From positions 23,807-85,974 of the forward strand of contig NZ_LR734879.1 in NCBI RefSeq assembly GCF_900010725.2: 62,168 nt of DNA. The letters run 5' to 3'. The translations under genes and the position numbers were made by a program. Below are positions 1 through 62,168 of the stretch, one piece after another (within the stretch, counting starts at the first letter, position 1; each line of letters starts with the position of its first letter). The notes below the pieces were generated by a model. The model was not told where the DNA came from, searched no databases, and saw only the letters and a program-made list of their open reading frames with translations. This DNA is from Planktothrix serta PCC 8927. Lineage in GTDB: Bacteria; Cyanobacteriota; Cyanobacteriia; Cyanobacteriales; Microcoleaceae.

Positions 1-183
1 CGGTTTTTCAATGCGATGACTAGGATTAAGCCTCGTAGTAAGCCCTTCAGGGCTTTCTTTCTAATAATAGGATCAGAAATCGGGTTTCTAACAAAATATG
101 TCTATCTTTAATAAAAACTGTCTCAGAAACCTGGTTTTTCAATGCGATGACTAGGATTAAGCCCTGAAGGGCTTACTACAATG
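1..183. repeat. Short palindromic repeat cluster (REP-like)
   Basis: No gene is seen here. Two direct copies of a ~30-bp stretch beginning gtttttcaatgcgatgac lie at 3-32 and 136-165. Each is followed by a GTAGTAAGCCC/GGGCTTACTAC hairpin arm, once as GTAGTAAGCCCTTCAGGGCT (about 36-55) and once in inverse orientation (about 160-178). AGAAATCGGGTTTCT-type palindromes sit at about 85-99 and 125-137. All these motifs recur in other intergenic spaces of the window. Confidence 0.7.
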
Positions 184-203
184 ATTAATCCTCTGGATTT
201 GAT

Positions 204-749
204 ATGAATGAATCTTTAGAACAGATCATCAGGAGGAAAATTCAATATTTACCTCCTGAACATCAGGAAGAAGTTCTCAGTTTTATTGAGTTTCTGGAAG
301 AAGGACATTGTTTAATAGAAGGCCATCTCTGTGAGATCATTAATCGTTTTTATCAACGTCAAAAAATCGCTCAAGCTTTCCTAAAATTACCCTGTCATTT
401 TGGGGGAAAGACTATTATTCCTGATATTAGCGTATTTCGTTGTGATCGAATTCCGGTAATATCTTCTGGAGAAAATTATCAAGAGCTTACAATTTATCCA
501 GATTGGTCAATTGAAATTTTGTCACTCCAACAAAATCCAACAAAAATTTTAGGAAATTTACTTTATAGTTCTGAATATGGGACAGAATTAGGATGGTTAA
601 TTGATCCAGTGGAAGCAACAGTTTTAGTCGTATTGCCAGAACAACGGGTACAATTGTTACAGGGAGAAGCTAAATTACCTGTGTTACCAGGGATAGATTT
701 AAACTTAACCGTTGATCAAGTTTTGGATTGGTCAATTATTGAATATTGA
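204..749 (+). CDS. Uma2-like (DUF820) PD-(D/E)XK protein with a DUF2281-like N-terminus
   Basis: Of 181 residues, the first ~33 (LPPEHQEEVLSFIEFLEE) resemble DUF2281-type antitoxin peptides. From about residue 38 the protein matches the Uma2/DUF820 nuclease-like family: PDISVF, then PDWSIEILS, a lysine (NPTK) and GTELGWLIDP, in the family order D...E...K...Y-x-W-x-(I/V)-D-P. The usual Uma2 N-terminus appears replaced by the DUF2281-like piece, so this may be a fusion or a truncated copy. Uma2 proteins are very numerous in cyanobacteria and their role is mostly unknown. The gene lies at the edge of a toxin-antitoxin island and is flanked on both sides by palindromic repeats. Confidence 0.7.
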   Translation: MNESLEQIIRRKIQYLPPEHQEEVLSFIEFLEEGHCLIEGHLCEIINRFYQRQKIAQAFLKLPCHFGGKTIIPDISVFRCDRIPVISSGENYQELTIYPDWSIEILSLQQNPTKILGNLLYSSEYGTELGWLIDPVEATVLVVLPEQRVQLLQGEAKLPVLPGIDLNLTVDQVLDWSIIEY

Positions 750-759
750 TACACAACCC

Positions 760-850
760 GTAGTCAGCCCTTCAGGGCTGATTCATAAATCCTAATTATG
801 AGTAATAAATTTACCCACAAATAGGGATTAAGCCCTTTAGGGCTTACTAC
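760..850. repeat. 91-bp BIME-like palindromic element, copy 1
   Basis: Begins GTAGTCAGCCCTTCAGGGCT and ends AGCCCTTTAGGGCTTACTAC, so a GTAG-headed hairpin at each end in inverted orientation encloses ~50 bp containing attatgagtaataaattta. It has the same length and nearly the same interior as the copies at 6886-6976 and 6988-7078. The GTAG tetranucleotide at the foot of a small palindrome is the layout of REP sequences moved by RAYT (TnpA-REP) enzymes. No RAYT gene is in the window. Confidence 0.75.
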
Positions 851-964
851 GATTGAGGTCAGATTCGGTAATAGTTTCTAAAGAGAGTTCATCGGTTTCT
901 TATCTTCTAAAATGAGTTGCTGTACCGACCAAATGTAGTTACAATAGGGGGTGACAATCAATGT

Positions 965-1240
965 ATGGAATTTGAGTGGGATGAGGAGAAACGTCTTACC
1001 AATCTCCGCAAACATGGAATTGATTTTATCGATGTTCCGATTGTTTTTGAGGGAGACATCGTGACGATTGAAGATGAACGATTCAATTATGGAGAGCAGA
1101 GGTTTGTGACTCTTGGTTTATTGCAAAGGCAAGTTGTCGTTATTGTCCATACAGAACGAGAGAATTTTACCCGCATTATTTCTGCTAGAAAGGCAACAAG
1201 ATATGAACAACAAATTTACTTTGAGCAACTCTCAAACTGA
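965..1240 (+). CDS. brnT: BrnT-family toxin (DUF497)
   Basis: Ribonuclease toxin of the BrnT/BrnA type II system. The 91-residue product from the ATG at 965 has the family hallmarks FEWDEEKRLTNLRKHGIDF, an acidic middle, the central strand GEQRFVTLGLL and the ending RIISARKATRYE. An in-frame ATG at 917 would add 16 residues without similarity. The 965 start is preferred because AGGGGGTGA lies just upstream and the WDE-x-K motif then falls at the usual place. The stop lies 38 bp inside the next gene (1203), an overlap typical of a translationally coupled toxin-antitoxin pair. In characterised systems BrnA represses the pair. Confidence 0.85.
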   Translation: MEFEWDEEKRLTNLRKHGIDFIDVPIVFEGDIVTIEDERFNYGEQRFVTLGLLQRQVVVIVHTERENFTRIISARKATRYEQQIYFEQLSN

Positions 1241-1478
1241 ATGGGAACGCCTAGATGCGATGACTGATGAAGAAATTGATTTTTCTGATTGTCCAGAAAT
1301 TACGCGGGAAATGTTTGCCAAGGCAGTGATTCGGCGAGGTTTGCCCAATTCTCAGACTAAAACTGAAGTGACTTTACCCATTGACAGTGATGTTTTAGAG
1401 TGGTTTAAATCTCAAGGTCAAGGTTATAAAAGCCAGATTAATAGCTTACTGCGATCTTACATGGAAACGCATCAATAG
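1203..1478 (+). CDS. brnA: BrnA-family antitoxin (CopG/RHH type)
   Basis: The 91-residue partner of the upstream toxin starts at the ATG at 1203 inside the toxin gene. An acidic stretch (DAMTDEEIDFSDCPEIT) is followed by the BrnA signature TEVTLPIDSDVLEWFKSQG and YKSQINSLLRSYM. This is the C-terminal ribbon-helix-helix used for DNA binding and dimerisation. BrnA neutralises BrnT and autoregulates the operon. The reading frame is open upstream to 1113, but that extension overlaps brnT extensively and has no family similarity. Confidence 0.85.
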   Translation: MNNKFTLSNSQTEWERLDAMTDEEIDFSDCPEITREMFAKAVIRRGLPNSQTKTEVTLPIDSDVLEWFKSQGQGYKSQINSLLRSYMETHQ

Positions 1479-1519
1479 TCTCTGGGTTCAGAAACCAGGT
1501 TTCTTAATTGAATCTTGTT

Positions 1520-1648
1520 TGGTCGCCTTATGATTATGGTGACGCTGCTCAGAAATTAATCAGCTTATTAGAACAAGAAGAAGCGAAAGAAAATGCGAAA
1601 TGCTAAACGATTTTCTTTGATCGAATGCAGCAATCAAGTAGGATAAAC
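1520..1648 (+). pseudogene. Duplicated remnant of the 3027-3663 gene pair
   Basis: About 120 bp are nearly identical to 3164-3284 (I count six mismatches). The stretch contains the last ~30 codons of the small gene at 3027 and the first ~14 codons of the aspartyl-protease gene at 3238, including the same overlapping stop/start. No open reading frame continues on either side, so it is a broken copy. With the intact copy it forms a direct repeat flanking two toxin-antitoxin modules. Confidence 0.85.
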
Positions 1649-1683
1649 TAATTTCAAACGTGCCTACTAAAAGGATAAAAAAT

Positions 1684-1923
1684 ATGAGCATTATATCTTT
1701 TCAAGAAATTATTGATTCGGTTGAGAAACTCTCTCTTGACGATCAAGATTATTTGTTTGAGCTAATCAAAAAAAGAAGAATTGAAAAGCGACGTTTAGAG
1801 ATTGCTGCCAATGCTAAAGCTACTTTAGAGTCTTTAAAAAAAGGAACAGCAAAAAAAGGAAGTGTGGATGATTTAATTGCTGATTTATGGGATGATAAAG
1901 ATGATGAAAATAGTTTGGGATAA
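1684..1923 (+). CDS. Antitoxin of a RelE/StbE-type toxin-antitoxin pair
   Basis: 79 residues from the ATG at 1684, preceded by AAAAGGAT. An upstream in-frame ATG at 1660 is possible but has no ribosome site. The sequence FQEIIDSVEKLSLDDQDYLFELIKKRRIEKRR followed by a KGSVDDLIADLWDD tail is typical of small helical cyanobacterial antitoxins encoded next to RelE/YafQ-like toxins. Its 3' end overlaps the toxin gene by 20 bp, so the two are translationally coupled. Expected role: DNA-binding, toxin-neutralising partner. Confidence 0.7.
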   Translation: MSIISFQEIIDSVEKLSLDDQDYLFELIKKRRIEKRRLEIAANAKATLESLKKGTAKKGSVDDLIADLWDDKDDENSLG

Positions 1924-2191
1924 TAGCTTTAAACGGGCTTTTAGAAAACTTATAAAGAAAAATCCTGAAATGAGCGACAGGATTATTAATGTGCTTAATT
2001 TGTTAAGTATCGATCCTCTTACTCCCTCTTTAAAATCTCATAAATTAACAGGTTCTTTGGAGGGTTTATGGTCTTGTTCAGTCGCTTATGATTGTCGTAT
2101 TATATTCACGTTTGCTCAAGATGAAGAATCAGAAGAGTCTCTGATTGTTTTAGTTGATATTGTGGCTCCCATGATGATGTGTATTAGTTAG
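1904..2191 (+). CDS. RelE/ParE-superfamily mRNA interferase toxin
   Basis: 95 residues. Consecutive ATG codons at 1901 and 1904 both lie inside the antitoxin gene; homologues of this size begin MKIVWDNSFKRAFRKLIKK, favouring 1904. The middle (INVLNLLSIDPLTPSLKSHKLTGSLEGLWSCSVAYDCRIIF) is the standard YafQ/RelE pattern: basic helices, the H-K-L-x-G-x-L-x-G-x-W-S turn and Y-x-x-R-I-I-F. These toxins cleave mRNA at the ribosome when released from the antitoxin. The order is antitoxin then toxin. Confidence 0.8.
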   Translation: MKIVWDNSFKRAFRKLIKKNPEMSDRIINVLNLLSIDPLTPSLKSHKLTGSLEGLWSCSVAYDCRIIFTFAQDEESEESLIVLVDIVAPMMMCIS

Positions 2192-2301
2192 CTTTGAACA
2201 AATTTTATGGATTAAGCTTCTAAAATAGTCCTTGCAGAAGAGTTGGGGTGGCGCTATGCCATAATTAATGAGAGCATATATTCAAAGGATTAATAAGGAC
2301 T

Positions 2302-2529
2302 ATGGCAAGCATTACGATTCAAGTTGATGAAGATATTAAGATGGCGTTTGAAGGGGCTACTTCTGAGACTCACAAACAGTTAAGCCACATTGTTCAATTG
2401 TTTTTGAGAGGAAATTTACAAAATAAAACTTTAACTGAAGTTATGGCAGAAATTTCTGATAAGGCACAACAGCGAGGCTTAACGCCAGAAATTTTACAAG
2501 AAATTTTGGCGGATGATAATGACGAATAG
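2302..2529 (+). CDS. Antitoxin of a PIN-type toxin-antitoxin pair
   Basis: 75 residues beginning MASITIQVDEDIKMAFEGATSE, a RelB/RHH-like N-terminus, and ending in the acidic tail PEILQEILADDNDE. The start ATG follows AAGGATTAATAAGGACT. It ends inside the next gene, which encodes a PIN-domain protein, in the usual antitoxin-toxin layout. The N-terminal strand and helix should bind operator DNA and the tail should occupy the toxin active site. The exact family is not certain. Confidence 0.7.
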   Translation: MASITIQVDEDIKMAFEGATSETHKQLSHIVQLFLRGNLQNKTLTEVMAEISDKAQQRGLTPEILQEILADDNDE

Positions 2530-2929
2530 ATTTGTCGTAGATACGAATGTTTTAATCAGTGCTTTACTGTTTAAAAATTCAGTCCCCTTTCGGGCGATTG
2601 AATTGGCAGAAAAGCAAGGAATAATTTTATATTCTGAAGCAACTTTAAATGAATTAGAGCAAGTTTTGAATCGTAAAAAGTTTAACAAGTATCTTTCTTT
2701 GGAAGACAGACAGGTATTTTTGCTGAAATTTATCAGCACCTCCGAGTTAGTCTCTATTACAGAAACAATTGCCGTTTGTCGAGATGAAAAAGATAATAAG
2801 TTTTTAGAGTTAGCTGTTAGTGGTAATGCCAATATAATTGTTACGGGAGATTTGGATTTATTGGTATTAAATCCTTTTCAAGCAGTAAAAATTGTTACTC
2901 CCGATATATTTATTGATAGATTTAGTTAA
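2519..2929 (+). CDS. PIN-domain toxin (putative TA toxin component, PIN family)
   Basis: 136 residues from the ATG at 2519, overlapping the antitoxin by 11 bp (an ATG at 2513 is also possible). PIN signatures are present in order: FVVDTNVLISALL (first Asp), the central acidic residue in EATLNELEQVL, and the C-terminal DEKDNKFLELAVSGNANIIVTGDLDLL, which supplies the remaining acidic metal ligands. Members of this family are Mg2+-dependent ribonucleases held inactive by their partner. Confidence 0.85.
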   Translation: MTNRFVVDTNVLISALLFKNSVPFRAIELAEKQGIILYSEATLNELEQVLNRKKFNKYLSLEDRQVFLLKFISTSELVSITETIAVCRDEKDNKFLELAVSGNANIIVTGDLDLLVLNPFQAVKIVTPDIFIDRFS

Positions 2930-3026
2930 TTGTAAGTTTTGCTACCGTCGATGCACCAGGAGTTGGAGGGTGGGGTAAAATCTTTGGAGTAGTGGTAAGA
3001 TAGAAAAATGAATTTAAGGTTGTTTT

Positions 3027-3251
3027 ATGTCAAATCCCGAATTATTGGCGCAACTGCGACAGTTATCCCCTGCTGAGAAGGTTGAAATGATGCAGTTTTT
3101 AACGACCGAATTGGCGAAAGAAGAAGGTTTAAAATCATTAGATAATGACGTGGTTTATCGTCTTTGGTCGCCTTATGATTATGGTGACGCGGCTCAGAAA
3201 TTAATGAGCTTATTAGAACAAGAAGAAGCGAAAGAAAATGCGAAATGCTAA
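3027..3251 (+). CDS. Small acidic protein paired with an aspartyl protease
   Basis: 74 residues: MSNPELLAQLRQLSPAEKVEMMQFLTTELAKEEG followed by a WSPYDYGDAAQKLMSLLEQEE tail. It is mostly helical and resembles the small antitoxin-like proteins common in cyanobacteria, with the short SPAEKVEMMQFL helix also seen in DUF2281-like peptides. The gene overlaps the downstream aspartyl-protease gene by 14 bp, a translational-coupling arrangement like that of the neighbouring toxin-antitoxin pairs. A duplicated fragment of its 3' end lies at 1520-1648. Function is unknown; partner or regulator of the protease is an inference from layout. Confidence 0.7.
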   Translation: MSNPELLAQLRQLSPAEKVEMMQFLTTELAKEEGLKSLDNDVVYRLWSPYDYGDAAQKLMSLLEQEEAKENAKC

Positions 3252-3663
3252 ACGATTTTCTTTTATCGAACGCAGGAATCAAGCAGGAGAGGCTAATGTT
3301 TTTCCTTGTGTGCCCATAACTTTAAGCTATCACGATTGTGTTTTAGAAGTTGTTGGTTTGTTAGATACGGGAGCGAGTCTTAATATTTTACCGTACCATG
3401 TTGGTTTAGCGTTAGGAGCCGTTTGGGAGGAGCAAACGCTTTCAATTCCGTTAGCAGGTAATCTTGCGCCAGTGGAAGCAAGGGGTTTAGCCGTTGTGGG
3501 ACAGGTTAGCGATTTTCCACCTGTTCGTTTAGCTTTTGCTTGGGCTAAATCTAACGATCCGCCTATTATTTTAGGTCAGTTAAACTTTTTTCTGGAGTTT
3601 GATGTCTGTTTTTATCGTTCACAATTAGCATTTGAAGTATGTCCTAAATTTAGAGAAAATTGA
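3238..3663 (+). CDS. Retropepsin-like (clan AA) aspartyl protease
   Basis: 141 residues. The single-domain retroviral-type aspartyl protease signature LLDTGASLNILPYHVGLALG lies at about residues 41-60 (catalytic Asp in D-T-G-A-S). It is followed by a flap-like region and the second family motif, a hydrophobic strand then ILGQLNFFLEFDVCFY. Such proteins act as homodimers. The start ATG overlaps the upstream gene. Substrate is unknown. Its place among toxin-antitoxin modules suggests a linked stress or conflict function, but this is inference. Confidence 0.75.
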   Translation: MRNAKRFSFIERRNQAGEANVFPCVPITLSYHDCVLEVVGLLDTGASLNILPYHVGLALGAVWEEQTLSIPLAGNLAPVEARGLAVVGQVSDFPPVRLAFAWAKSNDPPIILGQLNFFLEFDVCFYRSQLAFEVCPKFREN

Positions 3664-3668
3664 GATTA

Positions 3669-3902
3669 TCAAGATTCTAAAATAGTCCTTTGTAACCAAG
3701 TAATAATAGTTTGAATTAGGTGGGGATCTTGGGGTGAGAAGGTGGGAATGGTGGGATGGGGTGAGTCGGTGATAACGCAAATTGTAGCGTCGAAGCGAGT
3801 GAGAGAATCCAGAAAAGTTTGGCTAAAACCTTGAGGTTTCGCTTCCTTAACTGGTTCTGCTATAACACGAGAGTAGAAGGTGTGGCATTTGAGATCACTC
3901 AT
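3669..3902 (-). CDS. Small protein coupled to the NLR-like ATPase gene
   Basis: 77 residues from the ATG at 3902, which overlaps the last codons and stop of the upstream ATPase gene by 8 nt, so translation is probably coupled. The frame is open further upstream (to 3947), but that part is inside the ATPase gene. The sequence has a cysteine-containing start (MSDLKCHTFYSR), a central hydrophobic strand (DATICVITDSP) and a C-terminal amphipathic helix (HLIQTIITWLQRTI). I do not recognise a family. It may be a partner of the ATPase or a C-terminal fragment of a formerly larger protein. Confidence 0.5.
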   Translation of the reverse strand: MSDLKCHTFYSRVIAEPVKEAKPQGFSQTFLDSLTRFDATICVITDSPHPTIPTFSPQDPHLIQTIITWLQRTILES

Positions 3903-6792
3903 TCCGTTGCTCGCGAATTTCTTTATGTAGAGATAAAGCTTGAGCATAATCTCTCATCATTCCTAAATACTCAAAATTGTTTAACGCCTTTTGAATGTAT
4001 TCAACTGCTTTGGGAAGTTGATTTTTTGCTTTTTCTAATTTTGCCAAAGAAATTTTGCAGTAAGCAATTCGCCTTTTGTCGTTATTTGCTTTGACCTCTT
4101 CATAAACAATTTGTAATAATTCTTCTGCACGTTCTAATTGGTTATCATTGATAGCAATATCCGCTAAAATTCTTCTTGCATAATTAGCATTCCGTAAGCC
4201 ATTTTCTATTCCATCCGTGTTTTTGATTACTGCTTCACACAACAATTTTGATTCGTTATATTTTCCTTGCATAAACAATAATTCTGCTCGTTCCCGATCA
4301 ATGTAAATTTGGTATTTAGACTTTTCCCGTTCGGATAAATTAATGTTTTTGTATAGATTTTCTTGTTCAATATCCAGCCACTTATGAGCATCTTCATACC
4401 TTTCTAGACGATTAAACAATCCCGCTAAGTGATTGAGCAAATAATCTAAATCTTCAAAGCTGGCATACTGGCGTAAATCCCAAGCTTTCAGTAGCAGCTT
4501 TTCTGCGTCTCTCAATTGTTCAGGTTTTCCCATTAAAAGTAATGTTCTTCCTCGACGGGACATAGTATTAACAGCAGTTGAATAATCTCCTTTGATCATA
4601 GACATCTCACTTAGATGACTAAGCCAAGATACTTTGATTGTTTCTAAATTATCAACAATTAACAGGACATTACCTTTGTTTTTGAGAGATTTTTTAATTA
4701 TTGAAACATAATCATTGTTTTTGTTATTGATATCCATGTTAATGATTATTGGATCGTCCAAAATATGAGCTATGGTTCTATAAATTTCTTGAAGAGTTCT
4801 AGATACCATAAGCCTTGTAACCGAGTTGCCATTTAACAACTCAGATTCTTTCGCTGAAACAAAAATAATGAGGTCAAACTGAGGAATTTTACAGCTTGAA
4901 TTCCAATTTTGAATTATAGGATTCTGCGTTTCTCCATAAAGCTTATACTCAAGGCAGCAGTATGCTGCCTCTAAAACCAAGGCAGTTTTTCCCACTCCAG
5001 CGATACCATCAACTTGAATAATATTTGCAGGATGATCGGCTGAAAGCAAACGCATGAGTTTACATAAGTCATCTTGACGACCAATAAATGGATTTGGTTG
5101 AGGAGGTAAGTTATGACAGTCAAGATGACTTAGATTAATTCGATTTCGTAAAACGTCGATGTCTGGGAAAGATTTGCGCTTAACTTCTCGAATAACAACC
5201 TGCCATTTTTCAGGATCAACAACATCTTCAGGTTGCAGTCTTAATACTTCTTGACACAACATCCGCAACCGCAAGGGATTCTGAATCAACTCCTTGAGAC
5301 GGGAATTTTCCGACTGTGCTAACGCCGCCTCTAAACTCTCCCCCGTCGCTGCATCCCCCATCCCTGCAAACCAACGGCAAATATAGTCCGTCACCTGTTC
5401 CGGGTTAAACTCCAAATTGCGAAACACATCAAACCCCGAAAAAGCATTCTTATCCGCTTCCCAAACATTCACCCGACAAGTCACCACCACTCGCGCCGCT
5501 TGCACCCATCCCCCCAACAGTGCGGAAACATGGCGGGTTTCTACCCTTGATGTCATTTCATCTAACCCATCTAACAATAACCAAATCCGTTCTTTCTGTT
5601 GGGTGAGTTCGTCAATTGTGAGGCTTTTACCTGTTTGTTTCAGCCAGATTTCTTCGATATGTTGGGGTATTGTTGGTTGGGTTAAATCTGCCAAAGATAT
5701 CCAAATTGGCAACCCCAAATCTTGCTTTAAAATCCAATCAGCAATTTTTTGTAACCGCGTGGTTTTACCCGAACCCGGTTCACCAATAATTGCAATTTTT
5801 CGCCCTTGACTAATTTGGCTTTTCCCTTGTCGCAATACATCTTCAAAAAAGCATTCTTCCGCAATGGGAATAAGTTTTTCTTCTTCCTTTTCTTCTGGCT
5901 GATTTCTTGAGGGAAGTTTGGGCGGTTTGCTTTCAACAATTGCTAAAGGAACATAAATCTCATCCAGTTGCGGTGTCACCCCGTTGGCGTTGGAAAAGGG
6001 GTTAGTGGTGAGTTGTTTTTGTTGCGGCAGGTTTTGACGACAAATTTCTTGCCAATCTTCTAACGTCAATGATTTGGGGTTGAGAATCTCAATAATTTTT
6101 TGCACATTTTGGTCAGTACGATTAACCACTGAGAGCATATCTGTCATCGTCAAAGCAACTTGCTCTTGTCCAATCCCAATCTCTGTTAAACTGGCATTAA
6201 TGGCTGGTAAATATTCTAATTCAAAAGCTCTATAGGCACGGTCATTAATTTTTAATTGCTCGACAAAATGAGCGTATATTCTGGAAAATAAATTAGTCTG
6301 TATTTGATTATGATAATCTGCTGGTATGTCAGTAATTCCTTCTAAAGTTTGGCTAATTAATCGGGTTTCTAATTCTTGGCGGCGATCGCCAATCGGTTGA
6401 CCATGAGATAGCAATAGTTGCTCAATTTCTGCTGTGTCTTGCAATGGAGATGATATTTCTGTCTCGTCTTTGGCATTTTCTACCTGTTTTAACTCGGTTT
6501 TCCAGTATTCAATTTTTTGATCAAGTTCTGTCGGTAAATAAAGGCGAAATGACTCAATTCTTCCCGCTTTAAACTCTTGGGTAATTTCTAGTAACGCTTG
6601 CAAATAAGCAATCTTAATCGCCTTTTGTAAATCATGATTAATGGGCTTTTCCCGATTTTTAAGCCTCTTTAAGAGAACTTTGACATCAAGGGGAGCCGTG
6701 AAGATGTTGATCATCACGGGCAACAGAATCATGGAAAAAGGATCGATAACCATAATGCCAGAGGTATTGACAGCCCTCAAACATTTTAGCAT
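3895..6792 (-). CDS. NLR-like STAND ATPase with two NTPase cores and TPR tail
   Basis: 965 residues. Residues 1-290 are a helical N-terminal region of unknown function. Residues ~310-525 form a NACHT-type core with Walker A GEPGSGKT (~337), Walker B LLLDGLDE (~405) and the RVVVTCR sensor. A second NTPase core begins at NPFIGRQDDLCKLM with Walker A GIAGVGKT (~597) and Walker B NVLLIVDNLET (~708). Residues ~730-955 are TPR-like helices. STAND ATPases of this design act as sensors in bacterial conflict and antiviral systems. The second core runs from Walker B almost directly into the TPRs and lacks the usual sensor/winged-helix region. The first lacks its C-terminal sensor domain. The gene therefore looks like a recombinant of two NLR genes with internal loss. 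Downstream ATGs (e.g. 6753) are alternative starts. Confidence 0.8.
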   Translation of the reverse strand: MLKCLRAVNTSGIMVIDPFSMILLPVMINIFTAPLDVKVLLKRLKNREKPINHDLQKAIKIAYLQALLEITQEFKAGRIESFRLYLPTELDQKIEYWKTELKQVENAKDETEISSPLQDTAEIEQLLLSHGQPIGDRRQELETRLISQTLEGITDIPADYHNQIQTNLFSRIYAHFVEQLKINDRAYRAFELEYLPAINASLTEIGIGQEQVALTMTDMLSVVNRTDQNVQKIIEILNPKSLTLEDWQEICRQNLPQQKQLTTNPFSNANGVTPQLDEIYVPLAIVESKPPKLPSRNQPEEKEEEKLIPIAEECFFEDVLRQGKSQISQGRKIAIIGEPGSGKTTRLQKIADWILKQDLGLPIWISLADLTQPTIPQHIEEIWLKQTGKSLTIDELTQQKERIWLLLDGLDEMTSRVETRHVSALLGGWVQAARVVVTCRVNVWEADKNAFSGFDVFRNLEFNPEQVTDYICRWFAGMGDAATGESLEAALAQSENSRLKELIQNPLRLRMLCQEVLRLQPEDVVDPEKWQVVIREVKRKSFPDIDVLRNRINLSHLDCHNLPPQPNPFIGRQDDLCKLMRLLSADHPANIIQVDGIAGVGKTALVLEAAYCCLEYKLYGETQNPIIQNWNSSCKIPQFDLIIFVSAKESELLNGNSVTRLMVSRTLQEIYRTIAHILDDPIIINMDINNKNNDYVSIIKKSLKNKGNVLLIVDNLETIKVSWLSHLSEMSMIKGDYSTAVNTMSRRGRTLLLMGKPEQLRDAEKLLLKAWDLRQYASFEDLDYLLNHLAGLFNRLERYEDAHKWLDIEQENLYKNINLSEREKSKYQIYIDRERAELLFMQGKYNESKLLCEAVIKNTDGIENGLRNANYARRILADIAINDNQLERAEELLQIVYEEVKANNDKRRIAYCKISLAKLEKAKNQLPKAVEYIQKALNNFEYLGMMRDYAQALSLHKEIREQRNE

Positions 6793-6885
6793 TAAATTCT
6801 CAAGGCACGTTACTTAAGGTTAATTTAATGTGCGATCGCCACAAAAAAAGTAATCTGGAATTTTAATGTTGATTATTAGCTATTT

Positions 6886-7089
6886 GTAGTAAGCCCTTCA
6901 GGGCTATTTCCTAAATCTCAATTATGAGTAATAAATTTATCCGCAAATAGGGATTAAGCCCTGAAGGGCTTACTACGATAAATATTGGTAGTAAGCCCTT
7001 CAGGGCTATTTCATAAATCTCAATTATGAGTAATAAATTTACCAGCAAATAGGGATTAAGCCCTGAAGGGCTTACTACGATAAATATTG
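6886..7089. repeat. Two 91-bp BIME-like elements in tandem (copies 2 and 3)
   Basis: 6886-6976 and 6988-7078 are near-identical 91-bp units. Each has a GTAGTAAGCCCTTCAGGGCT hairpin at one end and its inverse AGCCCTGAAGGGCTTACTAC at the other. The 11 bp gataaatattg occur between them (6977-6987) and again directly after the second (7079-7089). That is either a target-site duplication of copy 3 or the join of a tandem duplication. Copy 3 overlaps the 3' end of the gene at 7075-8364. Confidence 0.85.
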
Positions 7090-8364
7090 GGCAATGCGAC
7101 GACTTGCGCCTGGTTGTCCGAGGCGACGTTTCCCGTTTTCTGCAATTAATTTTAATTGCTCGGAATTAAGCAGCAGCGATCGCAACATTTCAGGAATCTC
7201 TGTAGGATTTTGAACAACCGTTAATGATCGCCCTAATAGACGCTGTTGATTATTAGCAAAGGTGGGGGTAAATTGTGGCCCATTGCCCGGAATTGCGATC
7301 GCTGGTTTCCCTAATCCGACAAATTGTTCTGTTGCAGTTCCCGCCATAGCGATCGCAATATTCCCTAAAGCTAAACTATCATTAAATGCCTGATTTGTCA
7401 AGATTAATATAGCTTTTTCTTTCAAAAAAGTTAATTCTCCGTGACCCCAAGGAAAGTTAAGATTAGGTAATCTTAAATCTGGGGTTTCTTGCCATTGGTG
7501 AAGCGTGAGAGATTGACAAAAGGGTTGCAGGTCTAAACTAGGGGCGATCGCAGCTAAAAACACTAAATTTTGATAGCTAGGGATCGGATTTTCTGTTGAT
7601 CGGATCGAGCTTTGAATAATTGCATCTACTCCTTGTAAGATTATATCCCAATTCCGATTAACTTCGGGAGAGCGAGAACCGGGTAATAATGTCATAAATA
7701 GCGATCGCTGTGTTTCAATCTGGAGTTGATCAATAGTATAATTATAAATATTGGGTTCTAAATTATCCATCATGGGATTTCCTAAATCAATTGCCGGAAT
7801 TCCATATTTTTGTAAGGTTTGAGTTGTTATGGTATCCCTGGGAAATACCCCTAAACAGTGGGAATTCTTCATTAACCAGCGTTCCCAAGGAAAATAAATT
7901 GAATCAGAATATTGATACCATCGCCACATTCCAGTTAACGGTAATTTTCCCTGTTCATCGCGTAAATAATAGTCTGATTTAGCTGTTCCGATAAAAGCAT
8001 AATTTCCCCCACTTAACCAAGCTAAAAATAAAGGAATAATATCCCCGACGGCGAGAATTATTCCTCCTTGTTTCACCCACTGGCGAATGGTTTGATATTG
8101 CTGAATAATTAAGGGAAATAACCCGGCTTGTAGATCCCGCCAGAGTTGATGTTGATCCATATAAATAAACCCCCCAGAAGGCAGAGATTTTACCGGGCCA
8201 ATAATCGGCACATTGTCCAGTTGACGATAGGCTTGTCCGAGCCCAACTAAGGGTAAAGCCGCTAATTCTGGGGGATGGGGTTGGTGTTGGAGTTCTCGTA
8301 AAATCCGAACAGCGATCGCATCTTCCCCATGACCATTACTCAAAGATAGAATTTTGAGGGTCAC
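7075..8364 (-). CDS. Lipid-A-disaccharide synthase-related (LpxB-like) glycosyltransferase-fold protein
   Basis: 429 residues. The start MTLKILSLSNGHGEDAIAVRIL and the C-terminal donor-site region FNDSLALGNIAIAMAGTATEQFVGLGKPAIAIPG match the cyanobacterial/plant family annotated as lipid-A-disaccharide synthase-related. This is a GT-B fold resembling LpxB and MurG. The actual substrate is not established for the family. Length is normal. The stop codon (TAG at 7075-7077) lies inside the terminal GTAG of a palindromic element, so the last residue or so may have been set by that insertion. HIP1 octamers are frequent in the gene, as in native genes of this genome. Confidence 0.8.
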   Translation of the reverse strand: MTLKILSLSNGHGEDAIAVRILRELQHQPHPPELAALPLVGLGQAYRQLDNVPIIGPVKSLPSGGFIYMDQHQLWRDLQAGLFPLIIQQYQTIRQWVKQGGIILAVGDIIPLFLAWLSGGNYAFIGTAKSDYYLRDEQGKLPLTGMWRWYQYSDSIYFPWERWLMKNSHCLGVFPRDTITTQTLQKYGIPAIDLGNPMMDNLEPNIYNYTIDQLQIETQRSLFMTLLPGSRSPEVNRNWDIILQGVDAIIQSSIRSTENPIPSYQNLVFLAAIAPSLDLQPFCQSLTLHQWQETPDLRLPNLNFPWGHGELTFLKEKAILILTNQAFNDSLALGNIAIAMAGTATEQFVGLGKPAIAIPGNGPQFTPTFANNQQRLLGRSLTVVQNPTEIPEMLRSLLLNSEQLKLIAENGKRRLGQPGASRRIAQYLS

Positions 8365-8609
8365 TGTCTAACTTCCTCGTACACTGTCCCGTTAGATTAG
8401 CAGCAACCAGAGGTTTTATGTTTGTCTGATCCCGAAAACGATAAAATCAAGATCGGCTTTAACTATTTTCCCTGATCCTGAGTTCGTGGGTGCAATCTTA
8501 AGGGTCAATCAGGGAGTTCTGGATTATCGATGAGTTCATGAGCATTAAAGATACATTTGCTGAATCACAAACCTGATGTTTTTGAACTCTATTCCATCTG
8601 ATTAAACCT

Positions 8610-9650
8610 ATGATTTTGCCTCCCGAAGTGTCTCCGGTATTAGATTGCTTAATTGTTGATTCTCATGACCAGGATGTACAAATTTTATCTCGAATTTTAG
8701 GTAAACAAAATTATCAGGTTAGAACCGCTTTTAATGGAACTGTAGCTTTAAAAGAGTTAGATCTCAAGGTTCCTGATATTGTTTTTTGGGATTGTTCAGA
8801 ACAACAAAATCACGATTTTAATTTTGACGTTTTTTTTGACTTTTACCGGACGAAAGAACAGAATATTATTATTTTTTTCTTGATCTCATTTCCAGAGTAT
8901 GGCTGTTCAATTTCTTTAGAAAATCACTTTTATTGTGAATATATTAGAAAACCGTTTTATCCTGAAGAAATTATTTTAAGAGTTAAAAATATCTGGGATT
9001 ATCGTCAAAGCCAGAAGGTTATGGAAGACTCCTTGATTCAGTTAGAGCAGGAGGTTTCGACTCGCCAGAAGCTAGAATATAAACTTGAACAAATTAGCCA
9101 AAAGTTACAAACGACAACAGAACAGTTAACTTATTTGAGTCGGTTTGATACCTTAACTCAATTAGCAAACCGTCCTTATTTTGATGAATATTTATTCAGA
9201 GAATGGCAACGTTTAGCACGCGAAAGAATGCCCTTATCCTTAATTATTGGGGACGTGGATGGGTTTCAGAGCTATAACGAAGTGTATGGATATCAACAGG
9301 GAGATATCTGTTTACAAACCCTGGCTAAAACAATGATCGATTGTATTAAGCGTCCGGCGGATTTAATTGCTCGTTATAGTGGGGAAGAATTTGCAGTCCT
9401 TTTACCCCATACCAGTAGTGCTGGGGCGATAGAAGTTGCCAAATTAATCCGAGCTAAAATTAAACAACTAGAAATTTACCACCCTAAATCCGAGATCAGT
9501 TCCTACCTGACCCTGAGTTTAGGGGTGGCTACGGTCATTCCTCAGCCTGAACTCCCCCCAAATCCCTTGATCACCGTTGCCGAAGAAGCTCTACAGGAAG
9601 CCAAACGGCAAGGTTGCGATCGCATTGGTGTAGGAGTCCATTGGCGTTAG
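8610..9650 (+). CDS. Response regulator with GGDEF (diguanylate cyclase) domain
   Basis: 346 residues. Residues ~9-130 are a receiver domain: LDCLIVDSHDQDV supplies acidic residues, FWDC the phospho-accepting Asp, and IRKPF the conserved Lys-Pro. A short coiled coil (~140-180) leads to a GGDEF domain starting at FDTLTQLANRPYFDEYL. The active-site loop reads RYSGEEF, so the first Gly of GGEEF is Ser. SGEEF is found in active cyclases too. An inhibitory I-site R-x-x-D (RPAD) lies five residues before it. Predicted role: phosphorylation-controlled synthesis of c-di-GMP. No cognate kinase is adjacent. The start ATG has no clear Shine-Dalgarno site. Confidence 0.9.
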   Translation: MILPPEVSPVLDCLIVDSHDQDVQILSRILGKQNYQVRTAFNGTVALKELDLKVPDIVFWDCSEQQNHDFNFDVFFDFYRTKEQNIIIFFLISFPEYGCSISLENHFYCEYIRKPFYPEEIILRVKNIWDYRQSQKVMEDSLIQLEQEVSTRQKLEYKLEQISQKLQTTTEQLTYLSRFDTLTQLANRPYFDEYLFREWQRLARERMPLSLIIGDVDGFQSYNEVYGYQQGDICLQTLAKTMIDCIKRPADLIARYSGEEFAVLLPHTSSAGAIEVAKLIRAKIKQLEIYHPKSEISSYLTLSLGVATVIPQPELPPNPLITVAEEALQEAKRQGCDRIGVGVHWR

Positions 9651-9667
9651 AGAAGGGTTAAAGACGT

Positions 9668-9865
9668 TTATTGAGATTTTTTAGTCTCGACTTTTTCCGG
9701 TTCCCCATCCTCATTATTTCCGGTGTAATCATTCAGTGTTGTCCAACGGTCTAGTTGGATTTGATTAACCTCAGATTTGGACGGAATTGCCTGAGCAGCA
9801 GCAACCGAGAACACGGTGAAACTGGTAGACGCAACCAGTCCTAAAACAACAATAATATTTTTCAT
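9668..9865 (-). CDS. Small secreted protein of unknown function
   Basis: 65 residues from the ATG at 9865, with AGGGG upstream; the frame extends to 9916 but without a plausible ribosome site. A typical signal peptide (MKNIIVVLGLVASTSFTVFSVAAAQA) is followed by a short hydrophilic mature part ending EDGEPEKVETKKSQ. No family recognised. It converges with the diguanylate cyclase gene, the two stops being 18 bp apart. Confidence 0.6.
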   Translation of the reverse strand: MKNIIVVLGLVASTSFTVFSVAAAQAIPSKSEVNQIQLDRWTTLNDYTGNNEDGEPEKVETKKSQ

Positions 9866-10357
9866 GAAATGGCCCCTGATGGTGATCAAAATAGATGCTT
9901 TAATTGAACGGAACAAAGGATCACAGGGTTGTTAAAACCTGATCACACTCTGGAGGATGCACGGTAGACCAGAAGCGGTTGAGGTAGATGTGCATAAAGA
10001 CTTAACCACTTCTTTGTGTCTTTATCTTCCCTCGATCTTCAGGATTTGGGGAGCAGGGAGTAACCCATCAGGGGGGTATGGGGTGCGGGGTGAAGAAGCT
10101 TATGGGATGTGGGGTGTGAGGTGTAGGGGGGAATAAAAAAATCTAAAAAAATTTGGGTTAACCGATGCTGTATAATCCTTAAATTGCATACTTCTAATGC
10201 AACTGTTGAATAGGCAAGAGGTTATTAATACAAACCTCTTAATTTGTAGTGGGGCAATTGGAAATTGTACTCCCATTATTTTCTTGATCTTAAATTTTAG
10301 ATTTCAATAAAATATCTATGCTAATATGATTGATTTTTGATTAATTCTGGATATTTT

Positions 10358-10399
10358 GTATTGTAGATTACAATTTACTCGGTGAAATTCCTCTAGTAT
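10358..10399 (+). promoter_or_regulatory. NtcA-activated promoter of the urt operon
   Basis: GTATTGTAGATTAC at 10358-10371 is an exact GTA-N8-TAC NtcA site. After 22 bp it is followed by TAGTAT (10394-10399), an exact TA-N3-T -10 box. This is the canonical class II layout of NtcA-dependent nitrogen-starvation promoters. Transcription would start near 10406, leaving a leader of about 178 nt before urtA. The remainder of the 9866-10583 intergenic region holds no other gene that I recognise. Confidence 0.85.
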
Positions 10400-10583
10400 A
10401 CAAAACCTGAATGGGAAATTGTTCTAACCATATCTTCATCGAATAGCAGAAAATCGTGAAGTTTTAAGCGCTTTTATCTACTACTCGATGTTTCGATTCA
10501 ACCAATTCACAGTTGGCGGAGATGGTAAAGAAAATGACCTATTCTCAAACCAACTTTTTAAGTTAAATACCTAAATAGTCATC

Positions 10584-11924
10584 GTGAAAAAAAGATTAGG
10601 TAGACGCAAATTCTTAGTTTTTGGTTCAGCAGCCTTTGGAAGCACCTTTTTCCTCAAAGGTTGTGCCAACTCTGCAACTAATACCACGAGTCAAACGCCA
10701 ACCAGTGACGCCAGCCCAACAGCAACAACAGCAAGTACCAGTACAGGAAGTGGCGATACAATTAAGGTGGGAATTCTTCACTCTTTGAGTGGAACTATGG
10801 CAATTAGTGAAACCACCGTTGTTGAAGCCGAAAAATTAGCAATTAAAGAAATTAATGCCAATGGTGGCGTACTCGGTAAACAAATTGAAGCGATAATTGA
10901 AGATGGGGCTTCTGACTGGCCGACCTTTGCCGAAAAAGCTCAAAAATTGATTGATCAAGATAAAGTAGTAACGGTTTTTGGGTGTTGGACATCTGCTAGT
11001 CGTAAAGCCGTCAAAGATGTATTTGAATCCAAAAACCATATGTTATGGTATCCGGTTCAATACGAAGGTCAAGAATGTTCTAAAAACATTTTTTATACCG
11101 GGGCTGCTCCTAACCAACAAATTGAACCTGCTGTTCAATGGTTAGTTGACAACAAAGGGAGAGAATTTTTCTTAGTCGGCTCAGACTATGTTTTCCCCCG
11201 CACGGCTAACACGATTATTAAAGAACAATTAGCCGCTATTGGTGGAACAACGGTTGGGGAAGATTACTTACCGTTAGGGAATACGGAAGTTACCCCAATT
11301 ATTACCAAAATTAAACAGGCTTTACCCGATGGAGGGGTAATTTTTAATAGTCTGAATGGAGATAGTAACGTTGCTTTCTTCAAACAGTTACAAGGGGCAG
11401 GAATGACCCCCGATAAATATCCCGTGATGTCGGTGAGTATTGCGGAAGAAGAAGTGCGACAAATTGGTAAGGATTTCCTTCTCGGTCACTATGCCGCTTG
11501 GAATTATTTCCAAACCGTAGATACTCCTACAAATAAAAAATGGGTAGAAGCATTTAAAGCGGAATATGGACAAGATCGGGTAACAAATGACCCAATGGAA
11601 GCCGCTTATATCATGGTTTATTTGTGGAAACAAGCCGTAGAAAAAGCGGGAACTGCTGATGATTTAGAAAAGGTTAGATTAGCGGCTGTGGGTCAAAGTT
11701 TGGATGCTCCCGAAGGCAAAGTTACGATGTTCCCTAACCATCATATTTCTAAAACTGTGCGAATTGGACAGGTGAGAGATGATGGATTATTTGACATTGT
11801 TTGGGCAACAGAAGGCCCCGTTGATCCCGTTCCCTGGAACCAATTTGTACCCGCCACAAAAGGCTATGCTTGTGACTGGACAGATCCCACTAAAGGGGAA
11901 AAATTCCAACTGCAAGGAACTTAA
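10584..11924 (+). CDS. urtA: Urea ABC transporter, substrate-binding protein UrtA
   Basis: 446 residues from a GTG start. The N-terminus [19 protein letters not shown] followed by FFLKGC combines a twin-arginine-like R-R-K-F-L signal with a lipobox cysteine, so the mature protein should be a lipoprotein. A Thr/Ser linker precedes the type I periplasmic binding fold ([17 protein letters not shown]...). The family-specific stretches [17 protein letters not shown] and [14 protein letters not shown]-like region mark the urea/short-amide-binding subgroup. It is the first gene of the complete urtABCDE operon behind an NtcA promoter and captures urea for high-affinity uptake when nitrogen is limiting. 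Confidence 0.95.
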
Positions 11925-11948
11925 TTAATCCTAATTAATCCTAGATTT

Positions 11949-11979
11949 GATCCCCCTAAATCCCCCTTAAAAAGGGGGA
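11949..11979 (+). repeat. Stem-loop between urtA and urtB
   Basis: GATCCCCCTAAA followed by TCCCCCTT-AAA-AAGGGGGA (11961-11979) forms an 8-bp perfect hairpin. It belongs to a widespread cyanobacterial repeat type (other versions near 19180 and 62060). Between a binding-protein gene and its permease genes, such a hairpin could protect or attenuate the mRNA and so raise urtA expression over urtBCDE; this is inference. Confidence 0.6.
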
Positions 11980-12020
11980 CTTTGACTTTCTAATTCCCCC
12001 TTTAACAGTTTTTCCTCAAA

Positions 12021-13184
12021 ATGCAAGACCTATTCATTGCCATATTTAATGGAATTAGCATCGGTTCGGTGTTGTTAATGGCAGCATTAGGACTCGCAAT
12101 TGTCTTTGGACTCATGGGTGTAATTAACTTAGCTCATGGGGAACTGATTATGTTAGGAGCCTATACAACGTTTGTCGTTCAAAATATCTTCAAACCGTTA
12201 GGCGAACCTCTATTTAGCACCTATATTATTTTTGCCATTCCGATTGCCTTTATCGTCACCGCCTTAGTCGGATTAGCCTTAGAACGGGGTGTGATTCGGT
12301 TTTTGTATGGAAGACCCCTAGAAACTTTATTGGCAACTTGGGGAGTCAGTTTAATTTTACAACAATTTGTTCGCAGTGTTAGTACCACATTTGCCATCGG
12401 AATTGTTATATTTTGCCTACTCTTTTTTGGAGGTTTGTGGGTACTGCGTCGTCGTCCCCATTGGGAAATAATTCGACAATGGGCGATTTCCGTTTTATTC
12501 CTTTTATCATCAGCAACAGCCCTCTCCATAGGATTAGTAATTGGACAAAGCCAAAAAGCCTTAGCAAAACCTTGGTTTAGTGATAGAAACGTGGATGTTA
12601 CGGCGCCTCCTTGGTTGCGAGGGGGATTAGAATTAGGGAATTTTCAGGTTCCCTATTCCCGTGTTTTTATTATTATTTTAACGATTCTGTGCTTAATCGT
12701 AATTTATTGGTTTTTCAACCAATCAAATTGGGGATTAAGAATTCGCTCAGTCACCCAAAATCGTACCATGAGCGCCTGTTTAGGGATTCCCACCGATACC
12801 GTTGATGCTCTTACCTTTTCCATCGGTTCAGGACTCGCAGGAATTGCCGGATGTGCGATTACATTATTAGGATCAGTTGGGCCCAATACCGGACAAAATT
12901 ATATCGTTGATACGTTTATGGTGGTGGTAGTTGGAGGGGTAGGAAATCTCTTAGGAACAGTTATTGCCGCCTTCGCCATTGGTGTTACCAGTTATTTAAT
13001 TGGTTCAGGAACTCTGGCGTTATTATTAACCAACCTTAATGCTGCACCATTCTTTGTGGATTTCTTTAATTTTTTCGCCACAACTAGCTTGGCAAAAGTA
13101 TTAGTGTTCGTGTTAATTATTGCCTTTTTACAAATCAAACCGTCAGGAATTTTTCCACAGAAAGGGAGAACGGCTGAACTATGA
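12021..13184 (+). CDS. urtB: Urea ABC transporter permease UrtB
   Basis: 387 residues of branched-chain-amino-acid/urea permease type (LivH-like), with many hydrophobic segments starting at LFIAIFNGISIGSVLLMAALGLAIVFGLMG. The family motif NLAHGELIMLGAY and the late cytoplasmic loop NWGLRIRSVTQNRTMSACLGI followed by LAGIAGC are clear. It forms the membrane channel with UrtC. The stop overlaps the urtC start (ATGA), indicating coupled translation. A 96-bp spacer with a hairpin separates it from urtA. Confidence 0.95.
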   Translation: MQDLFIAIFNGISIGSVLLMAALGLAIVFGLMGVINLAHGELIMLGAYTTFVVQNIFKPLGEPLFSTYIIFAIPIAFIVTALVGLALERGVIRFLYGRPLETLLATWGVSLILQQFVRSVSTTFAIGIVIFCLLFFGGLWVLRRRPHWEIIRQWAISVLFLLSSATALSIGLVIGQSQKALAKPWFSDRNVDVTAPPWLRGGLELGNFQVPYSRVFIIILTILCLIVIYWFFNQSNWGLRIRSVTQNRTMSACLGIPTDTVDALTFSIGSGLAGIAGCAITLLGSVGPNTGQNYIVDTFMVVVVGGVGNLLGTVIAAFAIGVTSYLIGSGTLALLLTNLNAAPFFVDFFNFFATTSLAKVLVFVLIIAFLQIKPSGIFPQKGRTAEL

Positions 13185-14362
13185 ACGATGAAATTAGCGT
13201 TCTAGCTAAAACCAAACAACAAAAACGGAAAAAGTTACTGATTGAAGGGGCGATTATTATTGGGTTCAGCTTATTATTTGCCCTACTGATGCCCTTAATA
13301 TTACCCGTCTTTCGCTTAAAACTTTTGGGTCGGTTTCTTGCCTTAGCTATTGCTGCATTAGGCATTGATTTAATCTGGGGATATACGGGATTATTGAGTT
13401 TAGGACATGGCATCTTTTTTGCATTAGGGGGTTATGCCTTAGCCATGTATATTAAATTGCAACTTCCCGCCGGAGAAATCCCCGAATTTTTTACCCTCTA
13501 TGGGGTAAATGATTTACCTGGGTTATGGAAACCGTTTTATTCCTTTCCTTTTACTGTATTTGCGGTGATTATTATTCCCGGTATTGTGGCGGGTTTACTG
13601 GGATATTTAGTCTTTAGAAACCGAATTAAAGGGGTTTATTTTTCGATTATTACCCAAGCGTCATTAATCGTTTTCTTTAACTTCTTTAACGGTCAACAAC
13701 AACTGATTAACGGCACAAACGGGCTAAATATTGAATCCGATAAAATATTTGGGGCTGTTGTCGGTTCTCCCGCCGTTCAGTTAGCATTTTATGAAATCAC
13801 AATTTTGTTTCTAATTGCTACCTATTTACTTTGTCGCTGGTTAACCAGTGGACGATTTGGTAATTTATTAATTGCCATTCGGGATGATGAAGTTCGTTTA
13901 AGATTTTCCGGTTATAACCCCACTTGGTTTAAGGTTTTAGTCTTTTCTATTTCTGGAGCATTAGCCGGAATTGCAGGCGCATTGTATACCGTCCAAACGG
14001 GAATTATTACCCCTAATTTTATGGATGTTGCCTTTTCAATTGAAATGGTAATTTGGGTCGCCGTGGGAGGACGGGGAACATTAATCGGGGCAATTATAGG
14101 AACTCTATTAGTCCGGTTAGGAAGAACATTATTGAGTGAACAATTTCCCGAAGTTTGGCTATTTTTCCAAGGGGCATTATTCTTAATTGTGGTGACAGTA
14201 TTACCCGATGGCATTGTGGGATGGGTACGAACCATTGCATGGGATAAAATTCGGGCTTTATTCGGATTTCCGAAGGTCGTGGCGACCTATCCCAGTTTAG
14301 AAGAAAACCCGGAAGTCGAGTTAGAACGGGAAGAATTTGAACAAAAAACAATGAAAGATTAA
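13181..14362 (+). CDS. urtC: Urea ABC transporter permease UrtC
   Basis: 393 residues, LivM-like permease and second half of the urea channel. The motif GIDLIWGYTGLLSLGHGIFFALGGYALAMY is diagnostic. The loop IRDDEVRLRFSGYNPTWFKVLVFSISGALAGIAGALY contacts the ATPase. A charged C-terminal tail follows the last membrane segment. It overlaps urtB by 4 bp and is followed after 4 bp by urtD, so the genes are one transcriptional unit. Confidence 0.95.
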   Translation: MNDEISVLAKTKQQKRKKLLIEGAIIIGFSLLFALLMPLILPVFRLKLLGRFLALAIAALGIDLIWGYTGLLSLGHGIFFALGGYALAMYIKLQLPAGEIPEFFTLYGVNDLPGLWKPFYSFPFTVFAVIIIPGIVAGLLGYLVFRNRIKGVYFSIITQASLIVFFNFFNGQQQLINGTNGLNIESDKIFGAVVGSPAVQLAFYEITILFLIATYLLCRWLTSGRFGNLLIAIRDDEVRLRFSGYNPTWFKVLVFSISGALAGIAGALYTVQTGIITPNFMDVAFSIEMVIWVAVGGRGTLIGAIIGTLLVRLGRTLLSEQFPEVWLFFQGALFLIVVTVLPDGIVGWVRTIAWDKIRALFGFPKVVATYPSLEENPEVELEREEFEQKTMKD

Positions 14363-14366
14363 AACC

Positions 14367-15116
14367 ATGACTGCTAAAATTTTAGAGATTAACGATGTCA
14401 CCGTCAGTTTTGATGGATTTAAAGCCCTCAATCACCTAAATTTTAGTATGGATGTGGGGGAATTGCGAGTAATTATTGGCCCTAACGGAGCCGGAAAAAC
14501 CACGTTTTTAGATGTGATTACGGGCAAAGTTCAACCCACTGAAGGACAGGTGATTTTTAAAGGGCGTAATTTGAGAAAAATGCCCGAATATCAAATTGCT
14601 TGTTTTGGAGTTGGGCGCAAATTTCAAACCCCTAGAATTTATCTAAATTTAACGGTTAGAGATAATTTAGATTTAGCCTGTAACCGAAATAAAAGTGTAT
14701 TTCCCACCTTATTTCAACGAACTAAGGGGGTAGAAATCCGAACCGTTGCGGGACTTTTAGAAACCATTGGATTAATTGCCAAAGCTGATTTTCCAGCAGC
14801 ATTATTGTCTCACGGGGAAAAACAACGGTTAGAAATTGGGATGTTAGTGGCACAATCTCCTGATTTATTATTAGTTGATGAACCTGTAGCGGGACTCACC
14901 GATGAAGAAACCGAAAACGTGGGAAGTTTGCTGTTAGCATTAGCAGAAAGTCACTCCATTATTGTGATTGAACATGATATGGAATTCGTGCGACAAATTG
15001 CCAGAATAGTAACGGTTTTGCATCAAGGTTCGGTATTGTGTCAAGGGGATATGGATGAAGTGCAAAATGACCCCCGTGTGATTGAAGTTTATTTAGGAAA
15101 ACAAGAGGAGGAGTAA
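14367..15116 (+). CDS. urtD: Urea ABC transporter ATP-binding protein UrtD
   Basis: 249 residues, LivG-type ATPase. Walker A GPNGAGKTT, signature LSHGEKQRLEIGM (a variant of LSGGQ typical of UrtD), Walker B LLLVDEP, and the switch His in VIEHDM are present. It pairs with UrtE to drive transport through UrtBC. The gene follows urtC after 4 bp. The 58-bp gap to urtE holds a degraded piece of the AGCCCGAACTTTAGTTC hairpin repeat (about 15123-15150). Confidence 0.95.
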   Translation: MTAKILEINDVTVSFDGFKALNHLNFSMDVGELRVIIGPNGAGKTTFLDVITGKVQPTEGQVIFKGRNLRKMPEYQIACFGVGRKFQTPRIYLNLTVRDNLDLACNRNKSVFPTLFQRTKGVEIRTVAGLLETIGLIAKADFPAALLSHGEKQRLEIGMLVAQSPDLLLVDEPVAGLTDEETENVGSLLLALAESHSIIVIEHDMEFVRQIARIVTVLHQGSVLCQGDMDEVQNDPRVIEVYLGKQEEE

Positions 15117-15174
15117 ACGGTTTAAGCCCGAACTTTACTTCCGGGTATTTTAATCAATTAAGGAGGACTTCAAA

Positions 15175-15930
15175 ATGATCGGAATAACACAAGGAGCAGT
15201 AATAGAATCTGTAGCACTCCCTGATTTGATGTTACGGGTGTCTGGGGTGAATGTTTATTATGGAGAAAGTCATATTTTACGCGATGTCGATTTAAGTGTT
15301 ACCCCCGGACAAATGGTATGTTTAATTGGCCGAAATGGAGTCGGAAAAACGACTCTCTTAAAAACAATTATGGGGTTACTCAAACCCAAAACCGGGGAAA
15401 TTTATTTTCAAGGTAAACCCCTGAATAAAGTTTCAACGGATAAACGGGCGAGATTAGGGATTGGTTATGTTCCCCAAGGACGGGAAGTTATTCCTCGTGT
15501 CACGGTCAAAGAAAATCTATTATTAGGGTTAGAAGCGTTACCTCTAGGAAGAAAAGGTAAACCTGAAATTCCTGATGATATTTTTGAGTTATTCCCTGTT
15601 TTAGAAACGATGTTATCTCGGATGGGAGGAGATTTAAGCGGCGGACAACAGCAACAGTTAGCTATTGCGAGAGCGTTAATGGGAAGACCCCAATTATTGG
15701 TTTTAGATGAACCCACAGAAGGAATTCAACCCTCAATTATTTTAGAAATTGAAGCGGCGGTGCGACGAATTATTCAAACAACCGGAATTTCGGTTTTATT
15801 AGTGGAACAACACTTACATTTTGTCCGCCAAGCTGACCGTTATTATGCTATGCAAAAAGGAGGAATTGTCGCTTCTGGTGCTACAAAAGATTTAAGTCAA
15901 GAAGTGATTCAACAATTTTTAGCGGTGTAA
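15175..15930 (+). CDS. urtE: Urea ABC transporter ATP-binding protein UrtE
   Basis: 251 residues, LivF-type ATPase with Walker A GRNGVGKTTLLKT, signature LSGGQQQQLAIARAL and Walker B LLVLDEPTEGIQPS. The start is supported by a strong AAGGAGGACTT ribosome site just upstream. The extra ~17 N-terminal residues before LMLRVSGVNVYYGESHIL could be avoided by a downstream start, but the ribosome site fits the chosen ATG. Last gene of the operon. Downstream lies a nested palindromic repeat rather than a simple terminator. Confidence 0.95.
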   Translation: MIGITQGAVIESVALPDLMLRVSGVNVYYGESHILRDVDLSVTPGQMVCLIGRNGVGKTTLLKTIMGLLKPKTGEIYFQGKPLNKVSTDKRARLGIGYVPQGREVIPRVTVKENLLLGLEALPLGRKGKPEIPDDIFELFPVLETMLSRMGGDLSGGQQQQLAIARALMGRPQLLVLDEPTEGIQPSIILEIEAAVRRIIQTTGISVLLVEQHLHFVRQADRYYAMQKGGIVASGATKDLSQEVIQQFLAV

Positions 15931-16010
15931 ATGTTGACTATATAGATAGCAAGTCTAAATCAGTTGTACATCAGACTTAAAATCCAATTCCTCGTAGGGG
16001 CTAGGCGCTT

Positions 16011-16200
16011 AAGTCATAATGCCCTGAACTAAAGTTCGGGCTGAAAGCTGAAGTCATCTAAAGATGACTCAGATCATTTTTAATTAACCCGTTTTAACGG
16101 GTTTGTAGGGGCGGGTTCAACAAGATCTTTTCTGATTAACCGCAACCCCACTGAACCCGCCCCTACGCCTGAAATTTATTTCAAGGCTTTTGGCACTATT
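16011..16200. repeat. Hairpin-tetrad repeat interrupted by a 62-bp GTAGGGGCGGG element
   Basis: Read on the minus strand this is the same element as at 47693-48099 and 50297-50628. Its hairpins are GCC..GGC (16167-16187), AACCCGTTTTAACGGGTT (16086-16103), GTCATCTAAAGATGAC (about 16053-16068) and GCCCTGAACTAAAGTTCGGGC (16021-16041). Between the first two, where other copies have only ~9 bp (tcaaagccc), 62 bp starting GTAGGGGCGGGTTC and ending CCCGCCCCTAC (16105-16166) are inserted. The 15931-16283 interval holds no gene. Confidence 0.8.
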
Positions 16201-16283
16201 AACGCTGATTTTTCATCGGCTATCATCCTTAAAATTCGTTGAATTTTCCAAAAATTACAGAAGAGGGATTATGTTTGTTCTTG

Positions 16284-16604
16284 TTAATTATTTCTGCGGA
16301 TAGCTGCCTCAATCTCTTCTGGATGAGTATCAGCATAAGTCCAAGCATTGACTAAATTTTCTGCTTTCAAATGAGGAAAATCTTGTAAGATTCGAGCATC
16401 AGAAGCACCATTCCGGCGATAATTGATCAGTGACCAAACGGGGATACGAGTGTTAGCAATTCTAGCATCCCCACCGCACACCCCAGGAGTTTTTTCAATT
16501 CCTTGCCAAACATTACTTAAACTTTGGACTAGCAATTGAATAGCCTGCGCTTTTTCCGCTAGACTTAATGCCAGCAGTTGAGGTTCTAAGTCTTTTAGAG
16601 TCAT
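16284..16604 (-). CDS. DUF433 antitoxin (VapB45-like), orphan
   Basis: 106 residues. The N-terminal helix region (MTLKDLEPQLLALSLAEKAQAIQLLVQSLS) is followed by the DUF433 winged-helix part TPGVCGGDARIANTRIPVWSLINYRRNGASDARILQDFP. DUF433 proteins are normally antitoxins paired with a DUF5615 PIN-like toxin encoded next door. No such gene follows here, so this is an orphan or the toxin has been lost. The next sequence downstream is the nested repeat. Confidence 0.8.
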   Translation of the reverse strand: MTLKDLEPQLLALSLAEKAQAIQLLVQSLSNVWQGIEKTPGVCGGDARIANTRIPVWSLINYRRNGASDARILQDFPHLKAENLVNAWTYADTHPEEIEAAIRRNN

Positions 16605-16723
16605 GTTACTGCCGCCTTTATAATCAGGGGGGATCTAGTTAAGAGTTTAACATCTAGCTTTTCAAATTTCCGTTTTAGCCTGGATTTCTCTATAAATATC
16701 CGTTTAATTTTGAGTTACAGAAC

Positions 16724-17371
16724 ATGAGTCAATTATCTGCAATCAATCTCGGTCGTAAAATTCACTCTCGATGGATTTGGCGAGGGGTTAACTTAATGTT
16801 ATCCCCTGGGGTTTGTTTAGGTTTAGTCGGGGCGACAGGAACCGGAAAAACCCTATTATTAAAAACGTTAGCCGGGTTAGATCCCATTGATGAGGGCAAA
16901 ATTCAACTCGAAAATCGCCTATTAACTCAATGTTATATGCCTGAATACCGTTCTTTAGTGATTTATCTGCATCAACGCCCTATTTTATTAGAAGGAACTG
17001 TAGAAACGAACTTAAAAATGGTTTATAATCTATCTGTTCATCGTCAAAAATGCTACAATTCGCAACGGGTAGAAAACTGGTTTTTAGACCTAGGGCGATC
17101 GCCCTATTTCCTCCAACAATCTACTCAAAATTTATCAGGAGGAGAAACTCAATTAGTGGCTTTAATTCGAGCATTACAATTAGATCCATTAGTCTTATTA
17201 TTAGATGAACCCACAGCCTCTTTAGATCCCACAACAACCCAACAAGTAGAGTCTTTAATTCAACGTTGGTTAACGGAAAATCCAGAACGAGCTTGTATTT
17301 GGACAAGTCATGATTCTAAACAATTGTGTCGGGTAACTCAAGTTCAACAAGAATTAGTTTCTCATCCTTAA
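16724..17371 (+). CDS. fetA: FetA-type ABC transporter ATP-binding protein
   Basis: 215 residues. Walker A VGATGTGKTLLLKTLAG, signature LSGGETQLVALIRAL and Walker B VLLLDEPTASLDP are all present. The small size and the adjacent UPF0014 membrane gene identify the FetAB (YbbL/YbbM) type, which in Escherichia coli is linked to iron export and oxidative-stress resistance. The substrate in cyanobacteria is not proven. The partner starts 21 bp downstream. Confidence 0.85.
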   Translation: MSQLSAINLGRKIHSRWIWRGVNLMLSPGVCLGLVGATGTGKTLLLKTLAGLDPIDEGKIQLENRLLTQCYMPEYRSLVIYLHQRPILLEGTVETNLKMVYNLSVHRQKCYNSQRVENWFLDLGRSPYFLQQSTQNLSGGETQLVALIRALQLDPLVLLLDEPTASLDPTTTQQVESLIQRWLTENPERACIWTSHDSKQLCRVTQVQQELVSHP

Positions 17372-17392
17372 TGTTATCTTATTTATCCTAAA

Positions 17393-18187
17393 ATGTCTAG
17401 TAGTTATATTCCGATTAGTTTAGAACAATTAGCCCTATCTGTTTTATTCATTCTGATTAATATTGTTCTATCATTAGGACTCAGATTAGGTTTAGCGCAA
17501 ACATTAGTGATTGCTAGTGTGCGAATGGTCGTGCAGTTATTATTAATTGGATATGTCTTAAATTGGCTGTTTGCCTTATCCCATCCTTTTCCGATTATTG
17601 CCTTAGCAATAATCATGACAACTATTGCAGGCATTTCTAGTGTAAATCGTACCTCACGGAGATTTTTAGGAATTTACTGGCGAAGTTTATTATCGGTTTT
17701 TCTCTCCTCATTTTTGATTACCAATTTAACAACTTTTGGCATTATTCAAGTGCAACCTTGGTATGATCCGCAATACTTTATTCCCCTGTTAGGAATGGTA
17801 TTAGGAAATACCCTGACTGGGATTTCTTTAGGATTAGATCGATTCATGGAATCTTTAGTCAATCATCGTCAAAAAATTGAAACCTTATTAGCATTAGGCG
17901 CAACTCGTTGGGAAGCAACTCATGAGGAAGTTAAAACCGCCCTGAAAACCGGAATGATCCCCACAATTAATTCGATGATGGTGATGGGAATTGTTAGTTT
18001 ACCTGGTATGATGACGGGTCAAATTTTAGCAGGTGCAAATCCTTTAGATGCGGTACGATATCAGATTATTATTATCTTTGCGATCGCCTCAGCTACAGCT
18101 TTAGGAACATTAGGAGTGGTATTATTAGCTTGGCAAGCTTTACTCAATTCTTCCCATCAACTCTGTTTAGATCGTTTGACAAAATGA
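17393..18187 (+). CDS. fetB: FetB-type membrane protein (UPF0014)
   Basis: 264 residues with about seven hydrophobic segments. Family motifs are LRLGLAQTLVIASVRMVVQLLLIGYVL, LGMVLGNTLTGISLGLDRF and SMMVMGIVSLPGMMTGQILAGANP. It is the permease of the transporter whose ATPase is the preceding gene (21-bp gap, same operon). Predicted role: export of iron or another metal across the plasma membrane. Confidence 0.85.
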   Translation: MSSSYIPISLEQLALSVLFILINIVLSLGLRLGLAQTLVIASVRMVVQLLLIGYVLNWLFALSHPFPIIALAIIMTTIAGISSVNRTSRRFLGIYWRSLLSVFLSSFLITNLTTFGIIQVQPWYDPQYFIPLLGMVLGNTLTGISLGLDRFMESLVNHRQKIETLLALGATRWEATHEEVKTALKTGMIPTINSMMVMGIVSLPGMMTGQILAGANPLDAVRYQIIIIFAIASATALGTLGVVLLAWQALLNSSHQLCLDRLTK

Positions 18188-18750
18188 AACCAGTTTCATA
18201 GTATAATAGACTAACTGCATCTTCCTTTTTTAGCGATCACGTCCATAAAAACACAAATCATTGAGTCAGAGTCGAGGGGTGATGATGTGTTCGGCAATGT
18301 GGCACTCCACTTTAAGAAAAATTAAGATAAACTATAGATAACCCTCTACTCACAAAACTTTCGGTTCAAAAACAGTCTGTTTTGATACAGAAAAGTTTTT
18401 CCTGGGAGTTCTGTCACATCTTCTTTTACTACTGTTCCTCTAATTTATAACCCTAAAAATAGAGGTTTTTAATGCTTGAGGGTTAAGGGAAAAACTGTAA
18501 TGATCTGAGAAAAACAAACCCGTTTTTTGAGTTCCTCGTATTTCTCTTGTGCCCTTGTTATCTACCCTAACCTTAGTAATGTGCCTGTAGTCCTTAATTA
18601 ACCTGAAGTGATGATCAATTAATTCGTTCATCCCTACGCGGAAATCAATTGTTTGATCAAAGCAGAGTTGAGTCTAACTGTATAAAAATTCAGAGACTCT
18701 TAATAACAAAAGACTACGATTATTCAGTGTTTAAAAATTGAGGAGAATCC
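18188..18750. other. 563-bp intergenic region without a recognised gene
   Basis: An A/T-rich spacer. Imperfect inverted repeats (about 18354-18400, AAAACTTT with AAAGTTTT) could form a stem-loop in RNA. An open frame on the minus strand (18440-18631) has no family similarity or ribosome site, so I do not call it. The last ~30 bp contain the AGGAG ribosome site of the next gene. A regulatory RNA cannot be excluded, but I see no known family. Confidence 0.4.
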
Positions 18751-18969
18751 TTGAGTATGGGTGCAATCCATAAGCTGGTTAACCAGACTTTAGAACAGGG
18801 TTATTTAACCCAAAAGGTTGAAGCAGAACTCAGAGAACTGTTACAAACAACCAAATATAGCCAAGATGATTTTGAAGCGTTTATTCGATTACAAAATGCT
18901 GCAATTGATGGATTAGTAAAACAAGAATCCCGTGAACAATTAAAAATCTTAAGCATAGCAATTGCTTGA
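18751..18969 (+). CDS. Small conserved helical protein of unknown function
   Basis: 72 residues from a TTG start at 18751 (AGGAG at 18740-18744, spacing 6), or 70 from the ATG at 18757, the more usual codon but further from the ribosome site. The sequence GAIHKLVNQTLEQGYLTQKVEAELRELLQTTKYSQDD is all helical, with a charged centre, and looks like a conserved soluble cyanobacterial protein. I do not know a function. A strong terminator follows it. Confidence 0.65.
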   Translation: MSMGAIHKLVNQTLEQGYLTQKVEAELRELLQTTKYSQDDFEAFIRLQNAAIDGLVKQESREQLKILSIAIA

Positions 18970-19005
18970 GAAATAATGGCTCACTAAAACATCCCTTAAT
19001 TGTCG

Positions 19006-19075
19006 GGTGCGTCGGCGGAATATTAGATCTTAAAAAATCTAATCATAAATCCGCCGCCCGCACCAACTTTTTTTA
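19006..19075 (+). terminator. Rho-independent-type terminator
   Basis: GGTGCGTCGGCGGA (19006-19019) pairs with TCCGCCGCCCGCACC (19050-19064). An inner TTAGAT/ATCTAA stem sits inside, and a run of eight T residues follows. It lies 36 bp after the small gene ending at 18969 and is built from the GGTGCGT-type palindrome also seen near 50130 and 60850. Confidence 0.75.
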
Positions 19076-19179
19076 ATTTCAAACAAAAATTTAGTTGCTG
19101 GCGCGAGACCATTAGTGTCAACTTTAACGCTAAAAGTAGGCGATCAAACCATAATTTCCTTGATCTGATCCCAAGTCAA

Positions 19180-19560
19180 TGATCCCCCCTAACCCTGCTT
19201 AACAAGCAGGGCTGTTTCATTCTCGGATCTAAAATGCGATCGCCTGAGAATAGAGGGCGGGTTTAGGGAGATAATTACTGATCATTAAAGCTCGTCTCGG
19301 AACCCGCCCCTACGGTTTAATTGTTGATTATTGCTCAAATGCGATGCCGCAAGGCGGCGGCTACGCCATCAGATTTTTTCAACAACAAAATGTAGGGGCG
19401 GGTTCTGTAATTATCTTCAATTCTAACCAATAATCTGACTAAACCCGCCCATCTTCAATGAGATCGCCTTTTTACTATTAATATGAAATCCCTAAATGAT
19501 CCCCCCAACTCCCCAGGGCTGTTTCAAAGTCAGATCTAAAATGCGATCGCTAGATGGGTT
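19180..19560. repeat. Intergenic cluster of GGGCGGGTTT and CCCCCTAACCC repeats
   Basis: Two ~60-bp units with inverted GGGCGGGTTT / AACCCGCCCCTAC ends lie at about 19253-19313 and 19391-19450, in opposite orientation. GATCCCCCCTAACCC units with the AACAAGCAGGGCTGTTTC tail type lie at about 19180-19215 and 19498-19530. HIP1 octamers are interspersed. No gene is seen between 18970 and 19657. Confidence 0.7.
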
Positions 19561-19657
19561 AACCTCTGAACGGATTGACGCAGGTATTCCAGTAGAACAT
19601 ACTACCAAAAGTTTTGTGATATTATGATCAACGGTATAAGTTTCTAACTAAACTACC

Positions 19658-20818
19658 TTGAGTGAGATTTGTACGGCAGTTACCCCTGGTCAATCTTTGA
19701 CCGATTTCCAAAAAACAGGTTTGGAATGGGTAGGGCGTCTACAGGGTGGGCGAGATGTGGTACTGGCCATTGACCTAACCGAAAGCGTTGGTTTGAATGA
19801 TGAGGGCCACATTCGGTTACGCCAAATTGTTGAAGACAGCTTAAAATCAGGAGATACGGTTTATGTTGTGCCTTTTGCTACAAAAGTTAATCCTTTAGAA
19901 CCGGAGATTAACCCCCTAAAATTAGAAGCTGCCATTCAGTTTAAGGGGAAAACTGATGTAGAAAAGATTTTGCAAGTGATTCCGTTTCAGGCGAATCTGA
20001 ATCTGCAAAATACTGATATTCAACGGGCTGAGTTAACCATCTATCAAGGTTTAGCGGATCTGAATCAATGTCGTTTAACCCAGAATCAACCGATTAAACC
20101 CCAATCGGTGGTTTGGATTACCGATGCACAACTATTCACGAAATCCCCCGCGAATTCCCAAGAATGGATAGAAACCCCAGGGGACAGTCCCTTTCGAGTG
20201 GGAACGTCTCAAGAAACACAACAGCGTCAACAGTGGTTAGAAAAATTACCATTAATCCCCCGTTCTCTCTCAATTAAAACCCAAGATCAGCAAAAATATA
20301 ACCTGACTATTGTTGATCTTCCCCCCACTGTCCAAGAATTTTGTACTCCTACACCCGGATTAAAACAAACTTGTTTAGTCCCCCCGTATTTATGGAAACA
20401 GTTATCCTTACCTGCGTTAACTTTAGTCATCCTAATTCTAGCTAGTATAGGTCTAGGAATTAAAGTTTATTATCTCAATAAAAAATGGAAAATTACTATC
20501 AATTTCGCAGATAAAAAAACAGAAGAACAAACCGTTTATCTGCGTAATCATCAAAGAATTTCTATCGGTGAATATGAATCTAACTGCAACCATTCTATTG
20601 ATACACCAGGAGCAGAAATTCGAGGTTATTTAATGAGGAAAGGAGAAAAATTATATTTAGAACCAACCCCAGATAGTCTCCTTGAATATAACGGTCAAAA
20701 CCTGACTAAAAAAACACCTATATCCGGTGTTTCATTTCAATTAAATTGTCCCTATTCAAAAACAGGAAATTCTCAAGCCAAAAAGAATTACGAATTTACA
20801 ATTAAAATTCAAAAATAA
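19658..20818 (+). CDS. vWA-domain membrane protein of an FtsZ-like/OmpA system
   Basis: 386 residues. A von Willebrand A domain (~33-240) has the MIDAS motif DLTESVG (D-x-T-x-S, one Ser replaced by Thr) and WITDAQ. One transmembrane segment follows (~252-273, LPALTLVILILASIGLGIKVYYL). The ~115-residue C-terminal beta-rich domain resembles an FHA fold (ISIGEYESNCNHSI ... LLEYNGQNL) but lacks the FHA phosphopeptide-binding residues. Lys-rich NKKWK after the helix suggests a cytoplasmic C-terminus and a periplasmic vWA domain. Yet no signal peptide is visible: a stop lies three codons before the TTG at 19658 and no ribosome site is obvious. The start may be wrong, or the N-terminus lost. First gene of a four-gene operon. 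Confidence 0.75.
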   Translation: MSEICTAVTPGQSLTDFQKTGLEWVGRLQGGRDVVLAIDLTESVGLNDEGHIRLRQIVEDSLKSGDTVYVVPFATKVNPLEPEINPLKLEAAIQFKGKTDVEKILQVIPFQANLNLQNTDIQRAELTIYQGLADLNQCRLTQNQPIKPQSVVWITDAQLFTKSPANSQEWIETPGDSPFRVGTSQETQQRQQWLEKLPLIPRSLSIKTQDQQKYNLTIVDLPPTVQEFCTPTPGLKQTCLVPPYLWKQLSLPALTLVILILASIGLGIKVYYLNKKWKITINFADKKTEEQTVYLRNHQRISIGEYESNCNHSIDTPGAEIRGYLMRKGEKLYLEPTPDSLLEYNGQNLTKKTPISGVSFQLNCPYSKTGNSQAKKNYEFTIKIQK

Positions 20819-20835
20819 CCAGGGAGAAATTAATC

Positions 20836-23800
20836 ATGCAATCTAACGACTATCAACTACAAGGAATTCAACGGACAATTTGTATTGGATTAGGAGGAAC
20901 TGGACGAGACGTTTTAATGCGACTGCGACGGTTAATTGTGGAACAGTATGGGGATTTAACAAAATTGCCAATTGTTAGTTTTGTTCATATTGATACCGAT
21001 AAAACAGCAACTCAAGGCTCAAGTTTAAAAACAGGTAATACTTATCGGGGTGTTGATTTAAGTTTCCGAGATTCTGAAAAAATTAATGCGATTCTAACCG
21101 CCGCCGAAGTGACTAATTTTGTTCAGGGAGTAGAACAGCGTTCTAATTATGATCGTCAAGGGCCTTATGATCATATTTCGCGGTGGTTTCCCCCCCAGTT
21201 ACTGCGTAATATTAGAGCAGTTGAAGAAGGAGCAAAAGGAATTCGACCTGTGGGAAGATTAGCCTTTTTCCATAATTATCAAAAGATTAGAACCGCCATT
21301 GAAACCGCAGAAAGACGAACGATGGGGCATGAAGCTATTCTACTCAAATCAGGATTAAAAGTTGATCCCGGATTAAATATTTTTGTAGTTGGTTCTTTGT
21401 GTGGTGGAACCGGAAGCGGAATGTTTTTAGATATAGCCTATAGTTTAAGAAAATTATATGGAGATAAAGGGACTCAATTATTAGGATATTTAGTCATTAG
21501 TCCGCAATTATATAGCAATGCTTCCTATATGAATGCTAATACTTATGCCGCCTTAAAAGAATTAAATCATTACAGCAGTCCGGGGACTCGATTTGAAGCC
21601 TGTTATGATATGCAAAATTTAGTTCTGGTTAAAGAACCTCGCGCCCCCTTTGATTATACTTATTTAATCTCTAATCAAACTAACGGTGAATATACAATAT
21701 TAGAACAGCAAAAATTATGTAATGTGATTGCTCATAAAATTGCGTTAGATTTTTTAGGAGAATTAGCACCCGTCGCTAAAGGAATGCGGGATAATTTATT
21801 AACCCATTTAATTCAAGCGGATAATCACCCCCGTCCTAATCCTCAAGGGTATTTAACCTTTGGGTTAGCTGCTATTTATTTCCCGCGTGAAATTATTGTT
21901 AAAATTGCCTTAAATCGGATTAGTTTAAAACTATTAAATTTTTGGTTAAATGGTGAAGGACAAAGCCCTGACCCCCAATTAATACTTGAACAATTTATGA
22001 TCAAGTATAAATGGCATAGTGATTCAAAAGAACGGGATGGCTTTACAGAACGATTAACAGAATCCGTTCAAGAAGGGAGTCAAAGTTTTACTAATACCTT
22101 GACGAAATGGAGAAACAACTTAATCAACAACAAAATCAATGAATGTAAGAATCGAGAGAATCGTTTGGAATTAAAAACAGATTTATCGTGGCAATTTAGA
22201 GCCCAATTTAGAAAGGTTCAGCCGGGAGAAAACGAAACAACGCGAGGGATTTGGTTGACGCGGTTATTACAGATACGCCCCGTTATTACTAAACAGTTAA
22301 AAGATCATATTAATGAGTTTATTGCTGAATTGATGACCCCCAGTAATCCTAATTTTTCGATTAAAACTGTTCGGGACTGGTTAGATGCGATGGAAACGGA
22401 TTTAAACAGTTATCAACGTCAGTTAGAGGAAGAAATTTCTCAAGCTGGAGGAATGAAAAAAATCGAAGATATGGAGAATAAATGGCGAGATATACAACGG
22501 GAAATAGATGATATTGAGGAGAAAATAGAACTGCCATTATTTAATAGCAAAAATCGCAATATCCAGAAAAAAGCCGAGAGTGCTGTTAGGAAAATTTTTA
22601 AGTTAATTGAAGATAATTTTAAGTTAACAGCGAATCAGGAAGCCTTAAAAATTGTCGGCGATTTGCAAAAATATATTAGAGATTATTCGGTGCAAACCTC
22701 CGGTTTTAGCCGAGTTATTGAAAATTGGAAAACTGACTATGAAAAAGAACAGAAAGATCTAATCAATTCTAATTTTAATGAAATGAGTGGAGAGGCAATT
22801 TTCGCTCAAGAAGATATTGAAGAATGTTATCAAACCCTCTTGCCAGAGATTAATTTTCGCTCTCAGTTAGTGTTAGTGAGTAAAGATATTACGGAAGCAT
22901 CAGGTGTGGAAGAATCCCTCTCTTATTTGATGGATCGTAGCACTTTAGAACAACTGAAAACCGAAATTAATCAAGAAATAGATAGTGTATTTGGTTCCCG
23001 TAGTAATCAAATTGTCAAATCTGTCATTAAGCGTTTTATCCAAAATTATTCCGCTTCAGTCCGTCCTATCCGTTTAGGGCAAATTATCCAAGAAGCTGAA
23101 CCTTTATTGCGTTTAAATTCCAGTGATCCTTATTTTTCTAACTTACCTGATAAACTCAAACAATTTATTGGATTTAAAGATACGGACGAATTAGACGTTA
23201 ACCAATTTAAAAGTATCCTGACTCACGATTTAGGCATCGATCCAACCATCCTAAAACCCTCTCAAGCTGAAGATCAAATTTTAATCGTCAAGGAATATGG
23301 CGGGTTTCCTTTAAGATTGATTAATGGTTTAGAAGAAATCAGAAATCATTATATTCGAGAACAAAATCGAGAGGGGTCTTCCTGTCATTCTGATTATCAG
23401 ATTCAATTTACCGATATTATCCCCCCTGATGCACACTTAATAGAAAAATTGGCAGATGTTTTCTATCCTTGTTTGGCTTTTGAGTTAATTTTTCTAAATC
23501 CAGAAACCCAGGTTTTACAGTTGGAATATTATGATGATTTAAGAAGCTGCTATTATACAGCCGAACTCAGTCCAGTTTGGAATCAAAGTTTAGAAGAATT
23601 GGCAAATAATCAAGAAATGACAGCCACTTTAAACGAGTTATTAGAGAATGTGATTTCTCAGATTCGGCAAAATTATAATCTTTGGGAAAATAACTATTTA
23701 CTGAAGCTACAGAAGTTTGTGGATTATGTAGATAAATTACCAGAATCTAGTCCTAATTATTCCTGTAAATCAACGGTTGTCGGTGTTCGAGGAACTATTC

Positions 23801-24024
23801 TAAAAGAAGGAGTTATTAATCGTTTAATTCAACGAATTAAAGGAATTAAAGGGGAAATTACAAGTCTTCCGTCTTCTGTCAATGACCATCCCCCAGTAAG
23901 AGGTCGTGACAGTTTAGAGCGAGAATTGAAGCAGCTACAAAAAGAATTCGACCAGGGAAATTTTAATCAGAGAGGATATGAAGTAAAAAGAAAGGAAATT
24001 ATGGATAAATATGGTTTATCCTAA
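20836..24024 (+). CDS. Large FtsZ/tubulin-like protein (FtsZl1 / tubulin_2 type)
   Basis: 1062 residues. The N-terminal GTPase-like part has a Gly-rich loop CIGLGGTGRDVLMRLRR (~16-32) and the tubulin/FtsZ signature variant LCGGTGSGMFLDIAYSL (~188-204; FtsZ has GGGTGTG). Then follow ~850 residues, largely helical with coiled-coil stretches (e.g. around QLEEEISQAGGMKKIEDMENKW). The protein is far longer than FtsZ. Related proteins were predicted in comparative genomics to belong to a membrane-remodelling system with vWA and OmpA-family partners, which are exactly the neighbours here. AGGGAG precedes the ATG, 17 bp after the vWA gene. Confidence 0.8.
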   Translation: MQSNDYQLQGIQRTICIGLGGTGRDVLMRLRRLIVEQYGDLTKLPIVSFVHIDTDKTATQGSSLKTGNTYRGVDLSFRDSEKINAILTAAEVTNFVQGVEQRSNYDRQGPYDHISRWFPPQLLRNIRAVEEGAKGIRPVGRLAFFHNYQKIRTAIETAERRTMGHEAILLKSGLKVDPGLNIFVVGSLCGGTGSGMFLDIAYSLRKLYGDKGTQLLGYLVISPQLYSNASYMNANTYAALKELNHYSSPGTRFEACYDMQNLVLVKEPRAPFDYTYLISNQTNGEYTILEQQKLCNVIAHKIALDFLGELAPVAKGMRDNLLTHLIQADNHPRPNPQGYLTFGLAAIYFPREIIVKIALNRISLKLLNFWLNGEGQSPDPQLILEQFMIKYKWHSDSKERDGFTERLTESVQEGSQSFTNTLTKWRNNLINNKINECKNRENRLELKTDLSWQFRAQFRKVQPGENETTRGIWLTRLLQIRPVITKQLKDHINEFIAELMTPSNPNFSIKTVRDWLDAMETDLNSYQRQLEEEISQAGGMKKIEDMENKWRDIQREIDDIEEKIELPLFNSKNRNIQKKAESAVRKIFKLIEDNFKLTANQEALKIVGDLQKYIRDYSVQTSGFSRVIENWKTDYEKEQKDLINSNFNEMSGEAIFAQEDIEECYQTLLPEINFRSQLVLVSKDITEASGVEESLSYLMDRSTLEQLKTEINQEIDSVFGSRSNQIVKSVIKRFIQNYSASVRPIRLGQIIQEAEPLLRLNSSDPYFSNLPDKLKQFIGFKDTDELDVNQFKSILTHDLGIDPTILKPSQAEDQILIVKEYGGFPLRLINGLEEIRNHYIREQNREGSSCHSDYQIQFTDIIPPDAHLIEKLADVFYPCLAFELIFLNPETQVLQLEYYDDLRSCYYTAELSPVWNQSLEELANNQEMTATLNELLENVISQIRQNYNLWENNYLLKLQKFVDYVDKLPESSPNYSCKSTVVGVRGTILKEGVINRLIQRIKGIKGEITSLPSSVNDHPPVRGRDSLERELKQLQKEFDQGNFNQRGYEVKRKEIMDKYGLS

Positions 24025-24108
24025 CAAAAACAGTTGGGTTGTAGAATTTTTAACTCAACCCATGATTGAGTTTTTACCAGACTTATTTTAAATCTTCAGG
24101 ATGTTGCT

Positions 24109-25785
24109 ATGGCTATTTTTGTTCTCCCTCCTTGGATGTTCGCTCTGATTATTCTGTTTGTGGTTTTACCCTCGTTTATGAGTATGTATTATCGGTTAAA
24201 TCTCTATCGACATCTCAATGATTTAGCTGATAAAGTTAATCGGGTTATCAGTAAAAATGCGCCTGGAATTCAGCCTAAGATTATCACAATATTAGAACAG
24301 AGTTTTAAGCAAGCTAGTCAAAATTTAGAACAGGTGAACACGGGGGCTTTAATTGATCAAGCCTATAGTCAAGAAAAGGTTTTAGGGAAATCCTGTGAAC
24401 AAATTGATTATTTTTGTCGAATTCTTCCTAACTTACTCCTGGCTTTTGGATTAATTGGAACCTTTATTGGAATTACCATGAATTTGAATTCCTTGAGTCA
24501 AGCTATTCTTCAAAATCCAGATCAAACCAAGGATTTCATTCAGTTATTAAAGAAATTGGAAGAACCCCTAAAAGGAATGACGATCGCTTTTTCTACCAGT
24601 TTGGCGGGGTTATTCTTTAGTGCTTTGTTAACTATTTTTAACTTTTTTTACAATACCAATTTAGCTAAATATAAATTAATTAATTCTTTGGAACACTACC
24701 TCGATAATATTTATTATTCTACATTAGATAATCAAACCAGACTTGATAAAATTGTATCAGGAATGTCGAAGCAGTTTGAGAATTTTTTAACAAAATTTGG
24801 TGATACAGTTAGAGATGCTGTAGAATCAGCCATGAGAGATAATATTAAGGAAATTACACAAGCTAATGTAGAAGCGAGTCAACTAGCGCAAAAAGTTTAT
24901 AATCAATTATCAAATGTAGCTGGAACATTGGATAGAGGGGCGAATAATTTCCAGACTGCAACAGAAGCCTTTGGAAATTCTGTACAAATCAATGATAAAA
25001 TTGTGGTAAAATTAGAACAGGTTGTAGAAAGTTTTGAACAGAGTCAGGTTCCCCAACAATTATCAACAATAGCTACTAATTTCGGCGATTACCAAAAGAA
25101 TTTTTCTGACTCTGCATTGGGTTTAGCTCAAACAGTTAAATCTCTGGAAGATACCTTAACTCAACTTCAGAATTTTACTCAACAATTAGTGACGACGGAA
25201 GCCAGTTTCACTCAACTAAATCAGAGTTCATTACAAGTTTTTAAATTGCATCAAACTAATCAACAATCTCTCTCTGAGATGATTATTCAACTAAAAGAAG
25301 GATCACAGGGATTTGAATTGGCTTCACAAACCTTAGATCAGATCCAAAAACAAATTGTTGATAAATCCGATAGTTTTGTGCAAGTTCAACAAGACTTAAA
25401 AACTATCGTTGAAACAATGAATGGTTATACAAATAATGTCAATACAAAAATAGAATATTTAACTAAAGTTCTGGTTAAACTGATCAGAAATCAAGAGAAT
25501 AGTCATCAATCTTATTCTCAAGCGATCGCAGATAAATTAGACGAATCAATTAAACCTAATGTTCAGTATTTTGTTGAGATGAGATCCGATTTATCACAAG
25601 TAATTAAGATTTTACAAGCACAAAATAACCAAACAATTCACTCAGATTTATCACAAGTAATCAAACTTTTACAAGAACAAGATAACCAAACAATTCACTC
25701 AGATTTATCACAGTTAATTAAACTATTACAAGAACAAAATAACAGGAGTCAAAATAAGAAAAAATTCAAATTTTGGGGTTTATAA
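24109..25785 (+). CDS. MotA/TolQ/ExbB-like channel protein with long coiled tail (ZorA-like)
   Basis: 558 residues. There are three predicted membrane helices at ~8-28, ~104-126 and ~158-182. The second carries FGLIGTFIGI and the third AFSTSLAGLFFSAL, the two signature helices of MotA/TolQ/ExbB ion channels. Residues ~190-540 form a long Gln/Asn-rich helical tail. It ends in three 19-residue repeats (SDLSQVIKLLQEQ type) encoded by 57-bp DNA repeats at 25588-25758. A channel with a long cytoplasmic tail is the design of ZorA in Zorya anti-phage motors. The OmpA/MotB-like partner follows after 33 bp. The gene lies 84 bp after the FtsZ-like gene. Confidence 0.75.
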   Translation: MAIFVLPPWMFALIILFVVLPSFMSMYYRLNLYRHLNDLADKVNRVISKNAPGIQPKIITILEQSFKQASQNLEQVNTGALIDQAYSQEKVLGKSCEQIDYFCRILPNLLLAFGLIGTFIGITMNLNSLSQAILQNPDQTKDFIQLLKKLEEPLKGMTIAFSTSLAGLFFSALLTIFNFFYNTNLAKYKLINSLEHYLDNIYYSTLDNQTRLDKIVSGMSKQFENFLTKFGDTVRDAVESAMRDNIKEITQANVEASQLAQKVYNQLSNVAGTLDRGANNFQTATEAFGNSVQINDKIVVKLEQVVESFEQSQVPQQLSTIATNFGDYQKNFSDSALGLAQTVKSLEDTLTQLQNFTQQLVTTEASFTQLNQSSLQVFKLHQTNQQSLSEMIIQLKEGSQGFELASQTLDQIQKQIVDKSDSFVQVQQDLKTIVETMNGYTNNVNTKIEYLTKVLVKLIRNQENSHQSYSQAIADKLDESIKPNVQYFVEMRSDLSQVIKILQAQNNQTIHSDLSQVIKLLQEQDNQTIHSDLSQLIKLLQEQNNRSQNKKKFKFWGL

Positions 25786-25818
25786 AGAATACCATTAATT
25801 GTTGTTATACTTAAAACT

Positions 25819-26532
25819 ATGCGCCGTCCCTCCCAAATTAATAACTCCTCTGAAGATCTAAATATCTGGCAAGCCTTCACAGATTTGATGTCCAATGCTT
25901 TTTTAATTATGATTTTGTTTTTATTAATAGGCATTGTTAAATCAGCATCAGATTCCAAAGTAAAAGATCAAACAATAAAAGACTCGAAGACGAAAATTAG
26001 CCAATTAGAAACAGAAATTAGACTATTACAATCCCCGCCTGTAATTGTAATTAAAGACTCTGATAAAGATAGCCAGGGACGCTCCTTAAAATTCGAGACG
26101 GGTAAGGCGGATTTACCAGAAGGTTTACGATTATTTGTTGAAGGAAATGTTGTTGACAAACTAGAGAAATATTCTCAAGATTATCAAGGTTATGTTGTGG
26201 ATATAATCGGACATACAGATGGTCAAGAAACTTTTAATCCAGCTAGTAATTTAGATCAGATATTAGAACAAGTTGCAGGGGGATCTCAACCCGTTAAAAA
26301 CCTTAAACCTGGTTCTAATGCTGATTTGGGATTAATGCGAGCTTTAGCTGTGATGAAAAAACTGCAAGCTATTCAAAAAAAAGGTCGTTTAAAGGGGTTG
26401 AACTTTAGAGCTTATTCGGCTGCTCAATTATTCTTACCTTCAGGAGAATATGCTCCCCGTAACCGCAGTTCAGATGAAACTAGGCGAAGGATAGAAATTC
26501 GTTTTACTCCCCCAGGAGTAAAAACAGATTAG
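25819..26532 (+). CDS. OmpA/MotB-domain protein (ZorB-like)
   Basis: 237 residues. A short N-terminus WQAFTDLMSNAFLIMILFLLIGI contains one membrane helix preceded by Asp22, the position of the ion-carrying Asp of MotB and ZorB. A coiled linker (~50-72) leads to an OmpA-like peptidoglycan-binding domain: VDIIGHTDGQ, then NADLGLMRALAVMKKL, FRAYSA and ETRRRIEIRF. It should form the stator/motor pair with the preceding MotA/ExbB-like protein, anchored to the cell wall. It is the last clear member of the vWA/FtsZ-like operon. Confidence 0.8.
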   Translation: MRRPSQINNSSEDLNIWQAFTDLMSNAFLIMILFLLIGIVKSASDSKVKDQTIKDSKTKISQLETEIRLLQSPPVIVIKDSDKDSQGRSLKFETGKADLPEGLRLFVEGNVVDKLEKYSQDYQGYVVDIIGHTDGQETFNPASNLDQILEQVAGGSQPVKNLKPGSNADLGLMRALAVMKKLQAIQKKGRLKGLNFRAYSAAQLFLPSGEYAPRNRSSDETRRRIEIRFTPPGVKTD

Positions 26533-26580
26533 AGCGATACATGATATAGTTTTCCTGTTGATTGTATTGCAATTAAAAAG

Positions 26581-26970
26581 ATGACTAAACTCAAGAAAAT
26601 ATTCAGTTTTTCCCTATCTACCCTACTGTATGGGATAGGTGGATTAACTTTTTTAGCTACTCCCAAAGCAGAAGCAGCAACAAATTTTAACTGTCCGGGC
26701 CAATTTCCTCAAAACAGAATGCAGTTTTCTGTGAGTTATCTTGATGGCCGATTTACAACCATTACGTTAACCCCTCAAAGTGGGCCACCTCGCACCAATC
26801 AATTAAGATATGATCGACCCAACGAGCGAGGAGAATTAGTGTATCGGGGGGGTGATATGGGAGGCGCTGATATCATTGTCATCGACTTATCAAAAGGAGC
26901 AGTTCAACCGGGTACAGAAGTTTCTGTTTCACTAGATGGACAGTGGGCGAGAGGAACTTGTAGTCTCTAA
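26581..26970 (+). CDS. Secreted protein of unknown function
   Basis: 129 residues. The signal peptide (MTKLKKIFSFSLSTLLYGIGGLTFLATPKAEA) is followed by a ~95-residue beta-rich mature part with two cysteines (FNCPGQF near the start, RGTCSL at the end) that could form a disulfide. No family recognised. It starts 48 bp after the OmpA-like gene in the same direction, so it may be co-transcribed with that system, but this is only positional. Confidence 0.6.
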   Translation: MTKLKKIFSFSLSTLLYGIGGLTFLATPKAEAATNFNCPGQFPQNRMQFSVSYLDGRFTTITLTPQSGPPRTNQLRYDRPNERGELVYRGGDMGGADIIVIDLSKGAVQPGTEVSVSLDGQWARGTCSL

Positions 26971-27045
26971 TTCAGTTAACTTTTAAAATAGGACTGACAC
27001 AGAAACCGAGTTCTGAATAATCAACCCGGTTTCTGGGAATAGGAT

Positions 27046-27546
27046 ATGATTTGTCATTTTATGATTGGTGTTCCCGGTTCGGGAAAGTCAACAGTTGCTC
27101 AACAACTGGCGGAACTTACGCAGGGTTTAATTATTTCTACCGATCGCATTCGAGAACAACTTTATGGGGATGAAATTATTCAGGGGAATTGGTTAGAAAT
27201 TGAAGGGGAAGTCTTGCGAGAAATGGAAAAGGCGATCGCGTCTTCTCAACCGATTATTTATGATGCGACCAATGTTTATCGACATTGGCGACTCGAACTA
27301 TTAGAAAAAATTGCCTTAATTTCTCCTGAAATTCCTCGTGTTTGGGTAGCTTGGGTATTAGAAACCCCGATAGAAACTTGCAAACAGTGGAATCAAAATC
27401 GCTCTCGTCAGGTTCCTGAATCTATTATTGAACAGATGGGGAATGCGATCGCCAATTGTCCTCCGACTCCCTCCGAAGGATTTATCAAAGTTTATTATTT
27501 AAAACCAGGCTATTTCGACTTAAAAACGCTACTAATATTATCCTAA
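27046..27546 (+). CDS. P-loop kinase of the polynucleotide-kinase/AAA_33 type
   Basis: 166 residues. Walker A GVPGSGKST is at residues 8-16, followed by STDRIREQLYGDE and IIYDATNVYRHWR, the D-A-T-N motif of T4 polynucleotide-kinase-like phosphotransferases. Arg residues in the lid (NRSRQVPESII) fit the fold. It probably phosphorylates a small molecule or nucleic-acid end; the substrate is unknown. The upstream intergenic space contains a degraded AGAAACCGGGTTTCT pair. The 3' end overlaps the convergent phosphorylase-like gene by 4 bp. Confidence 0.75.
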   Translation: MICHFMIGVPGSGKSTVAQQLAELTQGLIISTDRIREQLYGDEIIQGNWLEIEGEVLREMEKAIASSQPIIYDATNVYRHWRLELLEKIALISPEIPRVWVAWVLETPIETCKQWNQNRSRQVPESIIEQMGNAIANCPPTPSEGFIKVYYLKPGYFDLKTLLILS

Positions 27547-30023
27547 ACCGGGTTAATATTCCAAATAGTCTGACAATAGGTTTGGACAATTTCATCAGAA
27601 GAAAAACGACCTAGACGAGCCACATTTAAAATAGACATTTGCGTCCATTTTTCCCAGTTTCGATAGGTTTTGCTGACTTGATCTTGACAATCCAAATAGG
27701 ATTGATAATCGGCAAAAATCATATATTCATCATGATATAATAAGGCATCAATTAACGTTTTGAATAGATTCGGATCACCTTGGGAAAAATAACCCGATGC
27801 AATTTGATCAATACTTTCCCGCAAGCTTTCGTTAGTATGATAATAACTCCAAGGATTATACCCTTTAGCTTTTAAAGCTTCAGTTTCGGGTAAACTTAAG
27901 CCAAAATCAAAGAAATTTTCGGCTCCGACTGCGTTGCGTAATTCTTCGCTGGCTCCATCGACAATTCCCATTGTTAACGCGCCATTAAAGGCGGGTTTTA
28001 AAATTGCAATTCCTGCCGATTTTTTACCCGCCATTGCTAAATGTTCAGACACATCTGCTGCGGGATAGATGCGTTCACTTAAAGTGGGAGTAACATTGGG
28101 AATAAATACTACTTTTAAGCGATCGCCAATAATCGGATCGGAATTAACCACTTGACCCACCGCATGAATTAATTTAATCATCAATTTCCCCATCACATAA
28201 CCGGGGGCTGTTTTTCCGCCAAAAATAAACGTTTGGGGAACATAATCTAAGTCAGGATTTTTGCGAATTTGATTGTAGAGGGCAATAATTTTAAACACAT
28301 TCAAATGCTGGCGTTTATATTCTTGAATTCGTTCAATTTGAATATCAAAAATAGAATCGGGATTCACCATAATCCCACAATTTTGTTCAATATAATTAGC
28401 CAGTTGTCGTTTATTTTCCTGTTTAATATTTCGCCAAGCTAAACGAAATTCTACCTGATCCATTTCCGCTTCTAAACGATGCAGATCGGCTAAATTTTTG
28501 ATCCAGCTATTCCCAATTTTATAAGTAATTAATTCTGTTAAACGAGGATTTGCTAAAACCAACCAACGCCGAGGGGTAATTCCACTGCTAATCGCCCGAA
28601 ATTTTTCCGGGGTTAATTCATAAAAATCAGGAATAATAGATTGCTTTAATCGTTCTGTTTGCCAAAGAGAAATCCCATTAATTGCATAACTTCCCACACA
28701 AGCTAAGTGTGCCATGCGGACATACCGTTCTCCAGTTTCATCAATTAAGGATAATCGGGCTAATTTGGTAAAATCCCCCGGATATTGACTCCGAACTTTA
28801 ATCAAAAATCGATTATTAATTTCATAGATAATTTCTAAATGACGGGGTAATAAACTCCCTAACAATCCAATCGCCCATTTCCCTTGAACTTCGGGTGATA
28901 GTGTAGGATTGAGATAAGTAAAAGTTTGCCGTGTAATTGACCAAGCTTGTTCCCAATCCAAGGCATATTCATCAATAAATAATCGCATTAATTCTGCAAT
29001 TGCGATGGCACTGGGAGTATCATGAAGTTGAACGGCATAACGTCTATAAAAGGTGTCTAAACTCTCTCCTGTTGCTAAATGATTCCGAATCATATCTTGT
29101 AGAGAACAGGACACTAAAAAGAATTGTTGTTCTAAACGTAATTGTTTTTCTTGAATCAGTTCATCATGGGGATATAATACTTTGGTGAGTAATTCGACAA
29201 AGGGTTTTTCCAGAACGGTTCCATAATAATCCCCAATATTAAAATCTTGATAATTTAAGGAAACAATCGGTTCTGCTTTCCACAGTCGCAAGGTATTAAT
29301 TCTCTGGCTTTGATAACCGGAAATCGGGGTATCATAGGGAACGCCTTTAATACAACGATGGCCAATCCAACGCACTCGATAGCGTCCTTGATCATCATAA
29401 TAGGCTTCGGTATGACCGCCTAATTTTACATTTACCGTTGCTTCTGGACGCTCAATTTCCCAAGGATTTCCATACCGTAACCATTTATCAATTTTTTCAA
29501 CTTGCCAACCATTGCGAATTTCTTGATCAAAACTGCCAAATTCGTAGTGAATTCCATAGGCTATAGCAGGAAGATTCAAGGTAGAGAGGGAGTCTAATTC
29601 ATTAACAGGTAATTGGGCAACATTACCATATCCTAAACTGGGTTCTATTTCTTGATCAATTAATTCTTGTAAATTTAAGTTAAAGGTTTCAAGACATTGT
29701 TGTATTGGTTCCCATATATTGAGATTGATCAGATGATTAGCGAGATGGCATCCTAATGAATATTCGGCGGAAAAATAGCAAACCTGTTTAACATGATTTT
29801 GAGCGTCGGTTTGAGTTGTTTTGACCCAAGAAGGCATTAATAATTGTCGAATGGTATAGGCTAAGGCTTGATATAATTCTTGGGGGGTTGCCGTTGTCGG
29901 TAATTTACCCTGAAGATAGAGCAGGTTAGCCGCAAAGTTTCGTTGTAAATGCTCTAAAGAAATTGCAGTTTCAGGATCACCTGCCATTAAATCGTTCAAA
30001 ATAGAATCGGGAAATGGATTCAT
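27543..30023 (-). CDS. Divergent glycogen/alpha-glucan phosphorylase homologue
   Basis: 826 residues, full length for the GT35 family. Conserved landmarks are ACYFS-like VCYFSAEYSLG, LDSLSTLNLPAIAYGIHYEFG, GWQVEKIDKWLRYGNPWEI, GITPRRWLVLANP and NGALTMGIVDGASEEL. The PLP-binding Lys is kept within AGIAILKPAFNGAL. Active-site elements are altered: GNGGLGRLAACF reads GYGNVAQLPVNE, YTNHT reads YLNPT, and EASGTGNMKF reads KSAGIAILKP. Catalysis by the normal mechanism is therefore doubtful. The gene lies upstream of nothing obvious in its direction and next to transaldolase and phosphoketolase genes. It could be a regulatory or altered-specificity paralogue. Confidence 0.8.
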   Translation of the reverse strand: MNPFPDSILNDLMAGDPETAISLEHLQRNFAANLLYLQGKLPTTATPQELYQALAYTIRQLLMPSWVKTTQTDAQNHVKQVCYFSAEYSLGCHLANHLINLNIWEPIQQCLETFNLNLQELIDQEIEPSLGYGNVAQLPVNELDSLSTLNLPAIAYGIHYEFGSFDQEIRNGWQVEKIDKWLRYGNPWEIERPEATVNVKLGGHTEAYYDDQGRYRVRWIGHRCIKGVPYDTPISGYQSQRINTLRLWKAEPIVSLNYQDFNIGDYYGTVLEKPFVELLTKVLYPHDELIQEKQLRLEQQFFLVSCSLQDMIRNHLATGESLDTFYRRYAVQLHDTPSAIAIAELMRLFIDEYALDWEQAWSITRQTFTYLNPTLSPEVQGKWAIGLLGSLLPRHLEIIYEINNRFLIKVRSQYPGDFTKLARLSLIDETGERYVRMAHLACVGSYAINGISLWQTERLKQSIIPDFYELTPEKFRAISSGITPRRWLVLANPRLTELITYKIGNSWIKNLADLHRLEAEMDQVEFRLAWRNIKQENKRQLANYIEQNCGIMVNPDSIFDIQIERIQEYKRQHLNVFKIIALYNQIRKNPDLDYVPQTFIFGGKTAPGYVMGKLMIKLIHAVGQVVNSDPIIGDRLKVVFIPNVTPTLSERIYPAADVSEHLAMAGKKSAGIAILKPAFNGALTMGIVDGASEELRNAVGAENFFDFGLSLPETEALKAKGYNPWSYYHTNESLRESIDQIASGYFSQGDPNLFKTLIDALLYHDEYMIFADYQSYLDCQDQVSKTYRNWEKWTQMSILNVARLGRFSSDEIVQTYCQTIWNINPV

Positions 30024-30119
30024 ATCGGCAAAATAATCACCCGTGAGGGTAGAGATTGTTTAAGTTTAATAGGTACAATGATAAAACTTTATGGCGCGTC
30101 AGTCATCCTAGAATATAAA

Positions 30120-30149
30120 GTAGAGAGACGCGCCGTGGCACGTCTCTAC
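30120..30149. repeat. GTAGAGACG palindrome
   Basis: An imperfect 30-bp palindrome (GTAGAGAGACG ... CACGTCTCTAC) between the transaldolase and phosphorylase-like genes. A perfect relative lies at 38874-38901. In RNA it would form a hairpin and may end transcription of the transaldolase gene. Confidence 0.6.
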
Positions 30150-30173
30150 ATTTTCCCCTAGAGTTTTGATTTT

Positions 30174-31352
30174 TTAAACCGTTGCGAAATGAAAGGATAC
30201 CCCCAACCCAGCCGCCATTTCTTCGGCGGTAATTTGACCATCGTTATCTTGATCCAGAGCATCAAATACGGCATCAGTTCCTGACCATTCTTCACGGGTA
30301 ATATAGCCATCTCCATCTAAATCATACGCCCGGAAAATGTCTTCGGCCGCATGGCTAATCACTTCTTTTCCTTCTAAACGAGCTAGGCGTTCAGTTAAGA
30401 ATTTTTCTAAGGCTTCTAAGGCTTTAGAAAACCCTTTAATTCCTTCTTCTAACTTCTCTGAAGCCATGGCATCTTCGGCGTGCATTCGGTTAAAAGTGTC
30501 TTGATCAATCGAGATTTTTTCCATCTCAAATGTCCCTACAGTTTTGGGGTCAAGTTTGCGGGGTAAGTCACCAATAGTAGATTGTAATTCTTCTAATAAG
30601 GCGGGAGAAATCGTTAATAAATCACAACCTGCTAACTCGGTAATTTCCCCAATATTACGGAAACTTGCCCCCATGACTTCTGTTTGATAACCGAATTTTT
30701 TATAATAGTTATAAATTCGGGTCACAGATAACACGCCAGGGTCTTCCTCTGGAGGATAGGAATCTCGCCCGGTGTCTTTTTTATACCAATCTAAAATCCG
30801 CCCCACAAAGGGAGAAATTAAGGTAGCCCCGGCTTCAGCACAGGCGATGGCTTGATGAATGCCAAATAATAGGGTTAAATTACAATGAATCCCTTCTTTT
30901 TCGAGAACTTCTCCGGCTTTAATTCCTTCCCAAGTGGAGGCAATTTTAATTAAAATGCGATCGCGGGAAATTCCAGCTGCTTCATATTGATCAATCAGAT
31001 AACGACCTTTAGCAATAGTGGCTTCGGTATCATAAGATAACCGAGCATCGACTTCCGTTGACACCCGCCCCGGAATAATTGCTAATATTTTTAATCCAAA
31101 GGCAACGGCTAACCGTTCAAAGGCTAAGGTTGCTACTTCTGAAGCGGAAGCACTCTCCCCTAACTCCTGACGAGCTTTTTTGAGGGTATCATCCACAATT
31201 TCCTCATATTGAGGCATTTGGGCGGCGGCGGTAATTAAGGAGGGGTTTGTGGTTGCATCTCTGGGGGTGTAGATTTCAATGGCTTGGATATCTCCGGTAT
31301 CCGCCACTACAACAGTCATGTCCCGCAGTTGTTCTAGTAGAGTTTGTCCCAT
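30174..31352 (-). CDS. tal: Transaldolase with C-terminal EF hands
   Basis: 392 residues from the ATG at 31352 ([21 protein letters not shown]), preceded by AAAGGACGG. The frame opens further upstream, but homologues begin here. The TalB-type catalytic part has DATTNPSLI and the Schiff-base Lys in [12 protein letters not shown], and extends to ~320. It is followed by two EF-hand loops, [13 protein letters not shown] and [13 protein letters not shown], with all calcium ligands. The enzyme moves a dihydroxyacetone unit between sugar phosphates in the pentose phosphate pathway. The EF hands suggest calcium control. It neighbours phosphoketolase and acetate kinase genes. Confidence 0.92.
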
Positions 31353-31563
31353 TAGTTTCCGTCCTTTATTTAGGTCATTAACAGTTAACGGTCGGCTGTT
31401 TCCATATAAAGTAAAGTATATCAAATCTGTTTTTTTTTTGACACTCTACTAAATGCCTCAATCTTGATAGAATCTCAACAATTTCGATCAAGAGTTTTAT
31501 TATTATAAACGATATAAAAAATCTGAGGTTAATCTTTATAAAAAAATTAGGATCGCTAAAAAT

Positions 31564-31593
31564 CGGGTGCGTCAGCGTTGTTTGACACACCCG
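31564..31593. terminator. Hairpin in the space between DUF1269 and transaldolase genes
   Basis: CGGGTGCGTCA and TTGACACACCCG form a hairpin with one mismatch. It is not followed by a strong T run on either strand, so the terminator call is weak. The structure resembles the GGTGCGT palindromes elsewhere in the window. Confidence 0.4.
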
Positions 31594-31664
31594 CAGATAG
31601 ATTTTAGATAATTCTACCTATTAATCCTTGATTTTATTAGACAGAATTGGATTAAAAAATCGGA

Positions 31665-32162
31665 TTAAACCGTCACGCCTCGGCTACTGAGAACCTCTTG
31701 TAATTGAGCTTCTTCATCTTTACTCAGAGAGGTTCTTAACACGGTTCCGCCATAAGGTGCGATTTCTTCTAACACTTTATCTGGGGTAACTTTCCGCACT
31801 AAAACAAACAGAGCAGAGGTTCCCGGTTGCAGGGTTTCCCCTAAAGATTTCATAAAGTTATCATCAACACCAATATCACTTAAGGCACCACTGGCGGCTC
31901 CGGCGGCGGCCCCTACTGCGGCTCCTAACAGGGGACTAAGGAATAAAGTTCCAATTAATAAACCCCAAAACCCGCCACTGACTGCACCCGCAGTGGTTAA
32001 GTCAACGGCTTGCTTGAGTTTAACTTTGCCTTCAGCATTCTTGACAATCACCGCAGCGTCTTCTAACTCGATTAAATGTTCTTTTTGTAATTTAATCAAA
32101 GTCAGACGGACTTCTTCGGCTTTGTATTCGCTATCGTAAGCGATCGCAATTAAGTCACTCAT
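31665..32162 (-). CDS. DUF1269-family membrane-associated protein
   Basis: 165 residues. MSDLIAIAYDSEYKAEEVRLTLIKLQKEHLIELEDAAV is typical of DUF1269. A glycine/alanine-rich hydrophobic hairpin (SGGFWGLLIGTLFLSPLLGAAVGAAAGAASGAL, ~62-95) and a C-terminal domain with LQPGTSALFVLVRKVTPDKVLEEI follow. Members are often linked to stress responses; the molecular role is unknown. It lies between the phosphoketolase and transaldolase genes in the same direction, with 300-400-bp gaps that suggest separate promoters. Confidence 0.8.
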   Translation of the reverse strand: MSDLIAIAYDSEYKAEEVRLTLIKLQKEHLIELEDAAVIVKNAEGKVKLKQAVDLTTAGAVSGGFWGLLIGTLFLSPLLGAAVGAAAGAASGALSDIGVDDNFMKSLGETLQPGTSALFVLVRKVTPDKVLEEIAPYGGTVLRTSLSKDEEAQLQEVLSSRGVTV

Positions 32163-32572
32163 GGTTAAAAATCATAAAATTAGTCATCAACAGTTTAGCA
32201 CAAAATCGCTTTTTTGCCCCGACTAAAAAAGGGAGGAGCGGGTTTATTAGACTTAACATGGGGATGTGATCAATTGTCTCGAACCCGCCCCTACAATTTG
32301 TTTTAAAAGGGCGATCGCATTTCTAAACCTCTGATCAATTCAATCGTAATTCTGTAGGGGCGGGTTCTGAAAAAATATTTGATTATAATCAATCAGCTTA
32401 CTAAACCCGCCCGGCTGTACTATTTTATCCCCTTGAGCTATTGTAAAATCAGTCTGCAAGCTAACAGAAACCGGGTTTCTAGGAACTTAGTCTGGGTATA
32501 CAGAAACCGGGTTTCTGAAGTTATCTTGATTTCTCACAACAAATCCAACAGAGAAACCCGGTTTCTAGAAAT
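32163..32572. repeat. Intergenic cluster of GGGCGGGTT units and AGAAACCGGGTTTCT palindromes
   Basis: GGGCGGGTT-type ~60-bp units lie at about 32233-32300 and 32355-32412 in opposite orientation. Three AGAAACCGGGTTTCT palindromes lie at about 32467-32481, 32502-32516 and 32551-32566. No gene is seen; an open frame through this area (32379-32576, plus strand) is made of repeat sequence. Confidence 0.7.
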
Positions 32573-34981
32573 TTAAAACGGCCATTTCCAATTCACAATT
32601 TCATCTTTGTCCATGCCATGTTCATAGGCATAATTGACATTTTCGATGATAGCATTTTTCATGCGTTCCCGAACATAAGCCGCCGCCGAACCTAATTTAG
32701 GTACTCGGTCAATGACATCCATCACCAAATTAAAACGGTCAACTTGGTTATTAATCGCCAACTCTAAAGGCGTATTAATATTCCCCTTCTCTTTATACCC
32801 TCTAACGTGCAAATTCGGGTGATTTGTCCGCCGATAAGCTAACTTGTGAATTAACCAAGGATAGCCATGAAAATTAAAGATAATCGGTTTATCTGTTGTA
32901 AACAAACTATCAAAATCTCGGTCAGATAAACCGTGAGGATGTTCCGAATCCGGTTGTAACTTGAATAAATCTACCACGTTCACAAACCGAACTTTTAAAT
33001 CCGGTATTTCTTCCCGTAAAATAGCCGTTGCTGCTAAAGATTCCATTGTCGCCACATCGCCACAACTCGCCATAATTACATCAGGAATATCCGGGTCTTT
33101 TCCGCAATCATCACTGCTTGCCCATTCCCAAATGCCAATGCCTTTAGTACAATGTTTAATGGCTTCATCCATTGTTAAAAATTGCAGATGTTTCTGTTTA
33201 TCCGCAACAATCACATTGATATAATCCGTACTCTTTAAACAATGGTCAGCAACGGATAATAAACAGTTAGCATCGGGGGGTAAATAAATCCGAGTCACAC
33301 TGGCGCTTTTATTTGTTACCACATCTAAAAATCCGGGGTCTTGATGACTAAACCCGTTATGATCTTGACGCCAAACCGTTGAAGACAAGAGAATATTTAA
33401 CGAAGAAATCGGCGATCGCCAGGGTACTTCATTTTTGCAAATATCCAACCATTTCGCGTGTTGGTTGAACATGGAATCAATCACGTGAGCAAAGGCTTCA
33501 TAAGTATGGAAAAATCCATGACGTCCGGTGAGCAAATACCCTTCTAACCAGCCTTCTAAGGTATGCTCACTCAACATTTCCATCACCCGGCCGTCGGTAG
33601 CTAACTCACTTCCGTCTAAATCTTCCGGGTAAAAATCCCCCATCCAGATTTTTTTACTAACCTCATATATCGGATTTAAACGATTAGAGGCGGTTTCATC
33701 GGGGCCAAATACCCGGAAATTCTGCATATTATTCCGCATCACATCCCGGAGGAAATTGCCCAAAAGCTTTGTATTTTCTACTTCCGACTTCCCTGGATGT
33801 TCCACAGAAACCCCATATTGTCGGAAATCGGGTAATTTTAAATCTTTTCGCAGTGCCCCTCCGTTGGCGTGGGGGCTCGCACTCATCCGCTTGGTTCCTT
33901 GGGGGGCTAAAGCCTTGAGTTCAGGAATTAAACGGCCGTTTTCACCAAATAATTCTTCCGGTTTATAACTCCGCATCCAATCTTCTAATAACTGAAGATG
34001 GGGCGGGTTGGTGGTGACATCAGCCATCGGGACTTGGTGTGCTCGCCAGAAGCCTTCAACTTTATGACCATCCACCTCCGCAGGGCCCGTCCAACCTTTG
34101 GGACTCCGCAAGACAATCATCGGCCACATCGGACGTTTAGCCGTACCCGTTGACCGCGCTTCTGCTTGAATAGTTTTAATTTCCGTAATGGATTCTTCTA
34201 ATATAGCTGCCATTTTCTGGTGCATTAAGGTCGGGTCTGACCCTTCGACAAAATAGGGTTTATAGCCATAACCTTTAAACAGCGCTTCTAATTCCTCATG
34301 GCTAATCCGCGATAAAATAGTCGGGTTGGCAATTTTATACCCATTCAAATGTAGAACAGGCAACACCGCCCCATCTCGAATCGGATTCAAAAATTTGTTA
34401 GAATGCCAAGCAGTGGCTAAAGCTCCGGTTTCGGCTTCTCCATCCCCCACCACACAAACGGAGATTAAGTCGGGGTTATCAAATACAGACCCATAAGCAT
34501 GAGATAAACTATAGCCTAACTCCCCTCCTTCATGAATAGAACCGGGGGTTTCCGGGGTGCAGTGGCTACCAATACCGCCAGGAAACGAAAACTGTTTGAA
34601 GAATTTTTCCATCCCCTCGGCGTCTTCGCTAATATTGGGGTAAATTTCCGAGTAGGTTCCTTCTAAGTAAACCGGGCCTAATACCCCTGGTGCGCCGTGA
34701 CCTGGGCCAGCGAGATAAATCATATCCAGGTCGTATTTTTTAATCAGGCGGTTGAGGTGAATGTAGATAAAGCTCAACCCCGGACTTGAACCCCAATGTC
34801 CTAGTAACCGATGTTTAACGTCTGAGGGTTTTAGGGGTTGTTTTAATAGAGGATTTTCGCGTAGATAAATCATACCAACGGCGAGGTAATTACAAGCTCG
34901 CCAGTAAGCATTAATCTGATGTAGTTCCTCCTCATTCAAAGGGTTATTCAACTCAAGGGGTTTATCTGGTGCAGCTACCAT
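32573..34981 (-). CDS. xpk: Phosphoketolase (XFP)
   Basis: 802 residues, normal length. Thiamine-diphosphate enzyme splitting xylulose-5-phosphate and/or fructose-6-phosphate with phosphate into acetyl phosphate plus a triose or tetrose phosphate. Visible family features are [29 protein letters not shown], the [25 protein letters not shown] active-site stretch, [21 protein letters not shown] for ThDP/Mg binding, and the C-terminal [18 protein letters not shown]. With acetate kinase (36149-37366) it forms an acetyl-phosphate-to-acetate route yielding ATP. Transcribed divergently from the histidine-phosphatase gene. Confidence 0.95.
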
Positions 34982-35397
34982 AAGTCCTGACCGTTATAAA
35001 GGGTTTTCGTTTTTCAACTTTTGAGAGCATAGGATATATTGAAAACGGCGGTTTGCGGTTTTGTATATACCCTATTGTTGAAAATTTGGTTAAATGATAG
35101 CACTGAATCTTGATTTGAGAGACATACTATTTTTATTCTTCTTGTTTTTTTAAGATTTGGCTGGGTTAACCCTTATAATAATGAGTAAACTTTAACAAAA
35201 GATTAAAATTTTATTTAAAAAAAGTTAAAGATTTTCTCTCGATCTGAGAAACTCAAGCTGATATGTTAAGCTAACGGCAACCTGAAGGTATGGGGAAAAT
35301 TTAAACAACTGTTAAACTCAATATCTATATTCAGGAATAGGCTTTAAGGAGGAGTTCACCCTGATTGTTAACAGTATCCTATTATTCACTTAAAATT
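34982..35397. promoter_or_regulatory. Divergent promoter region, phosphoketolase / histidine phosphatase
   Basis: About 400 bp of A/T-rich DNA between divergent genes. A strong AAGGAGG lies at 35346-35352. It could serve a TTG start at 35365 in frame with the phosphatase gene, or be part of its leader. No named operator is recognised. Confidence 0.4.
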
Positions 35398-36036
35398 ATG
35401 AGCGTTAAACTGTACTTTCTTCGACATGGAGAAACCACCTATAGTCAACAAGGCGGTTATTGTGGAAATTTAGATCCAGATTTAACCGAAAATGGTTTAA
35501 AGATGGCGGATCAATTTGCGACATCTTACCAGAATTTGCCTTGGGTTGCTGCATTTGTGAGTCCGATGAAACGAACAATTACAACAGCAAAACCGTTGTG
35601 TGAGGCGGTGGGTTTAGAAATGCAATTTCGAGAGGGTTTAAAAGAAATTGCTTATGGAGAATGGGAAGGACAACTTCCCCAAACCGTGAATCAAAATTAC
35701 CATGATGATTATGTTCGTTGGTTAACAGATCCGGGTTGGAATGCACCGACAGGAGGAGAAAAAGGGGTTGATATTGCTCGGCGTTCTGCTCCCGTGCTTC
35801 AAGAAATAGAAGAACGATATCAATCAGGGAATATTTTAATTGTATCTCATAAAGCCACGATTAGAATTATGTTATGTGAATTATTAGGAATTGATATTGG
35901 TAGATTCCGCGATCGCATTGCCATGCCCACAGGGGCTGTTAGTATAGTAGAATTATCTGCTCATGGGCCGTTATTACACGCTTTAGCTGATCGATGTCAT
36001 TTAGATCAAAGCTTACGTTCTTCTATTGGAACTTAA
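35398..36036 (+). CDS. Histidine phosphatase family protein
   Basis: 212 residues from the ATG at 35398 (MSVKLYFLRHGETTYSQ). A TTG at 35365, which better fits the AAGGAGG site, would add 11 residues. The R-H-G-E motif carries the phospho-accepting His. Later motifs are SPMKRTITTAKPL, EIAYGEWEG and the second His in IVSHKATIRIMLCELLG. This is the branch that includes cobalamin/sugar-phosphate phosphatases and phosphoglycerate-mutase-like enzymes. It lies between xpk and ackA and just ahead of ackA in the same direction, so a sugar-phosphate substrate is plausible but unproven. Confidence 0.85.
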   Translation: MSVKLYFLRHGETTYSQQGGYCGNLDPDLTENGLKMADQFATSYQNLPWVAAFVSPMKRTITTAKPLCEAVGLEMQFREGLKEIAYGEWEGQLPQTVNQNYHDDYVRWLTDPGWNAPTGGEKGVDIARRSAPVLQEIEERYQSGNILIVSHKATIRIMLCELLGIDIGRFRDRIAMPTGAVSIVELSAHGPLLHALADRCHLDQSLRSSIGT

Positions 36037-36148
36037 AACCCGGATTTAAGGGATTAATGGGATTGCACATAAAATTTAGTTTATGTTTTCGGCTTTGAGT
36101 TAAATTAATGATATTATTACTTATCTTAATTTTTACCGAATTTACCCT

Positions 36149-37366
36149 ATGAAAATTTTAGTATTAAATGCGGGTTCAAGTTCTCAAAAAAGCTGTTTGT
36201 ATGAAATTACAAAATCTACGTTACCCGACTATCCCTTACACCCGATTTGGGAAGCGAGTATTGATTGGACAGGATCACAGGAATTGGGTTTAATGACTGT
36301 CAAAAAACCAGGGGTAAAACAAGAGTATTCCTTAGATTTGAAATCCAAGCAAGAAGCACTCTCTCAAATGTTTAATACCCTAATTTCAGGGGAAACAAAA
36401 GTTTTAAATCACCTTTCAGAAATTAATATTGTCGGTCATCGCGTCGTCCATGGCGGCTCAGATTATTCGGAAGCAATATTAATTGATGAAAAAGTTAAGG
36501 AAACTATTCAGTCTTTAATTCCTCTGGCTCCTAGTCACAACCCCGCCCATTTAGAAGGAATTGAAGCCGTTGAAACTCTATTAGGAACTGTCCCCCAAGT
36601 TGCAGTATTTGATACCGCTTTTCATCGAAAAATGCCCGATTATGTAACAATTTATCCGATTCCTTATCACTATTTAAAAGAAGGAATTAAACGCTATGGA
36701 TTTCATGGAACAAGCCATAAATATTGTGCGAAACAAACGGCTAAAATCCTCGATAAACCCTTAGAACTCTTAAAAATAATTACCTGTCATTTAGGAAATG
36801 GATGTTCCTTAGCTGCAATTCAAGATGGGATTAGTATTAATACTACTATGGGATTTACCCCCCTAGAAGGATTAATGATGGGAACCCGAAGCGGTTCAAT
36901 TGATCCGTCTATTGTCTTATATTTACAAGGAAAATATCAATATGATGTGCATCAAATTAATCAAATTTTAAATAAAGAATCGGGGTTAAAAGGAATTGTG
37001 GGGGAGTCGGGAGATCTGCGATATATTTTAGCAGAAATCAAAGCCGGAAATGCTCAAGCTAAACTCGCCTTTGAAATGTATATTCATCGCTTAAAAATGG
37101 GAATTGGGCAAATGTTAGCGAGTTTAGGGGGTTTAGATGCGTTAGTATTTACCGCCGGAGTCGGAGAACACGCCGAAAAAGTTCGAGAAGCCGCTTGTCA
37201 AGGATGGGAGTTTTTAGGGTTAAAATTAGACTTAGAAAAAAATTCTTCTAACCCCGTTGATCAAGAGATTTCTACATCGGATTCTCAAGTTAAAATATTA
37301 GTAGTTCATACGGAGGAAGATTGGGCGATCGCAACGGAATGTTGGCATTTATTTAATTGCTATTAA
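36149..37366 (+). CDS. ackA: Acetate kinase
   Basis: 405 residues, normal length. The start MKILVLNAGSSSQKSCLYEI carries the ASKHA phosphate-binding residues. Other features are VGHRVVHGG, FDTAFHRKMPDY, RYGFHGTSHKY (catalytic His), CHLGNGCSLAAI, TPLEGLMMGTRSGSIDPSIV and FTAGVGEHAEKVRE. It converts acetyl phosphate plus ADP to acetate plus ATP. Together with the nearby phosphoketolase it completes a fermentative or overflow route. It follows the histidine-phosphatase gene by 112 bp. Confidence 0.95.
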   Translation: MKILVLNAGSSSQKSCLYEITKSTLPDYPLHPIWEASIDWTGSQELGLMTVKKPGVKQEYSLDLKSKQEALSQMFNTLISGETKVLNHLSEINIVGHRVVHGGSDYSEAILIDEKVKETIQSLIPLAPSHNPAHLEGIEAVETLLGTVPQVAVFDTAFHRKMPDYVTIYPIPYHYLKEGIKRYGFHGTSHKYCAKQTAKILDKPLELLKIITCHLGNGCSLAAIQDGISINTTMGFTPLEGLMMGTRSGSIDPSIVLYLQGKYQYDVHQINQILNKESGLKGIVGESGDLRYILAEIKAGNAQAKLAFEMYIHRLKMGIGQMLASLGGLDALVFTAGVGEHAEKVREAACQGWEFLGLKLDLEKNSSNPVDQEISTSDSQVKILVVHTEEDWAIATECWHLFNCY

Positions 37367-37520
37367 TGACAGTTTACTATTTTCTGTAAATATCATTAAA
37401 TCACGGTAAGCGTAACACTAATATATCAAAAATAGGCGATCGCATTTTAAACCTAAAAACGCGATCGCTTTAATTAATAGGATTATTGAAGTTATCATCC
37501 CGTCAGATTAACAGCCTAAA

Positions 37521-37805
37521 TTATTTTATCGGGTTATATTCGGCTAATAACTTTTCTAATTTAGCTTGATCAACTTTAGATAATAATTTATCGGCTTCAT
37601 GATTATCTCGAACCGTTTTAGCTAACGTAAAAGAAGACCCCACCGAAAAGGTTAAACCCATTCCCATAAATCCTTTCACCCAAATATCAACCGGAAGGTA
37701 AGCAATTCCAATAGCAGTTGTAGATACAGCCAGAATAAAAGATAGCCAAACTTGAAGAATCCAAGCGGATGTATCTTTTTGTGCTAACATTTGTTTATTA
37801 CTCAT
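37521..37805 (-). CDS. YiaA/YiaB-type two-helix membrane protein
   Basis: 94 residues. Two hydrophobic helices (WILQVWLSFILAVSTTAIGIAYL and WVKGFMGMGLTFSVGSSFTLAKTVRD) joined by a short loop match the YiaA/B two-helix family. A charged C-terminal tail (KLLSKVDQAKLEKLLAEY) follows. Function is unknown. It converges with ackA and lies downstream of the 2OG oxygenase gene. The ATG follows AAGGAAGT (minus strand). Confidence 0.75.
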   Translation of the reverse strand: MSNKQMLAQKDTSAWILQVWLSFILAVSTTAIGIAYLPVDIWVKGFMGMGLTFSVGSSFTLAKTVRDNHEADKLLSKVDQAKLEKLLAEYNPIK

Positions 37806-37943
37806 AATTATTACTTCCTTGGGGTGTTAGTTTAGTTAGATTTTAGTTGTGATCAACAAAAACCCTCACAAGTTATGGACAGTTTAAGAAACTGTACACT
37901 ACCCTCTTGTGTAAAGCGAACATCCTTGCTTAAATAATTGTGG

Positions 37944-38807
37944 TTAACCCGCACGAAACCAACCATTAAGGGTAAAGCGTCCATCTTCAAACCGTCGGGA
38001 CGGACAACTAACAGGCATGACCTCATGTTTGCAACGACTATCAAAAAAAACGATACTATTATTATGGGGTTCAATATCAATAAATTCCCGTTCATTTAAG
38101 GCATAACTATTATTCCATTCCGTTGCATACAGTCTTAAATTTCCTCCCGAAAAGTTTTTGGGTTGTTTATGAAAATAATAGACATAACTAATGACGCGAG
38201 TATCGGTTTCAGGACTCCCAGAATCATTATGAATTTTATAGAAACATCCATCATTATGAGCAGTTAATTGCATTTCAACTTGAGAAACTGTAAAGGGAGA
38301 AAAGTTTAACTGAGTCAGAACAGAAGGAATTGTAGCCATTAGTTTTTTGCGAAGCAATTCATAAAAACCAGGAAATAATGTTGCATATAAAATAGAAGAT
38401 TTGCGATAATTAATAGCTTTAGTTGTTGTTTTAGAATCAACAAATTTACTCGATTGTTTTAAAGCAATTTTTAAGGCTTCTCGATTTTCTTGGGGGGTTA
38501 AAAAGTTTTCAATTTGGACATAATTTGCCGGGAGAATTGTAATATTGTTTTCAACAACCTTCGGGGTTGAATTAGGTGATATTTCTGGCGTTGAGGATAG
38601 CAAAGAAGATGATTTTAAAGATTCCATTAAAGTAACAGAAGAACATTCTGCCATTTCTAATATTTTTAAGGCTATATTTGCTCGTTCTGAAGGGTTGATT
38701 TTTTCATCTTGTAGCAGGGTTTCTAAGGTTTTAATTGACTGATTGATTAAATTTTGAAGTTGGTCTGTGGAAATTAGAGAAGGGGTTGTAGAAGGGATAG
38801 TATTCAT
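37944..38807 (-). CDS. 2-oxoglutarate/Fe(II)-dependent oxygenase (prolyl-4-hydroxylase-like)
   Basis: 287 residues from the ATG at 38807 (frame open to 38822). The N-terminal ~95 residues are helical and low in conservation. The C-terminal jelly roll has the iron triad: H-x-D in YKIHNDSGSPETD and the distal His in DSRCKHEVMPV. The 2-oxoglutarate-binding Arg lies in DGRFTLNGWF. The stretch GGNLRLYATEW is typical of P4H/Tpa1-like oxygenases. The substrate may be a protein prolyl residue or a small molecule. It is the first gene downstream of nrdB, but after a perfect palindrome, so probably a separate unit. Confidence 0.85.
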   Translation of the reverse strand: MNTIPSTTPSLISTDQLQNLINQSIKTLETLLQDEKINPSERANIALKILEMAECSSVTLMESLKSSSLLSSTPEISPNSTPKVVENNITILPANYVQIENFLTPQENREALKIALKQSSKFVDSKTTTKAINYRKSSILYATLFPGFYELLRKKLMATIPSVLTQLNFSPFTVSQVEMQLTAHNDGCFYKIHNDSGSPETDTRVISYVYYFHKQPKNFSGGNLRLYATEWNNSYALNEREFIDIEPHNNSIVFFDSRCKHEVMPVSCPSRRFEDGRFTLNGWFRAG

Positions 38808-38873
38808 ACAGAGTTCGAGCAAATAGTGCTAGAAAGCTATTCTCTCTATGGTGACACAAATTTTATGTTAACG

Positions 38874-38901
38874 GTAGAGACGTGCTATAGCACGTCTCTA
38901 C
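38874..38901. terminator. Perfect 28-bp palindrome downstream of nrdB
   Basis: GTAGAGACGTGCTA and TAGCACGTCTCTAC are exact reverse complements. Placed 7 bp after the nrdB stop it may act as a bidirectional transcript end. It belongs to the same GTAG-headed palindrome family as 30120-30149. Confidence 0.55.
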
Positions 38902-38907
38902 GAGCGG

Positions 38908-39368
38908 TTAAATTTCGTCCCAACCACTGACGCCGGAAGACATCACATAACTGGTGACGCTGGCTTCAAAGAAATTGGCTTTAGTATGCGCTTCTTTTTT
39001 GGTATCCGAGAAGCGTTCTAAATGGGTATAGGGACTTTTGCTGTACTTTTTATCGGGATAAAGCGGTTCTAAACCGATAGAACGCAACCGAATATTTGCT
39101 AGATATTTGGTGTATTGTTCGGTGCTATATTCGGTGATTCCTAAGATATTATTTCCCACAATATGATTAGTCCATTTACATTCATGTTCAACGGCTGTAT
39201 TGAACATTTCATAAATTTGATCAACCGAATGGGTAAACACTTGCATGGCTTCAGGAATCAATTTTTGGAATAACCGAACATGACTCAATTCGTCCCTATT
39301 AATCATTTTGAAAATATCAGCAGATCCCGGCATTAACATCCGTGACGCTAAATTGTAGAAGTAGATAA
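38908..39368 (-). CDS. nrdB: Ribonucleotide reductase beta subunit NrdB, exon 3
   Basis: Last exon, ~153 codons plus stop. It begins in the middle of a codon completed by exon 2 (reconstructed NG-F-IYFYNLASRMLMPGSAD). It contains INRDELSHVRLFQ, with the last Glu/His metal ligands of the diiron site, and ends SSGVSGWDEI. The total exon length (341+296+461=1098) is divisible by three and gives a 365-residue protein, normal for NrdB. The apparent open frame beginning at 39381 includes intron sequence. Confidence 0.9.
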
Positions 39369-39669
39369 CGCTACTACCCATCCTTTCAGTAGGGGCTAGA
39401 ACATACCATTATCTTTTATCTTAAACGAATAAAAGATACTCACCCTCTGTTCGTTGAACCTTCTCCTTTTATGCGGAGCTTGGCTGCTGATTACCCATTG
39501 TAAAGATTAGATCCCTTGCGGCTTCCAATCAATCCTTTAACTTTTTTCTGCTCTCGCACCTGGCGCGCTTATCATTTCTAATTTCGCTTTGGTATAAAGG
39601 CTTTAGGGAGTTCCAGCAATTTGATGAGTTTTCACTAACATCTCGCGGTGCTAGGGGGCCATTAATTTA
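39369..39669 (-). ncRNA. ORF-less group I intron in nrdB (301 nt)
   Basis: Read on the minus strand the conserved core blocks appear in order: P-like AAATTGCTGGAACTCCC, Q-like AATCAGCAGCC and R-like GTTCAACGAACAGAGGG. The 5' exon ends GGGT with the required U. The internal guide GCCC lies shortly after the 5' splice site and pairs with GGGU through the U-G wobble. The intron ends in G (39369). Splicing at exactly these bases restores the NrdB frame as ...YFYNG-F-IYFYNLASR. There is no open reading frame, so homing would need a factor in trans. Confidence 0.85.
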
Positions 39670-39965
39670 ACCCATTGTAGAAGTAAAGTCCTTCTAACAT
39701 ATAATCGGCTAACAGAGCAATGAAATAGTTTTCAGCAGTGGAATCATCAATATATTTTTGATAAATCCCAGCGATAAATTCACAGCGATCGCGTAAGACA
39801 CGATCGGTTTTCCAAAACTCATAAACAAAGGTTCTCCGATCAGATGGAATCATCGTTTCAATCATGTATTGATAACTCTGATTGTGCATTGCCTCTTGAG
39901 AAGTTTGTTCTGCCATACACAGACTAATTTCTGGGGCAGTTACACAACTTTTGAGGTGAGGAATA
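39670..39965 (-). CDS. nrdB: Ribonucleotide reductase beta subunit NrdB, exon 2
   Basis: Middle exon of 296 nt. It continues from exon 1 across the group II intron (reconstructed ...LDSIQTC-N-IPHLKSCVTAPEISLCMAEQTSQEAMHNQSY). It carries the TAPE and QEAMHNQ segments containing diiron ligands (Glu and His), then the helix ending LLADYMLEGLYFYNG. It ends with the first base of a Phe codon, completed in exon 3. Confidence 0.88.
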
Positions 39966-42369
39966 GTTAAACTAAGCAATAACCTCACGATTACTGCTCG
40001 TCTTCAGAACCGGACTTGAGACTTTCACCTCATCCGGCTCCTCAATGATTTGGCTCTTATCATGAGTACCTTGAGAACTGCCATCTCTGACGGTTTTCTT
40101 GTCGTGGCAATGTCGATGTAGAAGTTGAAGGTTTTTGTACTCATCTTTTCCACCTTTTGACAGGGGAAGGATGTGGTCGATTTCTAGTACATCTTCTTCT
40201 TTAATGTACAATCCGCATTCTGGGCATTTCCCTTTTTGTTTCTTTAAGAGTATTGCTACTCTTTTAGGAACTTCCGGGTGTTTACCCATTCTTTGACTCC
40301 AGTATTTCCAGTTACCATCATAGGGCGATAGATTTTCTTTAACTTTGACATGAGATTTTATAGGAGTATCCGCATGGAGTAGTAGTCGAGTTAATTTATC
40401 TTCCTTACGACTAGCAAATACCCAGTTTCTATTTCCCTCAGAATGCCAATATCTATCTGCGACCCATTTATCAGTTTTATTCTGATGACGGTGTTTACCC
40501 CAGCTTAACAATTTGTAGAATATAAGATGATCTAATTTAGCGTAGATATCTTTACTCACAACACCAGAAAAATAATTGCACCATCCCCGGATTATCGGGT
40601 TTAAGTTATCAATCAGAGCCTTTTGGGGTGCTGATTGATGTTTGTCAATAATTTCACTGATGTTTTGATAATATTCCTTAATCGATTGCCGACTGGGTTT
40701 GATGAGGGTTTTGTACCCTAGTAATCGTCCACCTTTTGTGGTTTTTCCAGAGTGATATTTTCCGACTTTGTATTGTCGAATATTAAACCCTAGAAAATCA
40801 AATCCGGGTTCTTGATTCTCATATAGGTTAAGAGTATGAGTCATTCTGGTTTTACTAGGTTTCAATTCCAATCCCATGCCTTTTAACCATTCAGAAATTA
40901 TTTCTTGACATCGTTGGACAATGGTTATGTCTTCGTGAAGAATCACAAAGTCATCGGCATATCGGATTAAGCTTATTGCCTTGGCTTTGTCTCTGGGTGA
41001 TAATTTCCCTGGTAAAGTTTTAACAAATTCCTTAATCTGATATTCCATCCCATGAAGGGCGATGTTAGCCAGAAGTGGAGAAATGACCCCGCCCTGTGGC
41101 GTACCCTTTGATGTCGGGAACAATTGCTTACCATCCATGACTCCGCTTTTCAGCCAAGCCCGAATTTGTCTTCGTAATTTTGGATAGGTATTGAGTTTAT
41201 CGAGCAATTGTTCATGGTCGATACCATCAAAGCATTGAGCGATATCGGCATCAAGCACAAATTTGGGTTTTTGCTTGATGACAATAAAGATTGCTTGGAT
41301 TGCATCATGGCATGAGCGTCCTGGTCTGAACCCATAAGAATTAGGTTCAAATCGCGCTTCCCATTCGGGTTCTAATCCTAGTTTGACTAGGGCTTGTAAT
41401 GCGCGGTCATATATTGTTGGTATTCCCAAAGGTCTTTTTTCGACCTTCGGTTTAGGTATCCATACCCGCCGCATTGGTTTGACTTTTGACCCAAGTTTCA
41501 GGTTTTTTACCAGATTTAGACGTTGTTTAGGGGTTAATGATTTAATCCCATCAACACCTGCTGTCTTTTTACCTTGGTTATCCTGAGTCACCTTTCTGAC
41601 CGCCAGCATTTTTGCTGACCAGGACTTCATCAATGTTTTCTGGAGTCTGCGAACGACTTTAACATCACCACGACTTGAGGCTCGATAGATTCTCTTTTGC
41701 AGCTTATAAATCCGGCGTTCCAGCTTGCGCCAGTTTACCTGATTCCATTCCACCGTAGTCTTTAAACTCGTATTAGACATATTTACTACTTATTGAAACT
41801 CTACCTTCCAAATCATCGTGAGTCTGTTTGCATATCTCAGGCATTACTCTGAGCTTTCGCTTCTGACTCAATCCTTCCGACTCGCTGCATCCGGTTAGCA
41901 CCTACTCGGAATATTCGACCTTTCCGAGAGCATACGAGGGGTTACTTCGTTCCAAATGACCATTTTATGTACCTTTAGAGTGATGCTCTACGCCGGGTTT
42001 ATGGGAAGTGCAGGATGGTCTATTGCAAATTAGCCACCTCCATTAGCCTTTGTCTTTTTGACTCCAGGGTATCAGCCCTATTTCCCTGGTTCCAAATTAC
42101 GACGCTTCAAACACATCTTCGTTGACTACTCATGGGTACTTTGCTCAACAGTTATCGGTTACGCTGATTCAGCTAGGCTTCCGATAGTCTGCCTTTTCAC
42201 CCCGCTTTACGGATTGATGGCTAGTCGCTACCGTAGGGGTAATGCTGTCACTCTTGCACCTAGAGGGTAGGATTTTCACCTACATGGTCACTTAGTTGTC
42301 AAGGTTTTTCCAACCTTGCCGACTCCACATCAATCTTAGAGACTGACTTTTGAGCCGAACGAATCGCAC
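39966..42369 (-). mobile_element. Group II intron with reverse transcriptase ORF in nrdB
   Basis: 2404 nt. The 5' end reads GTGCG, the bacterial group II consensus. Near the 3' end domain V is obvious: the arms GAGCCGGATGAGG and AAGTCCGGTTC lie at about 40005-40042 (minus strand). A short domain VI follows (AGCAGTAA paired with TTATTGCT), and the element ends AAC. Removing it joins TGC-AA to T-ATT-CCT and restores the NrdB frame. About 590 nt upstream of the ORF (41781-42369) correspond to domains I-III. The intron ORF continues through domains V and VI. Confidence 0.88.
39972..41780 (-). CDS. ltrA: Group II intron reverse transcriptase/maturase with HNH endonuclease
   Basis: 602 residues. 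An N-terminal RT0-like region (WNQVNWRKLERRIYKLQKRIYRAS) leads to an RT domain with AGVDGIKSL, PKVEKRPLGIPTIYDRALQ, GTPQGGVISPLLANI and catalytic YADDFVIL. A thumb/maturase X domain (~330-450) follows. The C-terminal HNH endonuclease has CPECGLYIKEEDVLEIDHILPLSKGG and a closing H-x-x-C. The last ~25 residues (EEPDEVKVSSPVLKTSS) are translated from domains V/VI of the intron RNA. All catalytic residues are intact, so the intron may be mobile. Confidence 0.95.
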   Translation of the reverse strand: MSNTSLKTTVEWNQVNWRKLERRIYKLQKRIYRASSRGDVKVVRRLQKTLMKSWSAKMLAVRKVTQDNQGKKTAGVDGIKSLTPKQRLNLVKNLKLGSKVKPMRRVWIPKPKVEKRPLGIPTIYDRALQALVKLGLEPEWEARFEPNSYGFRPGRSCHDAIQAIFIVIKQKPKFVLDADIAQCFDGIDHEQLLDKLNTYPKLRRQIRAWLKSGVMDGKQLFPTSKGTPQGGVISPLLANIALHGMEYQIKEFVKTLPGKLSPRDKAKAISLIRYADDFVILHEDITIVQRCQEIISEWLKGMGLELKPSKTRMTHTLNLYENQEPGFDFLGFNIRQYKVGKYHSGKTTKGGRLLGYKTLIKPSRQSIKEYYQNISEIIDKHQSAPQKALIDNLNPIIRGWCNYFSGVVSKDIYAKLDHLIFYKLLSWGKHRHQNKTDKWVADRYWHSEGNRNWVFASRKEDKLTRLLLHADTPIKSHVKVKENLSPYDGNWKYWSQRMGKHPEVPKRVAILLKKQKGKCPECGLYIKEEDVLEIDHILPLSKGGKDEYKNLQLLHRHCHDKKTVRDGSSQGTHDKSQIIEEPDEVKVSSPVLKTSSNREVIA

Positions 42370-42710
42370 TTGCAGGTTTGAATGGAATCTAAAAACGTCA
42401 AATAGGATAAAATTCCATCAAATGCCCAGCGTTCATCGGGAGTTAAATTAACATAATCCACGACATCCTGAGTAATATCTAATTTTTCAGGAACCCAGAA
42501 ATTCTCCCGCATTTGTTTATACAAACTGACAGCCCAGGAATAACGCACATCATTAAGTTGCATTAAATTTGTGGTTTCCCCAAACCAAATTGAACGATGA
42601 GCAATATCATCATTTCCATTGGGGTTAAAAATGGGATTTATGGGCATTTTCAAGGGTTTTTGATGCCCACTTTTATCCATTGCTGATGATGAAAACAAAT
42701 CTAGGGTCAT
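42370..42710 (-). CDS. nrdB: Ribonucleotide reductase beta subunit NrdB, exon 1
   Basis: First exon of 341 nt encoding MTLDLFSSSAMDKSGHQ to LTFLDSIQTC plus two bases. The start ATG lies 77 bp after the nrdA stop, so the pair forms one operon. NrdB carries the diiron/tyrosyl-type radical cofactor that activates NrdA. Conserved segments are RSIWFGETTNLMQLNDVRY and LTPDERWAFDGILSYLTFLDSIQ. Without intron removal the frame would stop at 42336 after nonsense residues, so expression depends on splicing. Confidence 0.9.
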
Positions 42711-42787
42711 AGTTGTAAAATAGAGTAGTGCAAGATTACTTTATCTTACAAGTATGACATAGCGCTATAGGCTTAACAATTTAACGG

Positions 42788-45046
42788 TTAGTTTGCACAA
42801 GCAACGCAACCATCATCGGCTTCTTTGAAGCTGTCGCGCTGTACAGTCCTGACATAATAAACGGCTTTACACCCTTGTTGCCAAGCTAAGATTAATGTAT
42901 CAAAAATATCTTTAGCTTTCAGAGTCCGATCAGGCTCATCGGGGAAATAAATTCCTTCGTTGAGATTAAACATTAATTCCATTGAAATTCCGGTATCAAT
43001 CCATTGTTGAACAGTCGCAACTGCTTTCACAACAATTTGTTGATTTAGGCTTTTATTTTCCGGGTAAAACCAGAAATGATCCCGCAAGAAAGGCGGAGCA
43101 ATGGGTACGGTTCCTTTTGCCCATTTGTCATAGAAAAAACGACTATAACAAGGTAAAATACTAGCAGTACATCCTTGCACTAAAGAAGAAGATGTGTTAG
43201 GAGCGATCGCGGTAATATGAGAATTCCGAATCCCATATTGTTGAATCTCTAAACTCAATTTTTGCCAGCGTTCTTTATTCCCAGCGTGTTGTAAAAACCA
43301 CTCTACGGGTTTCGCTCCAATTAACTTTCCTTGACTCCAAGTGCTACCTTTAAAGGCTGGATAAGCGCCTCGTTCTTTTGCCAATTCCATTGAGGTTTGA
43401 GTACAATAGAAACCGATATCTTCAAATAGATGACTAATTTCGGTTAAATGATTATAGGTTAAGCGATTTTTGGCTAACCAATCTGCTAAACCCATCGCTC
43501 CAACCCCAATAGTACGATATTTTTGATTATGGTGTTTACTGGCTTCAAAGGGTGTATTAGTAATTTCAATGGTATTGTCTAACATTCGCACCGCAATTTC
43601 ACAGATTTCTGGGAGTTCTTCGGGTTCAATATTAGCCAAATTCAAGGAATCTAAATTGCAAGTGTGTGCTTCCTCTCCGGGTTTAACATTACTCCACGAT
43701 TCTTGACATAAATTCCCCCCCGGAATATACCCTTCGTGTTGATTTGGATTAGCTCGATTTGAGGTATCTTTAAACCATAAATAGGGCATTCCCGTTTCCA
43801 CTTGCGATCGCATAATTAACTTGAACAGTTCTCTAGCATTTACCTTTCTATAAAGGGTAATTTCTGTATCTAAATTTTCTTCTATTTTTTGATAAGCACT
43901 TTCAAAAGCATCCCCCCAAGTTTCTGCTAATTCAATCCCTAATTTTTCCCTAATTTCATAGGGATCAATCAGTGTCCAATCTTCCCGATTAATCACCCGG
44001 CGCATGAATTCATCGGAGATGACTAATTGCGGAAAAATATCATACGCTTTGCGACGTTGATCCCCATTTTCCGTTTGCATTTCCAGAAATTCGGAAACAT
44101 CTAAATGCCAGATATCTAAACTAACCGTAATTGCTCCCGCCCGACGACCTCCTTGGTTAACCGCGATCGCAGTATCATTTAATAACTTAATCCAAGGAAT
44201 AACACCCCCAGAGGTGTTTTGTTTCCCCATAACCCAACTTCCTGTCGCCCGAACTCGACTAACATTTGTTCCTACACCCCCGCCATTTTTAGAAATCCTA
44301 GCAGCATCTTTAATCGTGTCAAAAATGCTTTCTAAATTATCATCCATTGCTGTAATAAAACAGCTACTCAATGAACCATGAGGAATCCTTAAATTAGCTA
44401 AAATGGGTGTGGCTAATGAAATTTTCCGTTGAGCGATCGCTTGATAAAATTTTCGCGCCCAGAATAAACGATTTTCAGATGTTTCAACAATTGCTAATAG
44501 TAATGCACAGGTTAATAAAGCTTCCTGGGGTAATTCCTCAGACAATAAATAGCGTTTACTTAACAAAACCGCCCCAGCATAATCATAATCTTTATCCCAT
44601 TCGGGATTAATCCAACTTCCGGCTTCTTGAAGTTCTTCTACGGTATAGGTTAAAATCCGAACATCATATTGTCCCTGTTCAACTTTGTTGTGAACGGTTC
44701 TGCAATAGTCGCCATATTCATAACCACGACGGACTAAGGTATCTTTCCATAAACTCCAAATATGCAGTCTTCCGGCCACATAACGCCAGTCGGGGTCTGA
44801 GGGACTACATAATTCTAGGGCGCAATTAATTAAATTATCCTGAATTTCTCTCGTGGTCACACCATTGCGGAGACGGGTGGTGAGTCCCGCTTCTAGGGTA
44901 ATGGGGTTGGCCTCCATCCCCTCACAAGCCCAGTTGACTACCTCTCGAATTTTCGATACATCTAAGGGGGCAAAACTGCCGTCCCGCTTAATGACTTTAA
45001 TATCTTTGTTGGGGGTGATGGTAATCGACGGTGATGTTGATTGCAT
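42788..45046 (-). CDS. nrdA: Ribonucleoside-diphosphate reductase alpha subunit NrdA
   Basis: 752 residues from the ATG at 45046 (an in-frame TTG at 45064 would add six). An N-terminal ATP-cone (IKVIKRDGSFAPLDVSKI) gives allosteric control. The catalytic barrel has NLCQESWSN and HTCNLDSLNLANI with active-site residues, SSCFITAMDDNLESI, and NTSSSLVQGCTASILPCYS. The C-terminal redox tail ends GCVACAN (C-x-x-C). It makes deoxynucleotides with NrdB, encoded next. A tandem NrdR-box pair lies 56-112 bp upstream of the start. Confidence 0.95.
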   Translation of the reverse strand: MQSTSPSITITPNKDIKVIKRDGSFAPLDVSKIREVVNWACEGMEANPITLEAGLTTRLRNGVTTREIQDNLINCALELCSPSDPDWRYVAGRLHIWSLWKDTLVRRGYEYGDYCRTVHNKVEQGQYDVRILTYTVEELQEAGSWINPEWDKDYDYAGAVLLSKRYLLSEELPQEALLTCALLLAIVETSENRLFWARKFYQAIAQRKISLATPILANLRIPHGSLSSCFITAMDDNLESIFDTIKDAARISKNGGGVGTNVSRVRATGSWVMGKQNTSGGVIPWIKLLNDTAIAVNQGGRRAGAITVSLDIWHLDVSEFLEMQTENGDQRRKAYDIFPQLVISDEFMRRVINREDWTLIDPYEIREKLGIELAETWGDAFESAYQKIEENLDTEITLYRKVNARELFKLIMRSQVETGMPYLWFKDTSNRANPNQHEGYIPGGNLCQESWSNVKPGEEAHTCNLDSLNLANIEPEELPEICEIAVRMLDNTIEITNTPFEASKHHNQKYRTIGVGAMGLADWLAKNRLTYNHLTEISHLFEDIGFYCTQTSMELAKERGAYPAFKGSTWSQGKLIGAKPVEWFLQHAGNKERWQKLSLEIQQYGIRNSHITAIAPNTSSSLVQGCTASILPCYSRFFYDKWAKGTVPIAPPFLRDHFWFYPENKSLNQQIVVKAVATVQQWIDTGISMELMFNLNEGIYFPDEPDRTLKAKDIFDTLILAWQQGCKAVYYVRTVQRDSFKEADDGCVACAN

Positions 45047-45101
45047 GGTCAATATTTGTACCAACTTCTATGATGAATTCACGTCTTACCACTTTACTCT
45101 A

Positions 45102-45158
45102 ATTCCATATTTAGTGACAGGGATTGACAAAAATCTTATTTTACACTATATTTAGCGT
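45102..45158 (-). promoter_or_regulatory. Tandem NrdR boxes upstream of nrdA
   Basis: 45143-45158 reads ACACTATATTTAGCGT, 14 of 16 matches to ACACTATATATAGTGT. 45102-45117 reads ATTCCATATTTAGTGA, 11 of 16. The box starts are 41 bp apart, four helical turns, as in known NrdR pairs (31-32 or 41-42 bp). NrdR is the ATP/dATP-sensing repressor of ribonucleotide reductase genes. The rest of 45047-45387 holds a CAACCCC-ATAA-CGGGG hairpin (about 45220-45240) and no gene. Confidence 0.7.
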
Positions 45159-45387
45159 AATATTTGCTAACTGTACTTAAAATTAGACTTATTAGCATTA
45201 TTAAGTTGCCCAAAAAAACAACCCCATAACGGGGATGTTGGCGGTGTTTGAGAGGCTGCTTCAAACTGCATAAATATTTTCCGGGTGGTTTCTGTAACAA
45301 TCTTTAAGAAGATAAATAGTCTCAATAAACCGCCCTATCCTGACTTCATTATTCACATCACTATTACAATCGATTATATTCTAAACC

Positions 45388-46902
45388 CTAAGATACATCC
45401 TCATTATTATTCCTATTAGGATCGGAATTAGAAGCAGGACTGGAAATAAATAAATAGGGTAATAAAACCCCAATAATAGTTGCACAAAACGATAATAATG
45501 CTACAATAAAATCAGAGGAAAAACCCAAGCTAGAAATCCAAATCGGTTTGATTTTCCTAACTGGAAATTCTGGATCTAAACCCACTTCGACTTGATTATC
45601 TTTTCCGACAAAACGCACCTGTAACCCCGGAGGAGATTCGGGTTTGATTTCAATCGATCTTAAGCGTTGAATTCCGGGTTGTCCTGAAATCAATAAAAAC
45701 TGATTTTGTTTAATTTCTAAGGATTTATCTGTCATTAAAATTTCTCCAGAAACTATCGTAGAACTGGGAAACTGATCTTGATTATCTCCGAGAATTTCAT
45801 TTTTGGTAAATTTCACCTGTTTAACGTCTAAATTCCCTTGTATCCAGCGTAAAAATTTATTATCTGTTTCGGGAGGAGGAAGGGTAATGATTAAACTTGA
45901 GGGAGAAGTGAGGATGAATTCTCGTTGATCGGATTCGGGAATTAAGGTAAAATCAATCAAGTTGGGATTATCAGGAGTAGACTTAATTCCCAATTCAGGA
46001 ATACTCACCTGTTCTAAACTAATTTTAATCGGTTCTTGACCTAATTTTAATTCCAAATTTGCTAAGGGTTGATAGGTTGATAAATCGGGATTTTGACAAA
46101 CATCAATGGACAAATTACCCTGATTAAATAAATCAGAAGGATTTTCGTTATTAAAATCATCATTTTTGAGAAGATATTGAAGATCATCAGAGGTATTTGG
46201 AACCAATTTTAAACAAAAAGAGAGTTGATTGAGTTGAGAATTATAGTTAAAAGATTGGACGTTGACCGGAAGAATATTTTGAGTTTTTTCGGGTTTAAAC
46301 GGAATCAATTTTAATTGAGTTAATTCAATAGAACTCGGTTGATTTTTATTGACCGGAGAAATCACTAAGCGACTATGGGGACGATCTAAATTTAACGTAA
46401 TTTTTTGTTTTTGGTTGAATTTAGGTTCGGTTTTGCTGGTAAATTTCCCGCGTAACGTTAGGGTTTGTTGTCCGGTTAAATCAAAGGTTTTTAATCCTAA
46501 AATCGGGTTGATTAATCGTTGATGACCCTGAGAATTAACAATAAAACTCAATTCCTCAACTATAAAATTTCCTTCAAAGACATATTTTCCAAACGGATAA
46601 AAAATTGAACCTAGAATTACAGAAGCTAACGTTAGGAAAATTAAAGCCACAAATTTTTCCCGTTTTCTGAGGATATTTTTATAAAAACTCAACAAAAATC
46701 TTTTTGATAATTTCCATAGACTTGACAATATTTCCCGGAAACTATTAATTAAAAAACCCATTCTTTGAGAAATATCGGTAAAAATTCTGACAGTGATTTT
46801 TCTTAATTCTTTAACAGCATTTACAAAAAAACCAATAATATTTAATCCTGCTCTTTTAATATTCTGTTTAAATTTCCGACTAAAAATAGCTAATTTTTGC
46901 AT
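45388..46902 (-). CDS. Two-helix membrane protein with large external beta-rich domain, unknown
   Basis: 504 residues from the ATG at 46902, which overlaps the upstream stop as TAATG (coupled translation). A very basic amphipathic N-terminus (~1-85) precedes a membrane helix (~88-108, FVALIFLTLASVILGSIFYPFG). A ~360-residue beta-rich region follows with alternating hydrophobic strands, then a second helix (FIVALLSFCATIIGVLLPYLFI) and a short Asn-rich tail. The big middle domain should face the periplasm. No family recognised. It is co-expressed with the secreted protein encoded upstream. Confidence 0.7.
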   Translation of the reverse strand: MQKLAIFSRKFKQNIKRAGLNIIGFFVNAVKELRKITVRIFTDISQRMGFLINSFREILSSLWKLSKRFLLSFYKNILRKREKFVALIFLTLASVILGSIFYPFGKYVFEGNFIVEELSFIVNSQGHQRLINPILGLKTFDLTGQQTLTLRGKFTSKTEPKFNQKQKITLNLDRPHSRLVISPVNKNQPSSIELTQLKLIPFKPEKTQNILPVNVQSFNYNSQLNQLSFCLKLVPNTSDDLQYLLKNDDFNNENPSDLFNQGNLSIDVCQNPDLSTYQPLANLELKLGQEPIKISLEQVSIPELGIKSTPDNPNLIDFTLIPESDQREFILTSPSSLIITLPPPETDNKFLRWIQGNLDVKQVKFTKNEILGDNQDQFPSSTIVSGEILMTDKSLEIKQNQFLLISGQPGIQRLRSIEIKPESPPGLQVRFVGKDNQVEVGLDPEFPVRKIKPIWISSLGFSSDFIVALLSFCATIIGVLLPYLFISSPASNSDPNRNNNEDVS

Positions 46903-47603
46903 TATTTTAACCAATTATTATGATGTTCAAAATAATAACTATAAGCACGAGTTTCCTTTTCTCTTTTTGCATTAACATATAACTCATAACGCCCATTTTC
47001 AGGCGCGTTTGCCGCTTTCCAAGTATAAGTAATTTCGCCTTGAATGGGGTTAGGACGAGGACTTGGGCTACCGGGAATCACCTTTCCATTCCGTCGCACT
47101 TCTAAGTTAGTTAATATAACTCGTTCTGGGGAATAAATCACAAATTCATATTGAGGGGAAGGATTTCCTAAAATCACCGGATAATAAATTCTTTCTGATT
47201 GTTGAGTAATATAAGCTAAAGCCCTAAGTTTATTCGGGGGAATTTTAGCCTTTTGCAGAATAGCCGTAGGTAAATTAAAAATAAAGTTAGAGGTATTTCT
47301 GACTAAATTAATTTCATCTAAGCGATAATTTCTAAAATAGGATTGAATCACCAGATTAGGAGTGCTATTATTAGGAGCCGGAATTTTTACTGTTAATGTA
47401 TTGGGATAACTATTCAGATTCCGAGAAACTAAAGAGGTCAGCCGAAACGATAATGAAACATCCTGACCATCTTTTAGACCTTCACAACGGTTTTTATCCC
47501 GGCGAATATAGGCGAGGGAGTCAGGATGTCCGTTTTGGCAAGCGATCGCACTCAAAGGCGTTATACTCAGAATAGTTAAGGTTAAAAAGGCAATTTTACG
47601 CAT
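46902..47603 (-). CDS. Secreted protein of unknown function, operon partner
   Basis: 233 residues from the second of two adjacent ATGs (47603; the first is 47606). A clear signal peptide (MRKIAFLTLTILSITPLSAIA) is followed by CQNGHPDSLAYIRRDKNRCEG with two cysteines, and a beta-rich mature domain with a late Ig-like strand pattern (GRYELYVNAKREKETRAYSYYF). No family recognised. It is translationally coupled to the two-helix membrane protein downstream. The two may form an envelope complex, which is inference from operon structure. Confidence 0.7.
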   Translation of the reverse strand: MRKIAFLTLTILSITPLSAIACQNGHPDSLAYIRRDKNRCEGLKDGQDVSLSFRLTSLVSRNLNSYPNTLTVKIPAPNNSTPNLVIQSYFRNYRLDEINLVRNTSNFIFNLPTAILQKAKIPPNKLRALAYITQQSERIYYPVILGNPSPQYEFVIYSPERVILTNLEVRRNGKVIPGSPSPRPNPIQGEITYTWKAANAPENGRYELYVNAKREKETRAYSYYFEHHNNWLK

Positions 47604-47692
47604 CATTTTTTTAGTTGGAAATTAAAATAATAATAACAGGTTTTTACTCGCTTTTACCGTCCTTTCTGTAGGGCGAGGCGTGTCCAAAGTCC

Positions 47693-48099
47693 GTTAACTT
47701 AATGCCAAAAGCCTGGAAATAAATTTCAGGCTCAAAGCTCAAACCCGTTAAAACGGGTTAATGAAAAATGATCTTAGTCATCTTTAGATAACTTCAGCTT
47801 TCAGCCCGAACTTTAGTTCAGGGTATTATGACCAAAAGCCTGGAAATAAATTTCAGGCTCAAAGCCCAAACCCGTTAAAACGGGTTAATGAAAAATGATC
47901 TTAGTCATCTTTAGATGACTTCAGCTTTCAGCCCGAACTTTAGTTCAGGGTATTATGACCAAAAGCCTGGAAATAAATTTCAGGCTCAAAGCCCAAACCC
48001 GTTAAAACGGGTTAAGAAAAACAGGTATTTAGTTATCTTTAGATAACTTCAGCTTTCAGCCCGAACTTTAGTTCAGGGCATTATGACTTAAGTTAACAC
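47693..48099. repeat. Tandem array of three 127-bp hairpin-tetrad repeats
   Basis: Three copies with a 127-bp period (AGCCTGG at 47710, 47837 and 47964). Each holds four palindromes in fixed order: GCCTGGAAATAAATTTCAGGC, AACCCGTTAAAACGGGTT, GTCATCTTTAGATGAC (or TTATCTTTAGATAA) and GCCCGAACTTTAGTTCAGGGC. The array is bounded by GTTAACTT (47693) and AAGTTAAC (48090-48097) as inverted ends. It fills the space between the operon ending upstream and the TPR-protease gene. No gene inside. Confidence 0.85.
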
Positions 48100-48119
48100 G
48101 AATAGGGAGCGCCGCCTCC

Positions 48120-50117
48120 CTACGGATTTATCCCCCATTTGATTAACTGTTGTTGGACTAAATCAATCGGATAAGCAATACCAAACCCGCCAGTGGTGAA
48201 AACTTGATCAGGAACAGCAGGGGTAGGGGTGTTAGGATCAGTAGCAATATCCTCATCTGCAACCCTAACCATAATCCCAATCACCTCTTTTGTGGTTTCG
48301 TTAATCACAGGGCCACCGGAATTACCCGTAGCAACCACCGCACTAACAGTCACTTTATTAATACTATAATTCGTCACTTCTCCCCCAGAAGAATTCCAAG
48401 GGTCAGCATTAATCGGATGACCAATCACAATAACTTTAGTATTGCGACTGACTCGACCTGTACCCATTTTCAACGGTCGAATATCATCAGGAATTCCCGT
48501 GATTTTCAAAACCGCTAAATCCAGTTTTTCGTCATTACTAATTTGTTCAACCGTCGCCGGAAAACGGGCGCGTCGGGTTGCTTCAATTTCGCTGAAAAAC
48601 TCAATTTCAATCTTGGGACTGGGTTGGCGCTGTTGGTTAGCAATGACATGGCGGTTAGTCATCACCCAAATGGTATTTCCCTCCCGTTTCACCACCCAAC
48701 CCGTCCCCCTTGTCGGCCCCCGTGTCCCTGGAATATCATTAGCAATAATCAATACCGTAGCGCGTAACTCATCCCGCAGGGGTTCCTGTTGTAAAGTGGG
48801 AACAAAGGCTAAATCACTCGCAGGCGGCGGGACATATTGGGGAGACTGTTGGGCCAGGAGTCGTTGGGCTTCTTTTAAGTTATTCTGGGCGGTGACATAA
48901 TTGCCGTCAAGGGCAATAGATTTTTGATACTCGGCAATGGCTTCTGGCAGTTTCCCTTGTTGTTGTAGAGCATTGCCTAAATTATTATGGGCTAAGGTAT
49001 GGGCACTGGCAGGAATTCCTTTTTCATCGGGTAAACTTAAAGCTATCGTGAAATTATTAATGGCTTCTTCTAGTTTCCCTTGGTCAGAAAGCGCAAGGCC
49101 CAGATTGTTGTAAGCATAGGCAGATTTGGGATCGAGTTGAATCACTTGGCGGAAATTAGTAATCGCTTCTTCTAGTTTCCCTTGGTCAGAAAGCACAATG
49201 CCCAAATTGTTGTAAGCAATGGCAAATTTGGGGTCGAGTTGAATCGCTTTTTGGTAATTAGTAATCGCTTCTTCTACTTTCCCTTGGTCTTTAAGCGCGT
49301 TGCCTAGACCGTTGTAAGCATAGGTATCTTTGGGGTCGAGTTGAATCGCTTTTTGGTAATTAGTAATCGCTTCTTCTAGTTTCCCTTGGTCATAAAGCGC
49401 AACGCCCAGATTGTAGTAAGCAATGGCAGATTTGGGGTCGAGTTGAATCGCTTTTTGGTAATTAGTAATCGCTTCTTCTAGTTTCCCTTGGTCATAAAGC
49501 GCAATACCCAGATTGTAGTAAGCAATGGCAGATTTGGGGTCGAGTTGAATCTCTTTTTGGTAATTAGTAATCGCTTCTTCTACTTTCCCTTGGTCTTTAA
49601 GCGCAATACCCAGATTGGTGTAAGCATAGGCAAATTTGGGGTCGAGTTGAATCGCTTTTTGGTAATTAGTAATCGCTTCCTCTACTTTCCCTTGGTCAGA
49701 AAGCGCAATACCCAGATTGTAGTAAGGAATGGCAGATTTGGGGTCGAGTTGAATCGCTTTTTGGTAATTAGTAATCGCTGCTTCTAGTTTCCCTTGGTCT
49801 TTAAGCGCAAGGCCCATACCGTTGTAAGCATTGGGATATTTGGGGTCGAGTTGAATCGCTTTTTGGTAATAAGTAATCGCTTCTTCTAGTTTCCCTTGCT
49901 TTCTAAGCGCATTGCCCATACCGTTGTAAGCATTGGCATCTTGGGGATTTATTCTAATAACTTGACGAAAGATAGTTTCTGCTTGGGAATAGTTTCCTGC
50001 GGCTTGTGCTGCGTTACCTTTTTCAAATAATTCCTCACCATTCGGCGCCAAAGCAACAGGTGTGTAACTCAACACAGAAAAAATCAGAACCAGAGGAAGC
50101 AATTTCGACTTTCGCAC
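48120..50117 (-). CDS. TPR repeat protein with C-terminal trypsin-like protease
   Basis: 665 residues. A signal peptide (MRKSKLLPLVLIFSVLSYTPVALA) precedes eleven tetratricopeptide repeats (~27-410), units 2-9 being almost identical (DQGKLEEAITNYQKAIQLDPK). A S1/HtrA-like serine protease (~445-660) carries the full triad: His in TNRHVIA, Asp in KLDLAVLKI, Ser in GNSGGPV. The protein should act in the periplasm or outside the cell, the TPRs recruiting protein partners. The near-identical 102-bp DNA repeats invite copy-number change. An open frame on the opposite strand through this gene is a repeat shadow. Confidence 0.85.
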   Translation of the reverse strand: MRKSKLLPLVLIFSVLSYTPVALAPNGEELFEKGNAAQAAGNYSQAETIFRQVIRINPQDANAYNGMGNALRKQGKLEEAITYYQKAIQLDPKYPNAYNGMGLALKDQGKLEAAITNYQKAIQLDPKSAIPYYNLGIALSDQGKVEEAITNYQKAIQLDPKFAYAYTNLGIALKDQGKVEEAITNYQKEIQLDPKSAIAYYNLGIALYDQGKLEEAITNYQKAIQLDPKSAIAYYNLGVALYDQGKLEEAITNYQKAIQLDPKDTYAYNGLGNALKDQGKVEEAITNYQKAIQLDPKFAIAYNNLGIVLSDQGKLEEAITNFRQVIQLDPKSAYAYNNLGLALSDQGKLEEAINNFTIALSLPDEKGIPASAHTLAHNNLGNALQQQGKLPEAIAEYQKSIALDGNYVTAQNNLKEAQRLLAQQSPQYVPPPASDLAFVPTLQQEPLRDELRATVLIIANDIPGTRGPTRGTGWVVKREGNTIWVMTNRHVIANQQRQPSPKIEIEFFSEIEATRRARFPATVEQISNDEKLDLAVLKITGIPDDIRPLKMGTGRVSRNTKVIVIGHPINADPWNSSGGEVTNYSINKVTVSAVVATGNSGGPVINETTKEVIGIMVRVADEDIATDPNTPTPAVPDQVFTTGGFGIAYPIDLVQQQLIKWGINP

Positions 50118-50296
50118 GTTTCACCCCCGTAGGGTGCGTAAGCCCAGCGCACGCACCAAAATAAATAGACTCCTATCGTTATAGTTTAGCGTAGCTGTTA
50201 GCAGACGGGGGTATAAACTAACAGATAAGCGATATTAAAGTCAGGATAGGTTTAGGGGGTTCTGAGATAGGTGTTATCGGTTGACTCAAACCATCG

Positions 50297-50628
50297 GTGT
50301 CAACTTAAGTTGCCTGCGCCCGGAAATAAATTTCGGGCTAAAAGCTCAAACCCGTTAAAACGGGTTAAGAAAGACAGGTATTTAGTTATCTTTAGATAAC
50401 TTCAGCTTTCAGCCCGAACTTTAGTTCAGGGCTAACGTGGATTAAGTTGACACTTTGGACTCAAACCATCAGTGTCAACAATCGCGCCAAAAGCCCGGAA
50501 ATAAATTTCGGGCTAAAAGCTCAAACCCGTTAAAACGGGTTAAGAAAAAGAAGCTGTGAGTCATCTTTAGATGCCGATCGCTCTTAGCCCGAACTTGAGT
50601 TCAGGGCTAACGTGGATTAAGTTGACAT
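50297..50628. repeat. Two 157-bp hairpin-tetrad elements with terminal inverted repeats
   Basis: 50297-50453 and 50472-50628 are both 157 bp. They begin GTGTCAAC and end GTTGACAC/GTTGACAT. Inside are the same four palindromes as in the 47693 array (GCCCGGAAATAAATTTCGGGC, AACCCGTTAAAACGGGTT, a TCATCTTTAGATG-type stem, GCCCGAACTT..AGTTCAGGGC). Both are preceded by ACTCAAACCATC. A GTAGGGTGCGT palindrome also lies at about 50130-50158. No gene is seen between 50118 and 50727. Confidence 0.85.
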
Positions 50629-50727
50629 TAATGAACTCGAACCCGTCCCGACGGGATTGATGAAAATTTATTGTTAAAATCAGATAAACTGTAAATAGGT
50701 ATACTTTATGAATTCATTATTAATATT

Positions 50728-51126
50728 GTGTCTGCTCAATCAACAACCTTCAACGCTCAAGAACTCGCTAGTTTAGACGATCAGCTTTCTAATCGTTTTA
50801 TTCATCTTGATCCGTCGGGATATTTTATTATTTATATTGATAAAGAAGCCCGGTTAATCTGTGCCGAACATTATACCAATGCTATTAATGAAAAAGGATT
50901 AGCCGTTGATCCTGAAACCGGAGAACCTTTTCCTTGTACCGGGAGTTTGAAGCGAACACCCACAACGGTTTTTAAAGGAAGAACAGCTAAAGAATTAGGG
51001 ATTAAAATTACTGAAGAAACTCAACCCTGTCCGATTAGTTGTTTAGATCATGCGTTGTATTTAGGACGGGAATTTGTGAAGGCTGAAATTGCTTTAACCA
51101 CAGGACAACCGTATATTCAAGACTAA
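50728..51126 (+). CDS. DUF4346-domain protein
   Basis: 132 residues from a GTG start (SAQSTTFNAQELASLDDQLS). Conserved stretches HLDPSGYFIIYIDKEARLICAEHYTN, TGEPFPCTGSLKRTPTTVFKGRTAKELGIKI and SCLDHALYLGREFVKAEIAL match DUF4346, a small cyanobacterial family. Function is unknown. The first Met could also lie elsewhere, but no other in-frame ATG precedes the domain. It converges with psb30, the stops lying 170 bp apart across a repeat pair. Confidence 0.75.
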   Translation: MSAQSTTFNAQELASLDDQLSNRFIHLDPSGYFIIYIDKEARLICAEHYTNAINEKGLAVDPETGEPFPCTGSLKRTPTTVFKGRTAKELGIKITEETQPCPISCLDHALYLGREFVKAEIALTTGQPYIQD

Positions 51127-51132
51127 TAGAGT

Positions 51133-51288
51133 TAGAAACCGGGTTTCTGACCCAGATTTTGCTGATGAAATCCAGATTTTTGTTGAGAAACCCGGTTTCT
51201 GGTAAGTCCTGAGAAACCGGGTTTCTGACCCAGATTTTGCTGATGAAATCCAGATTTTTGTTGAAAAACCCGGTTTCTGGTAAGTCCT
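51133..51288. repeat. 78-bp direct repeat, two copies
   Basis: Two copies (51133-51210 and 51211-51288) differ at only a few positions. Each carries AGAAACCGGGTTTCT near its start and AGAAACCCGGTTTCT near its end, separated by an A/T-rich stretch containing gattttgctgatgaaatc. They lie between convergent genes, so either strand's transcript would fold here and might end. Confidence 0.85.
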
Positions 51289-51295
51289 GATGTCT

Positions 51296-51427
51296 CTACA
51301 GATCGCCCCCGCGAAAAGCCAGTAATACGATGACTACGGGGCCAGCAATAACAATCAGACCCAACATTGTAAGCTGTGCAATTAGCTCAAAGTTGATGTT
51401 GCCCAAAAAACTTGTAATTGCGTCCAT
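51296..51427 (-). CDS. psb30: Photosystem II protein Psb30 (Ycf12)
   Basis: 43 residues, too short for usual gene calls. The product [19 protein letters not shown] continues into one membrane helix ([19 protein letters not shown]) and the basic/acidic ending RGGDL. The [11 protein letters not shown]-x-L-x-x-IVIAGP pattern is that of Psb30/Ycf12, a one-helix peripheral subunit of photosystem II next to PsbJ/cytochrome b559. GGGAGGAAC lies directly before the ATG. The gene stands alone. Confidence 0.85.
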
Positions 51428-51517
51428 TGTTCCTCCCTATTTGACCCAGTAATATATTGAGCGTTTTTAATAAAAACCAACTTTTGATTTTATCAGGTGA
51501 TCGCACCATCATTTTAT

Positions 51518-51800
51518 TGACACTCCCGGTGCCTAAAGCCGTGGGGATTCTTGGTTCAACGAAACCACTTAATCAAAGTGCCTTGCAGTGCTTCAACCAG
51601 AGGTGGGATTCTCCCCAAGCGTAAATTCGGGTATGCCCTACCCTATTCGCATGACTGCGAGTTCTTTTTTGACTTGAAACAAATTTGTTTCAAAAACTGG
51701 TTGCCTAGCTCCCATGAATCTTTTACCCACTGCTGGGGGAAACTAGAACTGTGCAGCAGAACCGCATAGATTCAATTGTCAAGGTTCAGTGTTCTGCCGT
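51518..51800 (-). mobile_element. IS200/IS605-type end with probable omegaRNA-like region, tnpB lost
   Basis: On the minus strand the sequence ends with a hairpin (CCCCACGGCTTTAGGCACCGGG) followed by AGTGTCAA. This is the right-end layout of IS608-like single-strand transposons, cut after TCAA. The ~280 nt before it form a structured non-coding region (GCTTGGGGAGAATCCC, GGTTGAAGCACTGCAAGGC, AAGTGGTTTCGTTGAACC) like that between tnpB and the right end, where TnpB guide RNAs are made. No transposase or TnpB frame remains. A second hairpin (AAAGCCGTCC ... GGACGGGGTTTTAAACCC, about 51892-51957) lies on the far side. From memory of such ends; not verified. Confidence 0.45.
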
Positions 51801-52059
51801 TAAGCAACTAGGTTTTTAGACAGGTTGTTTACCTTTTCCTGTTACTGGAAATAGTACCAGGATCAGATGTCAATAGACAACCCACCAATATAAAGCCGTC
51901 CTCCGCTATCGCTAAAGGGCTTGCCCTGAGCTTGTCGAAGGGACGGGGTTTTAAACCCAATTTTTCGATAATTTTAATAAAACGCAATACAACTCAACCC
52001 AGTCAAACCGAATCACAAGCTACCATAAGGGAACAGAACTCAACTCCCCTGTGTTTGCT

Positions 52060-52863
52060 ATGGTTACGGCTGCTAATCTTTCTTCTCCTCCGACTCAGGA
52101 TGAACTACCCTACTCCGATGGAGTTCCGATGGAAAGCCAACGTCACGTCCAGCAGATGACCCTGTTAATTCTGACCCTGCAACCTTGGTTAAACGCCCGA
52201 ACAGATGGCTATGCAGGGGGTAATATGTTTGTGTATTTTAGTTTAGAACAACTAAAAAATCGGGATTTTCGCGGGCCAGATTTCTTTGCGGTGGTGGGTG
52301 TTCCCAAGGGAGAACGTAAAAGTTGGGTAGTTTGGGAGGAAGGAAAAGCCCCCGATGTGGTCATAGAATTGTTATCAGAAAGTACGGCAAATACCGATAA
52401 AACGGATAAAAAATTAATCTATCAAAATCAATTACGAGTTTCTGAATATTTCTGGTATGATCCCTTTAACCCTGATGATTGGGCGGGTTTCTTTCTGCAA
52501 CAAGGTGTTTATCAACCGTTAATTCTGAACGATAATCAGCAATTTATTAGTCAATCTTTGGGATTAGCATTAGTGCGTTGGTCAGGAATTTATCAAGGGA
52601 CTGAAGCGGTTTGGTTACGTTGGGCGACGTTAGACGGGGAATTATTACCTTTAGGAGAAGAAATCGCCGAACAAGAGCGTCAAAATGCCAAACAAGAACG
52701 TCAAAATGCAGAACAACAACGTCAACGGGCTGAACAAGAACGTCAACGGGCTGAACAAGCGGAATCTCAACTGCGTCAAGTTGCTTTTAATTTATTACAA
52801 AATGGGATGAGTATTGATCAAGTTGTACAAATCACGGGATTATCTTCAGAACAACTGCAATAA
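52060..52863 (+). CDS. Uma2 family (DUF820) protein with coiled-coil tail
   Basis: 267 residues from the ATG at 52060 (a start at 52051 is also possible). Nuclease-fold landmarks are GGNMFVYFSLEQLKNRDFRGPDFFAV (first Asp), DVVIELLSESTANTDKTDKKLIYQ (Glu and Lys) and RVSEYFWYDPFNPDDWAGF. The C-terminus has repeated ERQNAEQ/ERQRAEQ heptads (~208-245), then VAFNLLQNGMSIDQVVQITGLSSEQL, the tail often found at the end of cyanobacterial Uma2 proteins. Function unknown; the family is expanded in cyanobacteria. Confidence 0.8.
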   Translation: MVTAANLSSPPTQDELPYSDGVPMESQRHVQQMTLLILTLQPWLNARTDGYAGGNMFVYFSLEQLKNRDFRGPDFFAVVGVPKGERKSWVVWEEGKAPDVVIELLSESTANTDKTDKKLIYQNQLRVSEYFWYDPFNPDDWAGFFLQQGVYQPLILNDNQQFISQSLGLALVRWSGIYQGTEAVWLRWATLDGELLPLGEEIAEQERQNAKQERQNAEQQRQRAEQERQRAEQAESQLRQVAFNLLQNGMSIDQVVQITGLSSEQLQ

Positions 52864-52914
52864 AAATCATTCATCTTGATAAGGAGTTGCTACAGTTAAC
52901 GGATTAACTTGACA

Positions 52915-52937
52915 TTGATATCAAAATATGATATCAA
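52915..52937. promoter_or_regulatory. Perfect inverted repeat, candidate operator for the HicB-like gene
   Basis: TTGATATCA-AAATA-TGATATCAA, two perfect 9-bp arms, lies 105 bp before the HicB-like start. HicB antitoxins usually repress their own promoter through a palindrome, so this is a plausible operator; it is otherwise unexplained. Confidence 0.5.
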
Positions 52938-53042
52938 CAAAAGAGAGACATCAAGTTGGGGTGATCATGCAGGCGATTCCTCTTTAAAGATTTTCCAAAA
53001 AGTGTTATTGTGCCGTTTCGTCATTCGAGAACTGAGGCAACT

Positions 53043-53381
53043 ATGCTAAGTTATAAAGGTTATACTGCTCAAATTGAAGTAGATGCAGAAAAAGCAATTC
53101 TTTTTGGTCACGTTTTGGATATTAAAGATGTGATTACCTTTCAGGGTAAAACTGTGGAAGAAGCTCGTCAGGCATTCCACGACTCTGTTGATGATTATTT
53201 AGACTTTTGTGAAGAGTTAGGGGAAAAACCAGATAAACCTTTCTCTGGTAAACTGCCATTTCGGACAACACCTGAATGTCACCGTCAAATTTTTTTAGCT
53301 GCTACTAAAGCAGGTAAAAGCATTAATGCTTGGATGGAAGAAGTCTTAGCAGATGCCGCTAATCGTGCTTTCGGGAATTGA
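53043..53381 (+). CDS. HicB-family antitoxin, orphan
   Basis: 112 residues from the ATG at 53043 (frame open to 53010). The degraded RNase-H-like HicB core is clear: LSYKGYTAQIEVDAEKAILFGHVLDIKDVITFQGKTVEEARQAFHDSVDDYLDFCEELG. A C-terminal RHH-like DNA-binding part (CHRQIFLAATKAGKSINAWMEEVLADAA) follows. HicB normally neutralises HicA, encoded just upstream. No HicA frame is present in the 180 bp before it, so it is an orphan antitoxin or regulator. Confidence 0.8.
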   Translation: MLSYKGYTAQIEVDAEKAILFGHVLDIKDVITFQGKTVEEARQAFHDSVDDYLDFCEELGEKPDKPFSGKLPFRTTPECHRQIFLAATKAGKSINAWMEEVLADAANRAFGN

Positions 53382-53547
53382 CATCAACTAGAGGAGAAAA
53401 CCAAATATGGCTATCATGTTTCTCTCCCTTACCCTAAATTATTACGGACGCGAAAGAGTTGAGCCCTGAAGGACTCACTACAATTTGTGCAAATTAACGT
53501 TAAGATCAAATACGAATAAATTATTGAGAATCGCTCAGGATACTGCT

Positions 53548-56439
53548 GTGACAGAAGCCAAGTCCTATAAAGATACCGTCAACTTGCCCCAAACCAAATT
53601 TGATATGCGGGCAAATGCTGTGAAACGGGAACCGGAAATCCAAGAATTTTGGGCTGAACAGGAAATTTATCAACGCCTGTCAGAAAATAATCCCGGTGAA
53701 TTGTTTATTTTACATGATGGCCCTCCTTATGCGAATGGAGCGCTACATATTGGTCATGCTCTCAATAAAATTCTTAAAGATATTATTAATCGCTATCAAA
53801 TTTTACAAGGTCGTAAAGTTCGTTATGTTCCGGGGTGGGACTGTCATGGTTTACCCATTGAATTGAAAGTATTACAAAACATGAAAGCGGGGGAACGTGA
53901 ACAATTAACCCCCCTAACTTTGCGTTACAAAGCCAGAGATTTCGCCTTACAAACTGTTGAACAACAAAAAGCGGGTTTCAAACGTTATGGGGTTTGGGGC
54001 GACTGGGAACATCCCTATTTAACCTTAAAACCTGAATATGAAGCCGCCCAAATTGGCGTATTTGGAAAGATGGTTTTAGAGGGTTATATTTACCGAGGAC
54101 GTAAACCTGTTCACTGGAGTCCGAGTTCAAAAACCGCATTAGCAGAAGCCGAATTAGAATATCCTGAAGGTCACATTTCTCGCAGTTTATTTGCAGCTTT
54201 TAAACTGTTAACAGTGGCTGAACCCTTACGGGAATTATTCGCGCCATTTCTATCAGAATTAGGGGTAGCTATTTGGACAACAACTCCCTGGACAATTCCC
54301 GGTAATTTAGCCGTTGCGGTTAACCCGGCGTTAAATTATGCGGTTGTAGAAGTGGGGGAAAGTGAAAAACCTACGGCGTTTAAATATTTAATTGTAGCCG
54401 AAGATTTAGCCGAACAATTATCAACAACTTTGGGTTATCCCTTAACGATTAAAGCCACATTTAAAGGTAAGGATTTAGAACATTCTACCTATAAACATCC
54501 CCTATTTGAACGGGAAAGTCCGGTGGTAATTGGTGGGGATTATATTACCACAGAATCAGGTACGGGATTAGTTCATACCGCCCCCGGTCATGGTCAAGAA
54601 GACTATATTGTCGGTCAAAAATATGGTTTACCCATTTTATCCCCAGTGGATGATCAAGGAAACTTTACCTCTGAAGCTGGAAAGTTTGAAGGATTGAATG
54701 TTTTAGGAGAGGGAAATGGGGCTATTGTTGAGGCTTTAACAGAAGTGAATTCTTTGTTAAAAGAAGAACCTTATCAACATAAATATCCCTACGATTGGCG
54801 CACGAAAAAACCGACTATTTTTAGAGCCACAGAACAATGGTTTGCCTCCGTTGAAGGGTTCCGAGATGCAGCCTTAAAAGCGATTTCCGAGGTGCAATGG
54901 ATTCCCGCCCAAGGGGAAAATCGGATTACTTCTATGGTAGCAGATCGTAGTGATTGGTGTATTTCTCGACAACGCAGTTGGGGGGTTCCGATTCCGGTTT
55001 TTTATGATGAAGAAACCAACGAACCGCTATTAAATGAAAGCACGATTAATCACGTTCAAACTATTATTGCTGAAAAAGGTTCTGATGCGTGGTGGGAGTT
55101 ATCTGTTGCGGAATTATTACCAGAAGAATACCGCAATAATGGCAAGACTTACCGCAAGGGAACTGACACAATGGATGTGTGGTTTGATTCGGGTTCTTCT
55201 TGGGCTGCGGTGGCGAATCAACGCCCCGAATTACACTATCCGGCGGAGATGTATTTAGAAGGTTCTGATCAACATCGGGGCTGGTTTCAATCGAGTTTAT
55301 TAACCAGTGTGGCTAATTACGGTTACGCGCCTTATAAAACAGTATTAACTCATGGATTTGTCCTCGATGAAAAGGGGATGAAAATGAGTAAATCCTTGGG
55401 AAATGTGGTTGATCCTGCCATTGTCATTGAAGGGGGCAAAAATCAACAACAGGAACCCCCTTATGGGGCTGATATTCTGCGGTTGTGGGTGTCATCAGTC
55501 GATTATTCTTCGGATGTTCCTCTGGGTAAAAATATCCTCAAACAGATGGGAGATGTTTATCGGAAAATCAGAAATACTGCCCGATTTTTATTAGGGAATT
55601 TGCATGATTTTAATCCGATAAAAGATACTGTTAAATACGAAGAATTGCCGGATTTAGATCAATATATGTTACACCGGATCACGGAAGTTTTTACTGAGGT
55701 AACAGAAGCTTTTGAAAGTTATCAATTCTTCCGATTTTTCCAGGTGATTCAAAATTTCTGTGTCGTGGATTTGTCGAATTTCTATTTAGATATTGCCAAA
55801 GATCGCTTATATATTAGTGGAGTTGATGGATTTCGGCGGCGCAGTTGTCAAACGGTGTTAGCTGTAGCGTTAGAGAATTTAGCGAAAGCGATCGCACCTG
55901 TATTATGTCATACGGCGGAAGATATTTGGCAAAATATTCCCTATTCTACGCCTTATAATTCGGTATTTGAAGCGGGTTGGGTAACGTTAGAAAAATCTTG
56001 GGAAAAGCCAGAATTAGGGACGTTATGGCAACAGTTACGACAAATTAGAAGTGATGTTAATGTTGTCTTGGAAAAAGCCCGTCAGGATAAAATGATTGGT
56101 GCATCATTGGAAGCCAAAGTATTGTTATATGTGGCGGATGAAGATTTGCGTCAACAGATGCAAGAAATGAACCCTCAAACAACAGAATTAAAAGCAAATA
56201 ATGGGGTTGATGAATTGCGTTATCTGTTGATTTGTTCCCAAGTTGAATTATTAGACACTCCTGAACCTTTAAACGATTTACAATATAATCAACAGTTTGA
56301 AGATTTGGGAATTGGTGTTATCAAAGCTGATGGGGAAAAATGCGATCGCTGTTGGAATTATTCGGTTCATGTTGGAGAGTCAAAAGATGATCCTACAATT
56401 TGTGAACGTTGTGTTGAGGCGTTAGCAGGAACGTTTTAA
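53548..56439 (+). CDS. ileS: Isoleucyl-tRNA synthetase
   Basis: 963 residues from the GTG at 53548 (VTEAKSYKDTVNLPQTKFDMRANAVKREPEIQEFW). The open frame reaches back to 53485, next to a palindromic repeat, but that part is not family-like. Class I synthetase motifs are present: HIGH box GALHIGHALNK, editing domain (~190-400, with TTPWTIPGN and TAPGHGQEDY), KMSKS box KMSKSLGN, and a C-terminal zinc finger CDRCWNYSVHVG ... CERC. It charges tRNA-Ile. A hairpin terminator follows. Confidence 0.95.
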   Translation: MTEAKSYKDTVNLPQTKFDMRANAVKREPEIQEFWAEQEIYQRLSENNPGELFILHDGPPYANGALHIGHALNKILKDIINRYQILQGRKVRYVPGWDCHGLPIELKVLQNMKAGEREQLTPLTLRYKARDFALQTVEQQKAGFKRYGVWGDWEHPYLTLKPEYEAAQIGVFGKMVLEGYIYRGRKPVHWSPSSKTALAEAELEYPEGHISRSLFAAFKLLTVAEPLRELFAPFLSELGVAIWTTTPWTIPGNLAVAVNPALNYAVVEVGESEKPTAFKYLIVAEDLAEQLSTTLGYPLTIKATFKGKDLEHSTYKHPLFERESPVVIGGDYITTESGTGLVHTAPGHGQEDYIVGQKYGLPILSPVDDQGNFTSEAGKFEGLNVLGEGNGAIVEALTEVNSLLKEEPYQHKYPYDWRTKKPTIFRATEQWFASVEGFRDAALKAISEVQWIPAQGENRITSMVADRSDWCISRQRSWGVPIPVFYDEETNEPLLNESTINHVQTIIAEKGSDAWWELSVAELLPEEYRNNGKTYRKGTDTMDVWFDSGSSWAAVANQRPELHYPAEMYLEGSDQHRGWFQSSLLTSVANYGYAPYKTVLTHGFVLDEKGMKMSKSLGNVVDPAIVIEGGKNQQQEPPYGADILRLWVSSVDYSSDVPLGKNILKQMGDVYRKIRNTARFLLGNLHDFNPIKDTVKYEELPDLDQYMLHRITEVFTEVTEAFESYQFFRFFQVIQNFCVVDLSNFYLDIAKDRLYISGVDGFRRRSCQTVLAVALENLAKAIAPVLCHTAEDIWQNIPYSTPYNSVFEAGWVTLEKSWEKPELGTLWQQLRQIRSDVNVVLEKARQDKMIGASLEAKVLLYVADEDLRQQMQEMNPQTTELKANNGVDELRYLLICSQVELLDTPEPLNDLQYNQQFEDLGIGVIKADGEKCDRCWNYSVHVGESKDDPTICERCVEALAGTF

Positions 56440-56452
56440 ATCCTTATCAAGA

Positions 56453-56493
56453 AGGTAGGGATAAGGTGAGATTATATCTTCCTATCCCTACCT
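56453..56493 (+). terminator. Hairpin after ileS
   Basis: AGGTAGGGATA (56453-56463) and TATCCCTACCT (56483-56493) are perfect inverted repeats 14 bp after the ileS stop, with a T-rich stretch after the second arm. It sits just before the toxin gene starting at 56504, so it may separate the two units. Confidence 0.65.
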
Positions 56494-56503
56494 ATATTGT
56501 TGT

Positions 56504-56803
56504 ATGTATGATATCGAATTTGCTGAATCTGTTCGACAACACCTGAGAAGCCTCTCACCCAGAGAAATTGCTATCATAATAGATGCCATTGAGGAGCAAC
56601 TTGTCTATGATCCTTTGACTCAAACTCGCAATCGCAAACCGTTACGCCCTAATCCTATAGCACCTTGGGAACTCCGTATAGGTTCTTTACGGGTTTTTTA
56701 TGATGTTATTGTTGATGAATCCAATGTTGTGCGAATTTTAGCAGTTGGTAAAAAGCAAGGAAATCGACTATTTATTGGTGGTCAAGAGGTAAAACTTAAA
56801 TGA
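56504..56803 (+). CDS. RelE-like toxin
   Basis: 99 residues. The sequence YDIEFAESVRQHLRSLSPREIAIIIDAIEEQLVYDPLTQTRNRKPLRPN followed by WELRIGSLRVFYDV is the RelE/ParE-type ribonuclease pattern: a basic helix pair, then the W-E-L-R-x-G-x-x-R-V-x-Y-D strand. The antitoxin gene overlaps its end by 4 bp (ATGA). The order toxin-first is less common but known for such Phd-type pairs. Confidence 0.82.
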   Translation: MYDIEFAESVRQHLRSLSPREIAIIIDAIEEQLVYDPLTQTRNRKPLRPNPIAPWELRIGSLRVFYDVIVDESNVVRILAVGKKQGNRLFIGGQEVKLK

Positions 56804-57054
56804 AAACGATTGAACTTTCAACAGCATCTCAATCTCTATCAGCTTATGCTGAAGAATTTAGTCAGGAAACCATTGTTTTAACAGTTAATGGAAAAGCAGT
56901 TGCAGCCGTTGTTTCTTTAGAAGGAGTTGATCCTGAATCTTTAGTATTAAGTACGAATCAAGAATTTTTAGAAATTATCCAAAAGTCAAGACATGAGTTT
57001 AAATCGAAAAAAACCCTATCACTTGAAGACATTAAAAAAGAATTTATTCACTAG
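56800..57054 (+). CDS. Phd/YefM-type antitoxin
   Basis: 84 residues. MKTIELSTASQSLSAYAEEFSQETIVLTVNGKAVAAVVSLEGVDPESL is a Phd/YefM-like N-terminal DNA-binding fold (compare the usual L-S-x-x-x-L-x-x-Y ... I-x-x-x-G-x-P-x-A). A charged tail (SKKTLSLEDIKKEFIH) would wrap the toxin. It overlaps the toxin gene by 4 bp. Expected to repress the pair. Confidence 0.8.
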   Translation: MKTIELSTASQSLSAYAEEFSQETIVLTVNGKAVAAVVSLEGVDPESLVLSTNQEFLEIIQKSRHEFKSKKTLSLEDIKKEFIH

Positions 57055-57179
57055 GGAGGGAAATTGATGTTGTGAAAGCCGAACTAGAAATCCAGTTTCT
57101 TTGAGAAACCAGGTTTCTAACCGCTCCTATCCAATTAGATTGGTTAAATAAAGATTAATTGATTTAAACCTTTGAAACC

Positions 57180-57299
57180 ATGAAATCTATTAAAATTATT
57201 GTTGAAAAACATTCTGATGGTTATATTGCTTATCCTTTAACATTCAGGGATGAATGGGAAAAAGTAGTAAGCCCTTCAGGGCTTTCTTTCCTAGGCTGA
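57180..57299 (+). pseudogene. Truncated HicB-like antitoxin gene
   Basis: The ATG at 57180 opens MKSIKIIVEKHSDGYIAYPL, the standard beginning of short HicB-type antitoxins. After about 28 codons the frame runs into a GTAGTAAGCCCTTCAGGGCT palindrome (about 57264-57283) and ends at 57299 after repeat-encoded residues. The rest of the HicB fold is missing, so the gene was probably broken at or by the repeat. Confidence 0.6.
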
Positions 57300-57341
57300 T
57301 CAGCAAAACCCACACCCATTAATAAAAATTGAGATAATTTA

Positions 57342-57402
57342 AGAGGGCGGGTTTAGGGAGATTGGTATTGAGAATTATAAAATTTGGGAGAACCCGCCCC
57401 TA
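57342..57402. repeat. ~60-bp GGGCGGGTTT / AACCCGCCCCTAC element
   Basis: Begins GGGCGGGTTTAGGGAGAT and ends GAACCCGCCCCTAC, matching the units at 16105-16166, 19253-19313, 19391-19450, 32233-32300 and 32355-32412. The ends are inverted repeats and the interior is variable. The 57055-57555 space otherwise holds only the HicB fragment and the BON gene promoter area. Confidence 0.75.
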
Positions 57403-57555
57403 CAGGTTTTAATCACAAATCATTTAGACTTGCTATATTTCTTTAAGCATATTTTGATTTTACCCATTATTTCTATCAAGAGATAGAGGTAATAGTAGAC
57501 TGATATTTTTATATTAGAAGGAGATAAAACAAGATAAAAAAATAGGAGAATAACA

Positions 57556-57924
57556 ATGGGTTGGTTAAGCCGATTATTTGGCCGTAATGAAGAAGAAAAA
57601 GCCAAAACCTCTCAGAATGTGGAAGCAAAGGAAAATGTTCAAGCTGCTGCTCCCGCAACAACAGCAACCGCTACAGTTTCCCCTGAACGTATGGGTTTAG
57701 ATGGCAAATATGATCAAAGTGGTTTAGCGAAACGGGTTGCTTATGCGTTTGATCAAGATTCCGAATTAGATGATCTTGAAACGGTTTGGGTGGCTCAAAC
57801 TGATAGCACTGTTGTTTTAAAAGGGAAGGTTCCCAGTCAACAACTGTTGAGTAGAATGGTTACAGTTGCTAAAGGCGTTAATGGAGCCACTTCAGTGGAC
57901 ACTAGCCAATTAACAATCGGTTAG
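57556..57924 (+). CDS. BON-domain protein
   Basis: 122 residues with AGGAGAATAAC before the ATG. The N-terminus MGWLSRLFGRNEEEK is amphipathic, followed by a low-complexity Ala/Thr linker (~26-42). A BON domain (~55-122) has VAYAFDQDSELDDLETVWVAQTDSTVVLKGKVPSQQLLSRMVTVAKGVNGATSVDTSQL, the strand-helix pattern ending V-x-x-x-x-L. BON domains bind membranes or other proteins, and cyanobacterial versions are often stress-linked. A strong terminator follows. Confidence 0.8.
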   Translation: MGWLSRLFGRNEEEKAKTSQNVEAKENVQAAAPATTATATVSPERMGLDGKYDQSGLAKRVAYAFDQDSELDDLETVWVAQTDSTVVLKGKVPSQQLLSRMVTVAKGVNGATSVDTSQLTIG

Positions 57925-57944
57925 TTATTAATTTAGAATAAAAA

Positions 57945-57987
57945 AACGACACTGTTGAGCAACTATCTCAATGGTGTTGTTTTAATT
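57945..57987 (+). terminator. Rho-independent terminator of the BON gene
   Basis: AACGACACTGTTGAG (57945-57959) pairs over all 15 positions (three of them G-U in RNA) with CTCAATGGTGTTGTT (57967-57981). A T-rich run follows. It lies 20 bp after the stop. Confidence 0.85.
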
Positions 57988-58146
57988 TTAAATAAAATAA
58001 TAATAATAATCTTATTTAGGGAATTTTTACTGTCCTATCTCAACATCATCTCAAAGTCAATAAAAATTAAAATCAGCTATCCCAAAAAGGGAACAAATGA
58101 GGGTATTATAGAAGCTATCACAACTGAATGATGAGTTTAAAAAGAC

Positions 58147-58353
58147 ATGACTGAACCTAAAACTGAAAAGTTAACTCGTGCTTTAAATCAATTAATTGAG
58201 GAACATGGAATTAGGAGTGTTGTCCACTCTTTAGCCGATCATTGTTTTAATGAAGCTAAATTTCTCCGTCAAGATCGCAGTACAGATCTAGCTCAAAATT
58301 GGCAAGAGATTGGGGACGGACTTAAACAGATTATTAATCAGTGGGAGTCCTAA
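58147..58353 (+). CDS. Small conserved protein of unknown function
   Basis: 68 residues: MTEPKTEKLTRALNQLIEEHGIRSVVHSLADHCFNEAKFLRQD followed by AQNWQEIGDGLKQIINQW. Fully helical and soluble. The L-x-x-L-I-x-E-H-G-x-x-x-V-V-x-x-L-A pattern looks like a conserved cyanobacterial small protein, but I do not know the family. It stands alone between the BON gene and the convergent deiminase-like gene. Confidence 0.65.
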   Translation: MTEPKTEKLTRALNQLIEEHGIRSVVHSLADHCFNEAKFLRQDRSTDLAQNWQEIGDGLKQIINQWES

Positions 58354-58503
58354 ATGGGGAGAGATTAAACACGGTTAGAGATAAAGATTTTAAATATATC
58401 AATGGGTGGTTTTTCTAAATCTACCCATTATTTTAGATTAAATTCTAATTAATCTAATATTAAAAGAAGAATACTAATCTAAATATTTTAATCTATCATA
58501 AAC

Positions 58504-60762
58504 CTATTGTTGGAGAGGTAAATCTTGCCAGAAGGGTTGTTCATTTCCTAGACGAGTGGTATTTGTGGCACTGTAAATATTACCTTGTAATTCTTGATAG
58601 TAATCATCCTCTAGGAAATTAACATTAATTTCCGCAACAGCAACCCGGCGTTTAAAGTCTTCTTGGGTATAGTCTCGGCCATCAATTAACGGCCCTTTGG
58701 GATTAGAAACTAATAATTCTCCATTGACATAAACACAATTAATTAAATTCGGCCACCAAGCATAACCACTATAACTAAATATTGCTGGAATTTCAATGAT
58801 TTGATCATTTCTGAGATTGAATTCTTTTTTCAGTTGATTAATTAAGGGGTCAATTTTTTCCTTTTGTAAATTTTGATTATGTTGGAGCAATAATTGATTA
58901 TTCAACGCGGCTCTGACGGTGGTTTGAGTGCTTAATCCTCGATTAATAGCTGCCCCTTCATAACCTTGTTTTTCGAGTTCTTTTAATAGTTTAATTCCTT
59001 CCCCTGGACTGGCAATTAACATTAATGGCTCACCGGAAGCAGTAGAAATAAAATTAATAATTTCATCGACATGACGCATCATCAACCAAGAGGTATCAAT
59101 AGCAACAGGATCACCTTGAATTTTTTGCGCTTTTAAAAACTCAACAACTTCAGGATTTAGACTCACATTGTCGGCTGTGCCATAATAAATTCTTCCTAAT
59201 GGATAATCGGGTAAAGCCGGAGTTACGGCTAAATTATTATACCAATCTGCCCATTGATTAAACACATCTAATTGCCGGGGTTTACTAACTTCAAACCAGC
59301 CGAAATTTTGATTCATTAAAGATTGAGCATAATTATCACTTTCTGTGCTACGGTTTCCTTTTAAAACAACGGGATATTCCTGTAAACCTTCAGCATTCGG
59401 AAATTGAACATAACCAATTTCTTGAGTTCCTTTCATCCATAAGGTTGCTCCTGGTGTCACTTTAACATTGGCTCCGGTGGTTTCAACTATTGTTTTTACC
59501 TCTTGAACAATGGTTTGATTATCACCGCGATCGCTAATATGAACTTCAGAAACGGGTGCAGTATTAGGAGACATAATCCAAGGCGCAACTCCCATTGAAA
59601 TCGTATCCGTTGCGATGATAATTCCTTGTTTGCGGGCGATGGCTTTTAAACTAATTAAACCCGACCAATTTTGATTAGCAAATTGTTTAGCTTCTACCCC
59701 TAAAATAATATCTGAACTAAATTCTAAAGGCGTTGTACCGGATAAATCAATCGGTTTCCATCCCGTTGAGGTTTTCTGGAATATATTAATATAAGATCTA
59801 GCCGTTTCATCAACACTCATTAATAATTCTGAACCCTTATAATCTTGAGATACTTTAAAATGAACCAGGGCTAAATCCTTTTCATCTTCAGCCCCATTAA
59901 CCCCTTTTTCTCGCCAGTCGGGTAAGCCATTAAGATCATCATCATCATTATTAAATAAAACTAACGGCCCTACTGATAAAGACCATTGTTCTGGGCGTTG
60001 TTCATCGGCTTCATTAACAATACCATCTCGGTTCGTATCTCCATAGAGTTGAAACCCTGGAAATTGAGGATTAGCGAGGGAAACTGGGGAGAGCGTTTGC
60101 GGTTTTTCCGGTTGTTGTTTTTGGGATTGTTGTGCTAACGCTCGTTGATAAGTTGCGATCGCTAAATACCCTTGATATTCTACAATTTTATCAATGGCTT
60201 TAGAACTCAAAAAAGACTCTCTGGGAATTTTTCTGAGGGTATCAATAGCTTGTAACCATAATTGTTGGGCGGTTTCCCAATCTTCAATGGTATTGGTTTC
60301 AGGTTGTTTGCCAAAAGTTGCAGCTTCAGTGGCGATTTTAATTGCTTGATTCCAACTTTCTAGGGTTTTTTCTTCAAATTTAATTTGGGTTTCTACTTGA
60401 CGGTTCGCTTTAACTAAGGTTTCATATTGTTTGAGTTGGAGTTGATATTCCCACGCTTCTAAATTACGATTAATATCGGGAGGATTAGAGACTTTCTTTA
60501 ATTCCGCTTGGATGAGATCGCGCAATTGATATAATTCAGCTAAGGATTTAGGTGTTATTTCGATGGTTTCTAAGTTAGGGTTTCTGCGAGTATTCGTTTC
60601 AAATCCTTGCAGTTGTAGTCCTGAGTCGTTAATGCGATACTCCAAATTCAGATCCGTCGGTGCGGACTGAGCTAAGGTTGAAGGGGCGGGTACTAGGATA
60701 ATTCCAACGACTACACCCAAAGCGTTAATTAAAGCAACAGCAATGTAGCGCATCCAGTTCAT
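58504..60762 (-). CDS. Peptidylarginine deiminase homologue lacking key catalytic residues
   Basis: 752 residues. A signal peptide (to ~LAQS, residue 32) precedes a helical region (~60-215), then a PAD middle domain with the calcium loop DTNRDGIVNEADE, and a PAD catalytic domain (~395-752). The last is recognised by APWIMSPNTAP, QEIGYVQFP, YPLGRIYYG, SWLMMRHVDEIINF and GPLIDGRD. His564 and Asp566 match human PAD4 His471/Asp473. The PAD4 Asp350 position (WMQDE) reads WMKGT (Gly445), and the Cys645 position (EVHCGTN) reads NIYSATN (Ser731). Citrulline formation is therefore not expected. Neighbour on the same strand is the RTX protein gene. Cyanobacterial PADs are known and some are active. Confidence 0.85.
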   Translation of the reverse strand: MNWMRYIAVALINALGVVVGIILVPAPSTLAQSAPTDLNLEYRINDSGLQLQGFETNTRRNPNLETIEITPKSLAELYQLRDLIQAELKKVSNPPDINRNLEAWEYQLQLKQYETLVKANRQVETQIKFEEKTLESWNQAIKIATEAATFGKQPETNTIEDWETAQQLWLQAIDTLRKIPRESFLSSKAIDKIVEYQGYLAIATYQRALAQQSQKQQPEKPQTLSPVSLANPQFPGFQLYGDTNRDGIVNEADEQRPEQWSLSVGPLVLFNNDDDDLNGLPDWREKGVNGAEDEKDLALVHFKVSQDYKGSELLMSVDETARSYINIFQKTSTGWKPIDLSGTTPLEFSSDIILGVEAKQFANQNWSGLISLKAIARKQGIIIATDTISMGVAPWIMSPNTAPVSEVHISDRGDNQTIVQEVKTIVETTGANVKVTPGATLWMKGTQEIGYVQFPNAEGLQEYPVVLKGNRSTESDNYAQSLMNQNFGWFEVSKPRQLDVFNQWADWYNNLAVTPALPDYPLGRIYYGTADNVSLNPEVVEFLKAQKIQGDPVAIDTSWLMMRHVDEIINFISTASGEPLMLIASPGEGIKLLKELEKQGYEGAAINRGLSTQTTVRAALNNQLLLQHNQNLQKEKIDPLINQLKKEFNLRNDQIIEIPAIFSYSGYAWWPNLINCVYVNGELLVSNPKGPLIDGRDYTQEDFKRRVAVAEINVNFLEDDYYQELQGNIYSATNTTRLGNEQPFWQDLPLQQ

Positions 60763-60902
60763 CTTTCTTCCTCAGATATCCTGATTGATTGTACCTGAAA
60801 TTGACGTCACTGTTGATCGGGACGGGAGAAAAAGATTTAGGGAGTTGGTGCGTGCGCGGAGCTTACGCACCCTACAAGTTTAGAAGAAGTTGGGTTTTGT
60901 TT

Positions 60903-61922
60903 CTATCCAATTCCCAACAATTCATCACTAATATTAACAATATTAATACTATTTTTAACAATATTAACATCGGTAGTATTAGCAACGACTCCGAAAATAT
61001 TTCCTGTTGTGGTTTGACGAATAATAATCCCTTGGGAGGCTCCAGTGGCGAGTTGTAAATTAGCCGTTTGATCAAAGGTTTCTAAGGTGAGTTGTTCAGA
61101 AGTTAAACTGGCAATAATAATAATTTTATCTCCTTCTGTGGGTTTAAAATCGGTAATCAAATCGGCTTCAGTGGCGTTTAGAGGAACTTCTGAGGGATTT
61201 GCACCTAAAATAAAGGAATCCGCATCAGCACCTCCAGTGAGGATATCAAACTCTAAATCTCCGATTAAAATATCCCGCCCCGCGCTCCCTTCTAAAATAT
61301 CTTTTCCTTTCCCTCCTCTTAATAGGTCTTCGCCATCTCCTCCGATTAAGAAATCATCGTCACGGTTGCCATTAATAATATCGTTTCCAGTATCGCCATT
61401 AAGGGTATCATTTCCCTGACCTCCCCGAATTAAATCTATCCCTTCTGCACCGGATAATTGATCATTTCCGGTATTACCATTCATGACATCGGTTTGATGA
61501 GAACCCACTAAAATATCATCACCCGCTAAAGCCAGAATTCCTCCTGGATATTCTACCGTCCATTCGGGTAAAATTACGCCTGTGGGTAGTTGTGGAAAAT
61601 TGAAATTGTTGGCAGGTGCTAAGATATCAATATCATCGGTTAATATAAATAATTGTGAGGATTGTCCTGACAACTGGGTCAAAGTTTTATAACTACTTAA
61701 ACTATTAATATCGCTGAGAATTTGACTGGGTTTAACCTCCAAAGTTGGGGCTGTATTCAGGGTGATTTGGGGGTTTTGTTCTAATAATTTCTGCACCCAA
61801 GGTTCTGCAATGGGGAGAATTGTGTTAAATAGGGGTTCATATTGGGGAAAAAATGTGAAAACGACGGGTTCAGCAATTGGCCAAATAACATCGCTAACAA
61901 AGTTAATAATTTGGTTAAACAT
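60903..61922 (-). CDS. RTX (hemolysin-type calcium-binding repeat) protein
   Basis: 339 residues. The N-terminal ~140 residues are specific to this protein: IWPIAEPVVFTFFPQYEPLFNTILPIAEPW contains a repeated I-A-E-P segment. Residues ~145-235 hold glycine/aspartate nonapeptides (GGQGNDTLNGDTGNDIINGN type), which bind calcium in a beta-roll. A C-terminal domain typical of secreted RTX proteins follows (DSFILGANPSEVPLNATEADLITDFKPTEGDKIII). No N-terminal signal peptide, so type I secretion is likely; the exporter is not in the window. Located upstream of the deiminase-like gene in the same direction. Confidence 0.82.
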   Translation of the reverse strand: MFNQIINFVSDVIWPIAEPVVFTFFPQYEPLFNTILPIAEPWVQKLLEQNPQITLNTAPTLEVKPSQILSDINSLSSYKTLTQLSGQSSQLFILTDDIDILAPANNFNFPQLPTGVILPEWTVEYPGGILALAGDDILVGSHQTDVMNGNTGNDQLSGAEGIDLIRGGQGNDTLNGDTGNDIINGNRDDDFLIGGDGEDLLRGGKGKDILEGSAGRDILIGDLEFDILTGGADADSFILGANPSEVPLNATEADLITDFKPTEGDKIIIIASLTSEQLTLETFDQTANLQLATGASQGIIIRQTTTGNIFGVVANTTDVNIVKNSINIVNISDELLGIG

Positions 61923-62168
61923 AGCTGGGAAATTTTAGGTGCAAATCATTCGTTATTCTTTTTGATTTTGCACTTTGATTTCCGAGAATTCAGGATGATT
62001 TTTTTAAGATAAATTAAAGATTTGTATTCTAATATGAAATCTAGTTATTAACGCTACAGATGATCCCCCCTAACCCCCCTTAACAAGCAGGGCGTTTTCA
62101 AAGTCGGGTGTAAAAAAGAAAATAAAAGTGATCTTTTATTGATAAAATCAAAAAGAGATCACTATTTT
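61923..62168. repeat. End region with CCCCCTAACCC repeat and a hairpin
   Basis: GATCCCCCCTAACCCC with the AACAAGCAGGGCGTTTTC tail lies at about 62060-62095, the same type as near 19180 and 19500. A hairpin AGTGATCTTTT ... AAAAAGAGATCACT followed by ATTTT closes the window (about 62128-62168) and could end a transcript from the left or right. No gene is seen. Confidence 0.55.

Follow-up and report, generated by a model that had tools for sequence, protein, structure and literature searches.

What does a tubulin-like GTPase do beside an apparently wall-anchored, ion-driven motor? The question is raised by four genes in the window (the whole stretch of 62,168 nucleotides that was analysed) from Planktothrix serta PCC 8927. 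The initial annotation, made from the sequence alone, described close, co-directional genes for a vWA-FHA protein, a tubulin-type protein, a three-helix channel with a coiled tail and an OmpA protein, and this description was confirmed:

19658..20818, + strand: vWA-TM-FHA gene (386 aa, TTG start)
20836..24024, + strand: FtsZl1/Tubulin_2 GTPase gene (1062 aa)
24109..25785, + strand: ZorA-like channel subunit gene (558 aa)
25819..26532, + strand: ZorB/MotB-like OmpA protein gene (237 aa)

A scan of positions 18200-27100 found 26 promoters and 5 terminators against 29.2 and 6.1 expected, respectively.

Conservation of the four-gene unit

The annotation also took the four genes to belong together, and their linkage in other genomes bears this out; a lack of conserved co-occurrence, which would have refuted it, was not observed. 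Of 386 cyanobacterial genomes, 40 had a full-length vWA-FHA match, and of these 40 all had Tubulin_2 and 39 the channel gene; this count leaves out partial or broken matches (a second copy in G276, G349 and G227), and three of the 40 retained matches (G044, G079, G243) hold one stop. Gene order and strand were kept in all 35 complete loci of the phylum sample and in 69 of 70 loci of the named collection, two sets that overlap and are hence reported apart. The recurrence of linkage, order and strand in other cyanobacteria rules out the adjacency being a local accident of this genome. As the sampled genomes are related, Fisher values for the co-occurrence are descriptive only. Several culture-collection cyanobacteria carry the unit, Calothrix sp. 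PCC 7103 and Fischerella sp. PCC 9431 among them with all four genes, and the best 80 of 444 relatives in a scan of genome contigs were all cyanobacterial.

The flanks differ mostly between loci, and in the phylum sample, where one representative of each neighbour cluster was scanned for families, no conserved fifth gene adjoined the unit. Two candidates were rejected: a 129-aa open reading frame (26581-26970) had no match other than itself in the window and 80 other loci, and a downstream protein of ~830-1000 aa recurs in some loci only, its scanned copy having no Pfam match.

The tubulin-like GTPase

The 1062-aa protein matched the Tubulin_2 model (PF13809) with 361.8 bits against a cut-off of 27, and six residues of its T4 loop were kept in 143-145 of 145 sequences (residue counts throughout pool the phylum-sample and named loci, duplicates included). 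Its predicted structure is a tubulin fold that a long helical insertion splits in two:

residues ~11-370: GTPase residues
residues ~380-770: long helical insertion
up to residue ~864: second part of the tubulin fold
C-terminal tail: SHOCT-like (SHOCT matched in relatives, not in the 1062-aa protein itself)

A classical T7 catalytic loop could not be made out in this protein, and the candidate Asp379 is an aspartate in only 108 of 146 sequences. Its profile gave eight matches in the PDB, designed helix bundles first and no tubulin. Makarova and Koonin (2010) treated FtsZl1 as a divergent lineage within the tubulin superfamily and made a general guess at membrane remodelling (PMC2875224). The architecture they give is alike, with an N-terminal FtsZ-like domain, a coiled coil and a helical C-terminal part; the T6-H7 region was not confidently identified in FtsZl1, and the cyanobacterial sequences form a clade with a vertical pattern (PMC2875224).

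The vWA-TM-FHA protein

The folds of the first protein were assigned from an AlphaFold2 model and Foldseek/VIA comparison, both a vWA fold with the DxSxS/T/D metal residues and an FHA fold being found:

residues ~26-224: vWA domain, MIDAS residues D39, T41, S43, T119 and D156
residues 241-274: single membrane helix
residues 275-386: FHA fold

No Pfam, PADLOC or NCBIfam model matched this protein, and its profile had no match in the PDB at E <= 10. Cys229 and Cys239 are invariant in 106 sequences. Canonical FHA domains bind phosphothreonine through GR, SxxH and NG. By eye, the FHA part here has IGE in place of GR, lacks SxxH and partly keeps NG; it is possibly a degenerate or non-phospho binder. 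Charges favoured the FHA inside and the vWA outside in 22 of 26 cases, a topology with which the lack of a visible signal peptide conflicts.

The putative motor pair

The features of the third and fourth proteins are as follows:

channel protein, residues ~2-20, 105-123 and 159-177: helices
channel protein: motif G-x-x-G-T-F with T118, plus S164
channel protein: coiled-coil tail of ~330 residues
OmpA protein: helix FTDLMSNAF with D22
OmpA domain: peptidoglycan-binding residues H132, T133, D134, L170, R174 and R222-224

The channel protein matched ZorA (8vvn_C) at E 1.6e-10 with the whole profile and at 3.1e-6 with the channel part alone, and the OmpA protein matched ZorB (8vvn_B) at E 9.5e-6. 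Judged by these profiles, both subunits are homologous to the solved 5:2 ion-driven motors of the MotA/ExbB/ZorA type. The Pfam MotA_ExbB model did not match the channel protein at E <= 0.1; the ZorA branch may lie beyond its reach, and the miss concerns the Pfam family, not the kinship with ZorA. D22 of the OmpA protein was kept in 120 of 120 sequences, and the channel residues T118 and S164 in 128 of 128 and 128 of 129; the peptidoglycan-binding residues are practically invariant, as are the ion-site Asp and the polar residues opposite. The total length of the channel protein ranges from 508 to 1108 aa among relatives and its tail is poorly conserved towards the end, which is odd for a specific contact with tubulin.

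Proposed mechanism

We give about an even chance to the reading that the unit couples a membrane-proximal tubulin-like GTPase to a rotary motor that is driven by ions and anchored in the wall. The analysis shows which genes these are, their conserved residues, their genetic linkage and their predicted folds; how the motor assembles and passes ions, whether its tail touches tubulin, whether filaments form and what purpose they serve in the cell is what we infer. On this reading the ZorA-like and ZorB-like subunits would form a MotAB/ZorAB-type motor, presumably 5:2, with ions passing by Asp22 of the OmpA protein and a Thr118/Ser164 ring of the channel protein, and the OmpA domain would grip peptidoglycan. 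Through the long cytoplasmic tail bundle, rotation or a change of conformation would reach the FtsZl1 GTPase, whose predicted tubulin fold is complete, with an inserted coiled-coil arm and a SHOCT-like tail at its end. The vWA-TM-FHA protein may be a membrane-embedded adaptor or switch with metal-dependent, perhaps phospho-dependent, binding, and the GTP state, possibly together with phosphorylation, may license or load the motor. Its force would be exerted on tubulin-like assemblies close to the inner membrane, by the logic of AglRQS and MreB in Myxococcus gliding. The fuller proposal, that in cyanobacteria the coiled tails of wall-anchored ZorAB-like motors move or load membrane-associated FtsZl1 assemblies and that a vWA-FHA switch gates this, is a tentative one.

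The distribution of the single genes bears on how tightly the parts are coupled. Strong matches to Tubulin_2 (E up to 9.7e-24) lay at 77 places in 65 genomes, counting a few broken copies, and strong ZorA-like matches (E up to 1.3e-58) at 49 places in 47 genomes; both cut-offs were chosen after the results were seen, and the lists exclude a tubulin-like family of ~500 aa, fragments with weaker scores and weaker ZorA matches, Zorya among them. Eleven of the ZorA-like places are away from Tubulin_2 and inside the family tree, and the motor can therefore exist without this tubulin. The channel gene is absent from loci L182, L200 and L206, where a tubulin-like gene is present, and from L153, which has tubulin-like and OmpA genes.

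The motor pair occurs without tubulin in several loci, which would suit an ExbBD/TolQR-like energiser, in which the pair only supplies energy to the envelope for outer-membrane maintenance or transport and the tubulin-like and vWA-FHA proteins form a switch without filaments or mechanical coupling. The likeness of vWA and FHA to binding and signalling modules also fits this account, which we nevertheless judge improbable. The long cytoplasmic tails here are like those of ZorA, which TolQ and ExbB are not known to have; the four-gene order is strict; and no dedicated transport partner is seen, since no fifth gene is conserved. The T6-H7 region, not confidently identified in FtsZl1 (PMC2875224), speaks on the energiser's side.

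A membrane-remodelling tubulin system of the 2010 type, with the OmpA protein as a mere wall anchor and no rotary motor, is highly unlikely in our view. The associations of FtsZl1, vWA and OmpA underlay that prediction (PMC2875224), but in the product of the third gene, a homologue of ZorA, the channel residues are invariant, as is the ion-site Asp in the OmpA protein, and a plain anchor would need neither.

Relation to Zorya and defence

A coiled cytoplasmic channel tail, a single-helix OmpA partner and matching Asp, Ser/Thr and peptidoglycan-binding residues are shared with ZorA and ZorB of Zorya (PMC11890865), whereas the partners here are vWA-FHA and tubulin-like proteins, and no Zorya effector was found. 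On the sequence comparison, the pair stands as a sister to ZorAB of Zorya and is not Zorya. Its branch is separate with an SH-aLRT of 98 in a tree whose Zorya rows have less than half of the columns filled. The NCBIfam models ZorA_2 and ZorB1 gave 42.8 and 17.4 bits against cut-offs of 100 and 400, and PADLOC ZorA1 matched the channel protein at E 1.1e-16 and the ZorA of a ZorABC set at another site in this genome at E 4.4e-195. The vWA, tubulin-like and downstream 129-aa proteins matched no PADLOC family at E <= 0.1, and no Zorya effector (ZorC/D, ZorE, ZorF/G) was among the 25 of 44 families listed when 131 proteins flanking 28 related loci were scanned. Scores far below the cut-offs, different partners and the separate ZorABC set rule out that the unit is Zorya itself.

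The initial annotation had also raised a possible defence system. If the unit acted against phages or in another conflict, its ZorAB-like motor would sense envelope perturbation and the tubulin-like/vWA pair would replace the Zorya effectors, for example by assembling into a GTP-dependent scaffold that kills or arrests the cell. That the motor pair finds its best matches, among models and in the PDB alike, in ZorA/ZorB points this way, as do a patchy distribution (the two other Planktothrix genomes in the sample lack the unit), tubulin/vWA gene sets proposed elsewhere as conflict systems (PMC7159879) and three neighbourhoods: vWA-tubulin-like genes one gene from BrxL on a Thermus plasmid, a tubulin-like gene on an Azospirillum plasmid with caspase-family and OmpA genes nearby, and GmrSD adjoining a channel gene without tubulin at locus L120. 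No annotated ZorA was found in the Thermus and Azospirillum plasmid neighbourhoods.

The flanks argue against it. At E <= 1e-10, 131 of the 141 listed flank proteins, from 28 of 30 loci, matched 44 PADLOC families, and 131 of 135 control proteins, from 20 regions picked by position, matched 180, of which 25 were listed; one protein may be hit by more than one family, and the control total is inflated by a few genes of restriction and CAST type. With PsbO, DNA polymerase III beta and ATP synthase A among the neighbours, these counts rule out a defence island. Taxonomic order is largely mirrored in the tubulin tree, with 10 changes of order against a minimum of 5 and 30.1 when shuffled; Chroococcales (13 rows) alone need 8 changes. 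Viral contigs scanned once with the channel alignment gave 34 pattern matches and no relatives, a single search of plasmids with the channel protein gave no match, and no nuclease or toxin family in the Pfam, PADLOC and NCBIfam models matched the four proteins. A defence role is thus not supported, and we consider this explanation somewhat unlikely. The earlier idea of a cytoskeletal GTPase joined to a motor survives in part: a tubulin-superfamily GTPase is linked to a ZorAB-type pair with conserved ion-path and peptidoglycan residues, and the defence role attached to it lacks support.

Comparison with other systems

The FtsZl1-vWA-OmpA sets in several genomes share the GTPase family and the vWA and OmpA partners (PMC2875224), but the OmpA protein here is a MotB/ZorB-type motor subunit. 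The main text of that paper mentions neither MotA, TolQ nor FHA, and its Additional file 6 may include the channel gene under a family without a name; tubulin and FtsZ are likewise absent from the main text of the Zorya paper (PMC11890865). Tubulin/HSP70/GTPase conflict systems also combine tubulin-superfamily with vWA proteins, but their MoxR or TRAFAC GTPase is absent from the four genes here, and the available part of the paper does not describe a ZorA/MotA motor (PMC7159879). In vWA-TolQ force transducers, vWA proteins with a membrane helix adjoin MotA/TolQ-type genes and supply an ion-site or TonB-like helix (PMC12204202), whereas here the ion-site Asp is on the OmpA protein and a tubulin-like GTPase is added.

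AglRQS is not known to have long tails or an OmpA domain. In Myxococcus this MotAB-like motor is functionally tied to a cytoskeletal protein (PMC9120999); MreB is actin-like and the protein here tubulin-like, and the likeness drawn is one of logic. If a tubulin-superfamily protein is indeed driven by such a motor, Agl-MreB would gain a counterpart built on tubulin, and bacterial cytoskeletons a new principle. The ZorAB-type motor as fixed partner of one cyanobacterial FtsZl1 subtype turns the 2010 guess into a testable mechanism, and suggests that such motors are used beyond Zorya. The pairing hints at a bacterial motor-and-cytoskeleton machine, and cyanobacteria, many of which carry the set, are a place to ask whether ion-driven rotation can act on a tubulin homologue.

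A second tubulin-like family with an FtsA/HSP70-like partner, whose profiles had no match in the PDB, adjoins the motor at loci L121 and L122.

Co-occurrence and order of the four genes

The operon encodes, in order, a vWA protein with a membrane helix and an FHA domain, a tubulin-like FtsZl1/Tubulin_2 (PF13809) protein, a ZorA-like channel and a ZorB/MotB-like OmpA protein. Among 386 cyanobacterial genomes (the phylum sample), PF13809 matched at E <= 0.001 in 74, and 77 places in 65 genomes were taken as the strong Tubulin_2 class. The ZorA-like N-terminal profile matched at E <= 0.001 in 70/386 genomes, with a strong class (49 places, 47 genomes) clearly set apart from the weaker matches; 38 of the 49 lie less than 8 kb from a Tubulin_2 gene. 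The vWA-FHA profile matched at E <= 1e-10 in 42/386 genomes. After fragments were dropped, 40 genomes had a full-length match, and all 40 contained Tubulin_2 and 39 a strong ZorA-like gene. In the sole exception (G243) the locus is decaying: stops interrupt both the vWA and the tubulin-like gene, and the channel profile found no match.

Counting the window in, 76 Tubulin_2 loci held all four genes in 35 cases, three in 4, two in 1 and Tubulin_2 alone in 36; three of the three-gene loci run off the contig end and the fourth is G243. Gene order and strand were identical in 35/35 complete loci. In a named collection, drawn from the best 80 of 444 relatives and counted apart as the two sets overlap, 70/80 loci held all four genes, with identical order and strand in 69 of these 70. 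Contig ends truncate six of its incomplete loci (L148, L149, L184, L189, L205, L209), L182 and L200 hold the tubulin-like gene only, the channel gene is absent from L153, and the 2.2 kb that follow in L206 are without it. In one genome (G048) the unit is dispersed along one contig (vWA and tubulin-like genes at ~22 kb, the channel gene at 2.18 Mb and that of the OmpA protein at 2.93 Mb), every reading frame still being open.

The initial annotation's view of the four genes as one unit is thus borne out by co-occurrence and fixed order: the unit is real and recurrent in cyanobacteria. It joins an FtsZl1 GTPase with a sister of the ZorAB motor, and we infer a mechanical coupling between the two that is testable. 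The separate parts are of known kinds; for their fixed combination we found no description among the papers listed from an open-licence library, judged by title, abstract start or selected passages. The main texts of PMC12505986 and PMC12204202, on MotAB or force-transducer evolution, mention neither tubulin nor FtsZ.

The probable motor pair and Zorya

Asp22 of the OmpA protein, at the start of its helix, was found in 120/120 sequences and H132, T133, D134, L170, R174 and R222-224 in 121/121, while the channel protein retained G114, G117, T118 and G121 in 128/128 and S164 in 128/129 (pooled sets, with duplicates present and copies away from Tubulin_2 counted). According to PMC11890865, Zorya ZorB D24/D21 packs on a ZorA Ser/Thr ring, D24 is required for defence, and H186, L199, R203, R254 and R259 of type I are required for peptidoglycan binding. 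In profile alignments, the GxxGTF, AFxTS, helix Asp, GHTD and RR(R)IEIRF segments are in register with solved ZorA and ZorB/PomB chains; L170 and R174 may be equated with L199 and R203 on our reading of the motif. The pair likely works like the ZorAB motor.

It is not, however, Zorya itself. A branch with SH-aLRT 98 separates the strong ZorA-like sequences from three Zorya ZorA rows (themselves gappy), the NCBIfam Zorya models give the window proteins scores far under their cut-offs, and a ZorABC set lies elsewhere in the same genome:

L130 (G000:C5:149500-168000), 8615-12754: ZorA-ZorB-ZorC set by PADLOC type I models (ZorA1 E 4.4e-195, ZorB1 3.4e-71, ZorC1 3.8e-158)

The channel tail is a predicted coiled coil, from profile matches to coiled-coil chains, with conservation dropping toward its end and a highly variable length; the whole protein spans 508-1108 aa, excluding a frame in L069 (1236 aa) whose match is chiefly to the tail. 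Within one genus, Microcystis-like by tree (L067, L069, L070, L071), it ranges from 514 to 1108 aa. In L069 an unrelated ORF stands between a 541-aa frame and the 1236-aa tail-like frame, an arrangement that may reflect an insertion into a long tail.

Topology of the vWA protein

Lys/Arg residues were more numerous C-terminal to the helix in 22/26 proteins and fewer in 1/26, charges that favour a cytoplasmic FHA and a periplasmic vWA domain. Two Cys immediately before the helix, invariant in 106/106 sequences, would suit a periplasmic disulfide. Against a periplasmic vWA domain, the frames start with GTG, TTG or ATG and are preceded at a distance of a few codons by stops in almost all of 39 loci, so that no signal peptide is visible.

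Other partners of the tubulin-like protein and of the motor

The remaining tubulin-like genes sit in different gene sets (neighbours identified from one representative per type), which ties the motor partner to one FtsZl1 subtype. They accompany a ~610-aa vWA protein and a ~1020-aa protein (L053, L054, L079-L082), a periplasmic-binding-protein-like gene and a ~300-aa gene (L086, L088, L091 and others), or a metallo-beta-lactamase-fold gene, mostly with an aspartate/ornithine carbamoyltransferase-type gene (L092, L095-L099, L102), or lie downstream of chemotaxis-like genes (L083-L085).

Conversely, 11 of the 49 strong ZorA-like places have no Tubulin_2 gene nearby, 9 of them adjoining an OmpA partner; one (L113) belongs to the dispersed unit of G048. 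Their sequences are scattered at several points inside the family tree. Two loci provide a second link of the ZorAB-sister motor with a tubulin-like protein:

L121, 689-11596: second-family tubulin-like protein (~500 aa) and 1090-aa protein, then the motor, in one operon-like row
L122, 1-11677: second-family tubulin-like and FtsA/HSP70-like pair adjoining the motor, on the opposite strand

The 1090-aa protein has an FtsA-like match (PF14450, E 1.2e-4) under the family cut-off and carries what we take to be HSP70/actin-type motifs. Since both genomes come from one family, the two loci represent one or two events. The second-family pair also occurs in the cyanobacterial loci L058, L059, L061 and L062, and in the window's genome:

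L060 (G000:C1), 756-2246: second-family tubulin-like protein, ~498 aa, GGTGASG loop
L060, 2249-5500: 1083-aa FtsA/HSP70-like protein, directly downstream

Defence or cell biology

Does the unit serve defence, as initially suggested, rather than cell biology? Its patchy occurrence and the ZorAB homology of its motor speak for defence, as do tubulin/vWA conflict systems proposed elsewhere (PMC7159879), an Azospirillum plasmid in which caspase-family genes adjoin a tubulin-like gene, and a Thermus plasmid with BrxL near a vWA-tubulin-like pair:

L233 (Thermus oshimai plasmid pTHEOS01), 3712-13363: a single row of genes annotated as TROVE protein, vWA, tubulin-like, hypothetical and BrxL

The flanks, however, hold PsbO, DNA polymerase III beta and ATP synthase A, and their 131 proteins gave hits to 44 PADLOC families (E <= 1e-10) against 180 for 131 control proteins (several families may match one protein; 25 of each list were displayed). 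Motor relatives were sought in viral contigs and in plasmids and none was found. The tree of 78 tubulin-like proteins, moreover, is near-taxonomic, requiring 10 order changes (minimum 5, shuffled mean 30.1); this suggests mostly vertical descent with loss, though Chroococcales by itself requires 8 changes. The flank counts and the tree both go against the defence role.

Neighbouring genes

Beyond the four genes, neighbours vary between most loci. Several genomes encode a protein of ~830-1000 aa downstream of the unit, and it is also present near a motor away from Tubulin_2 (L114); the copies scanned (L107, L114) had no Pfam match. The ORF directly after the operon has a secreted-looking N-terminus by eye, and no relatives were found in 80 other loci.

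L107, 1871-4438: ~830-1000-aa protein (similar in L040, L043, L108, L114)
Window, 26581-26970: 129-aa ORF, 48 nt downstream of the operon
Window, 30174-31424: transaldolase carrying a C-terminal pair of EF hands (Pfam TAL_FSA + EF-hand)
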